The notes beneath the pieces are model-generated. The model had not been told where the DNA came from. It did not search any database and worked only from the letters and a program-made list of their open reading frames with translations. Positions 1 to 64,000 of a stretch of DNA of 64,000 bases are shown piece by piece. The number at the start of each line of letters is the position of its first letter. The stretch's first letter is position 1. The stretch covers positions 124,001 to 188,000 of the forward strand of contig VUYT01000017.1 in the NCBI GenBank assembly GCA_008802785.1, read 5' to 3'. A program made the position numbers and the translations under genes. This stretch comes from Symmetrospora coprosmae (taxonomy: Eukaryota; Basidiomycota; Cystobasidiomycetes; Symmetrosporaceae).

Positions 1-509
1 GTGGGAAGGGATGACACGGGAAGGGGGGCAACGCCGATATCACCTATTGTATGCAGTGTCGCATGCACAGAGCAGGAGAGGGCTGTCCACACGCATCACA
101 TTGCACATGTGTCATTCTATGCAGTCTCCCGGTCCCAGTCCCAGTCCCAGTCCTGTTGCAGGTTCGCAGACGGGCGTCTCCACCTGCTGCACCTACGTGT
201 ACATGCAACACGCACATGGCCATGGCGCGCATTGGCCACAGGCAGCATCTGTGCATGTATGCACCCATGTACTGCACTGCACTGTACTGCACTGTACATG
301 CCTCCCTTGTGGGACTCCCCCCTCCCCCCCTGTGGCATGCCCGCCAGCTGCCCTTTACGCGCCTGCCTCTCCTCCGCCTCTGCCTCTGTTATTTGTTTTC
401 GCGCATCCTCAGGCATGAGCAAGACACCTGCAGAGCAGAGACGCACAGCTTGCTTCCTCTCCTTCTTGCAGCGTCATCACATCACAGAACACACATAGCA
501 CGCCCCACC
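1..509. other. 5' flank of homeobox gene, short tandem motifs
   Basis: No gene is supported here. The stretch holds short tandem motifs: a CCCAGT unit repeated around 133-152 and an ACTGCACTGT-type repeat at 266-300 whose ends form an inverted repeat (CATGTAC at 266-272 against GTACATG at 294-300). Open frames crossing it are GTG-started or continuations of the homeobox exon and have no family features. It is probably the promoter and 5' leader of the homeobox gene that starts at 510. Confidence 0.5.
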
Positions 510-3161
510 ATGCACACATACACTGCCGAGGACTTTGACATTGAGATGGACGAGCTCGACAGCGACGCAGCCTCGTCCTCAAGGGCGGCCATGGCCACTG
601 ACACCGTCAAGCGCCGACGCAGGACAACAAAGAAGGAGCAGGCAATACTGGAGGCTCTCTTTGAAGAGGTGGGGCCATCATCCACTGTGTACACTGACAT
701 CGCCCTGCTGATGTGCATGCATCACCCGTACTGCAGTCGCGCACCCCGTCAACCGAGGCACGCCAGCGCGTCTGCACCCAGATTGACATGAGCATGCGCA
801 AGCTGCAGGTATGGCTGCAGAACAGGCGGTGAGGATGGATGGACGAGTCGACTCTGTTGGGTGCACTCGACTAATCACCGTTCCCTGTCCCGCAGCCAAA
901 AGGAGAAGAAGGACGCTGGAAAGTGGAAGCCATCACCTTCATCGTCGTCGGTGACGACGCCAAACCCGAACGCGACTACTTTGAGCGGCGGCAGCGGGCA
1001 AGAAGGAGGACCCTCTCCTCATCAGAGTCAAAGTCAAGGAGCATATGCACAACCAGTAGCAATGCCCTCTTCCCCAGCAGTATCCTCCTTCTCGTCGCCC
1101 GTCGTCATGCGCGCCCACACCGGAGGCGCAGCACACGGACACGGGTACGGACACGGACACGGACACGGACACGATCGCACCCATCCGACCGCGAGCGCAA
1201 GCGCACTCACCCTCCCGTCAATCTCCATCATGACGGCGAACTGCCCCGTCGACGGCCCATCACGGGCCGTTTCTTCTCCGGCGGTCGAGCAGCACACTGC
1301 AAGCGAGACACCGCCATCACCACCGCAGCAAGAAGAAGAGGCCTCATCGCACCTGCAAGTGCAACGCCCCGTATCGCCGTCGACGACAGCCACAGCAAGG
1401 CTATCTCCTCTCCTCCTCACAACAAGCCTCCCGCCTCCGCCTCCCCTGCACCGCTCGCACTCGCTCCCAGTCCCCCTGCTGCGCGACACCAGCGCACGCC
1501 CATCCTCCGCCCCGCCAACACAGACGACTTTCCTCCCCTCGCTATCGCTAAGCTCAACCTGGTCAGGAAGCAGCGTGACCAGCACACGCACACACGCGCC
1601 CATGCAGACGGCGACGGCGACGCTGCCCCCGCTCCAGCACGCTCTCACCGCTCGCCACCCCGACCCCAACCCCGACTGTAGCCGCGAGGCGGGCATCTTC
1701 CCACACACAGCTAGCGCACGCTCCATCGCCGCCCTGCCCGCGATCGTGCCCGCGCTGCGACTGCCCTCTGCGTCTGCCCCTGGTGCAGCAGTGGGAGTGG
1801 GAGGGCTTATCGCACCGCTCGGCGTCCCTCTTGCGCGACGCCACTCGGCACACAATCTCCCACCTTTCAACCAGCACCAGCGCCAGCTGCCCGTATCGTC
1901 ATCGGCATCCACACCTGTGCCTGCGCCTGCGCCTGCAGCTGGACGCGCAGCACAGCTGTGGGACAACCTCGACTCGGACCCGGTCGAGCCGGAGGAGCAG
2001 CAGACTGAGAGCGCCCGCAGGCGCAGCCTGGACGTCGACTGCGACCACGCGGGTGACGGCGCAAAAGCCGCGAGTGCCAGCTCAGGCATGGACGTTGGCG
2101 CGAGGAGAGGCAGCATCAGGATGGAGGACATTCTCGGCTCGGCGCGCAAGAGGCGGGGCATCTCTGCGCTGCCATTCACATCTGCATCTGCGTGTCGACC
2201 TCTTGGTGCCCGCGCAGCACAGCCGCAGCCGCAGCCGCAGCCGCAGTCGCAGGATGGCCGAGCGCGAAGCATCCTCCAGGTCCTGCCCAACGGCGTCGCT
2301 TCCCTTCCCTCTTCCCTTCGCCCGCCCGCCGCGTCGTCGACCACCCTCGCTCCCAAACCCGCTGCCCTCAATGCGCAGCCTCACTCCCGCGTCAGCGCCG
2401 GGAGGAAGCGCACCTACTCGAAGACGCTACACCGCGCCGCATCGATGGACCACCTCTCCGCTGCGGCTGCGGCCGCGGCCGCGGCAGCCCTGTCTTCGCG
2501 CTCGTGCTCGAGCGGGCACACCACACCGGCCAAAATGGACAAGGAGAACCGCGATCCATTCTTGTTGGCGGCAGGCGCGGGTCCAGGAGCGTACCGCCCG
2601 GCTCTATCTCGCGCGAGAAGCTATCAGGACACGACTACCGCTCAGAGGTACTCCTCGTCAGCCTCGTCCTCCGGAAGCATCAGTCTCCGCAATGTCGGCC
2701 CCGCTAATGCCAGCAAGAAGGCCCGCACTGACAGCCGGGCCGTCGCTACCGCCGACAAGGAGAATGCCGGCGACGACGACGACATGTTCAACACGGTCGT
2801 GTACGCCGTGGCCGCGGCGTCCGCCTCCATGGAGGATCTGGACGACCTCTCGTTCGCGAGCACGTCGACGTCCACGGCAATGACGTACGCCTCGTCCTCA
2901 TCCTCATCGTCGTCCGGATCCGACAGCGACAGCGACGGCTACATGATTGAGCGTGGGAATGGCGTGTGGAATGGCCTTCAGCGCGCGGGCACGAGCGTGC
3001 TGCCGCGCTACACTGGGTACAAGCGGCCGGTAGCAGCGGCACCAGTGCCGGGCCCCAGACCAGCACTAGCGGGCAAAGGACACAGCAAGAAGCAGAGCAT
3101 CACGGCCGAGATGGAGGCGGACGCCGCGGCTGTTCTTGCTGGGCTTGGAGGGATGGCTTGA
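510..3161 (+). CDS. Homeodomain transcription factor, long disordered C-terminus
   Basis: Three exons (510-668, 737-828, 896-3161) join in phase into an 838-residue protein. Residues about 34-95 form a homeodomain. It starts with a KRRRRTTKKEQ arm, and helix 3 reads KLQVWLQNRRQKEKK, so the DNA-contacting Trp48, Asn51 and Arg53 equivalents are present (Leu replaces Phe49). Both introns (68 and 67 nt) interrupt the homeodomain; the second falls inside the WLQNRR helix. The remaining 740 residues are low complexity: a His-Gly run encoded by GGACAC repeats near 1135-1172, a Gln-Pro run near 2220-2250, an Ala run near 2460-2490 and many Ser/Pro stretches. This indicates a nuclear DNA-binding regulator with a disordered effector region. 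The homeodomain call is firm; targets and orthologue are unknown. It is convergent with the next gene. Confidence 0.88.
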
Positions 3162-3665
3162 GGATGCTGCTACGAACGCAGCGTAGTGCAACATGCGGAA
3201 CGACCGAAGTTGAGAATGCGCAAGCGACAGGGCCAGAGATAGGAGGATGCCATACCCACGTCAGCTTGGAAGCTCGGAAAGCCAGGCAAGAATCAGGAGC
3301 CAAAAAACAACAGGCATCTTCACACCAGTGACCGACGGAAGGGTCAAGGGCAGGGATGAGGACTTCAGCCTGCAAGATCAGTAAAGGCCTGTTGTATTCA
3401 CATAGCAAAGTCGCTTGATGCTCAATGCTTGTACCGGTGCGGAGCAGTCTGCAATGCAGGAAATGTGCACATGGAATGCGCGAGCGCTTGCCTAGGGGCC
3501 ATGCTCAGACAACAACGGCCATATCATGCGCTGACGATAGGTGATATGATAGAGCCGAGGCACAACGAGTCCTGGTCCCAATGTCTAATCTGCATCGATC
3601 GATGGTGATATGCGCGTCGTCATCGGGCGGAGGCACACAGAAGGGTCTGCCCCTTCCCTTCCAAT
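3162..3665. other. Intergenic, convergent gene ends
   Basis: These 504 bp separate the stop codons of the homeobox gene and the GFA-family gene. I see no supportable gene; it presumably holds both 3' untranslated regions and transcript ends. Confidence 0.5.
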
Positions 3666-4507
3666 TCAGCCTTTGAAAGGCTCCATCTTTGCGTCAAGCC
3701 TGGTCACAGTATCGGCCTGGTGCAAGGTGGTCGGGTGCGCATTCTCGCAGAAGATCTCGGCGCCGAGCTTGACCTTCTCGCTGATGTCGAGGGGGCCGAC
3801 CTGCACGGCCAGGGAGCCGAGCGGAAAGCGGAGCCGAGCAAAGCCGAACATGCAGAACGTCAGCCTTGTGCACTCACCTCTGCACCGCATCCGCACGCAC
3901 GAGCGGGTACGCACCTTGATGAATGCCACGCCCGGCATCGAGTCCGGAGCGCTGTACAAGGCGCTCCCGCACTCGCCGCAGAAGTTGCGCTTCATTGGCT
4001 TGCCGCTCCGGCCCGTGTCGACGTACGTGCGGAACGCGCGCTCGCCTTTTGTGATGCGGATTGCGTCCGTCTCGCCCTGCGCATACCACACGCGTGCGGC
4101 GGGCGGGCGGGCAGGGGCAGAAGCAGAAGCAGGATGGAGATGGGTGCCAGGATGCGAATACGAATGCGGATGCGGGGACAACAAGGGCGCATCAGCCGGA
4201 TCGGCCGTGTAATAACAGGCTGGCCTGACCGCACGGTCTCGTAGGCGAGTGTAGCTAGGCCGCACCTGGATGTTGAAGCTAGCACCGGACGAGACAGTCT
4301 TGCAGCTCGAGCAGTGGCATGCGATCCCTTCGAGGAGCTTTTGCTCGGGCGTGTCAACCTCGAACTCGACAGCGCCTGGACCGGCGAGATTTGGTGGAGA
4401 GGGCAGCCTGCGCGTCAGCCGGTGCACAGTTGGAGACCAATGAGGCCTTGATCATTGCTTGCGGTGAGTCGCGGACACTAACCGCAGAGGCATCTTCCCT
4501 TGACCAT
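3666..4507 (-). CDS. GFA/CENP-V-type zinc enzyme (glutathione-dependent formaldehyde-activating family)
   Basis: Four exons on the minus strand (4507-4483, 4375-4266, 4076-3915, 3800-3666) give 143 residues, the usual size for this family. The protein opens with MVKGRCLCGAVEFEV, the classical GFA start with the first Cys pair. It continues with CHCSSC and later CGECGSALYS, the remaining zinc-binding cysteines of the Mss4-like fold. The first exon is only 25 nt and was found from the motif: the splice inside the Gly codon rebuilds CGAV exactly. Members bind zinc and may bind glutathione or S-hydroxymethyl-glutathione; substrates of most fungal paralogues are unknown. The second and third introns (189 and 114 nt) are multiples of three without stops, so a naive reading frame runs through them. 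Confidence 0.9.
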
Positions 4508-5303
4508 GGTTCTTCGTAGATCAGATCTGGAAAGCAGGCAAGCACAGCGGACACGTCAACAAGGCGTTGACACAAACGTGCAACGGGACGAGGACTGCTC
4601 AAGGTATGCACGGGTGACTTTCCCTTACCGTTGTGATTGGATTAGTCGCTGGCTGAAGGGCAAGAGCAAGAGAAGGAGAAGCAAGCTCCTCTGACGACAC
4701 GCGTCAATATCTCGGACGCTCGGCGGCTGTCTCCGCTTTCCCGCGGCCCGCAGGCTTGCGGCACAGAACAGAAACGCTGACAGAGGCGGACGGGTCTTTG
4801 CAACTACACTGCACTAAGACTGCAACAGACTACGTGTACGGTACGCTACTGCGGAACGGGATCTGCGAGCGGGTAGAGGACGGGGAAGAACGACGATGAG
4901 ATGGCTAAAGCGGCGGATACACAGCCGGGCAAGTGGAGGAACAGACTGAAGAACGGATAGAAGGGTCGAATGCGTGAGCTGGAAGTGACAAACGCTCCGG
5001 CGTGTTGTGATGTTTTGCGTGAAGACTTCCAGGGCTGAGATGCGCTTTGGGGGAATGACATGTGTTGCTGGTGGTGCTATTGCGAAATTGCTTGCATGGA
5101 ATGGGAGCATTCGATCTGAACGGCGTGCTATACTGACGATGGCGCTGACTGCTGACGCGTTTTGACTTGGCTTTGGGTGTCTTTGCGAGAATAGTGCAAG
5201 GGAGATCAAGTGACCGGGCGACGGAGTACGGAGGCCAGACCCGGTCAGCCCCATCCTTTAATCTTCGCAGCGCAGCCGTCGTCGGACCAGGGAAGGCTCA
5301 CCC
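4508..5303. other. Intergenic region without supported gene
   Basis: About 800 bp between the GFA gene start and the histone gene end. A minus-strand open frame at 4814-5254 has no family similarity, no convincing start and a composition unlike neighbouring proteins. I treat the stretch as GFA promoter plus histone 3' flank. Confidence 0.45.
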
Positions 5304-6220
5304 CTATCGCTTGCTCTTGCCCTTGCCGCCCCAGCCTTTCTTAGGATCGGACTTGAGAGGGTTCGGATCGTGGTGGGTGTACCTCTCCGTCTCGCCCCGA
5401 ATGCGTCGTGCAAGCTGCATGTCCTTGGGCTGGACGGTGACTCGTTTGGCGTGGACACACTGCAATTGTGAGTCCTGCATCGGATCAGCCAAATACTGCC
5501 ATGCAAACCGAGAGACAGGCCTTGACACGCACGCAGAGGTTGGCGTCCTCAAACAGGCCGACGACGTAGGCCTCACTCGCCTCCTGAAGCGCGGCAAGGG
5601 CGCTCGCCTGGAATCGGAGGTCTTGCTTGAAATCCTGGGCAATCTGGTGAAGGGTTGGACGTAGGCGGATGCTCAGCTCAAGCCGAGAGGGCGTTCGGAC
5701 CACCAGCGCGGGAGCGATGCTAACCTCTCGCACAAGTCGCTGGAAAGGCAGCTTTCGGATGAGCATCTCGGTGGTTCGCTGGTACCTTCCTGTAGGACGC
5801 GAGCCGGGAAGGAGGCGAGCGAGGTTGTAGATTAGCGGGCTCTGCTATACCTGCCCACACGACATGGCAAGGTCCGACGTGCTGATTTCTCGGAGTGCAA
5901 CGGTGCCAGGCTTGTAGCGGCTGCGATTGAGGAAGGTAGAAGGGGCGCGCATCAGTGGTGGGTAGAGTGCGTCGCGTTGAGAGTGGGGCTGTGCCTCACT
6001 GCGGCTTCTTGACGCCGCCAGTGCTCTTGCTCCCTGCTGCAGACAGCATGGGCGTCTTCCTGGGTGTCTTGCCAGAGGCTGCGTACTTCTTGGCTGCCTG
6101 TCAACGAGATGGATGTAGACTCAACATCTCCGGGTACTTGGATGGGCGTGCCGGGGTTGCACGCAGCGGGAGGACGGAGGAGAAAAGGGAGATGCGACTC
6201 ACAGTCTTCTGTCGTGCCAT
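5304..6220 (-). CDS. Divergent histone H3 variant with C-terminal extension
   Basis: Six exons (6220-6203, 6097-6000, 5920-5883, 5789-5725, 5643-5533, 5459-5304) give 161 residues. The histone fold is plainly H3: [18 protein letters not shown], then [48 protein letters not shown] and [20 protein letters not shown]. The loop between alpha1 and alpha2 has H3, not CENP-A, length. The N-tail is rewritten: it starts MARQKTAAKKY, keeping Lys at mature positions 4 and 9 but losing Thr3 and Ser10. After RIRGE the protein runs on for 26-28 residues of basic, Gly/Lys-rich sequence ending in KGKSKR, where canonical H3 stops. The intron at 5790-5882 needs a GC donor; with it EIRRYQRTTE is restored. It is probably a nucleosomal H3 variant; a centromeric role is less likely from the loop length. 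Confidence 0.85.
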
Positions 6221-6883
6221 GTTTGTGGAGAAGAGGAATATATGCGAGTGTGAGTGTGGTGCGAGGAGAAACGGGAGAAGAGGAGAAGAGGGGGAGGAGA
6301 AGAGGCAGAGCACCGACTCCAGCACGGAGGATTCCCGTGCGCGCCCTGTTGCTTCCACATTTCCGAGTCAAGGGGGGGGGGGGGGACTGACGTGACTTTG
6401 GCCCACCCCACTCCAGCCAGGCCCCTTTGTCCTGGACCTTCTCCCGCTCCGCCCGATCTCCAGAGCGGAGTTTCCCCTGAATCATTGTAGTCGCGTCCCG
6501 CAGACGCGCCGGACGCATCCGAGCCTAGCAACGGGAGAACGGACTGCAGTACCAGACTACTGACGTTGCACCGTAGACTGCCTGACGGACGCCGACGTCG
6601 CGGCGCCATGTCTAACTCCTCTTCCCCGCGGGGGCCCAGACAGGCACAGCGCCGCTTCTTCGGGCGCAGGTCGGCAAAACAGACAGGCGGATGCTGCTGA
6701 GCCAATGCTCCCTTGACCTATCTGCATGGACATAGGCCTGCCACTCTTGCGTACGGTTCGCCAGAGCATTCAGGGCCAACGCAAGAGCCTCAGCTGACTC
6801 GGATCTGCTCGGCAGAGCCTTGCCAGCACCCGAACATTTCGCGACCCACCTTCACCGGATCCAATACAGACGACCACCGTGCT
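6221..6883. other. Intergenic, histone promoter side
   Basis: About 660 bp between the histone H3 start and the end of the next minus-strand gene. It contains purine-rich GGAGAAGAGG-type sequence (about 6255-6310) and an uninterrupted run of 14 G at 6372-6385. Open frames crossing it show no recognisable protein. It likely includes the H3 promoter and the 3' flank of the homeobox gene. Confidence 0.5.
6372..6385 (+). repeat. Poly-G tract (14 G)
   Basis: An uninterrupted 14-base G run lies about 150 bp upstream of the histone H3 start codon. Such tracts are prone to length change and sequencing error and can form G-rich structures; no function can be read from the sequence. Confidence 0.9.
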
Positions 6884-7663
6884 TCACGCACTGTGAAAGG
6901 AGCCAACAGACGAGACGGAGTCCGAGCTAGGAGAAGCCGGAGGTGTCTGACCGCAGATGTGGTGCAGCAAGTAGTACGTCGAAGCAACAGAAGGGGCCGC
7001 AGGTTCCGATCCTGGAGTTGGAGGCGGCGTCTCGTATGTCTGGCTTGCGGAGCTCGTCATGCTGGCACTGTCTCGTAGGTCGCGCTGGCTGCAAGCATTG
7101 CGGCGCTCAGAATCAGCGACACGGGTTCGACAGCGGGCTGTCAGGACCAGCGAGCTTACCGTCTCCTGTAGAGCCAGTGCTTGATCTGCTCCGATGTCAG
7201 GCTGGTCTCGCGGCACACCGCATCCTTGGCTTCACTCGACGGGTAACGAGCCTACGGAACCAGGGACGCAATCTGAGCGCAGGCTCGCGGCACCTGGCTT
7301 CGCTCGGTGCGTCGGGACTTACCTCGGCATACAGCTTTTCCAGCAACTCGAGCTCGTTTCTGGTCTTCTTTCGTGACATCTTCGACTTTGTTCCTTTCGG
7401 CCGTAGAGCCGGTCCCGCCAGAGCCGCAAAGAGCGAGGGCGTGATCATGTTCGCCGAGGACCCCGCTGAGAGATACTGCAGGGTGGCCTGCATCGCTTCT
7501 CGGCGAACGGAGAAGAGCGTCTGCCTGGTCGAACAAGCCCTGCCGCCAGCATACTCATCCGCGAGCTGTATCTGGAAGATAAGTCAACATTCGGTCTTGC
7601 CGGAGAGCGCTAGCCAGCGAGTCAATCCACCTCCGCTCGGTTCTTGCTCCAGTCGATGTTCAT
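6884..7663 (-). CDS. Small homeodomain-like protein lacking Asn51
   Basis: Four exons (7663-7631, 7571-7323, 7251-7160, 7088-6884) give 192 residues. A homeodomain spans roughly residues 74-128: SRKKTRNELELLEKLYAE, ARYPSSEAKDAVCRET, then LTSEQIKHWLYRRRQRD. Trp48 and Arg53 equivalents are kept, but the position of the near-invariant Asn51 is Arg (HWLYRRR instead of WFQNRR). The intron at 7252-7322 splits the domain in a place similar to the first gene's intron. The C-terminal third is Ser/Pro-rich. The start MNIDWSKNRAE follows a purine repeat and is the only ATG giving this exon chain. It is probably a nuclear protein, but with altered or weak DNA binding. It could be a degenerate relative of HD1-type proteins; there is no partner gene beside it. 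Confidence 0.8.
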
Positions 7664-8172
7664 GCTGTTGTCCCTGTCTTTGGGGAAATGCGAATGCGTG
7701 AAAGACGAATAAAGAAGAGAGCAGAGAGAAGAAGAAGAAGACGACGACGACGACGCCGAAGGCGAAGAGCATCGACGATGGACCCACCGACGGAGTTCGG
7801 GGCACTCGCATTGATGGGTCTGTGCATCGACCACGTGGCTCACAACCAGATCCGCTCCTGCCGGGTCACGCCGAAGGCGGAGCGGAGATTGACCTGGAGA
7901 CGCCGCTCCGGACCTGCACAAGTCGCAAGCTCGCCCGTCTTCTAGACCGGGCATTGGGCAGCGCAAGAGCCACACTTGCCCTCTCGACGAGCCATCAGTC
8001 CCATCACCTGTTGAGATCCAAAACCCCGGTCCGTTGTCCCTTGAAGCGGTTTGCGCGACAGCAATTACATCGGCCTTCTCACGGTCTGGAAGTTTCGGGC
8101 TGCTGTATTGCGCCTTTTGCATGCATACCGATGACGACGTCGTGCTCTAGAACTGACAATATCGTTGCGTCG
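7664..8172. other. Intergenic with GAA/GAC microsatellite
   Basis: Between the second homeobox gene and the CCT1 stop. A trinucleotide purine tract (GAA units running into GAC units) lies at about 7724-7760. A minus-strand frame extends the homeobox frame upstream through this repeat as poly-Ser, but this is better read as 5' leader and promoter than as coding sequence. Confidence 0.5.
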
Positions 8173-10514
8173 CTAATGCCCGTGGCCATCATCCTGGCCA
8201 CCTGCAGATCCGCATTTGAAGAAGAGGAAGTCAGCTGAGCGTCCAAAATACGCTCAAACTTGCGCGAGCTGCCACTCACCCCTCTGTTCCCTCGGTACCG
8301 TGATCTGGTCGTCGATCCGGAGCAAACTCGTGCACGCCTCGAGTGCCGACTTGAGACTCCTGATCTTGCTGACGGTGGGTTCGAGCACTCCCGCCTTTGC
8401 GTTATCCCTCACGACGCCATTGAGCAGATCGAGGCCATAGAAGCGCAGTGCGCGTTTCGGGTCTTCCGCGCCGCATGTTTGCGCGGCATTGTGGTATGCT
8501 CGGAGCTTCGCCACCAGGTCCGTCGAGTCCTTCGCCGCGTTCACGGCCAATGTCTTCGGGATGACGAGGAGGGCCTGCGCGAACTCGGCGATGGCCAGCT
8601 GCTCTCGTGAGCCGAGCGTCGTGGCGAAGTTCTCGAGGTGGATGGAGAGTGCAGTCTCCACAGCGCCACCGCCTGGCACCACTCGCCCAGACTCAAGCGT
8701 CCGCTTGATGACGCTCAGTGAGTCGTGCAGGGCGCGCTCCATCTCGTCCAGCATGTAGTCTGGAACCCACAGAATTTTAGTCAGCTTTGCCAACCAGGTC
8801 GGACTGGTCGGACCCACCATTCGCGCCACGCAGTACGACCGAGCTCGAGCTGACGACCTTTGTTCCCTTGACGAGGATGAGCTCATCGTCACCGACGCGG
8901 CTCTGCACGACCTCGTCTGCGTTTCCGAGGCTGGACGCCTCGAAGCTCTCGTCGCCGTCCAAGTTGGCGAGCGACGAGAGCAGCGTCGCACCCGTCGCTT
9001 TTGCGATCCGGCGCAGGTCCTCCTTCCGGCACCGGCGCACGGCCATCGCGCCCGCCTCGACAAACTCCTTCAGGCACAGATCGTCGATGCCCTTTGTCGT
9101 AAAGATGACGTTCGCGCCGGCTTGGAGGATTTTGCGAATGCGCTCGAGCGTGATGTCGGACTCTCTGCGGGATCGTTCGATAAATCAGCCGGGTCGCTCA
9201 GCTGTAACGACACGCGAACCCGGCAAACAGTGACTGGATGCCCACCTCCGGCGGATGGCCTCGAGCTGCTCTGGGTCGTCGATGGTGACGTGAACACCGA
9301 GGTTCATCCTCTGCTTTTGCAAGTTCATGTCAAGGCACGCAATCTTTGCTCCCTGAATGCGCTTCTTCATGGCTAAGGGCAGAGCAGAAGCAGCAAATCA
9401 GCCATGCTTCGGGTACCTGAAGGACCGCGAGACAACACACCCTGAGACGCGACGGTGACGTTGATGGCGTAGCCTTTGACAAAGACTGATTCTGTTGCCG
9501 ACTTGCCGTGCGCCTTGAGCACGTTGACGGCTTTCACGGGGTACTTGATCTCGCCTCTTGCATTGATGGTCTTTACCGCGAGCATGGCGTCGACTGCCAT
9601 GTTGGCGAAGAAGTCAGAGTCGCTGCAGGTAAGGGCATGAGGCAGTATCAATCTCGGTACGTGGGAAGCACAAGCTGGAAGTCACTTGACAGCTTGACAG
9701 AAGCAAGGGATCTGCCTCACCTGCCGATGATCTTGCTCGCCATGGATGTTTTTGCGATATTGACGAGCGTGTCCCTCGCGAGCGCGTCGACTTTGACGCT
9801 GAGCTGCGTCTCCATGAAGCGCACGGCCTCCCTGCACGCGAGGCGGTACCCGGAGATGACGGTGGTGGGGTGGATCTTGTTCTTGACTAGGTCGTTGGCG
9901 CGCTTGAGGAGCTCGGACGCGACAATGACGACGGACGTGGTCCCGTCGCCGACTTCCTTGTCCTGCTGCTGGGCGAGCTCGACCAGGATGCGCCCTGCCG
10001 GGTGCTCGACGCTGAGCAGGTTCAGGATGGTCGCGCCGTCGTTTGAAATGGTCACTTCCTGCGAGGTGGTCGGGGACCAGCGTCAATTGGACTGGCCGCA
10101 CAGCACGGATCTTGAACGAGCGAGTATGCCGTCTACTCACTCCAACGTCGTCGACGAGCACTGTCAAAGAGGGAGAGGGGAAGTCGGCACACACGCGCAT
10201 CAGCCTTCTGCTGCCTGCCCGTCGGCCTGCCTGCAGTATCACCACCAGCTCATGGCCGGACGACGCACTCTTGTCGAGGCCGACAGGACCGAGTGAGCTC
10301 TTGACGACGTTGGCAATGCTCAGTGCGGCGACGACATTCGCGTCCCGGACCTGGGTAGATGGTGTCGTGCACGGTGTCAGTTGTGATATTTTAGCCCGCA
10401 GGCCCGCGTCGAAGGCCGCCTGCAGACGGATGCACCCACATCCTGCCCGGAGATGCGCTCTCCACCTCCTAAGAGGAGGTTTGCTCGTGGATCTCGCTGG
10501 AAGATGGACGACAT
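8173..10514 (-). CDS. TCP1: T-complex protein 1 subunit alpha (CCT1)
   Basis: Nine exons (10514-10440, 10350-10269, 10160-10141, 10058-9721, 9622-9441, 9372-9246, 9164-8818, 8759-8280, 8201-8173) give 559 residues, the normal CCT1 length. Group II chaperonin motifs are intact: SSLGPVGLDKMLVDD, NDGATIL, the nucleotide motif VGDGTTSVV, SKIIGSDSDFF, DLCLKEFVEAGAMAVRR, DYMLDEMERALHDS and VVPGGGAVE with LVIPKTLAVNAAKD. The protein ends GQDDGHGH, a CCT1-type tail, supplied by a last exon of only 29 nt. Exon 3 is 20 nt and encodes just the LVDDVG strand. The product forms one position in the eight-membered cytosolic CCT ring folding actin and tubulin. It is divergent from the CTR gene, 141 bp apart. 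Confidence 0.97.
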
Positions 10515-10655
10515 TGCTGCGTGCGTGGATGGATGATATCGTCAGGAAGGCGAAGGGCGTCACGCCGTGCTCAGGAGCTCGACGGGATGCTGGTCGCCGT
10601 CCTGCCAACAACTCAAAGAGCAGCAGCAAGGACGCAGGAGAGGATATCAGCACAG
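10515..10655. promoter_or_regulatory. Short divergent promoter, CCT1 / copper transporter
   Basis: Only 141 bp separate the opposite-facing start codons of CCT1 and the CTR gene, so both must start transcription here or use overlapping leaders. I could not identify a specific regulator site. Confidence 0.6.
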
Positions 10656-11677
10656 ATGGATCATCACAACGGCGGCGGTGGTGGAATGGATCACGGATCA
10701 GGTGGAGGGATGGATATGGTCCCCGGATGGTGAGCGCCGAGCGGGGGTCGCGCGTTGCTGGCTACTTGCTTTGCTGCACGCTGAATGGCCCATCGCCCTC
10801 ATTGCACGACAGCACGATGCGCATGCTCTGGAACGCAGACTACTCGTCGACATGCATAATCCATCCAGGTATTGCCTGCTTGACGGTCCTACCTCCTCGC
10901 CTGGTCTCGCTCGCCATTTACGCTGACGCCACTGACGCGCGCGCCCGTCCCGCTCCCTCACGCAGCCTTCCGCGTCCACTCCATCGCGACACTCCTCCTC
11001 TACATGCTCCTCCTCTTCTCCCTCGGCGTCTTCTACGAGTACTCGCGCCTCCTGCCCGCAAAGCTCGAGCAGAGACTCGGCGGCAGCAGCCCTGGAGGCA
11101 GGCACAAGGCGACCCGCAGCGTCGACGGCACCGGCGGGGCAGGCAGCAGCGCGCCTCTTCTCGGAGGAGCAGACCGAGAGCGGAGCGGTACTCCATTGGG
11201 CTTCTATGGGTGGGTCAGATGATTCTGGCGTCTGAGCTCAGACCGGAGCTGATGCCTCGCCTCCATCCAGCGCAACCCCGTACAGCACGAGCGAGCGCCT
11301 ACAACGGAGCCTTATCTATACCGTTAACGTGGCTATAGCGTGAGTACTGGCAGGTATCCGCCTCTTATGTCTGGGCACCGCGTAGCTGACTCGAATTGTC
11401 TGTCGTTAGATTCGCACTGATGCTCGTCGCAATGACGTGCGTGCCTCAGTGGGCTATGACCCGCACTAGTCCAGTCCCGCTGACGTTTTGTCCCCGTAGC
11501 TACAACGCCTATCTCATTGGAGCAGTTCTTGCGTGCGTGTCTCGCGCCTCTCTATGCGGGCACCATGGCTGACCTCGGCTATTCCTTGTTGCAATCCCTA
11601 GGGGCGCCTTTGTCGGGCACTTCACATTCAATCACCACCCGGTCGTGGAGCTCAACCGTGGAATGGCCTGCCACTGA
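10656..11677 (+). CDS. CTR-family high-affinity copper transporter
   Basis: Seven exons (10656-10729, 10813-10868, 10966-11209, 11271-11339, 11410-11436, 11500-11532, 11602-11677) give 192 residues, typical for a Ctr protein. The extracellular N-terminus is Met/His/Gly-rich (MDHHNGGGGGMDHG, then MDM), as in copper-capturing Ctr N-tails. Three membrane segments follow: one after TMRMLWNAD at about residues 48-68, then a tight pair containing the hallmark MLVAM (MxxxM) in helix 2 and a Gly-rich helix 3 (GAVLAGAFVGHF). A long hydrophilic loop of about 70 residues lies between helices 1 and 2. The trimer imports Cu(I) at the plasma or vacuolar membrane. Exons 5 and 6 are only 27 and 33 nt; every junction keeps phase and motif. 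Confidence 0.93.
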
Positions 11678-12258
11678 CCGTCTGCGCTTCTCCCATTCAG
11701 TCTGTCATTGTATGCACCTAAGCTGTTTCGCAGCACAATCCCCACTTTGCGAATACTGGCTTGGTTTGGGCTGGTCGAGCGATACTGACTGTGGCTTGCC
11801 CAGCGCACAAACTGCGCCCATGCAACGGGAGTGCATCTCGGGAGACATGTCACCCAGGGACGAGCTGTAAGAATGGCGTCATAATCTCTCAGCTGAAGGC
11901 CCTGTGCTGAAAGGCAGTCATATGCTGGCTGATGAGCAGCTGCTGCTCCTACTAGGCATCAGGCTTTTGGAAAGGTGGAACACAAACTGCTGAGCCCGCT
12001 TGCTGAAGACCTTCGGCGGGAGAGGCTGTGCTCTGCCTGTGGTCCGATGCCTTTGATGCGGCCCAGCTTCGGATCGCACAACGGGAGTCTCTACGCTCAG
12101 CCGTCCACAAAGCAGCCGCATCTCCCGGTGGCAGCCTGATCTCCTTCTCTCCTCATTCACACATCAAAGCACGCCATTTGTCACCGGCGAGTCTGGTAGT
12201 TGATCGCGAGTCATCACCGCCTATCGCGTGCTATATATCCGCTCTCTTAGAATCTACG
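11678..12258. other. Intergenic, no supported gene
   Basis: About 580 bp downstream of the copper transporter. A TATA-like GCTATATATCC lies near 12230, about 30 bp before the ATG of the next, uncertain gene. Nothing else is recognisable. Confidence 0.45.
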
Positions 12259-13058
12259 ATGCCAGCCGGCACCAAAGCACAAGTCCATGCTACGGGGCCT
12301 TCGGATCGTCGAAGCTTCATGTTTGGTCGCCATAGCAAGCCACCAAAGGCCGCGTCTGCTGCTCCGGGTCTTGCAGAATCACCGGCGCGCAGTGCAGCGG
12401 GAATCGTCAAGATCACAAGCCACGAGGACGCGGTACGGGGCCGTCACCGTGAGCAGCGCAGCAGCGGCAGCCTGACAGCGACACGGTGAAAGGCCGGTCG
12501 CTCTCGCTGCCTCGGATGCCCGAGCTCAGCAGCGGTGACATCCACGAGGTGTCGTTTATGCGAGCGGAAGTACCGGGTGAAGCACACGAACGCCCAGCCG
12601 AGCTTGCCAGTATCAATTCACGCCCTAGTAGCGGAAAACCGCGAACCACGTCCTCCCGAGCGTCCAGCACACCGCGTGGAACAAGAACCTCGAGCCCATT
12701 GGCAAGGACGACCATTACACCGGTTAGCACAGAACGCATGAATTCCGGCACAACAATCTCCGATAATAGGTCGCAGGGGCATCGGTTCGCTCAGCCCTTG
12801 GGCCATCGACGTCTATCCGTGGACCGTTTTTTCAGCCCAGACGATGTAGCCAGCGAATCGGGTCGATCCGGCGTTATGGGACAAGAGGATCGCATACATC
12901 CGATGCCAAGGATCCCGCAGAAGACATCGCTCTTCCCGACAAGAACTGATCGCGTGTCGGCAGAGTATCTTCCAGACCTGCAAGCCTCACGCAGCCAGTC
13001 GTTTCGATGCGAATCTCCGCGTCATCGAGAAAGGGTGGAACGAGAACGCCTCTTGTAG
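12259..13058 (+). CDS. Hypothetical Ser/Arg/Pro-rich disordered protein (uncertain model)
   Basis: An ATG at 12259 opens a frame (MPAGTKAQVHATG) that joins, through a very short possible intron at 12433-12470, a second open stretch ending at 13058; this model is 253 residues. The sequence is rich in Ser, Arg and Pro with short acidic patches and no domain I recognise. The 38-nt intron is near the lower limit and could be wrong. A different frame stays open from about 12980 to 13273 (with a GDTPLWPG segment), so the true C-terminus may lie further on through an intron I could not place. Support is the ATG context with an upstream TATA-like element and the length of the open frame. It could be a decayed gene. 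Confidence 0.35.
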
Positions 13059-13645
13059 AGGAACTTACTTTCGAGCTCGAGGGCGATACACCTCTATGGC
13101 CGGGTGCTTCCAGCCGCCAACCCGCGGGTCGACCTCCTGCGCTTTCCAGGGCGTTTGCGAGTCTCAAAGGGTCACTGCGGCGCTCGTCTTCGGCAGCAAT
13201 CGCGCGTGTTCGACCAACAATGCCAGGCACAGACCCCAGACGACTCACGGGCGTTGCAATGCGGCCTTGCTAGACTGCTGAGGCCACAGACCAAAACCCC
13301 AAAGGAGAGGTCTGCCTGGTGCAGTCTCCGGGTGGTCTGGCTGGAAGCGTATGGCGGCATACATCTGTTTCTCATGCAAGTCGCTTAGCGGATGCTCTGG
13401 TCATCCGCCCTCGCAATTGAAATACTGCAGTGCCTGATTGCTGTACGCGCCGTCTGAGCTCGTCTATGCGCATTTTTTGTAGCGTCTCGCAAGATGACGC
13501 GCTCGAGTGTAGGACCTGCGTGTGCTCTCTTTGTGACCGCACCGCATCGTCCCGCGAGCTCGACTGGGAGTCCAGCAAGGCAGAGCAATTTTTTGCTATA
13601 TACAGCGGCTGCATCCACACACGTCGAGCAAGCATCTTCCCTGCT
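13059..13645. other. Intergenic or unassigned 3' coding of preceding gene
   Basis: The first 215 bp contain a frame open to 13273 that may belong to the preceding gene. The remainder up to 13645 has several overlapping open frames on both strands without recognisable features. I make no gene call. Confidence 0.4.
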
Positions 13646-14505
13646 ATGCCTGGCTTGCCTCCGAGTCGAGCTGAGGCGGAAAGCAGCGTGGCTATTTCCG
13701 GGCGGTGAGGCTGCCAGATGAAAGCGCAGCGTGCAAAGCGGCCAGACAGAGGTCAGGGTCACTGAGTCTGCCTCGACTTGACCTGTAGGCCCACTCCAGC
13801 TCCGGCTGCATCCCTGCTGGCCCGGTCAAAGCAGTATCCCAAACGAGGCGGCGGCGGCGTGTGAGTCCTGGCCGACGCGAGAGATGGACAGGACGCAAGG
13901 CACTAATAGTCATCTGCGCTCGCAGATACACGCAAACGACGTACGGGACTGCTCCGCCCAAGACGACGTACGCGCCGCACACGCACATCAACGGCAGCCG
14001 CTCATCCTTCGTCGTCGTGTGCGTCATCGCCGGCCTCGTCTTTTTTGCGCTCCTGGGCGGCGGGTGGTGGCTCCTGCGCCGACGGCGTCGCACAGCCATA
14101 CGACGGCATGCGGGAGGAGCGAATGCGAGTGCTGCAAATGCGGCTGGCGGGCGCAGGAGCATGGGTGCGGTCGGGGGCGGGGCGGGCGCAAAGGGCGCGT
14201 GGGGCCGCTTGGGCGACCACGAGGACGACGACGACCCTTTCGCAGCGGCTCCCAGCGCCAACGTGTCCATGGTGGACCTGAATGACCCGCAAGGCGGTCG
14301 ACTCAGTCCGGAGCTCGGCAAAGGCAGTTACTCGCGCGCGTACGCCGCAAGCGGAGAAAGCATCAACTGGCCGAGCGAACACACGGAGTTGCCCACGTTA
14401 GGCAAGCACAATGGTTGGGACAGAAGAGACGATGCAGATGATGACGATGCACCGAGTCGGACCCGGACAGACGCGGGCGAAAGCGCACCGGAATACAAGC
14501 CATGA
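13646..14505 (+). CDS. Single-pass membrane protein, fungal type
   Basis: Exons 13646-13704, 13789-13860 and 13926-14505 give 236 residues. The N-terminal 70 residues are Pro/Thr/Ser-rich with a dibasic PKRGGGG, then TQTTYGTAPPKTTYAPH. One strong transmembrane helix follows (VVVCVIAGLVFFALLGGGWW) with an immediate RRRRR stop-transfer, so the N-terminus should face outside. The cytoplasmic tail has Gly/Ala-rich and acidic segments (EDDDDPF, DADDDDAPS). No signal peptide is evident. Similar short-ectodomain, single-helix proteins with disordered tails are common in basidiomycetes, but I cannot assign a function. The first exon was chosen because its donor phase and that of exon 2 fit exactly; it is less certain than exon 3. 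Confidence 0.7.
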
Positions 14506-14729
14506 CAGCCAGTGTGGCAGGAGTGATGGAGACGGACAATCAGGCTGGAGATACGCTCAGATAGTCCCCCAAAATGTAGCAAGCAGTCACGTCCATGCCA
14601 GGTCTGCACTCAATTCGATAGCAGGGAGGCTTAAATTGCCAAAAGTCGAGCCGAGCGCAGTGCCCACTGCTGCAGCGCCCGACACGCGGAGGTACACACG
14701 CCCAGTGGAGCACCCTGGGCAACGGAGGC

Positions 14730-16180
14730 TCACTTCTTCTTGCCGCCCTTCTTCTTCTTTCCCTTCTTGTTGGGCGTCTTTCGCGGACTCGCCGTTGCGC
14801 TCCTGACGCCGCCCTGGGAGGATGCGCCTCCTACGCTTGCGCCATCATCCTCGCTCTCATCGCCACTCTCGCCGCCCACGGAGCTCATGGTCGAGGCCTG
14901 CCTCTGCATGCCGAGCTGTGCCAAGGTGGCTGGACCATTGCTGCTGCCCGGGCCGCTCGCAGGTGCGCTGCCGTTCGTTGCGGGCTTTGGCGGTGTGCCC
15001 GGCCCGCTCGTAGCCGCTGCGCCTGCCTTCGCCGGTGATTGCGCGGCGCTCGCCCCTCCCTGCTGCTGCTGCTGAGCCGCCTGCGCAGCGAGCTGCGCCT
15101 GATGCTGTCGAATCGCGTTCTGCAGCTGTGCGGCAGCCTGCATCTGCGCGGGCGACATATTTCCGCCAGGTCCCGGCTGGCCAGGCTGACCAGGCAACAT
15201 TGGCTGGCCATTCGGACCGGCCATCACTCGCTGTGGCTGCGGCGTGCCTGGCTTCGAGTTTGGCCCTGCGCCGAGAACATTCGCGTTCGTGGGGACTGAG
15301 GCTGGGAGGACGCGCTTCTTCGGGTTGGCGGCGGAGATGCCGAGGATGGGCGGCGGGGTGATGAGCGGTGCTGGTCCGTTGTACTTTGCGGCTGTGGGCA
15401 CACGAGGGCAAGGGCGAACAGATGCGCCTGTCAGGGACGCGGACCACGCCCTGGCCTGTGCGGCTCGGCTCGGAAAGCAGGACCACCCACCCAGCTTGCG
15501 CTTCTGCTCCTCAATCTCTTCAAAGAACTTGCGGTTCTTCTCGTGCTGGATCATATCGCCTGCATGCGCAAAGATGATCTGTCCCCATCCCGGCCTGAAT
15601 GTGTTTGCCTCCTGGACGACCTCGTAGATCTCCGAGTCGAGCTCCTTCTCTGCCTCGAGGATGTGGTTCCACGTATCGTCGCCGATCTGGCCCTTCGTGA
15701 GGAGGTTCTGCAGGGCGGCCTTGTTCTCCCTGATGTCCATGATGCGCTGCACGTCCGTCATTGCCCGCCGGATCAGGGCGGCAATCAGCACTGGCCGCGC
15801 GGGCGTCGGCTCCATCGACAGCAGCGAGCAGTAGAGGTCGCGCGTGTGATGAGTTCCAAACCATGGCTCTCGTATGGCGTTGGCTGGTGTGAGCGGCATC
15901 CAACCACTGTCAGCGCTGCTTCCCCTTTGATGGCGGCACTCGACACGTCGTCGTCCTCAGCCTCAGCCCTGCCTCGCCTGCGAACTCACTCGCTTGCCTC
16001 CGGCGGTAGACCTTCGAGAAGATGGAGAGGGATCCGACAAGGAAGGCGACGTCTGTGCATGAGATGGCATGATGCAGTCAGCTCAGCTTCTCGCCCTGTG
16101 CAGGTCTTTGCGCATTCGCCTGGACGCGTGCAGTGCGTCTGCGCCCACGCACACGCCAAAGGCACGAGCACCGAGACCAT
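14730..16180 (-). CDS. SEC66: SEC66/SEC71-type ER translocon subunit
   Basis: Four exons (16180-16153, 16052-15990, 15883-15491, 15391-14730) give 381 residues. A signal-anchor starts at the N-terminus (MVSVLVPLAYVAFLVGSLSI) followed by YRRRQ. The Sec66 core follows with REPWFGTHHTRDLYCSLL, ALIRRAMTDVQRIMDIR, NLLTKGQIGDDTWNHI, EKELDSEIYEVVQEANTF and RPGWGQIIFAHAGDMIQHE. The family acts with Sec62/63/72 in post-translational import into the ER. The C-terminal 210 residues are unusual: Pro/Gly/Gln/Ala-rich low complexity ending in an oligo-lysine KKGKKKKGGKKK tail. The intron at 15392-15490 is 99 nt without a stop in frame. It is convergent with the preceding gene. Confidence 0.92.
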
Positions 16181-16729
16181 CCTGCTTCTCTACCGCAAAC
16201 GCGCTGATGCCCGTAGAGCTAGATAGATAGATGGACCGCGACAATGCCCTGCACGCTTCCGCACCCTGCCTCGATTGTGCACTTTTATTCGTCTGGATGG
16301 TGCGAGTCCAAGGCCCGCGACACTTCGCGCGCGGCCGCCCAGCGGAAGCGACGCGCAATAAGTGAACGGCAGAGCGGCTTTTACGAGACGACAGATGCAA
16401 TGAATGTACAACAATCAGTCGAAGCTCGCGCCCCGATGGCACGAAAGCGCCCGGCTTCGGTGCTTCCCTGTCTCAGATGCTGCCGAGCTGAGACGGCAGG
16501 CAGAAGAGCGAAAGTCTGGTATTGCACACATGTGGCATCTGCACAAGCAAAGGGTGTCGAATGAAGTGGTATGTGTGGCCTCTATGATAGCGGCAAGAAG
16601 CTGTGTCTGCAGGCGCACTGTCCGTTGCGCTGAACGGGATAGGCAGGCTGCGGTGCCAGCGAGAGAAAGACCGTCAGAATGCGGTAAGGGGTAGAGTCCA
16701 GAGAGAACGATGCTGACCCACCTTCACGA
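16181..16729. other. Intergenic: SEC66 promoter, HAP5 3' flank
   Basis: About 550 bp between the SEC66 start and the HAP5 stop. A few GATA units (AGATAGATAGATAGAT) occur near 16222-16236. No gene is supported. Confidence 0.45.
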
Positions 16730-18240
16730 TCATCCGTCAAAGTTGAAGATGCCGTCCCCGAAATCCGACGGTAGGATCAAGCTGCCCCCGATCCCCGCGA
16801 CCGCGCCCTGCTCTAGCTGACTGATGAGGGCGTCTCGGACGGCATCGTTGTTATTCCCATCGTCATCTTCGTCGTCCTCGTCCTCATCGTCCGGATGGTG
16901 CGGGTGTGCCCTGGCTCCGAGCGCATCCATGCTCATCTCGATGTCCTCCAGCTTGGGCACGGCGTGCGTGTACGACAAGGTCTCACTCCCTGTGTCATCG
17001 AGCGCGTCGAGGTCCAGGTCGAACTCGTTCTCTCCGTCGTCATTGCCCCCATCGACGCGGATGTACTGCTGATATTCCATGTCGACGTCATCCGCATGGC
17101 GCGCAGGCTGCTGCGCGGTGCGGGCATGCTGAGAGGAAGACGTCGAAGCTGCCGAATGTGAGAGAGGAAAGGTGTCGCTGTGGATGTTGCCGGCGCTGCT
17201 TCCGCCGTGCAGGGTGCCATCCTGGCCAACGATTCCTGCTGGTACGGAAGGTTGGAACGGCTCGCCATTCCGCTTCTTGCTTCCCCCAACCTGCGGCGGT
17301 TTCTTATCGGCGTCCCGCTCCCTCTCCTTGCCTTTGTCCTTCTTGCTGCTGCCGGTCCCGTTGTTGCCGGCGTTGCCGCCTTCCAGTCCTCCTTCTCCTG
17401 GCACGACGTCAATCAGGAAGTCAAAGATGTCCGAATGCTTGACCGCTTTCGCTACATCCGTCTTTGTCAGGGTGCGCCGCTTGGGTGATTCAATGTATGC
17501 GCGCGCTGTGAGATCAGAGATGAAGACTGCGAACAGGCTCGTCAGCGGCGTGTGGGCTGCCCGAGGGCAAGGCTGGGGGATGTGGCGGCCTACTCTGACA
17601 CGCCTTCTCGAGTATGACGGGGACCTCTGAGGCGATCATCTGGGATGGGCAGCAGTGCGCATATGAGCAGTAGCCAGACGTGAGGACCCTAGCGTTCGCC
17701 GGTGCTTGATACTCACGGCCACTTCTGGATCGGTCTTCATGACGCGCTTTACCCTTGCGAGTGGCAGCTCGGGCGTCTTGAAGTCCTCGTGAATGGTCTC
17801 TGCGACGTCGAACTGGTGCTTCCAGAAGCCGTCGCCTGCAAGACGAAGATGCCACGACAAACCTTCTCTCAGCTCGCTCAGGCGTGAGTGCAGGTGCTGA
17901 CATGACGATGCTCCTCACTGAATTTCAGGAGGGATGTGTGCTTGCCGGGGACAAAGGCCAGCGAGACGCTGCTGTGCTTGGACGTGGAAGCTACAGGGCC
18001 TTCTGCGGCCACCGCAGCTGTCCCTGCGCTGTCGTCGTCGCCGTCCTCTTCGTCCTCCTCCTCGTCGTCTTCCTCATCTCCTCCTCCGCCGTGGATCCCG
18101 TACCTGCTGCTGCCCTGGTGCGGCTGCTGCGGGTGGGCGCGCTTCTTCGCGGTCGAGCCCGTCGGAGCTGAGAATGCAGGCGTCGAGGACGTCGAGGTGG
18201 ACGTCGATGCAGAAGTCGACGCCATGGCTGATCCTGCCAT
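16730..18240 (-). CDS. HAP5: HAP5 / NF-YC subunit of the CCAAT-binding complex
   Basis: Four exons (18240-17919, 17835-17717, 17639-17594, 17526-16730) give 427 residues. The histone fold is split by three introns and reassembles perfectly: FWKHQFDVAETIHEDFK, PELPLARVKRVMKTDPEV, MIASEVPVILEKACQIFISD, LTARAYIESPKRRTLTKTD and VAKAVKHSDIFDFLIDVVPG. These are the NF-YC signature residues that pair with HAP3/NF-YB and bind HAP2. The N-terminus is Ser/Thr and acid rich (DEEDDEEEDEEDGDDD). The C-terminal 230 residues are disordered with another acidic stretch. The first in-frame ATG is taken at 18240. The product regulates respiration, iron and other genes through CCAAT boxes. It is divergent from a mitochondrial gene, 199 bp away. 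Confidence 0.95.
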
Positions 18241-18439
18241 CCTTCTAGCGAAGATGGTGTTGGTGAAAGCGGGAGCCGCCTCGGATCTTGATCCGAGCTC
18301 GCGGCTTGACTTCTCAAGTACATACACATCAGCGCAGACGCATCAGCAGCACCGCTGTCGCAGGTAGGACCATATCGGGTCGCATCGGATCGCATCGGAT
18401 CGCAGAGTGCAGGCCATCGTCCCTCCACAGCCAGCCACC
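18241..18439. promoter_or_regulatory. Divergent promoter, HAP5 / Mic12-like
   Basis: 199 bp between opposite start codons. It contains a direct repeat of CGCATCGGAT near 18380-18402. No specific factor site is claimed. Confidence 0.5.
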
Positions 18440-18889
18440 ATGGGTGTCACTCGCGGCCTCCTCACCGGGTTCACCCTCGCTGGCATTGTCACTTTCGCAT
18501 ACGAGCAGAACCTCTACACGTCCTCGGCCTACCTGCGCAATGCGCTCGTCTCGCTGTCGAAGGACCTCGACAGCCTGCGCATCCAGAGCAGGGTGGATGA
18601 GGTGCCAAAAGAGCCCGTCAGCCTCGAGAAGCTACGTCTGGGAAATCAGATGAAGATGCAGGTGGGTGCCTCGCTCGCCAGTAGAGGCAGCGTACACGTA
18701 CATGTTGGCACATCCCCACACACGCTCTGACTCTTTGCTCTCGCTCCTGCAACTCCGCATCAGTGGAATGACCAGCTTCTCCGCGGCGTCAATGGCCTCT
18801 ACACGACCAACTGGCCACAAGCAGCAGCAAACGCATACTACATCACGAAAGCGGAAACCAAGGCGCTCGTCGACAGATTCAGCTCATGA
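18440..18889 (+). CDS. Small mitochondrial protein, probable MICOS subunit Mic12/AIM5
   Basis: Two exons (18440-18661 and 18764-18889) give 115 residues. The start MGVTRGLLTGFTLAGIVTF forms a short N-terminal membrane helix. A hydrophilic, helical region follows with YLRNALVSLSKDLDSLR and, after the intron, WNDQLLRGVNGLYTTNWP. This layout and size match fungal Mic12/AIM5, a small inner-membrane MICOS component at crista junctions: N-terminal Gly-rich helix, coiled region, short C-terminal amphipathic end. Identity rests on pattern rather than a diagnostic motif, so it is moderate. It shares a short promoter with HAP5. Confidence 0.6.
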
Positions 18890-19471
18890 GGGCGCACATA
18901 GGGAAGGTGAGTCAGCATGCGGTCTCCACGTTGCCGGAATGTTGGCTTGTCCTGGCTCAGAAGCGATACTGACAGCCTCAAGACGGGTATACAGTAATCC
19001 CATGCAGAAACGTCTGAGGAAGGCATCACACGCATACGTGGACCACCAGACTATTGTTGTACCATCTAGACGATGCAGCTGGCTGGCGTCCTGCGGGCCT
19101 GTCGGGCGCCGTCGACCTGCTGCACTTCGCTGCTGCAAGGCAAGGAGCCATCTGCAGAGGGAGAAAGGTCTATTCAGTACGCAAACGCAGCAGAATACGA
19201 CTGTCGCGCCTACTGTGTCTGTGCGAATCGCGATGCTGCCGTCACTATGTACGCACCAGGTCTGTATAGGACCCCTATTTTCGTGGCGTAGCCTCTGTAA
19301 AATCTCGCCGGCAAGGCTTGCACTTGGACTTCGTCGACATCATCGCGCATAGGGAGCCATAGCAGCAGCAGCAGCAGCAGCATTGGGGACGCAAACAGCG
19401 TACTATACGGCGTCACAGAGCTCCCTGGCCTGACCTGATCAAACGGCAGCCAGGCGCGCTCACCGACGGCC
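18890..19471. other. Intergenic upstream of TSR1, with CAG repeat
   Basis: About 580 bp. A (CAG)7-type run lies at about 19362-19382. Small open frames on both strands have no features. It probably holds the Mic12-like 3' end and the TSR1 promoter. Confidence 0.45.
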
Positions 19472-22434
19472 ATGTCGCAGGGCCATTCGCACCGTCCGTC
19501 ACTCAAGCAGTCGAACAAATCCTTCAAGTCGCGTCACTCCAGCAAAGGCAGCCTGCGCGATGCAGCAAAAGGGCGTGTGGAAGGGAACGGGACGGCTTCG
19601 GGGAACGCGCACGGCAAAAAGACGCGCTCGGGCGCCTCCATCTCTGCGTCCCAGAGCAAGGCCAACAGGCGCAACAATGCAAAGCAGATCCAGCTCGCAA
19701 AGCGCCAGGCCGTCATAGACAAGGGCAAGCTCACAAAGGGTGCAGAAGGAAGAGCGCCCCGTGTCGTGGCCGTCATTCAGCTGTGCGAGGACTCCGACGG
19801 GACCGCCATCATCAACGAGCTTCTCGGCGCCGCTGCAGACCTCGTCAACACCGAGACAGTCAGCGAAACGGCGCACGGCATCAAGCAGGTCGAGTGTGTG
19901 CTTTCAATCCATGCGCTTCGCCTGCTGTTATGTCTGCTGACGTCGAGACTTGCCCGCTCCGCATCAGCCTCCTCAACCCATGCGCGACGCTGCAGTTCCT
20001 CACGCCAGCCCACGGCGACCTCGTGGCCAACCTCGACGCAGTCGCCACGGCGGACTTTGTCGTCCTCTCGATCTCGGGCACCGTCGAAGTCGGCCCATGG
20101 GGCGAGACTTGTCTGCGCTCCATCGCAAGCCTCGGCATCGGCGAGGGCGCCGTCCGCGGCATTGTGTCTGCACTCCCAGAGAACGCGACGGCAGTGACGC
20201 AGGTGCGGAAGTCGCTCCACTCGTTCCTCCGCCACTTCTTCCCGTCTCTCGAGCGCCTTCATGCCCCGTCCGTGGGCGCATCAGAGGCAATGAATCTCGT
20301 CCGCAGCTTGGGAGATCGACTGCCGCGCGGCGTCATCTGGAGAGAGACGCGGGCGAGGGTGCTCGCGGAGGAGATCGCATGGTTGCCAGAGGTGTCAAGC
20401 TCAGAGCAACAAGAGAGCGGAGACGAAGTCAAGGGGACACTGGCCGTGACGGGCGTCATCCGTGGCAGCACCCTCAGCGCGAATCGCTTGGTCCATATCC
20501 AAGGGCTAGGCGACTTTCAAGTGGCCAAGGTGAGATGTCCAGGTGACCTCGCCTGCTGTGCACAAGTGGGAGCCGCTGACCACGCCACGCCCTACTTGTG
20601 CTTTGTCGCCCGTCGGTCGGCCTCCATCGGCCCTCCTGCTCCTTTGCAGATCGTCGATGCAACATTGCAGACAGCGAAGGCCGGTCACAAGAAGAAAGCG
20701 CACAACGGAATGGATGACGCACCTGGCCTCGGCGACATCCTCTCTGAGCCGACGCCGTCCGAAGCCGACGACCTCGTCTCGACAAATGCACCTTCAGAAG
20801 GTGACTTGATGAACGAGCAGACGTGGCCGACAGAGGACGAGATTGCATCTGCGCCTGCCAATGCCGTCCACCGGACGTTCGGCGCTGCGGCAACGGGCGA
20901 CAGCGCACTCATGCCCCCGCCCGCTCTCCCCGGGACCACCCCACGCCGTCTAAAGAAGGTGCCAAAGGGCACGTCAGTGTACCAAGCTGCGTGGATTCCG
21001 GACGAGTCGGACGATGATGACGACGGCGCGTACGGCGATTACGACGACGATGATGGCGAGGGCATGCGTGAGGACGGAGAGAATGGCGAGCGTGAGCGCC
21101 TCAAAGGCGGCGGCCTCCTGCAGTCGGACGAAGAGTACGAGTACATCGACATGGACGCAACGGACTCGCAGGCGCGCGGAGGACCCGCCACCTCTACGGG
21201 CTTTACCGGACTGGCCCACTCGGACCTGCCAATGGACGTCGAAAACGCCCAGTACCAGTCCTACCTCGCCGACCGCCGCGCGACGGCCGCCGAGCGCGAC
21301 CGGGAGAACAAGGATGACCTGGAATTTCCGGACGAGGTTGACACGCCGCTCGAGACGCCTGCAAGGGAGCGCTTTGCCCGCTACAGAGGCCTCAAGAGCT
21401 TCAGGACGAGCAGGTGGGATCCGTACGAGAATCTGCCAAGGGACTACGCGCGATGCTTCATGTTCAGCGACTACAAATCCATGAGCAGGAAGCTCACACA
21501 GCGGGCTGCCGAGGAGGGTATCGAGGTATGTGCGGTCTCGCCCCGGGCAGGCAGAAAACATGGGTCAGACGGGCGCTAACAGCAGTTCTACTCGATCCAA
21601 TTGTAGGCGGGCGCACGGGTGACAGTGTACATCAAGGACGTCCCCGCTTCCGCGGCGACTCTCCTTCAGCGCACATCGCAGCCACTCGTCGTTTTTGGGC
21701 TCCTCAAGCACGAGCACAAATTCTCTGTGGCCAACTTCACCTGCGTGCGGAATACCGAGTACAGTGCCGATATCAAGGCCAAGGACTCGCTCATCATTCA
21801 GCTTGGCTGCCGTCGATTCAACATCAACCCACTGTGGTCGCAGCACACGCAGGGCAACGGCGGGAAAGGCGCCAACAATGTGCACAAGTTCGAGCGCTTC
21901 CTGCGGCACGGCCCCACCGCATCCGTGGGGACGGCATACCTGCCCATCACGTTTGGCAACAACGTGCCCGCCATCGTCTTTCAGCAGACAAGCGACGGCC
22001 TCGAGCTCGTGGGGAGCGGCTCGTTGCTTGCCGTCGATCCAACGCGCATCATTGCCAAGCGCATCATCCTCACGGGGCACCCATACAAGGTGCACAAGAA
22101 GACGGCGACAATCCGCTACATGTTCTTCAACCAACCTGACGTCGAGTACTATAAGCCCGTCGAGCTGCGCACAAAGAAGGGCCGCGTCGGCCACATCAAG
22201 GAGAGCCTCGGTACCCATGGCTACTTCAAGGCTGGGTTTGATGGGCCCATTGACCAGATGGACACCATCTGCCTGAACCTCTACAAACGCTGCTACCCTA
22301 AATGGGGCACCTTCTGGAAGGGGGAGCAGGCCGCAGGGGATGCCGCACCAGGCGCGTCTATTGCGCAGACTGAGGGCGAGCCTCTCGGGATGGCCGCGCA
22401 CTCCGTTGCGGCGGTTGATGCAGAGATGGTCTGA
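19472..22434 (+). CDS. TSR1: TSR1, 40S ribosome biogenesis factor
   Basis: Four exons (19472-19893, 19968-20529, 20650-21525, 21607-22434) give 895 residues. The N-terminus is basic with HRPSLKQSNKSFKSRHSS, typical of Tsr1. The GTPase-like core carries SLRDAAKGRV and PRVVAVIQLCEDSDG but not a catalytic P-loop, as in the family. The central acidic linker is long (DESDDDDDGAYGDYDDDDGE). The BMS1/TSR1 C-terminal domain is complete, with LVVFGLLKHEHKFSV, LGCRRFNINPLWSQHTQG, HKFERFLRHGPTASVGTAYL, ILTGHPYKVHKKTATIRYMF and GYFKAGFDGPIDQMDTICLN. It acts in late cytoplasmic pre-40S maturation. The second intron (20530-20649) is 120 nt and stop-free, so an isoform with 40 extra residues is formally possible. 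Confidence 0.96.
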
Positions 22435-22529
22435 GATGCTAGGATGCTAGTGTGCCGAAGTCTGAGCCGCCAGGCCCCCATCGACGTCGTGCCAGGCAGT
22501 CCCTACCGGTCTTGCGATGTTGTTGCTAT

Positions 22530-23507
22530 TTACGCGTTTTGCCTTGCAATCCAGTCCGACAGCTCCTCCATGCTGCGCAGGACATGTGATTGAGTCATGG
22601 CCTCCGCGAGGTCACTGTGGCTCGCCTCTTTGCGCACGTAGTCGGCCTCGTTCCTCTCGCGCCCGAGAAGCACAGCCTGCAGGCCAGCTGTCCGCGCAGA
22701 GGTGTAATCCTCGTCGAGGTCGTCGCCCACCATGAGCGTCTCCTCGGGCCGGACACCGAGCTTCGCGCAGGCCGCTCGGAAGATCTCGGGCGACGGCTTT
22801 GCGTGTCCGACCTGCCACGACAGCGTCATGCTGAGTGGCGATACAGGTCAACGTCAAGGTTCGCTCTGGTGATACAGACGGAGCCAGGGGCGTGTGACTC
22901 ACGCATCCTGCCGGATGTAGGTCGGCACAATGCCTAGGCTGTTGAGGACCTGCATAGTGCGGGGATCGCTGTTGCTGACCACGCCGAGCTTGACGTCTGT
23001 GTGCGTCTTGAGCGCATCCAGACAGGGCAATACGTCGTCGTGCAGCACGTACCCCTCGTCTGACGAGAAGCGGTGAATCAGGGCAGGGAGGAGGGTCGGG
23101 AGGGTGACTTGGAGGTCTAGACAGGTCAGAACGCACCGCGCGCCATACCCTCAGCTTGAGCTTCCTACCTAGATAGTGTGCCATGACGTCCTGAAGCAGC
23201 AGTCTGCGATGCGCAGACAACGGCATTCGCACGCACCAGAGTCTGCGAGCCCGGCCTTCTGGAAGGTGCGCTCGATGATGAGGCCCCACCAGTCTTCGTA
23301 GTGCAGGGGCGGATCGCTGTGCTTGCCGTACAACGGGTGCCGCGCAGAAACCTCCTTCCATGCTGCTCTGAAGCCCGCCTGGATCTCGTCTGGACGCACA
23401 AGCAGGCCGTACGCTTCTGCGACCTGCGCATACTGGACGTGGATGGGTGCGCGAGGCCGGAAGAGCGTCCCGAAGGCGTCGAACAGGACAGCACGGACGG
23501 GCGTCAT
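22530..23507 (-). CDS. HAD-superfamily hydrolase, HDHD3-like
   Basis: Exons 23507-23233, 23203-23169, 23116-22903 and 22830-22530 give 274 residues. Motif I is VRAVLFDAFGTLF: the nucleophile Asp is present but the usual second Asp (D+2) is Phe, as in some HDHD3-type members. Motif II is GVVSNSD. The motif III lysine lies in GHAKPSPEIF, and motif IV is VGDDLDEDYTSARTAGLQAVL. The substrate is unknown; the family includes phosphatases of small phosphorylated metabolites. The second exon is 35 nt, and the best-phased first intron would be only 29 nt (23204-23232), so that junction is less certain than the rest. The C-terminal part is firm. Confidence 0.85.
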
Positions 23508-23710
23508 GGCTGGCGGCAAGTACGCGCGTAGAGGCCCCAACTCTCGGATTGCGCGTGAGGCGATGGACAATAGGCCTGAAGCTGACGTGTTTCAATACGG
23601 GCGCCGAGCGGACCGCCGCGGCGAGGGAGACATCCGATGATCCGCTCCACTGTCATATGACCGTGCTGCTGCTACACAATCCCGAGCAGATGCGGGCTAG
23701 CCGGTCATCC

Positions 23711-24360
23711 CTACTCCTCGCTCGCAATTTCGTAGACGACCCTGATTCTCTCTGTGCATCCCTCGCAGCCGAGAACCACCTCCCCGTTCCCAGCTTCCAG
23801 CTGCTCCACTCCGACCCTGAAGTCATCTCCACATCGCGAGGGATAGTAGTACGCTTCGGCTCTTTCGGAATCCGCGTCTGCTTCTTCTCTCGTGACGAAA
23901 TCGTCTATCGAGACGGTTTGGGAGACAGTGCCATGACTGGCGGCCTGCGAGGCCGCGCTCTGGGCTGAGAGTGTGACGTAGTGGGCGCGCGAGATAAATG
24001 ACAGTGTCAGAGAGAAGGGAGCCAGAATGGGCGCCCGAAAAGCGTACTGCCGCGCGTATTGCATATCCCCGCACCTCTGGCTAGGCGCAGCTGCTGATCG
24101 TAGGCAGTTCGCTTTTCCGGGTCGTACAGGACATGGTACGCGGTGTTCAGAGCCTCTGCGCGCGTGTCGGCTAACCGTCCTGCTCCATCGCTGCCAGTGG
24201 GACAGCTGTCGAGAGTATCGGTGCGACCAGATGGTTGCCGGTCCGGGTGGTGGAGGAGGATCAGTCTCCGGAAGCTCTGCCGGATCTCGTCCCTCGTCGC
24301 TGACGGGCGCAGCTCTAGCGTAGCATAGTGCGTGGCTGCATCGATGTCTCCATCCCGCAT
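23711..24360 (-). CDS. DPH4: Diphthamide biosynthesis protein 4 (J-domain + CSL zinc finger)
   Basis: Two exons (24360-24075, 23964-23711) give 179 residues. Residues 10-92 are a J domain with HYATLELRPSATRDEIRQSF, the catalytic LHHPDRQ (HPD) and AYHVLYDPEKRTAYDQQL. The C-terminal half is a DPH-type zinc finger: YYYPSRCGDDFRVGVEQLE, then VVLGCEGCTERIRVVYEI. This domain pair is diagnostic of DPH4/JJJ3, which supplies electrons or chaperones in diphthamide formation on eEF2. The expected CxCG pair reads SRCG, so one of four zinc ligands is Ser while the distal CEGC pair is intact. It is divergent from the multikinase gene, 105 bp apart. Confidence 0.93.
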
Positions 24361-24465
24361 GCGCGCCCTGTGGAAAGAGAGAGAGGTATATGGCTGGTTG
24401 GTCGCTGGTCAAGAGGCTTCGTCTGCCCTCTGGCTCAGCCCCACTCGGATATAGAGACAGAGACG
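24361..24465. promoter_or_regulatory. Divergent promoter, DPH4 / inositol multikinase
   Basis: Only 105 bp separate the two start codons. It contains a TATATGG near 24390-24396. Both transcripts must have very short leaders or overlap. Confidence 0.5.
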
Positions 24466-25635
24466 ATGGCAGGACAGCTCAAGACGCTCGAGCACCAAGT
24501 AGCGGGGCATCCTGGATCCGTGCTCACGTCCGAGGATGGCTCGTACATTGTGAAACCATCGCTCCCTCTCGAGTGTCAGTTCTACGAGGTCACCGCGCCA
24601 CGCCACTTCCCGGAGCTCGCTGCAAAGGCCTTGATACCCGCGTACCATGGCCAGCAGGAGCACACTGCACCGCCAAAGGAGGGCAAGGTCAGGATCGAGC
24701 AGGTGAGGTACTCGTCCCGTCCCCATCCCCCATCTCTTTGCGTGCGTCCTCGCTATGCTGTGTCGCGGCCTGGCCGAACGGGCTGGGTGGGCCTCTTCAG
24801 GCACAGGCCGCGAAAATAGGGGGGGCCAGGACAGGACATGTATGCATGGCATGGACGAACTGGCTGACGCCCACCCTGCGTTCGTTGTTGCGGGCACTCC
24901 GCACAGGCTATCAAGCTCGAGAACCTCACGCATGGCTTCGTCAAGCCCAACGTCATTGATCTCAAGCTCGGGACCCAGCTGTTTGACCCGCTCGACCCAA
25001 ACCTGACTCCGGACAAGCAGGCCCGCATGGAGGCAGAGAGCGCGCGCACAACTTCGGGCAGCGACGGTGTCCGCCTCACTGGCTTCTCGGTGCGTTCCAC
25101 ACAGGGCTAGGTCATGCACGTCCGGTCTAACAACAACCGCCGCGTCCAACCTCCGCGCACGCAGGTCTATGACGCAGAGACCGACACCTTTGTTGCCACG
25201 CCCAAGGCGTACGGAAAAGCCATCCCAAGCTCCGAGCTCGCCAATGGCATCCGCCGCTTCTTTCCGTGCTCGGATGAGCTCGCATCCATCCACTCTGCGC
25301 ACGAGCTCACGCCGTCGCCACCGTCCGGGCTCCCCGCACCAGTCCTGGTCCCGCTCGTGCACGCCATCTGCGACAAAGTAGTCGAATTCAGGCACACCAT
25401 CGAGACGTTTGAATGGAGGATCTACGGCGGTAGCTTGCTCATCGTCTACGAGGGAGACCCAAGTGCGAGCTCAAGCCCAAACAAGCCCAGATTCAACCTG
25501 AAGCTCATCGACTTTGCACACACGAGGCACTTGCCGGGTGGGGGTCCAGACGCAGGATTGCTGAAAGGCACAGACAGCGTGATACGCCTACTCACTGGGC
25601 GCCTGCAAGAGCTCGAGCGAATGGTGCTTGCTTAG
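24466..25635 (+). CDS. ARG82: Inositol polyphosphate multikinase (ARG82/IPK2)
   Basis: Three exons (24466-24702, 24907-25089, 25165-25635) give 296 residues. The IPK family signature PxxxDxKxG is present as PNVIDLKLGTQLFDP. Downstream are LTGFSVYDAETDTFVATPKAYGK, a WRIYGGSLLIVYEGD strand and LKLIDFAHTRH, the SLL/IDF metal-binding part of the fold. The N-terminal HQVAGHPGSVLTSEDGSYIV is the usual Gly-rich start. The enzyme phosphorylates Ins(1,4,5)P3 to higher inositol phosphates in the nucleus and, in yeast, also acts as ArgR-MCM1 cofactor. Length is typical for a fungal member. Junctions are all phase 0. Confidence 0.94.
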
Positions 25636-25730
25636 CCGTGCCGGTCGGACCTTGCCGTACTGTGCGACCAACACTAGGGCTACAACAACATGCACTGCTG
25701 TACTTCTGCTCAGCTTTTCAGAAAATCACA

Positions 25731-28700
25731 TCACTCCTCCATAGCGTCTGCCGCGTCTGACGAGTCGCCGCTGGCCGCGTCCGCCCTCTGCTGCTTCATC
25801 ATCTCTTGAAGCTCTTCCATCAGATTGCCTCCTTCACTGCTCGAATCGCTGTCTGCTTCCGCGAGGTCGTTATCTTCGGTAATGGCGATAGCTGGTGCGG
25901 ACCGCTGCATGTGTGCCGCCGGAGGCTCGACCTGCTGTGACCTTGACCCCGCCCCGCCACGTGTCGCTTGCGTGTCAGCAGAAGCAGCGCCTGGCTGTGT
26001 GCTAGCTTCTCTTGCCAGATCTGTCGTGCCTGGGCCGCGAGCTCCAGCAACGGCCGAGGTATCTGCATCACCGTCTCTGCTGAGATCAAAGTCGCTCGCA
26101 CGGTCGGCCTCGTTGTCTCCCTCACCGTCGCCCTCTCTTTCCCGGTCGTCTGCCTCGCCATCGACATCGTGTTCGTCCAGATCGTCATCGTCATCGCCAT
26201 CACCGTCGCTGTCGTTATCGTCGTCGTCGTCGTCATCGGAATCGTCCTCTTCGTCCTCGTCCAGCTCTGGCTCGGGCTCGGGCTGGCCAAACAGCAGCTC
26301 CCAGACGCGCTCGACCGTCGCCCGCTGGATTTTCGGCAGCAGCTCGACCGCGCGCTCCTTCTCGAGGCGGCCTAAACAGCGCGCAAACTCGCGCAGCAGA
26401 CCCTGCTTGATGAAGATGAAGGGTTTGGGGAGGATCCGGAGCTCGCTGCACAGTTCGGTCTCGCGCGGCGTGAGCAGCTGGAGCGATGCAGAGTTGGCCA
26501 GCGTGAGCTGCGGCACGGGCTGCTTGCGCGCATTGCTGAGGCTGAGGCTGCCCGCGTTGGCGGTCGCGGTGGTCGCACCACCGGGCAGCGCTTGCCCAGC
26601 CAGCCCAGACGCGCCTTTCCCTCCCAGGGCGGGCGTCCCTTCCCGACTCGTTGCGTTGCTCGCCGTGCCGCTGCCGTTGCCCGTGCCGCGTCCGAGCGCG
26701 CTGCGCGAGAGCAGGATGGCATCGCGATAGTTGTGCGCGCCGCGCGCGGCGATGCGCCCCGCTTTCTCCTTCTCGTACTTGTCGACTTCAGCAAAGCTCG
26801 TAATACCGCACGCGCGGTACTCCTGCAGCTCCTTGATCTGCTTGCGCAGCATTTGCTCGTACAGCAGCCCGTTGCTGAACTCCTCGTGGTCGAGCGCCGT
26901 CTGCAGCCTCGAGAAGACCTTGATCCGGTTCAGAAGGTCGCGCTCCTCCTTCGGTCGCTTCTTCTCTACCGCGATGAGCTGCCGCGCCGCAGCAAAGTAC
27001 GGGAAGGTGAGGCAGGGCAGAAGTGCGCTGTCAGCAGACGCCTCGTCCCTGGGCCCCAGCCCCAGCCGCTGCAGATGCGCGCACCTTCTTGTACTCCAAG
27101 AGACCGCGGTCGAAGATAACGTTCTTCGCTTCAAGCCGCCGCTGTATCCGCTCATTGTAAATCTCCATGATGGTGAGCTTTAGCTCAATGTCATCGTCCT
27201 GCTCGTCCCAGACGGGTATTGTCTCCTCTGCGGCCTTGCCTTCTTCGTCATTGGCCGACTTGTCGTTGCCATCTGCATCCTTCCCCTTGGCTCCCGTCGT
27301 CGCTGCAGACGCGGCAGTATTCTGACTTGCCGCTCCTTCCGCCGAAGCGGAGCCCTCCTCAGGCCCTCCGCCAGCGCCATCGTTACCCGCTGCACCGATG
27401 CCCCTGCCTGATGGCGCCAGCGCTTGCGACGCTCGCTCGCTGCCCGCTGCGGCTGCGGCTGCGCTGGTCTCTGCCATCTGCGCAGCCTGAGCGGCCCCAT
27501 TATTCGCGGCCATGGCTTCCTCCCGCGTGGGCTGATGGAAACCCCCGTAACGCGCGACGAGGCCGAACTCCATGTCCTTGATCAAGCCCTCGCAGTCGTT
27601 CTCCCACTCTGTCTCAAACTCCAACCGCCCCGGCATGAAACCCGCAATCTCGTGACATGTAGGCGCGGAGGCGAGCGGTTTTGGCGGAGGTATTGCTGGA
27701 AGGTGGGCCAAACGGGCGGTGGTGAATAGGCTTGAGCTCCGGCGAGAAGGTACTTGGAGCTTGCCTCTGACTCACGGACAGGACGCAACTGCGCTTCTTC
27801 TAGCCGTTGCTTCTTGCGAGCCTGGAATGTGTCTTGATCGACGAGCTTTACGTCTGCAACCTATCGTCGGAGAGGAACGCATCAGCGGACGCCCTGGGCA
27901 TCTTTGAGGTTCGATGTCCACACTGACAGGTAGCGGGAACTCCTGGGAGTCAATATAGGTCGCTAGGTAGTGGGCCTCGACCTCTTCCTTTGTCCGGTAC
28001 GAGCCAATGTGCTCGGCAATGTCTGCCCAGTTGCCCAGTCCGAAAGCCTGACACGCCGAGATGAGCAGTAGCTCTCTGGAGGGGTGGGGTTGGGAATGTC
28101 AGCAGATGTGCATCTCCAGCCTAGCTGTGCTCGCGGGATGACCGCTTCCTATACGGGAGCTCACTCGTCTGCACCCCAGTCATCGGTAAAGATGGGGTAA
28201 GCGTGTTGAGTCTGTTGGCGCGCATGCGGCTCTTCAGTAACGTTGCTGTATTGCGTAGAACGTTCGCGCAACAGCTCCGAACACGACGAGACGCACCACG
28301 ACGCGGTAGTCGTGCCACCGTTTATGCCGGCCGACCTCTTTGCCGTCGGTGAAGCACGAGCCGCAGATGTCGAACTCGTCGCAGACGGGGACCATGCCGT
28401 CCTTGCGCGGTCCGGCCGTCAGGCTGTCCAGAGGTTCGTGCTTCTTTGTCCCTTCTTCGTGGATGTGCAAGTGCGACGAGGCCGACGGGACTGCGTCTGC
28501 TCCACCGCTGCCGCTGCCGCTCTTTTCGTGGGAGCTTCCGGCCGACGCTGCCGATGCACCTGCATCGAAGCGCGACGCCGCATTCGCATTGGGAGTAGCC
28601 GCTGCTGCTATGTCGTGGTTGTGCGGGCGTGGCTGGAGCTGGGCGCAGCGGATGCGGACGGCGTTTGTGAGGTTCATGCTGCAGCAGCCGCAGTAGACTG

Positions 28701-28731
28701 GCCGCCGCTTGACTGATGCGGCGGACGACAT
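25731..28731 (-). CDS. ADA2: ADA2 transcriptional adaptor (SAGA), with split ZZ finger
   Basis: Six exons (28731-28297, 28229-28165, 28075-27928, 27860-27776, 27695-27085, 26978-25731) give 863 residues. An N-terminal ZZ finger (YCGCC at 13-17, RIRC to 29, [12 protein letters not shown] at 116-127, [10 protein letters not shown]) is followed by a SANT domain ([44 protein letters not shown]). Next come [40 protein letters not shown] and a SWIRM-like region ([20 protein letters not shown]). A strongly acidic Asp run closes the protein. ADA2 couples GCN5 to SAGA for histone acetylation. The ZZ finger carries about 85 extra residues between Cys29 and Cys117, where most family members have three. 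Several Ala/Gly-rich inserts make the protein long. Confidence 0.95.
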
Positions 28732-28856
28732 GCTGGATGCGATGCTATGCTATATGGGTGGATGGATGGATGGATGGATGGCAACCCGAGGCTGTCGGAG
28801 GACATGTATCCCGCTTGCTCTCTCACCACAATGTCCTTTATGCTACACAGTCGACG
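28732..28856. promoter_or_regulatory. Divergent promoter, ADA2 / arrestin-like gene
   Basis: 125 bp between start codons, containing tandem GGATGGAT units near 28758-28778 (ATGGATGG phase). It is shared by two opposite genes. Confidence 0.5.
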
Positions 28857-30567
28857 ATGGTCCTCCTCGGATTCGGCAGAGCAGGTCTCTTCCACTCGCA
28901 CTCGCACTCGCACTCCAGTGCACCGCCAATATGCACAGTCGAGGTCCTCCCTCGCCATCGCGTGTGGTATCTGAAGCCGAAGGAGCCGATGACGGCGACG
29001 GCGCCGGGGACGACGACGACGACGACAACTGAGGATGAGGACGTAGATGCACCCCCTCCTCGCAGCGAGGACACGGTCATTGACGGCCACGTCATCGTCA
29101 GCCTCGAGCTGCCGAGGCGGATAGACGAGATGCATGTCGAGCTGGTGCGCGCACGCGCAGACAGAGCGACACTCGAAGCTTCTTCCTACCCTGCTGACTG
29201 ACACGGGACACTGACAGACTGGAACCCAAGCTATGAGCCTGCGCGGCCAGTGCATATCCTATCCCACCCTCGAGCTCAGCTCGGCAATCAATGTCCACGA
29301 AGGCGAGGATGACGCGACCGCCTTCCTCCCCGCTGGCAGACACGAGTTCTACTGGACGTTCATCGTCCCCGCCGATACGGCGCCAAAGGAGCGTCTGGGA
29401 GAGTTTGACGAAGACGTTTCTCACGCTGGCATACACCTCCCACACGGTGGACAGGGTCGAGCGCGGACGCGTCACATGGTCCGAGTCACACTCACTCACA
29501 GCGCCCCCGCGGTCACATTGTCTCCAGCAACCCCCCCATCCTCGGCCTCGAGGTCAGTCTCGCCTGCGGGGACAAGGTCATCATCGCCCTCGTCCTTCTT
29601 TCGCGTTGGGTTCGGCCACCACGCCTCTAGTGTCGGCACCAATGCCCGCGACCATGCTCATCCCGCCACCATCTCCGCCGAAAAGGAGGTCAGGCTCCAG
29701 ACCAACGGCAACGAGAACGGCGTGGCCGAGGGGCTGTCGTGCGCCGAAGAGATCCTGCACCCAGTGCTCGGACCCGTCCGATGCGGGCTATACACGCGCT
29801 TCCTCATGGTCAACGGATTCCTCAAGTTCACCCTGTTCCTCCCCGAGGTCCTGCAAGACTGCACCCTCGTCGAGGTCATCTGCCAAGCGACGCAGTACTG
29901 CAGGCTGCGCGACATGCGGGCCCCCAAGACGCAGGCAGACGGCGAGGAGGAGGAGCTCCGCCCACTCAAGATTCCCTTATGGACCATGTCGCAAACCGAA
30001 GGACCGCGCGCCCTGCGGTGTGGCGCGGAGACGCTGCTGAAGCAGGTGGTCAGGCTGCCCAACGACAACATGATGCGGTGCAGCACGAATCCCTGGGCAA
30101 AGACGGGAATCCGCTTCTCCCACACCGTTGGAGTCGCGCTACGGTATACTGCGGTCGCGACGGGCGGGGATGTGATTAAGGAACTGAGCATTACTTTCCC
30201 GGCTGTCGTATCCATGGTGAGTGCGCACACCTGCTGCAGGTTCTGTTCCATCCAGCGGTCCTGATCTTTGGACACTCTCCAGTGCAATTGCACACTCGAC
30301 CTGCAGCTCCCGACGTACATGGAGTCTGCGGCGGCCACAGCAGCACTCGCTGACAAGCGCAAGGGGAAGAGCAATGCAGACCGTCCGGCACTCGAGTACA
30401 GCGAGGCAGGCATCAAGCCAGGCTGTCTGTGCATGATCTCGGACTACATCAGCAAGGAGCACATCGAGCGGTGGTACGGCGTTGGGGAAGGCGACGACGA
30501 TGGGAGGGACCCATATCATGGCATTACGCTCGCGAATCGGAGAGCAAAGTGGGAGGAGACGGACTAG
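28857..30567 (+). CDS. Arrestin-domain protein
   Basis: Three exons (28857-29144, 29218-30216, 30283-30567) give 523 residues. The N-arrestin part includes DTVIDGHVIVSLELPRRID, CISYPTLELSSAINV and GRHEFYWTFIVPADTAP. The C-arrestin part includes LGPVRCGLYTRFLMVNGFLK, LFLPEVLQDCTLVEVICQ, IPLWTM and CNCTLDLQLPTYME. Fungal proteins of this type act as ubiquitin-ligase adaptors or signalling scaffolds at membranes. I see no clear PPxY Rsp5-binding motif, so which class it belongs to stays open. A Ser/Pro-rich insert (about residues 180-260) separates the lobes. The start is the first ATG before a His-Ser run; alternatives upstream lie in the ADA2 promoter. Confidence 0.85.
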
Positions 30568-30758
30568 CGCTTCTGCATCGCATCGGCTATCTTGCATCAG
30601 TCATCAACCAAGTATTTCAAATACTCCAGCCGACAGGCCACTAATAGCATCTATCCAGCGCATATCACAATCTCTGCCATCAACAACAAACATGCGGATA
30701 GCGGGAAATACACGACAGCCGTTACGGAGTAGGCCTGACCTGCTGCTCTGCGTGCAGC

Positions 30759-33700
30759 TCAATCTACCTGCCCCGCTCTCGCCTTCCTAGCCAGCAGCGC
30801 AAGCCAGAGGCCAGCAGCGAGCGGGATGGCCAGGCTCCAGACGAAGCTGCCAACCCACACGTCCTTCGCCAAGGCGACGAGCTGCGCCTCGGTCTTGAAG
30901 AGCACGATCATGCCGCGTGCGCCCTTGCTGAGCGCATTGCTCTGGCACCAGCACTGGTCGAAAAACCCGCACAGCTGCAGGACACACGCGACAATGAGCC
31001 AGACCGCAGAAGCGAAGGCGAGGAATTTGCCGAGGACGCTTGTTCCCGCGAGCAGATGGTGCATTAGTCATGTACCCATGCGCAGGCGCAGGTGCAGCCT
31101 GTCAAACTGGACGCGCCGTACCGAGTGACGATGGTCGCCAGCTTGAGAAGGCGGAACCCGGTGCCCTGGTCGTATCCCCGCCAGTGCCCGCTGGTCCGCT
31201 CAGAAATGACGTCCGGCTGCTCGCGGAAGATCTTCTGGTAGTGCAGCATGGTGCAGTGCGAAAGCGCAGAGCTAGCCAGAAGGAGCCAGAAGGATGCTGT
31301 GGCCAACGTGCCTGCGCACTGGTAGCTTGGTCAGACACGCGCTAGTGACAGCTACAGGAGGGAAGCGGCACCACCATAGAGCACCAGCGAGCCCGACCGG
31401 CATCCCAACCCGACGTACGGCGTATTGTAGCTGACGTAAATGGCTGGAAATGAGGATGTTCAGATAGCGTTCGGACGCGCCGACGCACAGGGGCGGGAAC
31501 AGCCGAAGCGCTCACCAGATCCCAGTGCCGACCAGAGGACAACGAGCCCGAAACAGAAGGCCAGCACAGAGTTCTGCAGGAGATCAATGTCCATCTGCCG
31601 CCAGCCCAGGTACGCCGCCATGGTATAGGGTGTCTGCTGCTCATGCGGCGGCGGGAGATCCGTGAAGATGGCCATCTGGAGCGTATTGCCGGACAGCGCT
31701 GCCTCTGGCATCGGCCGCTTGTCCGCATTGTACGCCTCGCCATTCACGCACCGCTCCGGACGCCCCGTTCCGGCGCACAGGCTTGTCAGCGTCGCAGAAC
31801 AGCCGTGCTCGAGCTGCCGGAGCACCTGAGCCGAGGTGAAGATACGGGCGTAGTTGTAGAGCTACACGCAGCGCGAGCAATCGGTGGTGGTCAATGGTAG
31901 TGAAGACTTGCGCTATTGAGGCTCACCCCGCTGAAGCTCGACTCACGGGCCCTTCCTTGCGCTCCTGTCGACAGTCGGAGGACAGAAGGTCACCGAGCTC
32001 AGTGACGTCCACGATAGGCGCAGAGAAGAGTGTGCTCACGTCGCCCTCGACCCTCCAGAAGCCGAACTTGGGTACCGGCGGCGGAGTAAAGTACTCGAAC
32101 GGGTCGTAGTCGTCCGGTCCATCCGCGGCGGGGAGCAGCCTATCAGTCGATGTCCTGACTCTGCGTAGACCTGCCGAGGAAGATGGCACAGTGAGGAAGG
32201 CGGGCCGATCCGGGTACGGGCTGTCCAGCGGAGTCCGGTCGGGCATGGCTGCACCGGGCGGCAGACCGGAAGGCCCGGCTACCCGTGCATCGGCTGCGCC
32301 ATCCATCTCCTCGGGCGAGGATGGTCTGCTGGCTTCTTCTATTCCGAGAACGGGAACAGCAGTGTCGGTGATGGGAGGCAGGTGTCGAGCAGGGATCGCA
32401 GGCACTTGCTGCCCGAAGGTGCGCAACGGGATGCCCGCTTCGTAGTCGGCACCGGCAGATCTGGCGAGGGAGAAGGAAGACGAAGATGACTTGGTCTGCG
32501 GGTAAGGGTCGCCACGCCAACGGACAAGACTGTTGAGGCCCGTGCGCGACCTGATGCCTTTCTGCCTCCCGCTTACGACATGGCCAGCTCGCACTGCGCG
32601 GAACGTCCGCCCTGGGTCTCGACAACGTCAGCACCGTTCAGTAGCGTATTGTTGAACAGGCAGGGGACAGCTCACAGTCGCCGTCGCTGACCTCGGGCTG
32701 GTCGAGCGCGTCCTTGACGGCGTGCACCTTGATCTGCGAGCTTACGAAGAGGACGCCGAACATCAAAGAAAGGAGCCACGTGAAGCCGCAGCTGAGCGCG
32801 AACTGCAAGCCCACGACGGGCCCGATGACTGCGACGAGGTCGGACAATACGGGAGGCCGGATCAGCTTTGGGCCTGTCTACGTTGATGCGGGCCGCGCAG
32901 CCCTCAAGGGAAGGCACGGAAGGGATGCTCACCGTTGTCTGAGGGCTGAGTGTAAGAGGAGAAGAAGGTAAAAAAGAGGGCTGTTATAGCGATGGTAACT
33001 GGCCGACCGCGCAGGAGCGGATAAGTACTGGCCGACGCAGCCATGAACGCAACGAGTGCTCACTCTGTGCCAGAAGTGAGGGCGTGGTCCGTCTGCGAGT
33101 GGTCCGGAGATACTTGACAGTGACCGCCTGCAAGTCCATTGACGCCAAGCGGGCGTCAACGACGGATCGAGCATCCATGCGGCGAGGGGACCTCGACAGC
33201 AGGACCTTACCCAGTACTTTGTATTTTGCGGCAGGAGGATCAAGCTGCTGAGCCAGGCTGACTCGTTGCTCAATCGAAGCGGACTCTGCTGAGCCTCTTG
33301 CAGCAGCTGGCAGATGGCCTCGAGCCTGGCCTCGATGAAGGTGACGTAGTCGTGGATGCGCTTCGCCTTGCCGTCGATGAGGCGTGTAAAGGTGCGGCGG
33401 ATCTGCCAGCGATTCAGTGCGGTGAAGGCGAAGGAGTATGCCAGCAGAGGCGGACTTCCGACAGCTGACAAAGGTTGGCCGTGCCGTGTCAGTCCATGCC
33501 TCCCGAGCGAAGACACAAAAGCGCGCTTCAGTCGAAGTTGACCGCTCCAACTCACCCAATATGCAGCTCATGAGGTTGTCCCTCGTCCCAGCCGCCTCGT
33601 ACGGCAGCTGTGCGAACAGGCCCAGCCAAGGCAGCAGCCAGTTGGCCGACGCCGTCGCAAAGCTCGCAAAGACAAAGCTCTGCCTGAAGTCGGCGGGCGA

Positions 33701-33925
33701 GCAGTATCTGTCGCACGTGGGCTTGTCGATCCCCCATATCTCGAGCTCGGTCACATTCGGGAAGCGCGCAGGGCACGGTGCGGGCGGCAGCCAGGGCGCG
33801 CTGTCGTGCAGGACGAGCCCGACGTTGCTCGGCGAGCAGTCGGCAAGGAAGGCAGACTGGATCGCAGACGCGCAGCTGTCGGACCAGCTGTGCACCGTCG
33901 GCGCGGTTGACGCTGCGTTGCCCAT
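30759..33925 (-). CDS. Polytopic membrane protein, fungal conserved, function unknown
   Basis: Ten exons (33925-33556, 33464-33211, 33127-33064, 32828-32676, 32611-31947, 31861-31516, 31443-31375, 31311-31122, 31038-30759, plus a possible 6-nt exon 32938-32933) give about 796-798 residues. An ectodomain-like N-terminus with several Cys (TCDRYCSPADFRQSF) precedes hydrophobic segments such as FASFATASANWLLPWLGLF, PPLLAYSFAFTALNRW, VVGLQFALSCGFTWLLSLMF, SVLAFCFGLVVLWSALG, TASFWLLLASSALSHC, FASAVWLIVACVLQLC and FVWSLAIPLAAGLWLALLA. A charged, Pro-rich cytosolic region lies in the middle. It resembles a family of uncharacterised fungal integral membrane proteins with a DNLMS...VGSP segment after the first helices. 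I do not know its role. All junctions keep phase; the 33063-32829 interval is the ambiguous one. Confidence 0.8.
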
Positions 33926-34539
33926 GGCGGAAGCGTACCAGTGAGGACCGGAGCGGTCGTCAGGGTAGAGTTAGGGCTGAGCGAGGTGGAAACGATAAGC
34001 TCAAGCGAGACGGAAGGGAGGGAAGGAAAGGCGATCTCGCTTGATGGATGGATGGATAGCTTCCTCGCGAAGAAGCGTAAACCAGAGGCGGTGCGCCCCG
34101 TCATCCTCGTCAGTCCTCTCAGTGTTGCCGTCAGTGCGTCGGGACAGGGGGGGGGTGGTCAGATCGGAGAGGGTCCGGATCCGGCATGAACGTCCTGACG
34201 ACGAGCGAGGTGGGTTGTCCATGCGTGAGGACCACGAAAGCACGAAGGGCTTTGCCCGGGAGGTGTCCCATGGCCGGTCTGAAGAAAGCGTCGGCGGGGC
34301 TGGCTCATGTTCCCCCCTTACGGCAGCGCATCATCAGGCGGTCGGAGGCGAGGCTGGCATGTACAACAAACACACCTACCACCGATTGAGTCCTGCCGCT
34401 CTGTTCCCTTTGCCAGTCCTCGCCCACTGCCGCTGCTAAAGTGCATGTTCGAGCTGGTTCGTGTTGCATTCGTGCCAGGCTTCTGGGTCAATGTCTCATC
34501 CCTCTGTCGCGGGTGTGTGCGTTCCCTCGACGCGCTCGC
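33926..34539. other. Intergenic, no supported gene
   Basis: 614 bp between the membrane protein start and the RFC subunit stop. A G-rich run (GGGGGGGGTGG) lies near 34146-34156. Open frames are short and featureless. Confidence 0.45.
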
Positions 34540-36142
34540 TCATCCCCGGACAACAGCCGCCCGAATCTGCAGGCACAGGTGCAGGATCTGCAGCTCTTCG
34601 TCCGCACCGTCATTCAGCGACTTGTCGGCCTCGCCGAGTGCGAGTGCAATGCCCGACTTTGCTCGGGACGGGAGGAGCGGGTCCAGGATCAGGAGGTCGT
34701 GAAGCTGCAAGTCGTCTCCGTTCAACGTCAGCCCTGCGCGCACTCTGATGGATGTAACGGGACGCACCTGGATGAGGATCTGCGAGGCCGAGTACCCCTC
34801 CCTGACAATCTTCTCGACCTGGCTGCGCACACGCGCGAACCCGCCCTTGTCCGACTTTGCCCCACCGGATTTGCTCTTGAGCCTGACGTCCTTCATCTCT
34901 GTGTCTCCACCGCCGCCGTCTCCGTTAGAACCCTGAGGGGTGGCGGCCTCGACGCCGAGGGCGTCTACGAGCTCGGCGAGGCGCGCGTCGGGGATGACGC
35001 CGCCAATCTCCTGGACGCTGTAAGGGGTGATGGGGTCGTCTGCCGTGTTGTGGAGGCGGCTCGCGGACTGGAGGTACGTGATGGCGCGGCGGAGGTCGCC
35101 GTCCGACACGCGGATGAGCGCGTCGAGGCTCTCCGGGTTGTACGCGATCTGCTCCTGCGTACAGATGTGCTCGAGGCGGGCGCGTGTCGAGGATGTGTCG
35201 AGCGCTTTGAAGCGGAACTTGCTGCAGCGGCTCGTAATGGGCTCAATTATGCGCGTAACGTAGTTGCAGATGAGGCAGAAGCGGGTGATGCGGCTGTACG
35301 TCTCCATGATTCTGCGCAGCGCCGACTGGGCGTCCTGCGTCATGCTGTCGGCCTCGTCGAGGATGATGATCTTGTACGGGGGCGAGGGGAATGCCGGGTC
35401 CGGCTGGCTGACGCTGATTTTGGCAAATGTCTTTATCTTTTCGCGGACGACGCTGATGCCTCGCTCGTCGGACGCGTTCAGCTCGAGCACGCGCGTCTTC
35501 ATGAGCTCTGGCCCGAAGAGCTGCCTGCAGAGCGCGAGGATGGTTGACGTCTTCCCTGTCCCTGGTGGGCCGTAGAAGAGCATGTGCGGGAGCTGGTGAT
35601 TGTGTAGCATGGGAGCAGAGCGCAGGCCAGAGAGTGTCAGCGAGCCGAGCGAGGTTACGGGACGGACGGACCAGAGCGAGAAGGGGAGCGGGCTTTCCGC
35701 CCACATTTGCGCTCCCGAGCGTCTTTCGCAGCACTGCGACCGTGTGATCCTGGGCCGAGACGTCGTCAATGTTCTTTGGTCGGTATTTCTCGACCCAGGG
35801 CTGTCGGGCCGGGTCTGTGATGGTTGGCCGTCCGACGCGTAGGTAGGTTCAGCGGGCGGCTGTACCGAACGAAGCAAGCGGGGTTTTGGGATGCGGAAGA
35901 GGAAGAGGAAGGTTGCGGGACCCACCAATGAGCGCCCTGACCTGCTTTGCCTTGCCCTTTCCCTTTGCTGCTGCGCTTGCGGTCCCTGACCCTGACCCTG
36001 AGCCTGACCCTGTTCCTGCTGCCGTCGTGAGAGCTGCCTGCTGCGCTGCCTCTCCCTCGCTCGCTGCTGCAGCGGCTCTCGCCTGCTTTGACTGTACGGG
36101 TTTGACATTGTTGCCGGGCTTTCTGTTTAGCCAGGCCTCCAT
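34540..36142 (-). CDS. RFC2: Replication factor C small subunit, RFC2-type (human RFC4-like)
   Basis: Four exons (36142-35926, 35814-35705, 35592-34768, 34704-34540) give 438 residues. RFC boxes are all present: PWVEKYRPKNIDDVSAQDH (box II), HMLFYGPPGTGKTSTILALC (Walker A), LELNASDERGISVVREKI, IIILDEADSMTQDAQSALRR (Walker B), TRFCLICNYVTRIIEPITSR (sensor, arginine-finger SRC) and GDLRRAITYLQS. The box II and C-terminal LPSRAKSGIALALGEADKSL match the Rfc2/RFC4 class better than Rfc3, Rfc4 or Rfc5. An Ala/Gly/Ser-rich 70-residue N-terminal extension and a short Gly-rich insert near residue 325 are extra. It loads PCNA within the RFC pentamer. Intron 34705-34767 is 63 nt and stop-free. Confidence 0.94.
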
Positions 36143-36506
36143 GGTGTGACGCTATGTGGTGGTGAGAGACTGAAGAGCGAGCGAGCGAGTGGGACGCGTC
36201 CAAGCGCGTAGAGGAGGAACGGCGACGACAACGGCAACGGGCAACGGCAGAGAACGGCATAGCAGGGATGAGAGAGGGGGATGCAGCGTTGCGCAGGGAG
36301 GATGGGATAGAGGAGACATCACATCCTCGGTGTGACCCGACAGCAACCTCTCCCTCTCTCCCTCCCTCCCTCACACCCCATGCATGCGGGCATCCATCCT
36401 ACGCACGGCAGCAGCAGCAGCAGGGACGAGGATACACATACAGCATACGCATACGCATACTCTGGGCTCTCCGTCTGGATATAGACATAGATACAGGTCA
36501 CACTGC
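36143..36506. promoter_or_regulatory. Divergent promoter region, RFC2 / CCA1
   Basis: 364 bp between opposite start codons. It contains a CAG repeat (about 36406-36421) and a CATACG tandem (about 36443-36460). No coding sequence is supported. Confidence 0.45.
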
Positions 36507-38946
36507 ATGACGATGGCCATGTCCTCGTCCTCATCCTCCCCCTCCTTCGAGGTGCCCGCCATCCAGCTCGACGCGCAGGAGAGCGCCATCCTCGACCTCA
36601 TCCACCGCTTCACCCTGCATCTCGGACATGCACGCCCGGACCTGCCTGCTGTCGAATGCAGAGTCGCTGGCGGCTGGGTTCGCGACAAGGTGAGATGAGA
36701 TCAGACGAGACGGAGCAGGCAGGCTCAGGCACGCCGGCGACACTGCCTCCGATCCATCCTGCATCCACATTCCTGCATACACGGCTGCTAACGCTAACAC
36801 TCGGCTCGGCCATCTCCCTCTCTGTGGCAGCTCCTTGGCCTCGAATCGGACGACCTCGACATCTGCATCTCGTCGCTCACAGGGCACCACTTTGCCACAC
36901 TCCTAGAGGGATACCTCCACGCGCTGCGCGAACGCCCCGATGGTCCCGCTGGTGACAGCGCACTCATGCAGAGCACCCGGATAGCAAAGATCCAGGCAAA
37001 CCCGGACCAGAGCAAGCACCTCGAGACGGCCCGCATGACGGTCGGCGGACTCGAGATTGACCTCGTGCAGCTGCGCAGCGAAGAGTACGCGGACGGAGGA
37101 GGCGCACATTCGAATGCCAATGGGGAAGAAGGGAGCTCGAGCTCCGGCTCGCGGATACCGACCAGCGTGGTGCGTCTGCCATCGTTCGCAGGGCTGGCTT
37201 CGCCCTCGGCCCGCTGAATGCAGACCCATCCTAGAAATTCGGGACACCCCTTCAAGACGCCCTGCGCAGAGACATCACCATCAACACCCTCTTCTACAAT
37301 GTCCACTCGCACCTCGTTGAGGATCAGACAGGCAAGGTGAGGCCGTGCAGCTCGGCCCACGTGCTCCTGAGCCCAGTATTGCGAGGGCCAGTCCTGCTTG
37401 GTGGCCGGCCCGATAGATTCAGAACTACAGCTCAGCATGCCATACCTGCTTCTCGCTTCCGCTCCCGCTTAAACAGGGCCTTGCGGACCTCCTCTCCTCT
37501 TCGCCCCTCATCCGCACGCCACTCGAGCCGCTCCAGACATTCCTCGACGATCCCCTCCGCATCCTGCGCTGCATCCGCTTTGCCAGCCGATTCAGCTTCC
37601 CTTTGAACGACGACATCAAGCCCGCAGTCGAAGACGAGCGCGTCCGGGTGGGTCTCCCTTTCCCAATCTCGACTTTCTCAGAGAGATGCGCGAGAGTGAG
37701 AAACCCCACACTGAGCAGGAACACAATGCTGCGCTGTTGACCCACTTGTAGACGGCTCTCCTGGCCAAAGTCAGCAAGGAACGGATAGGCGTCGAGCTCG
37801 ACAAGATGCTCAAAGGGCCCGATCCGCTCCTCGCTCTACGGCTCATCCACCACCTCTCGCTGTATCACCTCCTCTTCTCGCCCCTGGCGTCCGTCGGCCC
37901 GCCATCCGCCCCGGTACCGGAGAGCGCAGGCGATCAGGCCCTGCTCGCGGGTGAGATCCTGCAGGCTATCCTGAGGGAGGGCGAACAGCTCGGCGTGCCA
38001 GATGCGCTCCTCGCGGCACTGCGCGAGGACAAGACGGCGCGGAAGAAACTCTGGCTCGCCGTCGCGCTCAGCCCGCTGAAAGGGTTGACGTACCTTGAGA
38101 AGAAGAAGACACTGCCGCTGAGCGATGCCGTCATCCGGGACTCCATCAAGGTGCGTGTATTCCTGTCCTGTCCTGCCGGGCGGGAGGCCGGTCCGCTCAT
38201 CTCTGCGCTGCACCCGATCGTGGCCTGACCGCGCCGCCTCACGACAACGCCGCCGCTATCAACAGCTACCCAATGCCGAGCGAGCTTTCGTGGGCCACAT
38301 CTTCGCCGCGGCGGACAAGCTCTCCCACCCGACCCTGGACCGCTTCGCCGCCCAGCCAGCGCGGGAGCGCAGTGCCATCGGCCTCACGCTGCGGGACGGT
38401 GACGTCCACGACTCCAACAGCGGCCTCGACTGGAGCAGCTCTGTCGTCTTTGCGCTCATCATGGATCTGCAGCCGGTGTGGACGGACAAGGCCGCAGTGC
38501 ATGCTGTCGTGCAGACGTACGCGGCGTTCGTGGCCCGTATGCTCGAGCTCGAACTGGATCACAAGGCGTTCGATAAGCCGCTTCTCGATGTGCGTGGCCG
38601 ATCGTCACCGGAAGAGCCGCCCTCTGCGTGCGCGACTTGCAATATGCTGACGTGCCACGCCCCGCCTAACCTTGCCTTGCGCGGCCTCCACCATCGATAG
38701 GGCAAGGAGATCTCTGCAGTCCTCGGCCAGCCTCCGGGCAAGCTTGGGCGACTGCTCGCAGTCCTCCTCTCCCGCGTCGTCGAGTGGCAGCTCGATAACC
38801 CTGCCGGCGGCAAAGAGGCGTGCGGCGAGTACATCAAGGCCGAGCTCGAGGCAGGGCGGGTTGCATTGCCAGACGAGCCTGCACCCGCGCAGAAGCAGCC
38901 CGTCGCAAAGCCGCCGAAGAAGAAGCGCAAGGATAGCCTTACGTAG
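36507..38946 (+). CDS. CCA1: tRNA nucleotidyltransferase (CCA-adding enzyme)
   Basis: Seven exons (36507-36689, 36831-37169, 37235-37336, 37477-37647, 37752-38150, 38266-38589, 38701-38946) give 587 residues. Class II CCA-enzyme motifs are in order: VECRVAGGWVRDKLLG (motif A Gly pair), ESDDLDICISS (catalytic Asp pair), GGLEIDLVQLRSEEY, DALRRDITINTLFYN (motif B/C), DPLRILRCIRFASRF (motif D) and a helical C-terminal body. The product adds CCA to tRNA 3' ends in nucleus, cytosol and mitochondria; yeast uses alternative starts, and here three ATGs lie within the first six codons. The C-terminus ends in a basic KPPKKKRKD, a likely nuclear localisation signal. Exon 2 carries a Ser/Gly insert after the EEY motif. 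Confidence 0.96.
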
Positions 38947-39115
38947 ATCGACGTCTGCGATCAGGATATAGGGATGACGAGGAGTCTGCGTCTATTGCTT
39001 CCGGACAATTACAACAACGCATAACGATTATGCACGACAAATGGGACTGCTCCGGTCGCCTTCTCTCACATGTGCCCCTGTGCCCTCGCGTGATGTGCCA
39101 GACGAGTCGCCCCAA

Positions 39116-41691
39116 TTACAGTTGGAGCCGACGAAGGCCAATCTCGACTTCGGCATTCAGCGATCCTACGCTCTGCTGCTTCACGCGAGACGCCTTGACT
39201 GTCTGCCACTCCTCCGCAACAAGCTTGTTGATATGCGTCATCGGCAGACCCGGCTGTAAAGCCTTGATCCTTTTGAAGGCAACCTGGCGGCAGAACGGAC
39301 GGCTCCCAGATGAATCAGACCCTTCCTTGGATGACTCGCCTGATTCGTACAGCATGCGCAGCAGAACGTGATGAGCGCACCTTTGAGAAAGCACTCCATT
39401 CGCTTTCTTTGCGCGGCGTCCCATCGGCCTTGAGACCCTCTCCCCGTTTTGCGGCGGTGACTGGCTCGCCATTCTTGTCGAGCTGGACGAGGATCCCTCC
39501 GCAGACACCGCACGCGTGCTTGAGCGGATCAATGCTCTTGCTGTGTCGGCCGTAGATCTTGGCGCAGGCGGCTGAGCTGCAGCGCCACTGGTACTTGTAC
39601 GCAATTTCGTACGAGTGCTTGGTCGTCACCGTGATGTCCTTCCGCACCGCCATGACTTTTCGGCCCCTGCCAGATCAGACAAGACCAGATAAAGCGACCT
39701 TAAACATGTATGCCGCTCGCATGCGAGAGCAATCAGAAGGCAACAACTTACCATGCCTTGAACGCCGGGCCGTGCGCGGGCTGCATTTCCTCGTCGATCG
39801 CCCACGCTGCAATGTGGCACAGCTCGTGCGAGAGGGTGCACCGCAGCTTTTCCGCGCAGTCAATGACCTTGACAGAGAGCTCAATCTCCGCCTTGTAGGT
39901 GACTGTGTTGCTGGGCTTCTTGGTCATCCTGGCCAAGCGCATCGAGACGTTACATCAGCTTGGCCCAGCTGCCTGCAAGGCGGCAATTGCGCGACGGCGC
40001 GGCCGTCATCATGTTGCGGAGCCGACGACCCACTTCTTCCAGCTCGCTCGCCCTGCGGTCGTGTTCAACCGTCCGTTCCAGACAATCGTCAGCTCCTTGG
40101 GCAGCCGGTTCGCAAAGACCTTGTCGTCGAGCTCTTGGATGAGCGCATGGGCCAGCTCGTCCCTTTCGCGAGCAAAAGCCGCTTTGCTGGGTCTCTTAGT
40201 CGGCGAGGCTGGCGCGGAGGGTGTTGGGGCAGGACGAGGTGCCTTCATCGGCTTGACTGTTGAACGTGTGCCCACGTCTGCCCCTGCCTTCGGAGTCGCC
40301 TGCGTGTCGATGCACAGTCAGCTGAGGTCCTACCCGAACCGCCATATCGCCCGTGTACGCACCGATATCTCTGGCTGCGGGAGAGTGCTCGCGTCATCGA
40401 CACCTTCGCTCTCGCTGTCTGACGACAGTATGACTCTCCGGCGCGCGCCAGATACTTTCCGGGTAGTCGCAGGCTTAGGGTCTCCGAACAGCCTGGATGG
40501 CAGGATAGACGCCAGCGGCTTTCGCGGTGTGGCCTGCAGCAGCCGCGTCTTGTTTGGCGACGGGACCCTGCATGGGACGAGTTTTACTTTGCTCAGCGTT
40601 GAGCTATGCGCTCTGGGTGCCCCGGCAACGCACCACGTCAAGACGCCATTCTCTCCATCGTACTCGCTGTCGCTTGAATCCTCGACGCGCAGCGCTCGCA
40701 CTGGCCCAGATCTATCCACAATTGGAACAGCCAGCGGCGGGTCGTCCTCTTTGTCAGAGTAGTCGGCAAAGGATATCTCGTCCGGTGTCGTGTCCGTCGA
40801 GCTTGAGGTTGAGGCAGAGGTAGACGTCTGGCTGCTCCCGATATCACCTTCGCTCGATGGCGAGAGCTCCTGCAGTGCGGTCAGAGCGGGGGGCGAGAGG
40901 TGCCGGATCACAGTGAGCTGGCCTTGCGGCAGAGAGTGCAAAGGCTGGGTGACGGTGGGCTTTCCGCCGAGCTCCGCCTCTTCGTCAGAGTCGAGGATGG
41001 TGATGATGGTAAGACGGCGATGCTTGCTGCGCTTCTCCGAGGCTTTGCGAGTGGGGGATGACGGATCTTTGCGGGTGTCGTTCGCTATCCGGGATCGCGA
41101 TGGCGCAGGACTGGCCCACGCCTCGCCAAATACCCTGCTTGCAAGAAGAGTAGAGCTCTTCGTTTCGTTGTCCTCTGCTGAAACTAGTCGCGTGGCGGCG
41201 AGGGCAGCTGCGAGCTCATCCTCCGAGTCCGGGACCGTGGAGCCTACAGGCGAAGTAGACTGTCGGGAGGGTAGGTGCTTGGAGGATGGTAGCGTGCTAC
41301 ACTCTGCGCTCTGTTGGAGCGATGCTGTTGCTGAGTGTGTTGGAGCGCGGCTGCTGCCGACTCGCTGTTTACCGTTCGACGGTGGCGGCTTCGAGGCTGG
41401 CTCCCCTGACAGGACCAGCGAAGAGCCTGAGCTCGACGCGGAGACCGACGACAAGGTCCTCAGGCCTGTATTTGATGCTGCCTTGCCTTCCGCCTTGCTG
41501 CTGCTGCTGCTGCTCCTCCGGCTCTTGGGTGGCAGTACCGATACCTCCGCCGGGTCATCCCAGTGCGACTCCGACTTCAGCGGTGAGCGCTGGCCGCTGT
41601 ACGCCCATGGCCGCAAGGCATCGATGCTGAGCAGCTCGTCGCTCGCAGAAGAGAGGCTGTTGCTGCTGCTGCTCCTGCTGCCGATGCTCAT
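39116..41691 (-). CDS. SprT-family metalloprotease, GCNA/ACRC-like, with SUMO-binding-like motifs
   Basis: Five exons (41691-40363, 40299-40034, 39928-39752, 39666-39381, 39283-39116) give 741 residues. The SprT domain begins about residue 480 (DELAHALIQELDDKVFANRL) and carries the zinc-protease motif HELCH at about 566-570 inside EKLRCTLSHELCHIAAW. FKAWGRKVMAVRKDITVTTK follows, then a four-Cys zinc ribbon (WRCSSAACAKIYGRHS, KHACGVCGGILVQL) and a short HMG-like end (EEWQTVKASR). The 440-residue N-terminus is disordered and Ser-rich. It holds two hydrophobic-plus-acidic motifs, IITILDSDEEAEL (about 229-241) and RVILSSDSESEG (about 419-430), typical of SUMO-interacting motifs in GCNA proteases that cut DNA-protein crosslinks. 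The domain call is strong; the exact orthology is an inference. Confidence 0.9.
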
Positions 41692-41934
41692 ACTCCTGTA
41701 TCGGCGCGTGAGAGAGAGAGAGAGAGCGAGAGAGATGCGAAGGTGCTGCACCTGGACGTGGACGTGGACGAGGAAAGGCATGTATGTTTGCAGAAGACGG
41801 AAGAATGGGAGCAATGGCTCGCAAAGATCTAGTAAGAGTCTAGCTATCGATACAATAACATCCTGCGAAGAAAATCCCCCCAAGGCTATCCCAGTATGTG
41901 AGAGTCCGCAAGAGCGGCGACGGGCACGGACTAG

Positions 41935-44838
41935 CTAGTCCTCCTTCTTCTCCGCAAAGCCAACACTCTTGGTGTCCAGGTTGAACGACGTGTAGACATC
42001 CTTGAGGAAGCTGTCGCCGATGATCCAGGCGTTGATGCCCGTGTCCATGCCGACGACAGAGCCGACGCATCGCCCAGAGCCCGCGCTCGTCGAGCCAAGG
42101 TTGAAATTGTCCTTGCTCATGGACCACTCCTTGCCGCCAAAGCTGAAGCTGACCTCTGGCGTGTCGGCACAAGGGAACGTGTAGTACCCGCCGCCGATGG
42201 CCTCGGAGCTGTCGATCTTGTCCCAGAACGCCTCGGCCTGCTTGGGCGGTGCGACAACGACCGTGGTTCCCGTGTCGATGATGCCGTAGAATTCCGACGA
42301 GGCCGACTTGCCATCGACCTGCGCGTCGCCCGTGAGCACCCAGTACGACTCGGACACGACAGGGTGCCACTCGATGTTGCCCTGGTACTTTGCCGGGTTG
42401 GCGCCCCCGAGATACAGCTCAGAGCCCGAGTGCGAGTCGAGGTTGAAGCTGAACTGCGCCGACGAGACCTTGTTCTGCTTCATGAGCGTCTGGAAGAACG
42501 GCGGGACGTTCATCTGCGAGATGGACTGGAAGCCCATGCCCATGATGCCGTCCATCGGGTCGTCGGCGAACGACTGCGAGAGCGTGCTTGCCACCCCGAT
42601 CGTCTGGTCCGTCGCCGTCATGCCCGCAACCGTGACCGTGTCCGTGTACACGGCGCCCTTGGTTGCAGAGCCGTCCCCGTACTGCACGTTGAGCTTGTTG
42701 CTGTCCTGCAGATCCGCCGTCGAGGACTTGGATGGGTCGTACTTGCTGTGCTTGGCGCATGCATTCGACTTGCAGTCGACAGAGGGGATCCAGGTATCCG
42801 AGGATCCCGTATCAAAGTCGAGAGTGAAGGCCTGTGCGGGTGTGCCGATGCTGACTGGGCCGGCCCAGACTGCAGTGCGAAGGGAGGTCAGCTACTTCTC
42901 ATGTGTGCACATCATGCTAGCAGCAAAGACTCACGCAGATCACTGTTGAAGCTCTTGAGTGCCACTCCGCTGCTCTTCTTGCCCTGCGAGGCGTTCTGCT
43001 TGGCTGCCTGGAAGGCGGTTGCCTTTGGGTTGCCGACTGAGAACTCCGAAGCGCCAGCCATGAAGTCGTCCTCGATGGTCGGGAGCTCCTCTTCCCTGTC
43101 GCTGTCCGTAGTCTCCTCGTCCGCGCCTCCGACCACACCAGAAGCGGCGGCCTGTGCGCCTTCAGCCTCGGCAATGACTTGCTCGATCTCGGCTCGTCGA
43201 GCGAGACGGTGCTCCCGCTCAGCCAGCTCCTCCTCGCTGTACAGCTTGCTGCCGAAAAGAGCCTCGCCCGTCTGGCGCTGGTATGCCACGGCTCCTTTCT
43301 CGTACTTGACATTGACGTGTGCGAGGTGGGCCTGTTGTGATGTGAGAATTGCAAGATCAGATTTAGGTCCGGTGCATTTCCGGGCAGCGCGGCGAATAAC
43401 CTACGTGAGCTGCATCCCAGTCTACGACACCCTCCTTAGCAAGTGGGTTGGCAGATCGCTTGAAGAGCGGGATAGCCGTGGCTCCACCTTGCGCAGGTTC
43501 ATCGCTTGTTGATTCCTGGATCTGCTCCGGTTCCTCGACGAGCACCTGGGGACCGACATCCTCCGGTGCGACGTCGTCTGCGCTCTGGTGGTAGGCCGAG
43601 ACCTGGTCCTCCGGGGCGATGAAAGCTTTCCTGTTGGGAATGGACCAAGGGTTGGCAAGCTTTGCCTGGAAGGCGTTGGCCGTAGCCTGACCACGAGCAG
43701 GGGGTGCGCCGGCGCCGACGCTGATGGCGGAGCGCCGAGGCGGCGGGCCGTTCTCGGGGAAAGAAGCTTCAGGGAAGACGAATGCCTTCCTGTTCATCAG
43801 TGTCGAGGGATGCGCCAGCTTGATTTCAGGCTCGTCGAGTGTGTTGACAAAGGCGCCCTCTTCTTGCTCGTGCTCGCTGGACTCGACCGTCGCGCTCACG
43901 ACCACCTCGGGGAAGACGTAAGCCTTGCGGTTGGGAATCGTGGAAGGATGAGCGAGCTTGATTCGTGTATCGGGTTTGGCTGCACCGGAAGGGGCCGCCT
44001 CTGGGAAGATGTAGGCCTTCCTGTTGGGCACGTCGATGGGAGAGACTTTGACCTCGACCTTGGCCTGACTGTTCGCTGGCGCCTTGGCCTGAACTGCCGG
44101 AGCGGCGGCGGGGACATATGCCTTCCTGTTTCGGATCGACTCCGGAGCAGGCAGGTTGGAGTTGGCACTGCTGATCTTGACCTCCGCGGCGAGAACGGGA
44201 AACTCGGGCTCCTCCTCGTCGAAGGGCGTGCTCGGCGGGAGGTACGCCTTGCGGTTGGGGATGCTCTCTACTGCCGCCAGGGACGAGCGTCGCATGGGGA
44301 CATTGTCAGGCCCAGCGAATGAGCGTCGACGAGCGGCGAGAGAAGCATCGGGCACACCGAGCGAGCTGCGGCGCTGCTGCTGCTGCTGGATGTGCGCAGA
44401 CTCCTCGCTTGTGAGGGAGCGGCGGCGTTCATTGCTTGCCACAGGGGACGCCGAGCTCCGCCTGGCAACCTCTGGCACGGCGTCCTCGGACACTGCGCCA
44501 GCAGCGACGGAGCGCCGGCGTGCTTTGTTGATGTCAGAAGGGGTGGCGAGGGAGGACCGCCTCTCCTCAGGCGGAGCGAGGGACGCGCGCCTCGCGGCAG
44601 GAGGAGGGGGGCCGTAGCCAAGCCCAGCGAAGAGGGCCGGGTCGGCGATTGAGCTCCGTCGGGACGATGGAGAGGCCGTACCCTCGTCGACCGAGACGAA
44701 CGAGCCACGGCGCGAGCCTGGGTTGGAGGCAACAATGTTGTCGTCGACGACGGAGCTGCGTCGCAGAGGAGCAGCCTGGGTGGCGCCGAAGAGCGCGGCG
44801 GCGGTGAAGGCCGTCTGGATGAGAGTCGGGGTGTGCAT
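41935..44838 (-). CDS. Secreted pepsin-type aspartic protease with giant repeat prodomain
   Basis: Three exons (44838-43405, 43331-42935, 42869-41935) give 921 residues. A signal peptide (about residues 1-22) is followed by about 440 residues of two repeat families: twelve RRxS motifs (first Arg at 26, 43, 60, 83, 93, 107, 126, 138, 156, 170, 183, 368) and six NRKA[Y/F] modules (Asn at 195, 237, 272, 303, 349, 402). A KR at 460-461 precedes VVDWDAAHAHLAHVNVKYEK, the usual propeptide of fungal aspartic proteases. The protease domain starts near 611 with SIGTPAQAFTLDFDTGSSDT (catalytic Asp near 630) and has the flap QYGDGSATKG and the second FYGIIDTGTT (Asp near 809), so it looks active. An exon boundary falls exactly between WDAAH and AHLAHV, consistent with joining of the repeat part to a standard protease. 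Confidence 0.92.
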
Positions 44839-46054
44839 GTTGGCTTCTAGGTGGATTGGTTGGCTCTTGGCTTGGAGAAGTGCGAAATGTGTTGCAAGAT
44901 AAAGGGCAGATCAACTGGAGGAAACCTTGAAAGATGCGCAGCAAATGTAGAAGTAGGCCTGTGTGATGGCTCGAAGGAACCAGTCCTTGTAAAGAAGTGA
45001 GAAAGTGTGCGGTGGTGCGATAGCCTGTGGATGCTGTGTGGAAGGGAAGAAGAGAGGGACGAGGGAGCAGGGTACTCTGATGGATATGAGGAGCGGGAAG
45101 ATTAGGCCAAGAGTGAGGCGACGACGTCAATGGGCCTTCCTAGGCACAGGTCCGCTCATTCAGCCTTCGCAGTGGGGCGCGGGCGCGCGTGGACGATAAT
45201 TGCTGCGCTGGGCCTTTCCGAGGGCGGAATGACCCTCCACATTGGGCCTGTCCATATCCATATCCATTGTGTACCGTGTTCGCTTGTGATGGTCCTGCTG
45301 TTTTCGGATGCGTCGAGAGCGAAGGCGTGGCCGGACTCCCGCAAACGGAAGGAGGGAGGCGCCCGCCACCGCAACCAGCACGAGAGAGAAGCCACAGGAA
45401 CAGGCACCAGGCACCAGGCACCGAGCAGACGAGAGGGCACAGGCGCATGCAGATAGATGGCAGGGCGTTCGAGAGTTGTGCACGTTGCGGCTCTCTGACC
45501 TGTTGACGCCCTGTCGCTCCTTCGTCTCGCCGCCCCGCCATCTTTGAATTATCGCAAGCAACGCCGAGCGGGAACAGCAGCAGCAGCAGCAGCGATACGG
45601 TCCACAGCAGTGATGTCGAGGCACTCCACTGACGAGCTGTCGTGCTGGTCCTGCTATGCTGCTGATGTAGAGAGCAGGAAGGAGAGGGGAAAAGAGCAAT
45701 GACCGCAGGCAGTCACGTGTTTACCTGGAGATGCGGCGAACGCGGCGAAGCGACGGGCAACGATGACCTCTGGGAGAGCATGCTACCCTGTATGTGACCC
45801 ACAACGGTACCATAGCGACTGCCGGCTCATGCTTCTGAATCATGCTCGTATCGATTTAGCGGCCGGGAGCCGACGCGCTCGGATCTCTGCGCGTCAGGCG
45901 TGCAGCACTATTGCACCACCTCTTGCCTTCCGACTGTACCTCTCCGCGTACAGCATACGCGACCGCCAGATTGACCTACAGTACTACTGTATACCGAACA
46001 GGGGAGCGTCCCGCGCAGAATCGCCTTACGGGCCAGTCCTCCGTGTTGGCACTG
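44839..46054. other. Intergenic upstream of the aspartic protease, with CAG repeat
   Basis: About 1.2 kb, the longest gap here. It holds the protease promoter, a (CAG)n run near 45574-45593 and several GC-rich open frames on both strands without recognisable features. The last part may contain the unassigned 5' end of the LRR-like locus. Confidence 0.4.
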
Positions 46055-47095
46055 ATGAGAACCTGCAGACACTTCCGCGAACCCTGCGAGGAGGCGCTGT
46101 ATCGCGTCACTGATCTTGTTCTGCAAAGCGGAACAGATCTATCCGGATCTGCCTACTTCTACGCAAGTCCGAGAAAGCTGTTAGATTGCATGGAGTCAAG
46201 CGCGCGAGTGCATTCGATTGCCAGCCTGATTCCAGCATGGCACCTGGAAATGGGACCAGGCGCATCGGATGCGACCGAACAACAGACCCGTGCTGCCTCG
46301 CTCATGCGGTACTTCGCGCCGAGGAATGTCACAGTGTTCGTCAATAGGGGAGCTAGTGCAGCTACCATGGACGTCCTCTTGCAGCAATTGGATAGTCGCC
46401 GGTTCCGCAGGATCAACATTGTCGGCGGTTTGGGCAAGGACGATTTCGGGCGCAGTATTCAACAGCTATGCAGCCGCGCGTCATTCACTCTCGAGCATCT
46501 GCGCCTTGCCATTTACACATATTCCGCGCAGCCTTTACAGTCATTCCCGCCGAACACTACGTTCCCGAGCTTGCGGGTTCTAGAGTGCGGCCGTCTGGGC
46601 GCTCTCGACGGACGCTCTCTTCCCAGCGATGTCGTTGCGCGAGCTCCGCATCTAGCGCGCCTCACGCTGGACATCCCAAACATACAAGATCCGATGACCT
46701 GTGTGCGACAATGTCTAAACAGCGCTTGCGAACCGCTCACTAGTCTGACACTCGAATTCACCGCTTTCGCCCATCAGGAATTTCGATTCGACATCGACAT
46801 CAATCTCACACGGCAACCAAGCTGGAGCACCTTCACATCTCCTACGTCGGCGCTACCATCGCGCATATGCTACCCCCGAAATTGACCAGCATGTCCATCG
46901 GCGCTTCACGGGCCCGCAGCGACGGCGATGCAGACATTCTCAAGCACCTTGTCGCTATGCTGCGCCGTGCCGCATGGCAGCCAGACCTCAGGCAGCTTGA
47001 AATTCCCTTTATTGGGACCGTTCACGTCTGTCGACGAAGAGAATTGCCTGGTCTTGACGGAGCTCTGCGCGGCGGGCGGTATAGCACTCTCCTGA
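46055..47095 (+). pseudogene. F-box/LRR-like locus with two compensating frame changes
   Basis: A frame with ALMRTCRHFREPCEEALYR, LLQQLDSRRFRRINIVGGLG, LEHLRLAIYT, FPSLRVLECGRL, VARAPHLARLTLDIPNI and CEPLTSLTLEF looks like the leucine-rich part of a basidiomycete F-box-type protein. Near 46790-46830 this frame loses sense and the pattern continues one frame over (KLEHLHISYVGATIAHMLPP, MLRRAAWQPDLRQLEIPFIG). Near 47010 it returns to the first frame (PFTSVDEENCLVLTELCAAG) and stops at 47095, 51 bp from the convergent glutaredoxin-like gene. No GT-AG intron fits either shift. So it is either a decayed gene with two small indels or an intact gene with two sequence errors. The 5' end, including any F-box, is not resolved; the start given is the first ATG in the well-behaved part. 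Confidence 0.55.
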
Positions 47096-47145
47096 GCTGC
47101 GGTCGGCTGCTCCGAAAGTCGGTGCTATTCAGGCACAGGAACGGA

Positions 47146-47623
47146 CTATCGTTGCAGGCTGCTTTCATCTCTCGCGGAGGAGGCTGCAGATCGCAGGAGG
47201 TTGCCGAGCTTGTCCTGGTCAAGGCGATGCTTCATGACCTCTTGGCCGTTTAGGTGAAGGACTGGAATGTCGTACTAGGATAGAGAAATGGTGTCAGTAG
47301 CAGTAGTGCAATACCATCCGTGCAGTGTGAGTCACCTGGTACAGTCTCCGCCATCTCTTCAGCTCTGGCAGGTTCCTGCGGATGTTGACGATCTCCAGCT
47401 CGAAAGGAGGGATGTCGGTCTGTGGAGATGTATGGAATGCGCTCGAAGGTCAGATACGCTGGCGTACAATGAGCTCCCAGCTTTGCGCCGCCTGTCTTGC
47501 CTTTGCGCGGAGCTCGTCGAGGGCCTCCTTCGCCACCTCGCATAGCGAGCACTCGGGACCGCCGGAGTACAGGGTCAGACGCGGGACGCGCAGTTGCGTG
47601 AATAGCCGCAATGCTGGTCTCAT
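47146..47623 (-). CDS. Glutaredoxin-like protein (DUF836 / thioredoxin fold)
   Basis: Three exons (47623-47468, 47419-47336, 47274-47146) give 122 residues. The redox site is LTLYSGGPECSLCEVAKEAL, with a CxxC (CSLC) directly after the first beta strand. IPPFELEIVNIRRNLPELKR, then WRRLYQYDIPVLHLNGQEVM with the cis-Pro (IPV) follow, as expected for DUF836/YDR286C-type glutaredoxins. The N-terminus (MRPALRLFTQLRVPR) is basic and Ser-free and could be a mitochondrial presequence. Introns are short (48 and 61 nt). Substrate and partner are unknown. It is convergent with the LRR-like locus and divergent from the next gene. Confidence 0.88.
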
Positions 47624-47914
47624 CCCTGCAATTGGTGTGCCGCTCCCTGCTCTTCTGATGGCCTCGTCAGTTGAGCGGAGCGGAAAGCCAGCAGCCCATT
47701 TCAACATCCACCCCTTCCCCTCTCACGCACTGCCATCAGGCAGTCCTCCTCCTCGACTCGCACCAGCATTCAGCTGCGAGAAAGAAGCCTTCATCCAGAC
47801 CGCGCAGCAGTACTCTACCCACATTCGTTTCCTCCGTCCAGCACTACAAGCCCCGACCCGCAAGGACAAAGTCGTGCGGGCGCGGATGACCTCGTTTGCC
47901 ACATACTGCAGACA

Positions 47915-48856
47915 ATGACGACGGCAGAGCGGCTCAAGGGTCATCATGCGACGTCTTCGCACGAGACGAGCGAGATGCTCCTCGACGCATTCCATGCTGC
48001 CAGCACAGAAGAGCTGGAGGCGGACGAGCAGCCCAGCATCGAGCAGATAGCGGCGAAGGAAGCCGCCGCCCGGCTCGTCTTCAATACCTTCATGGCGCGC
48101 GGCCTGCTCGGCTTTGACGCGACGCCCAGCGCGTCCGAGGGGATCAGGCAGCTCAGGATCCATGCTGCCGCGAGGAGGAGCAGATACTATCCTGCACCGA
48201 GTGTGGCAGCGCTCGCGTACCGCCTGGAGTTGAGACGGAACGGGCAGGCGCTGCAGGAGGAGCGGGGACGCATGGACAGCGATGCGGACTTCGACGTTCA
48301 GGCGCAGATGCTGGTGCGTTGCGTGCCGTCTCTGCAGAGCAAGTCGTGAGATATCGGATCGGGAAGCTCATGCAGATTCTCCGCACAGCTGGACACGGCG
48401 GGCAAAGTCGCAGCCCCTCACCCCGCAGACTCCCTAGAACGAGCGTCGACCCTAGTTCTGAATCACATCGCTAAGCCCGAGCGTCTCTCGCATACACCCC
48501 GCATCCATTCGTCGGCTTCGTCGACCACCTCGACACGCACGCCCATATCGATGCAGAAGGCGACAGAGACGCAAACTGCGAAGGCGTCCGCGCCAAGTGC
48601 GACACTCAGCTTCCCACGCAGCAAGGTCCGGCCGACGTTCGCGTCGCTGAGCAAAGCGGTGGGTCCTTCCCGTATTGATCTCCGTTCTGCCAGTGTTGCT
48701 CTCAACCCTGACACTGCTGCTCCACACTTTCAGTCATCGACCAACTCGTCACTGAGGGCGCAGGGCAGCTTTGCTTCGACGCAGAACACAGATATCGAGG
48801 GAGAGCTGGAGGAGATAGCTCGGACTGCTGCTGCTGATTCCTATGATTACGTCTGA
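47915..48856 (+). CDS. Hypothetical protein
   Basis: Three exons (47915-48313, 48389-48658, 48734-48856) give 263 residues; all junctions are phase 0 with good GTGCGT and GTGGGT donors. The N-terminal half is helical and charged (SEMLLDAFHAASTEELEADE, IEQIAAKEAAARLVFNTFMA, VAALAYRLELRRNGQALQEE). The C-terminal half is Ser/Thr-rich (SSASSTTSTRTPISMQKATE) and ends with an acidic helix and YDYV. I do not recognise the family. A small subunit of a nuclear or cytoskeletal complex would fit, but this is only a guess from shape. It is divergent from the glutaredoxin-like gene (291 bp). Confidence 0.6.
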
Positions 48857-49023
48857 TGCGCGCTTCCGGCATATCATTGATTGTTGATGTACAAACACGC
48901 TAGCGAGCCAAGCAATGATGGAAGACTACGACAGGACAACACTGGGATTTAGAGTATCGCTTACTAGTTCGGAACGGGAATCGGAACCATAGCTGGGTAT
49001 TCAGGACGCGACGCTGGCAGATA

Positions 49024-51338
49024 TCACGACGAGCAAGGGTCCGGGTATCGTCTCTGCGTAGGGTCGCGGGGGATCCAGCCGTACTGCGGAGAAGAAGAAG
49101 AGGGGGTGTCAGGATTGGGTCATCCACCTGTGCACATCCAGGGAGATAGAGGGAAGCGCACCTCGACACCCTTCTGGTAGCTCCATTCGTGCGCCCTCTC
49201 CGTCTTCCAAGCCCATTGCAGCCACCCGCTCGCGGCCTCGAAGGCGCCGACCTGCGCCTCCCAGTACTGGCCGAGGAAGGTCTTATACTCTGGCGTGAAT
49301 GTCGACGCATCGCCCGTCTTCCCGTCGCACGAACCGATGCGTGTACTGCCGGGGTACGTTCCATCGTAACGCGCGCCGATCCCGCGACCTGGATGACAAG
49401 GCGGGGTGCTATGCATCAGTGGACGCGCAGGGTGGTAGGCATAGGGCGGGACAGCGTAGACTGGACATACCATTGAGCGAGAGTGCACAGTCCGTCGCGG
49501 CGGGCGACCACTCGCCGACCATCGTCCACAGGTTCTTATCTGACTCGACCAGGCCTGCCATCGCTTTACAGACGGCTTGCAGGCGTTGCTCTGGCGTCAT
49601 CCGGAGATCGTCCTCGTTGAAGACCGTGTAGTCTGTGCGCAACCCTTTAGCTCCTCATTTTCCGGTGCCACAAGAGATGCGTTCACTTACAGTGCGTGTC
49701 GAGCGCGACATCGACCCAGGACGGAGCGGGCATGAAGCCTTTCCAGCTGGGCAGGGGCTGGAACGCATCGTGAATCGTGACGAGCAGGCTCGAGGCGTTC
49801 GTGTCGCCGTCCGGCGAGGCAGGGTACCTGACCTGGCCGTAGCCATCGTAGTAGTACTGCTTGACGACCTCCTGCGACACGACGCAAGTCAACGAGCGTC
49901 AGTGTCGGCCTCGAGACACCATTAAGGACCCAGATCGAACCTACCATCATCCTGCCGCCGAGAAAGCCGGCCGGCTCGTTTAGCAGTTCGATTGCCGTGA
50001 CGGTGTCCCGGTACTCGGGCACGTAGAAGTCATCAATCAGTGTCTGGAGGACGTCCTTGGTCCGCTTGACGTTCGCATCGCCGTTAGGCCAGTCCGCCGT
50101 TCCTCTCCGACCCGAGCTAAAGGTAGAGAGCGCAGCCGTCAGCATGCTCGCAGACCGCGCTGGACACTCGGGACTGCCACGCACTTGTCGAAGCCGTTCT
50201 GGCTGCCTGGTGCGCCGTGGATGTCGATCATGACACGGAGGCCGTGCTTCTTTGCCCAGCCGACGGCTTTGAAGAGGTACGGGTACTGTCCTTGCGGATA
50301 GGGCTCTCCGCGACTGGTGTCGAGCGCCCAGTACCCGATGGGAATGCGGACGTGGTTGAGGCCGTAGCTTGCAATTGCGGCAAAGTCCGCCTCGGTGATC
50401 CAGCTGTCCCAGTGTGCTGTCAGGAGCCGCGCGGCTTCGATGGGCCCGTACTTTGCGCCGTACGTGTATTCGTCGACGACACTGTCGTCGCCCGTGTCTG
50501 CGAAGAGCGTCGGTGTGATCCACGGCTCAAGCACAAGCCTATCGGACCGCAGTCATCCGTCAGCGCATAAGCCCTCAGCGGCAGGGAAGCCAGAGTGCAG
50601 ACCTCACCATCCACCGATGTTGACGCCCCGGACCTTGTCTTTGCCATACTGGAACTTGCTTACAGGCGCTGCGGGCGCTCTGCCCGCGAGTGATCTTGGG
50701 ACCGCCTCCATCCGGTGCTGCATGGCGGCCGCCATCACCTTGCCGGGGACAGGCGGATGAGCGGGTGCCCCACCTTCTGCTGGATCGACGCTCGGCAGGC
50801 CCGCAGGAGGCTTCTGATGGTGACCCGCGCGCTTGGTGAGTATAGACTCGAGGCCGAGCTGCCCATCGCCGTCGTTGCCCTCGCCAGCAGGAGCGTCTCC
50901 CACTCCGTCCGAAAGCAGGGTCGAGAATGGGGAGGAACTGCCGTCGTCTCCCGGCAAAGAGGCAGGAGCGGCAGCAGAGCCTCCGGAAATCTTGGCGAGG
51001 TTCAGGTAGGCGTTCCGGGCGAGCTGGGTGTTTTGCTCCTGAGCTTCCGTGATGACCTCGACGGGCGGATCTGGAAAGAGGAGCGTGCCTGAGACGATGA
51101 CGATGCGAGGAGAGAGATGTGAGCGAGGTCCCGGGACGTCAGAAGAGGGGCCGGACCCACTGTCTTGCTTGGGCGTCCAGCCGATACCCTCGAGACCTTG
51201 TGCGGGCCCGACGGCTCGCCGCGCCCAGCCAAAGTGATTTCTGGAGCGTAGCTTAGGCACCAGAGCGCCCTGTACCTGCAGAGTACTAGTCGCTGCGAGT
51301 AGGAGAACGGTTGTGCGTTTACTGGTGAGGTTCACCAT
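49024..51338 (-). CDS. GH5 exo-beta-1,3-glucanase with N-terminal extension
   Basis: Seven exons (51338-50608, 50538-50185, 50116-49945, 49871-49691, 49632-49471, 49388-49162, 49083-49024) give 628 residues. An N-terminal hydrophobic segment (TTVLLLAATSTLQVQGA) serves as signal peptide. About 210 disordered residues with a KR site (LTKRAGHHQ) come before the GH5_9 domain. Catalytic landmarks are VRGVNIGGWLVLEPWITP, GLNHVRIPIGYWAL, the acid/base Glu in TAIELLNEPAGF, TMVGEWSPAATDC and the nucleophile-side WLQWAWKTERAHEW. The protein ends GWIPRDPTQRRYP as in Exg1-type enzymes. It trims or remodels beta-1,3-glucan in the cell wall or outside the cell. The long N-terminal linker is not part of the usual enzyme. 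Confidence 0.93.
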
Positions 51339-52429
51339 GCTTGCGGATGCGAATGGAGGAGGAGGATAGGGAATGGTCAAGATCGCTGCAGGAGTTGGCG
51401 GCTGGTAAGCAGAAGGAAGGGCGGAAAGAGGAGGTCAAGATGTTCTACTACCCGGTCCTGACACTCCCCTCAAGGCTCGGCAGGGCTGTCAGTCGTCAGC
51501 CAGTCTGTCGCCCGCCCCAGCCAGCATGCACGACGCCGGCTGGTTTCGGAATCATGCCTTCAGCCCCAGCAGGCTCGGCAGGGGCGTCTAGTCTAGCGTG
51601 GAGAGACTGAGCACTGGCCGGACTCAAGTGGTCTGCTCAGCTGGACGGGCGGTCAGATTGCGGTCTTCATTGTATAGCTTCTCGCATCTCAGGCAACTCG
51701 AACGTGAATGGCCGAAGAGAGAGGCAGAGAGGGCGCTGCAGATCACGAAGAGGCACGGCAACAGCACTCTGGTCTGATTGTTGACAGCTGTCAGGTACAA
51801 TGATGAGGGGAGATATTGGTCTCGCCGCTTTGTGCGACGTCACCGCCAGGTAGGAAGACGTGCTCGAGTACTCTACATGGCTGAGCTCCTCAAGCGCACG
51901 CGCATCTCCGCCACCACGTGCCTGCAGAGATGACTCACTTCCGCCTCGCGGAGAAGCAGGGGGGTCACGCAGCAAGCGACCGACGGGTCACACCAGCATG
52001 CTCCTGTCGACTGCTACAGGCTACTGCCATTGATATTGGTTCTGCCACGCACTGTCCGTGCCTGCTGCCCGGTCACATGTCGGCCCTTGTGTGCGGGCGA
52101 TATGCCTCGCCTGCGAGCTGGTTGTCCCATGTCCCATGTAGAACGGACGACGCAGATCGGGTGAGCCAGGACTATCCCTATAATGGAGCTATGCTGCAGC
52201 TGCATCTGCTTTGACGACGGAACCTGCCCTGCCCTGCCTTGCTCGAGTGACGATGCGTACAAGCTGGCATCGCCCACTGTGCCCGTCTCTTCGTCTCCAC
52301 CCTCGTCATCCGACGGATAGGCGACTGGCGACTGGCCTAGCCTGCCCCCACACTCGCTCTCCCTCTCGCTCACTCTTTGCCAGACATCAGATACGACCAT
52401 ACAGAGAAAACACAGGGAGACCATCCCCG
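51339..52429. other. Intergenic, no supported gene
   Basis: About 1.1 kb between the glucanase start and the next gene. It holds short open frames without features on both strands. It is probably two divergent promoters. Confidence 0.45.
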
Positions 52430-54875
52430 ATGGACCTGCTCAGGATAAAGAGCAGGAGCAGATCACCCACCCGAGCAGCCGCAGAGCACAAGCGCCAGTC
52501 GACCACCTCGCCTGCCCGCTCCGCCTTCACCGCGTTTGGCGGCGACAGAGGAGACAGGAACAGCAGTGGTGGCAGCGCACTGGACGAGAAGCAGACGAGC
52601 AGCAATGCCAGTGCTGTCGAGGTCGTAGAGCTCTCGTTTCCGAGCCTCCTCAACCCGCCAAACCCGGCCTTTGTCTCTGGCTCAGAGGCCAGAGGGATCC
52701 TGATAAAGTGCGTCTGAGATGGGCTTGTACGGCGATGCGAGATGTGCTGACGTCCTCCTGCCGTATCTGACTGCCTCTCGCGGTCGTCCTCCTCATCTCT
52801 CGCCTCCTCCTGGTTTGGCCCACCTCTCTGTCGTGAACGACGACCCTCACCCACCCCGCACAGCGCCAGACGGCCGACCTCACGTGAGCGCGGCACACTG
52901 GGCGATAGCGACCTGAGCAGGGTGCGGACCACATCGACACTGTCGTCGACGGGCACAGGCGGCGGGCACTCGTCCACGTCGACCGTGAGCAGCCCCGTCA
53001 AAGGGGCACCCACGTCTGCAGCACCCGCCTCGGCCCTCTCCCAGTCGCGCCCCGCTCTGCGCGGCTCGGCCTCTGCAGACAGTCTTCCCAAAGCAGGCGC
53101 CACGCCAGAAAGCTCACTTCCAGGCAGCAGCGGGCTGTCCACCAGCATCGGCAACAGCGCGCGGACCGACGCCGCCGCCGCATCGTCAGCCAGCAATTTT
53201 GGCTCGCGCAAGATCCGCTTTGCCCCGCTCCCAGACCCGCGCAGGCCCCGAAGATACAGCACGGGAAGGGACATTTGGCTAGACGAGGATCCGGACAATG
53301 TGCACATCAATAGCCGGGGCGGGGTCGAGGCCCGGACAGACGAGTGGGGTACACCGGGAGCGGTCGAGGGGAGTGCAGACGGGAATGGCGGGCTTGCGGG
53401 AGGAGACTCGCTCAGCCTCTACCCGTCGCCCATGAGCATCCCTGGGTCGTCGTCCCAGGGGTATGCTGGCAGCGAGGACTCGGGCATGTCGCCCGGCAGC
53501 GGTCTCTTTGGCTCAGTCTCGTCGACGACGTCAGCCGGCAATGCGGGAGGCTCGTCGCATAAGCGGGGAGCGAGCACGGGCTCAAGCCTGACGTCCAAGC
53601 TGCTGAACCCGCTCAAGCTCGGACGCTCCTCAAAGGACAGGGAGCTGAAACGCACAACCAGCCTCGAGTCGAACGGGGGCGGCGCTGGAGGCAGCCTGTC
53701 GACAAGCGGCCCCGTCTCGCCGGCGCTCGCGAGCTGGCTTACGGGGAGCACCGAGCCGCTCGGCCGGCGCATCTCGACAGGGATCGTGGGCGACCAGCCG
53801 AGCCGGGAGCGTGCGCGCGCAGAGGAGTTCCGCCCGACAGGTATTCCTATGCGTCTCTCGACGACGCAGGAGAGCGATGGACCTGGCGCAGGGATGCCAC
53901 GGCCGCGCAAGGCGTATCCGTCCGTTGCGCAGGGCGGCCGCGGACGCCGCAGGCAAATACGGACGAGTGCACCGAGCGCGGAGCCCGTGTTTCGCGAGTG
54001 GACCAACCCGACGCTGGGCGGGAGCAACGTGGACGAAGAGGACGGGTCGGGCATGGCGTGGTTGAAGAAGCGGAGGGCAGAGAGGGAGGCAAAGGAAAAG
54101 GAGGAAAAGGAGCGAGCGGCTCGCGAAGCGGCAGGAACGCCTGCCGCCGCCGACGGGAATGATGCTGCTGCTGGCCCTGCTGAAGCTACAGCGGCAGCAG
54201 CGACTTTGCCGAGCGGGGCGGGAGACGCGGGCGGATCGGACCTGCCGATTCTGCAAGTCACGCCGGATACGCCTGGATTGGTAGGGCACCCTGCTCCGCT
54301 GGTTGGAGCAGAGCAGCGAGTTAATGCAAGCGAGGGAGACCTCGAGCTCGACGCCGAGGAGGATGGCAATGACGTCGACGGCTCGCGAAGGAGGAGCTTG
54401 TCGGAGGATGGCATGTCCGGCGACGATGATGCCTGTGAGTGACTCTGCCGATCTGAGAGGGCCTCTGCGTGTAATCCCAAGCTGACAGTCTCGTTACGTG
54501 GCTGCTGCAGCGGATGATGAGAGCAGCGATGGCGGCGATAACAATGATGACGACAACGACAACGACGATGACGATGACGACTCGGACGACCTCACGCAAG
54601 CCGAGCTCGAGGAAGAAGAGCGGCTTGTCGAAGAAGCGCGCCGGACGACCGAGGGTGCAGGTCGGGAGGTGTTTCACTCGCACGAGCACCACGCTTCTAC
54701 GCACCGCGTCGACAAAGGCAGCAGGCAGAACAGCCTCGTTGCCCCGCTCAGCTCGGGGACGGCCACGCCTACGCTCGCGGGTGCGCGCTCGGTCGACGCC
54801 TCGAGGAGGGGCTCGCCCGTCCCGCACAGCGCTAGCCCGGATCGGTACGCGGGGCCTCGGCCGGTGGTCGCTTGA
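52430..54875 (+). CDS. Large disordered Ser-rich protein, conserved-looking motif
   Basis: Three exons (52430-52707, 52864-54434, 54511-54875) give 737 residues. It starts MDLLRIKSRSRSPTRAA with RS dipeptides. There is a distinctive basic motif SRKIRFAPLPDPRRPRRYST followed by DIWLDED near residue 185, a LTSKLLNPLKLGRSSKDREL stretch, EEFRPTGIPMRLST and a charged helix (GMAWLKKRRAEREAKEKEEK). Acidic runs near the end (DNNDDDNDNDDDDDDSDD) precede a Ser/Pro tail. No catalytic domain is seen. Many Ser/Thr-Pro and RRxS sites suggest regulation by phosphorylation. The KIRFAPLP-type motif recurs in fungal proteins of unknown role as I remember them, but I cannot name a function. Confidence 0.8.
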
Positions 54876-55032
54876 GACGTGCAAGGACGCTTTGCACGGA
54901 CACTCGTCGACTTCGTCCCGCTCGCGCCGCACTCGCTGCTCGTTGTACATCAGCCCCGGCCTCCTCATTAACGCTAGACCACCAAGACTGTGCTTCCCGG
55001 TAGTTCCGTGCTTGTTGTAGCGTCGTATCATT

Positions 55033-57469
55033 ATGGTTCAGCTGTATCTATCCGTCGGACTGAGGAAAGCCGCTGCCCGGCCCCGGCCACAGCGCCTGTC
55101 AGCTGGAGCTTTGCTGGATGAGGCCAACCGGCACAGCAAGAGAGCACAGCGTACAGTGCAGGACGCGATGTCCGACCTCACAGAGTATGAGCGCGAGCGG
55201 CAGGAGAGGATCGCAAAGAACCAAGCCCTGCTGGCCTCGCTGCAGATTGACGCTGGAGCACGCGCGTCGCGCGATGGAAGCCCCGCCGACAGCAAGAAGA
55301 AGCGCAAGGCAGACGGCGATGGCGATGGCAATGGTGCTGGCAGCACGGCAAAGAAGCGCGCGCCGGCTGCACCATCACGCACGCGCACCGTGCTGCCCAT
55401 GCGCGAAACGCGCTCGCGGGCTCAGCGCAGCTCGGTACTCGAGAAGCAGGACCCGGCCGCGGCAAAGCGCAAGCGCGAGCAAGAGGAGCGCGAGGCCGCA
55501 GAGGAGCTGGCAGAGAAGAAGCGCGCAAAGCATGGCGACAGAGCAATCGAGATCTGGAACCCGACTGGGCGTGAGATCCTCGAGGAGGCCCTCCTGCCGG
55601 CGAAGCGGAGCTTGGAGGCTATCGTCACTACTGGCAGCTGGAAGCGCCCCAGGGTGGGCGAGCAGAACGCGACGCAGGGGAAAGACGAGGACGAGCAGGA
55701 TCGCAAGCCAAAGAAGGAAGATGGCCGCGGCTTGACGTCGTCACGCTCGACACGCTCGTCGCCTGCTGTTGTCAAGGTCAATGGAAGCTCGTCGAGAGCT
55801 ACCCCGACGAGACGGCAGAGCAAGCTTCGGTCGGTCAAGAAAGAAGAGAGCGACATCGACAGCGACGACAGCGACGACGACGACGACGACCGCGATGATC
55901 TGCGGCGTAGCCGGCGCAATGACTCGGACGGGGAGGACGAGAGCAAGCCTTCGACTACGGTACACAAAGCGAGCATCTCGCTCAGCAGCGTGACAAAGAC
56001 GCTCGCCTCGATGGAGCTGCGCAGCGTCAAGCGCATCACTCCCGACCGCATCTACTCGATCGCCGTTCACCCGAGCGAGGACAAGGATCTCGTCTTTATG
56101 GGCGACAGGAAAGGGTGGCTCGGCACATGGGACGCGTCCGGCGACTTTGCCGATCAAGGTGATGACGCGGAGAATGAGGAGGACGAGGGAGAATACGACA
56201 AGTACTCGTTCGTCCAGCGAGCGTACAGCGATCATGGCACCATCGCCTGTCTGAAATTTGATCCCATCAAGGCGCATACGTGAGCCGCGCCAATGACTTC
56301 ACGATAGACTGACTGCGTGGAAACTCGACGATAGGACGCCAGTGCTCGGGACTGACACACTCCATGACGCAGACTGTACGCCTCGTCGTACGATTGCACA
56401 ATACGTTCCCTGAACTTCGAGACAGGCGTCTGGCGGGAAGAAGTCGACGTCGATCTTCTAGCTGCCAAGGAGGAAGGAGAGGGCGAAGCGCTAGTCAGCG
56501 CCTTTGAGATCACACATGATGGCCGTCAGATGTGGGGTAGGTTGGCGCGCGTCCTGATTCGTCGTTTTCTCCACATGGTACCTCGGGTGTCAATCGCTGG
56601 CTCCAGTCGAGCTAATGCAGCTCACCCACGCCGCCCGCAGTATCTGACAACCGCGGAGGAGTGCTTCACCAGGATCTGCGCGCGCCAAAGGACACCGCTC
56701 GCCGGTGGAAGGTGGCCGAATCGAAAGCCGGCTGCATCTCGCTGAACCCGCTTGACGAGAACTACTTTGTCACCTCGCATCTGAACCGCGACATCCGGCT
56801 CTGGGACGCGCGCAAGCTTCAATCGGTCAGCAGCAAGGCGCGCTCAGATTACGGGTCCAATTTCGACAATGCGTGCTTGGCCAGCTTTGAGCATGGGAAA
56901 GCGTGCAGCTCGGCCTACTGGGACCCGAGCGGGACGCGCTTGCTGTCGACGAGCTACGACAACTTTGTCCGCGGTGCGTCAACCCAGGAGGTTCCTTAGG
57001 CTGCATGACTACAGCGCGCGCGCAAGCTAGCTGACTTCTCGATGGCGGCGCAATGCAGTCTGGGACATCAAGGACTTCTCGGACAAGTCGCTCAACAAGC
57101 TAAACAAGGACGCCGACCACCGTGTCGTGCACGACAATCAAACTGGTGCATACGTGTCGGTCTTCAAGGCGACTTGGTGCGCCAACCCAGACGTCGAGCC
57201 CTTCTTCCACATGGGCAACATGAAGCACGCCCTCGACGTCTACTCGGCAAAGGGCAAGCTCGTACGGCAGTTCAAGCAGGGCATCGCAACGACTCCCGCA
57301 GTCACGGGAATGCATCCGACAAAACCGACACTCGTGGCTGGCGCTGCCGGGTACGCATTCTTTCAGGTAGTGCGCTCTCGTAGGGCGCACATCGCTGAAG
57401 TTTCCCTCATCCTCTATTCATTCATTCAGTGGGAAGGTGTATTATTGGGCCGCCGAGAAGTGGGTGTAG
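55033..57469 (+). CDS. CMR1: CMR1/WDR76-type WD40 protein
   Basis: Five exons (first exon ending 56279, then 56373-56536, 56641-56973, 57059-57350, 57430-57469). The conserved start is probably MSDLTEYERERQERIAKNQA at 55168, giving 646 residues; the same frame is open to an ATG at 55033 (691 residues). The N-terminal third is basic and acidic by turns ([26 protein letters not shown]). WD repeats include DRIYSIAVHPSEDKDLVFMG, DRKGWLGTWDASGDF, TIACLKFDP, NPLDENYFVTSHLNRDIRLW, SAYWDPSGTRLLSTSYDNFV and GKVYYWAAEKWV. CMR1 binds damaged or stalled-replication chromatin. The last donor (GG|GTACGC) was fixed by restoring the GGGKVYYW blade end. Confidence 0.9.
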
Positions 57470-57680
57470 AAATGCAGCTTGCTCTGCGGGTATACCAGCT
57501 TGCCGTTATGTGCCATCTGTACTGTGGGCAGCTTGTTGTTGGGAGCGTGGGCGGGAATCTAGATGCACGGATGCGTAACGCTGGCTCGCGGAAAGTGCCT
57601 CGTACCGAATACACACAACAGACCGCAAGAAAGAAAACCGGCTATGACCCTATAAACATGAGCAATGCATGTACGACTAT

Positions 57681-60660
57681 TCAGTCCGCGTCCCCGTCGC
57701 CTTCTGGCACCTCGGATCTGACCATGGCTTCGTCCTCCCGGCCAAAAGCCGACACCGAGACTCCTTCCAGCCCACCACCCTTAATTGATCGCTTGTCCGG
57801 TGCACCGGGCCCGGCCATCCAGGGATAGCCCCAGCAATCCTCCACCTTGATCCGCTTTTTTGGATCCCGGCACAGCAGACCCGCGACGAGATCCTTGACC
57901 TGGTCATCCACCATACGCGTAGCATCGTCGCTACTGCTGCAAGCAGATGCGCCTGCCTCTGGCCAGCGATACTCGCCCTTTGCGATCTTGAGCAAATAAT
58001 TCCGCCTCGAGCGCGCGCTGCCCCGTGCCGACGGCGAGACGCCGCTACTGGTCACACTGCCGTTCGCGCTCGCTCCAGCAGCAGATCCGAGCCCCTCCTC
58101 GACAAACGGCAAAAAGCCCGTGACGAGCGCATACAGCACGACGCCGAGCGCCCACGCGTCCGTCTGCCTCCCATCGTACCGCTTCCCCATGATGAGCTCT
58201 GGAGCCGCGTACTCTTCGCTCCCGCACCGCGTCTCGAGGTACGGCGAGCTCGGGTCGATGAATCGCGACAGGCCGAAGTCGGTCAACTTGACGAGTGGTG
58301 TGGGTATTGGCGGAAGAGAAGATGGCGCAGGTGCAGGCACCCGGGGAGAAATGAGGCTCGAGGTGGACGCGAATGGACGTGCAGTGAGCAGAATGTCTAT
58401 GCACCCACAGAGTTGGTCGATTCAGTGGGTTTTCCCGCAGGGGCCCGTGGAAGCGGACTCACTCTCCAGCTTGATGTCTCGATGAACGAGGCCGATCGAG
58501 TGCATCCACCCCAGCACATCGGCCAGCTCTCCGAAGATTCTCCGCACCAACACTTCCGACGTCTGGTCGTGGTAGTTGGCCAAGAAGTCGAACAGCTCAC
58601 CACCGGGTGAAAACTCCAGAACGAGGCAGGTGTGAAAAGCCGTGTCGAAGGAGGAAGTAAGGTGCACCAGGGACGGATGCCGGATGTGCTGCAGGGCCAG
58701 AAGAATGGAGACGATGGCGGACAATATGAATATGGGCTTCACAAGCTCGGTGCGATGGCCAGACACGACATACCTTGAGCACCTCGACCTCGCGGACTAT
58801 GCTGATGCGCATGCGGTCGTTCTTCTTGATGTGGTTCCTGCTGATGAGCTTGAGCGCTACAAGCTCCTGCTCCTCTTGCCCCGCTGCACGCGTGCCGCCT
58901 TGCTGCTGATCCTTTTCTGGCAACGCACCAGCCTGCGACATTGCAGACAACCCGCCAATCCCTGATAGACCTCGGCCGAGCGAGCTACTCCGCTTGTGAC
59001 CTAGTTGCTGCTGCTGGAGCACCTTCGGCGAGAGTGGGAGCGGATGAACAAGAGGCTCAACGCCGTCAGTGCCGGAGGTCGGGCGCTTGAGACGTCTTGC
59101 TAGGACGACCTTCGAGAAGGCGCCGAGGCCTAGGACACGGATCACTTCGTACCGCCCGTGCAGAACGTGCCCTGCATCTGCTTCTTGCGAAGGCATTGTG
59201 GCAGTTGATGCCGAGAACCTCGGAGGACTCGACGGGTCAAGCACTGGCGGAGGTGGGGAAGATGTCGAAGAGGACGGAGGCGAAGGTGTGCTTGTATGCC
59301 GGGTCGCAGTGCCTGCCTTTGCGGGAGATGCATGGAGGCGATGCGATGATGATGACGATGGCGAGCTGCTGGGTGCCGGCGCTGGTATTGGAGCGGATGG
59401 ATCCGAAAGTAGCGTAGGGAGCCGGGCAACGGGCTCCCTGATCCAGCCTGATGACTGTGACTCGGTGGGACTGGCCAAAGGCGACTCGTTCACCACCATC
59501 TGACGGCCTAGAACCGAAGGTCCATGCGACCCTGAGCGATTACGAGAGTGAGAGTGGCCCCCTGCCGTGAAGTGCAGGTGGTGGTGCTGGAAGGCCGACG
59601 GGCCTGCGGATACCAAGCTGTGTGGGGAGGGCGAGTGACGCGACTGTCCGTTCTGACTCGGTGCCTCGATGGACCGGAAGCCAGAAGGTAGATTGGACAG
59701 CGGCTGCAGGTTCGCTGGCATGCTCGACGCACCGACAGGTGTCTGCGAGCGGCTGGCGTCCGATGCCACTGCGGTCAGAGTCGCAGGCAGTGTCGTCTGC
59801 GCGGATTTGCTCGTCTGCATGGCCGGTGAGACAAGCCCTGTGACGGTGGCAGAGCTCGAGTTCGACTGTGCGCTTTCCGCACTGTCTGCGCTCGTGCCCA
59901 GGCTGGGAAGGTTGCCGGGCAAGCTCGATGTCGAGGAGAAGAGCTCACGCCGTGCGTCGTCGTGATAGTTGAACGAAGGGATCCGAGGGGGCGGCGGTGG
60001 GCTAAAAGCAGAATCCATGCTCTCGAAAAACTGCATCGTCTTTGTCCGGCCGGGCGTTCGGCCCGATGCGGCGGATGTCGTAGCGGAGACATTGGCCAGC
60101 CCGCTGTCGACCGACAGGACGGACGACTCGCTCGCTGCGTCCGAAATGCTCCTGCTACGACTCTCGAGCGGACTTGGCAGGGGCGTCATGTACTTTGACG
60201 CGCCTTCTGGCGGCCAGTCTCTACGCTCCCCCCGCTCCTTGCTCCCTCTGAAGCGATGCGACGCAGAGGGAAAGCGGGAGAGCTCACTGTATGGCTGCTG
60301 CCAGGAGTGATAGGGCGGCTGTGTCGACTGACGTGAGCCAGCAGAGTTGCCCGATGCATTCCCTTCTGCTGGCGAAGCGTGTCTGGCTTCTGTCCGTACT
60401 CCTGCTCCTCCCGCTGCGCCCGCCACTGTTGCGGGCGCATTCCAGGATGATCCAGGCGACTCTATCGATATGTTGAGGTTCGGCTTGTTGGAGCTGCTAT
60501 AGCTGTTTGTGGAGCTTTCGGACCTTTCGGCGTCTGCAGACTGAGACATGGCCGCACTGGTGGAGACGCCGCTGGACTCGGTCGCGTCGAGCGGCGGAGG
60601 CGGCGGGTCAAAGATCGCGAGGTTGGTGTTGAAGTTCGGGAGGAGGGAGTCGACTGCCAT
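57681..60660 (-). CDS. Ser/Thr protein kinase with long N-terminus and N-lobe insert
   Basis: Three exons (60660-58774, 58688-58463, 58396-57681) give 942 residues. Residues 1-500 are Ser/Pro-rich and disordered. The kinase domain starts near 502: GRYEVIRVLGLGAFSKVVLA (glycine loop), then about 75 inserted residues with a Gln run and KRSSSLGRG before VALKLISRNHIKK (catalytic Lys about 604). The rest is regular: FHTCLVLEFSPGGELFDFL, HSIGLVHRDIKLENILL, VKLTDFGLSRF, TRCGSEEYAAPELIMG and TDAWALGVVLYALVTGFLPF, ending with IKVEDCWGYPWM. All catalytic residues are present. It resembles CAMK-group fungal kinases; I could not assign it to a named one. A second insert sits after LPFVEEGL. Confidence 0.9.
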
Positions 60661-60984
60661 GACTGTACCGGTCCGTTGAAGCACGAAGGACCACCCTCCC
60701 TTTCCCCTTCGGCTTCCCTCCCAGCTGGTGACGACTGTCGCGAGGCGGGCTGGCTGCCTTTGCCTTTGCCTTTCTCTGGTCGGGTCGGATCAGGTCGTTC
60801 GCAGGCTGCTCCGGGTCACCGCAGCGGCGAGCGGGCCATAAGAGGCTCGACGATGCGATGCGCTGTACTGCCTGATGTGCGGTTGCCCTCGCTCTGTCCC
60901 TCCTCGGAGCAGAGCACCGCTTTCTCTCCCCCTCTTGTCACGCGTTTCTATCGCGGGTGGACGCCGCGGGCTGCACCGAATCCA

Positions 60985-61018
<34 letters not shown>

Positions 61019-61228
61019 CTCGCAGATGCACGTCGGCGATTGTTTATATCTCCTTGTCCACTGTGGGCGTGCTGGGTCCACTCTGCGTGGATGAATGTGA
61101 GGATGGTTTAAAGCGTGAAAGGGCAAGGGGAGCGAGGGACGGACGGACGGAGGGAGGGACGGCTACTGTACGCACTACTGCGACGGCGAGCGCCTTAGAC
61201 GCTTTCCAACCTCATTCACCAGTTCACC
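60661..61228. promoter_or_regulatory. Divergent promoter region, kinase / thioredoxin, with CAG repeat
   Basis: 568 bp between opposite start codons. It contains an uninterrupted CAG-type run at about 60987-61016 (some ten units) and GACGGACG/GGAGGGAC purine tandems near 61137-61160. No coding sequence is supported. Confidence 0.55.
60987..61016 (+). repeat. CAG microsatellite (about 10 units)
   Basis: A perfect AGC/CAG tandem of roughly 30 bp lies in the divergent promoter between the kinase and thioredoxin genes, outside any supported exon. Such tracts often vary in length between strains. Confidence 0.85.
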
Positions 61229-62150
61229 ATGGTCAGGGAGATTACATCGCTCGCAGAGTTCAACACGTAAGTGGCAGCTTACTGCATCCTGGTCATTTGT
61301 CCGACCATCCTCGGATCTGGTCACTGCCGTTCGCTGCGTGGCCTTGACGCCACCTTGGAACGTTGCAGCCGGTTCGGAACATGCCATACTAATAGCTGAG
61401 TCCCTCACTCGCCTTCTTCTCGGACAGTACAATTGAGCGCAACAAGGTTGTCGTCGTCGACTTCTTCGCTACTTGGTGTACGCGTGCTCCGCCACTGTCG
61501 AGCACCGTCACCTCCGAGTCACACGGACGTCTATCCTGTAGCTGACCCATCTCTACATTTCTCTGCCACCTTTCCCTCTCCCTTCCTCGGTCGCCTTTCT
61601 TCCTCTCGATCTCTTGCCGCCCTCCCTTCGTTTGTCGCAGGCGGCCCCTGCAAGGTCATTGCGCCCAAGTATGAAGCACTCTCAAAAGAGTACAAGCAGG
61701 TAGTCTTCCTCAAAGTCGACGTTGACAAGGCCAGAGACATCTCAACCACTGCGGGTGTGACAGCCATGCCAACATTCATCGTCTACAAGGACGGCAAGAA
61801 GGACAAGACGATCAAAGGCGCAGATGCACGCGGTCTGGAGAATGCCATTCGCAGCGCGGCAGGCCCGCCTTCTCAGAACGCGTCGGGAACGCACAGTAAG
61901 TAGTGCAAGACTCCAATGCCTTCAATCCTTGGGGAGAAACTGACAACTCTCACGTACGCCAGACTGGGGTTCCGGACAGACACTGGGCTCTGCAGAGGTT
62001 GACTCGCAAAAGGTCAATGCCAATCCAACAGAAGTAGCTTCGCGAGCGTTCGGAAGGGCATCTGGAACGTTCAAAGAGATGGACAGCACTGTCAGAACCA
62101 TCATTGTGCTCCTTTCTGTCTACCTCTTGTATGCTGTCTTTGTCGCATGA
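61229..62150 (+). CDS. Thioredoxin with C-terminal membrane anchor
   Basis: Four exons (61229-61266, 61429-61478, 61641-61895, 61963-62150) give 176 residues. The thioredoxin fold is complete: MVREITSLAEFNT, KVVVVDFFATWCGPCKVIAP with active site WCGPC, VVFLKVDVDKARDISTTAGV and TAMPTFIVYKDGKK with cis-Pro. The WCGPC codons straddle an intron that interrupts between Trp and Cys, and the splice rebuilds them. Ordinary thioredoxin would end near residue 105. Here about 70 residues follow: a Ser/Asn-rich linker and a terminal hydrophobic helix (TIIVLLSVYLLYAVFVA) reaching the last residue. This is the layout of a tail-anchored protein, likely facing the cytosol on ER, mitochondria or peroxisomes. 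Confidence 0.9.
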
Positions 62151-62389
62151 GGCTGTTCCGAGCACCCGCCATTGCTCCCTGCCAGCAATAGGGAATGGGG
62201 TCGTTTGTGGTAATGTGCTGAATATAGCTCGACATGGCACAGCGTCGAGGCTGTAATGACTGTGTCCTTGCACCTCTGCCTCTGCTGAAACGTCTCTCGG
62301 CGTGGAGCCGTGAGCTCCAGCTCGTCAACCTCTGCCGGACTCGACGTTCTCATAATCGCACGACTTGGCTTTGCATCAGCCTGCGCACA

Positions 62390-64000
62390 ATGGCGAGCAT
62401 ACCTGACTACTCGATCCAGATCGCGGTCGACCGAGGCGGTGCGTGAAGATGGAGCGGTCCGCTATAGTATTCGTCACCGGCTCTCGCTGACATCAATCCG
62501 CGCACATGTTCCAGGCACCTTCACCGACGTCTACGCTTCCTGGCCCAAGCCCGGCAGCGATGCCTCTTCTTCCGATCGCGAGGAGGCTGTCCTGAAGCTG
62601 CTGTCGCAGGACCCGTCAAGCTACAAGGATGCCCCGCTCGAAGGAGTGCGGCGCGTTCTCGAGCGTGTGACGGGACAGAAGATCCCGCGCGAAGAGCGCT
62701 TCACGACCGAGAAGATAGCGAGCATCCGCCTCTCCACGACGGTCGCGACGAACGCTCTGCTCGAGCGCAAGGGCGCCAAGATGGCCCTCCTCACCACGAA
62801 AGGGTTCAAAGACCTCCTCGTCATTGGCAACCAGTCGCGCCCGGACATCTTTGCGCTCGATATTCAAAAACCCGAGGTGCTCTACGAGCGTGTCATAGAA
62901 GTGGACGAGCGCGTAACGCTTGTTGGCTACACGAGCGACCCACGGCGGGCTGAGCGAGAAGTACAGTTCGACGAGAACGGGAGAATGACGCGCTATTACG
63001 ACGGAGCAAGCACTGGAGATGCATCCGACATCGTACGCGGTCTGTCGGGCGAAGCGGTGCAGATCATGCGCAAGCCCGATGCGGGGCAGATTGAGGCGGA
63101 TCTCCAGCGCCTGTACGACGATGGCTTCCGCGCACTCGCCGTCGTCTTCATCCACTCGTTCACCTTTCCGGACCACGAAAAGCTCGTCGGTGACATTGCG
63201 CGGAGAGTAGGCTTCACCCATGTGTCGCTCAGCTCGGAGGCCATGCCCGTCATCAAAGCTGTCAGCCGCGGGAACTCGTGCACCGCCGATGCCTACCTCA
63301 CGCCCGTGCTGCAGCAGTACATCGACGGTTTCTTCGCCGGCTTTGATCAGAGCCTACGAGAAGGGGTAGACCAGCTTTCTGAGGGCAAGGCAGGCGCTGA
63401 GGGAAGTGCCAACGTGACCCGCGTCGAATTCATGCGATCCGACGGCGGTCTGACGGATGTCAAGAGCTTCAGTGGACTACACTCCATTCTCTCTGGTCCC
63501 GCGGGCGGTGTCGTCGGATTCGCAAGGACAAGCTGGGATGATAAGCGCAAGCAGCCGGTCATTGGACTCGACATGGGAGGTCAGCGATTGCCAGCTGTTT
63601 CATGCCGAGATTCTGCAGCTAAGCGCACTCGGGTGGACAGGCACGAGTACCGATGTATCACGCTATGCTGGCGAGTACGAGATCGTCTTCGAGACCACTA
63701 CAGCTGGCATATCGATACAGTCACCGCAGCTGGACATCAGTGAGTATTGTCAGCGAACCCAAGTCTTCCGGACAGGTCTGGTGCTGATACACATTGTCCT
63801 GGTCGTGCGGAGACACCGTGGCGGCCGGGGGCGGAAGCAGGCTGTTCTTCCGCAACGGCCTCTTCGTGACTGGACCGGAAAGCGCCGGCGCACATCCTGG
63901 ACCGGCAGCCTATCGAAAGGGCGGCCCTCTGGCCGTCACTGATGCAAATCTCCTTCTCGGGCGCCTTTTGCCGGACTACTTTCCGAAAATATTCGGCAAG
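62390..64000 (+). CDS. OXP1: 5-oxoprolinase (ATP-hydrolysing), N-terminal part, cut by window end
   Basis: Exons 62390-62438, 62515-63579, 63641-63739 and 63813 to the window edge; 467 residues are visible of an enzyme normally about 1250-1300. The HydA half shows [20 protein letters not shown] (nucleotide-binding loop), [94 protein letters not shown] and [20 protein letters not shown], then [18 protein letters not shown]. The enzyme opens 5-oxoproline to glutamate in the gamma-glutamyl (glutathione) cycle. Splices are all phase-1. The HydB half lies outside the window. Confidence 0.96.

Follow-up and report, generated by a model that had tools for sequence, protein, structure and literature searches.

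In the basidiomycetous fungus Symmetrospora coprosmae, a gene for a predicted aspartic protease carries two arrays of short motifs, one built on RRxS plus a hydrophobic residue, the other on NRKA[YF], inserted between the presumed signal peptide and an otherwise ordinary propeptide. The enzyme itself is an ordinary A1 protease; what is new is the enlarged pro-part with its two arrays, in which an insert of ~430 residues brings the whole to ~590 residues. We tentatively propose that the product is a secreted A1 zymogen with a long, removable pro-extension in which the motifs would serve for binding, perhaps to the protease of the same chain. What the sequence itself shows is the reading frame, a splice junction supported by likeness to sister genes, the two arrays and the absence of any such array from nine sister proregions; the function proposed for the insert is inferred. 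We analysed a stretch of 64,000 nt of contig VUYT01000017.1, referred to here as the window, and all coordinates are positions within it.

Gene structure and the predicted fusion to an aspartic protease

Encoded on the minus strand, the gene has three predicted exons that, once joined, give 921 residues with one stop, which is terminal. Exon 1 (43405-44838), the entire stretch flagged by the original prediction, has 478 codons and ends in phase 0. It is followed by intron 1 (43332..43404, minus strand, 73 nt, GTAGGT..CAACAG, phase 0) and by exon 2 (42935..43331, minus strand), which holds the remainder of the propeptide (AHLAHVNVKYEKGAVAYQRQTGE...). Across intron 2 (42870..42934, minus strand, 65 nt, GTGAGT..CTGCAG), the join to exon 3 (41935..42869, minus strand) gives one frame of 921 codons plus a stop. 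Exon 3 encodes the pepsin-type catalytic domain, residues 611-921, with DTG motifs at residues 630 and 809 (D630 and D809); it matches PF00026 with an E-value of 7.7e-85 (285.5 bits against a curated cut-off of 19.9), and the Pfam score and the two DTG motifs together assign the predicted product to the A1 (pepsin) family. The closest solved structure by sequence is 9uf9 (E 1.2e-93, with the alignment covering residues 7-314 in the frame of exon 3). The opposite strand holds long open frames of 525 codons (41935-43512, plus strand) and 269 codons (43513-44322, plus strand), which probably arise as a side effect of codon usage rich in GC.

Residues 1-22 (MHTPTLIQTAFTAAALFGATQA; 44773..44838, minus strand) form the presumed signal peptide, assigned from hydropathy and by eye, with a plausible cleavage at TQA/APL likewise judged by eye. 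With a hydropathy of 1.38 over 15 residues, it is the most hydrophobic stretch within residues 1-610; the signal peptides of four sister proteases are more hydrophobic (1.91-2.06). After the presumed cleavage the chain would open with APLRRSS (44752-44772, minus strand), close to IPLFKRSA, with which the ordinary propeptide starts, and a copy of that start site may have given rise to the array.

The first 23 residues of the ordinary propeptide (IPLFKRSANPLAKEGVVDWDAAH, residues 456-478; 43405..43473, minus strand) close exon 1 in frame, so that intron 1 interrupts the propeptide. Its start, IPLFKR, aligns with the starts IPLVKR, IPLEKR and YQISKR of three sister proteases, and the propeptide aligns at 29-40% identity with three of the nine sister proregions read; no Pfam propeptide model matched exon 2. 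Among the intron 1 joins that we tried (6 donors x 5 acceptors), three kept the frame, all with one common acceptor, and of these GTAGGT is both the most donor-like and the sole donor retaining the full propeptide block. In C60, C76 and C55, three sister proteases encoded in the same genome, that block runs uninterrupted in a single frame, which supports the junction between exons 1 and 2.

The fusion of exon 1 to the protease, which depends on a single predicted intron, is thus very likely real. That exon 1 and the protease are instead two separate genes, joined by an error of the gene model, appears extremely unlikely: the propeptide would then be split, its first 23 residues standing in frame at the end of exon 1 although the block is continuous in three sisters, and the protease without exon 1 would have no signal peptide, the next hydrophobic stretch within residues 1-610 reaching only 1.01 and having no Met at its start. 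On the other side stand the dependence on that one intron and a codon-position GC signal that is weaker in the RR part of exon 1 (0.68/0.63/0.75) than in exon 3 (0.51/0.47/0.88). The original prediction had placed the repeats between a signal peptide and an ordinary propeptide, in frame with a protease, and both points held, one signal-peptide-like start preceding the two DTG motifs.

The neighbours of the gene in the window include, by Pfam, housekeeping genes for the translocon subunit Sec66 (14730-15956, minus strand), a Tsr1-like ribosome biogenesis protein (19363-21579, plus strand) and an AAA ATPase with a replication factor C domain (34540-36126, minus strand). Farther along, Pfam identifies the N-terminal and A domains of a hydantoinase/oxoprolinase (62289-63743, plus strand; E 8.1e-50 and 1.4e-17). 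A scan upstream of the gene for promoters and terminators of bacterial type, with models that hardly suit a eukaryote, found nothing.

Two motif arrays in the pro-part

Both arrays observed originally are confirmed, with corrections to the counts, and they lie far above chance. The RRxS-hydrophobic array (44278..44763, minus strand, residues 26-187), which we analysed for motif positions, codons, shuffles and column conservation, comprises 11 motifs starting at residues 26-183, with successive spacings of 17, 17, 23, 10, 14, 19, 12, 18, 14 and 13 residues. The residue after RRxS is hydrophobic in 10 of the 11 and Ala in the other. Twelve RRxS had been claimed; the spacing of 10-23 residues stands for the 11 found, and the twelfth is an isolated RRSAI (43723..43737, minus strand, residues 368-372), a Ser-to-Ala form that sits among the NRKA units. 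When residues were shuffled over the 456 positions that follow the signal peptide, RRxS occurred on average 0.34 times (maximum 4) and NRKA 0.009 times (maximum 1), and none of 20,000 shuffles reached the observed 11 RRxS or 6 NRKA.

In a test of each alignment column of the RR array, only R-R-x-S-hydrophobic is strongly conserved and the spacers are at background; the RRx[SA] anchors were picked by motif, so that the test is circular for columns 0, 1, 3 and 4 and not for the remaining ones. Uncorrected over the 27 columns, the x position (column 2) is Ser in 7/12 (p 0.006), Pro stands three residues past the hydrophobic residue (column 7) in 5/12 (p 0.02, weak), and column 8 gives p 0.047. 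The motif Ser itself is Ser in all 11 RRxS and Thr in none. Across copies, the codons of the two Arg show pS 0.77 and pN 0.07, the low pN arising partly by construction, as the units were selected for sharing the motif; the five codons on each side of the Arg pair diverge freely (pN 0.60 and 0.69). Given the divergence of the Arg codons at synonymous sites, the RRxS copies are not a recent tandem array. The codon of the motif Ser is TCN in 11/11 cases versus 26/42 among the remaining serines of exon 1 (chance ~0.005, or 0.011 with the codon usage of the whole gene as background), a hint that the units descend from a common ancestor.

The second array (43609..44256, minus strand, residues 195-410) consists of six units that begin at residues 195, 237, 272, 303, 349 and 402. 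NRKA[YF] is present in 6/6, followed by V or I in 5/6 and by L once; Pro stands three residues past Y/F in 5/6, Glu after that position in 4/6, and KL or KV lies upstream in 4/6 (VKV, IKL, IKL, AKL). The module [IV]K[LV]..P..xNRKA[YF][VI].PE originally described therefore stands as to its six units, but the formula is loose, only NRKA[YF] holding throughout. All six units contain a [YF]-[VIL] bond, the type favoured by pepsins. Pro occupies the matching place in 5/6 NRKA units and 5/12 units of the RR array, so both arrays may derive from a single ancestral motif, [RN]-R-x-[SA]-hydrophobic-x-x-P.

The NRKA units resemble the pepsinogen prosegment (VKVP...KYFPE). An origin from that prosegment was rejected, as a profile of the six units matched no pepsinogen in the PDB set at E-values up to 10. 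The profile did match ribosomal protein eL24 (E 0.0072) and a polymerase subunit (E 1.7); the eL24 match is an 11-residue stretch containing NRKAYV, and we take it as chance in an unrelated protein. Exon 1 as a whole has no Pfam match at E up to 1, nor do three pieces of it at E up to 10, a weak negative since the true propeptide of exon 2 is likewise unmatched.

The charges of the chain are unevenly distributed. Residues 23-192, with the RR array, have a net charge of +9 and a pI of 11.5, the NRKA part has +1, and a stretch of 42 residues before the ordinary propeptide (residues 414-455; 43474..43599, minus strand) has -10; the protease domain is at -17, with a pI of 4.4. Single-sequence AlphaFold2 models of exons 1 and 3 were both uninformative (mean pLDDT 33 and 41), and since the method fails even for a clear pepsin domain, no conclusion about disorder follows from the low score obtained with exon 1.

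Comparison with sister proteases

A search of the genome gave at least 23 matches, which we grouped into this gene and ten others. We found no second copy of the array when exon 1 was searched against the whole 20-Mb genome (E up to 10, 11 candidates), the matches being the gene itself, its own antisense (E 0.017) and a weak match with three stops on C75 (E 0.06). Nor does a comparable array occur in nine sister proregions, which hold a single RRxS in 1,361 residues altogether. These nine, two of which (C1 and C22) may contain unspliced introns, have 26 dibasic runs (18 KR and 8 RR); the tenth sister gene (C47) was left out of the dibasic-site comparison, its proregion being unreadable in one frame. 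We compared them with the 12 RR runs of exon 1, counted without the KR of IPLFKR and without the RR of exon 2. The pair is RR in 12/12 cases in the array versus 8/26 in the sisters (Fisher p 5e-5), [KR]RxS occurs in 11/12 versus 2/26 (p 7e-7), and an aliphatic residue stands two before the pair in 1/12 versus 9/26. These differences indicate that the array is not just a run of the usual sites of this fungus. Elsewhere in the genome, two adjoining A1-like genes on C43 (L026 and L028) have several KR sites in their proregions, a more usual kexin pattern.

Alternative explanations

The original prediction likened the gene to fungal precursor proteins from which Kex2-type proteases free the repeats. 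In favour of that interpretation are the in-frame fusion, the single signal-peptide-like start and the kexin gene that this genome encodes (its P-domain on C44, with catalytic and membrane segments alongside, by reading open frames), but the likeness to such precursors was not supported: the RR-bounded fragments are not alike, the NRKA units are not bounded by KR or RR, and the dibasic sites of the sisters differ. A multi-peptide precursor fused to a protease, in which kexin, cutting at the RR sites, frees ~ten peptides as the product and the protease is a passenger or does the trimming, accordingly seems unlikely to us. The predicted peptides would have 10-23 residues including the basic tail and would begin with [SAG]S-hydrophobic or S-hydrophobic. 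Cutting the exon 1 region at KR/RR does yield 14 fragments, above the minimum of four for KEX2-processed repeat proteins (KEPs), and ten of them have 10-23 residues and a shared start. The KEP criterion, as set out by Le Marquer and colleagues (PMC6339444), is a secreted protein cut at KR/RR into at least three similar fragments. In our re-implementation of it (not the authors' script), run with two backgrounds, with and without basic tails, the largest group of similar fragments was two, both among the ten short ones and among all 13 fragments that end in KR/RR; the first test omits fragments of 5, 185, 92 and 17 residues, and the second restores all but the last. This leaves no group to which the further KEP threshold, a repeated motif making up at least 15% of the protein, would apply. 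By sum-of-pairs similarity, the ten short fragments reach z 1.79 (matched by 17/500 shuffles), but without the leading xS-hydrophobic they fall to z -0.23 (matched by 303/500), while the NRKA units, used as a control, give z 34.9 and would be left by such cutting inside pieces of 185 and 92 residues. The fragments are thus unlike past their first residues, just as the strong column conservation stops at the hydrophobic residue, and the scarcity of aliphatic residues two before the pair, relative to the sister proregions, also speaks against peptide release. So does, as a weak point, the finding that 0/12 sites carry an acidic residue in either of the first two places past RR, where the residues are mostly small; acidic or small residues are over-represented there in cut Kex2 substrates (PMC2515848). 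Matches to UstYa (DUF3328) numbered 0 in the genome, but the control genomes were silent too, and a Pfam scan that covered 20 of the window's 79 long open frames gave none. Cutting at RR remains likely, since the genome has a kexin gene and RR was cut in a basidiomycete KEP expressed in Pichia (PMC9769878). Kexin cutting would not, however, account for the conserved Ser and hydrophobic residue.

These two positions are what a different register describes. RRxS followed by a hydrophobic residue is the consensus of protein kinase A (PKA), and RRASL, present at residue 83, is the kemptide core; by sequence, the array agrees with a PKA-type site, as the hydrophobic residue follows in all RRxS but the one with Ala. 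The motifs could then be candidate phosphorylation sites of a basophilic, PKA-type kinase that the protein encounters within the secretory lumen or extracellularly, or that acts on a fraction retained in the cytosol, with RRSAI and perhaps NRKA[YF] as non-phosphorylatable versions. PKA had been set aside originally on the ground that the protein is secreted. That objection stands, as the signal-peptide-like start should route the protein to the ER and a basophilic kinase is not known from the secretory lumen of fungi; yet the kinase-type register (R-3, R-2, S0, hydrophobic+1, with spacers at background) best describes the conserved positions. The uniformity of the sites, with Ser throughout, no Thr and Ser in 7/12 at x, is greater than kinase sites require. 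We hold phosphorylation to be decidedly unlikely, since a secreted protein should not meet such a kinase. Drift offers another account, in which duplication of a dibasic start (APLRRSS, similar to IPLFKRS) was followed by drift of the remaining sequence, leaving the motifs as remnants without a present role in a largely unconstrained, disordered insert. The resemblance of the first unit, APLRRSSV, right after the presumed signal cleavage, to the propeptide start IPLFKRSA would agree with this, as would the uniform TCN codon of the motif Ser, which common descent predicts, and the lack of spacer conservation. Against it, the Arg residues are kept while their synonymous sites have diverged, and drift should have erased the motif along with the spacers, whereas the motif count is one that no shuffle reached; we therefore consider drift quite unlikely. 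If the arrays nevertheless prove to be drift, they would caution against reading every secreted dibasic array as a peptide precursor.

A proposed removable pro-extension

We return to the zymogen with a long pro-extension as the best, if tentative, explanation. The pro-part would have been enlarged to ~590 residues by the insert that separates the signal peptide from the ordinary propeptide, and the insert would be removed in secretion, by kexin at IPLFKR and some of the RR sites or later by the protease. While attached, it may keep the enzyme, which is acidic (net -17), in an inactive or partnered state, with contacts made by the basic RRxS array (net +9) and by the substrate-like NRKA[YF]-[VIL] units, and low pH would release it from the enzyme. 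On this proposal, the Ser and the hydrophobic residue conserved in RRxS would be positions for binding, not for processing. The opposite charges and the location fit a binding role inside the zymogen, although charge alone does not explain the fixed Ser and hydrophobic residue. Against the proposal, over the whole of exon 1 the charge is diluted by the neutral NRKA part (+1) and the acidic stretch (-10), and the NRKA profile lacks a pepsinogen match (PDB set, E up to 10).

A more specific version is a self-controlled zymogen, enzyme and multivalent inhibitor in one chain, in which the NRKA[YF]-[VIL] units would be tethered pseudosubstrates and RRxS a switch. By the pepsin rule, a hydrophobic pair occupies S1/S1'; here the pair of each unit would do so, with Lys at P3 as the block, and the RRxS-hydrophobic array would be a tunable second switch, basic at rest and possibly phosphorylated. 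We regard this version as very unlikely. If the extension does act on its enzyme or yields peptides, the gene would be a case of multivalent zymogen control, or of an enzyme doubling as a peptide source. Full-text searches, judged by titles and the beginnings of abstracts and with most subscription papers outside their scope, returned no description of the architecture.

Relation to known systems

Dikaritin RiPP precursors (ustiloxin and phomopsin type) share with this protein repeated units that combine an aromatic residue with Pro, here AYVFPE, which we take to resemble phomopsin cores. The RiPP reading was set aside because UstYa, whose gene would be expected near such a precursor, gave no match, although the controls for this search were silent as well. 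Arrays of substrate sites for PKA and other basophilic kinases share the register R-R-x-S-hydrophobic but differ in that the present protein has a signal-peptide-like start and its phosphorylation is putative. KEPs share a signal-peptide-like start, many dibasic sites and a kexin in the genome; they differ in that here the RR-bounded fragments are dissimilar, the NRKA units are not bounded by KR or RR, and an enzyme lies downstream. We noticed no KEP fused to a protease in the main text of PMC6339444, PMC7329392 and PMC9769878, as far as these were available.

A1 zymogens have, as textbooks describe, short, basic and self-inhibiting propeptides. RmuAP1 of the yeast Rhodotorula mucilaginosa (9uf9), the nearest solved relative by sequence, has the same order of prepeptide, propeptide and catalytic domain. 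Its propeptide comprises 59 residues (PMC12730222); the protein described here differs in having ~590 residues and two motif arrays at the same place, a pro-part about ten times as long.
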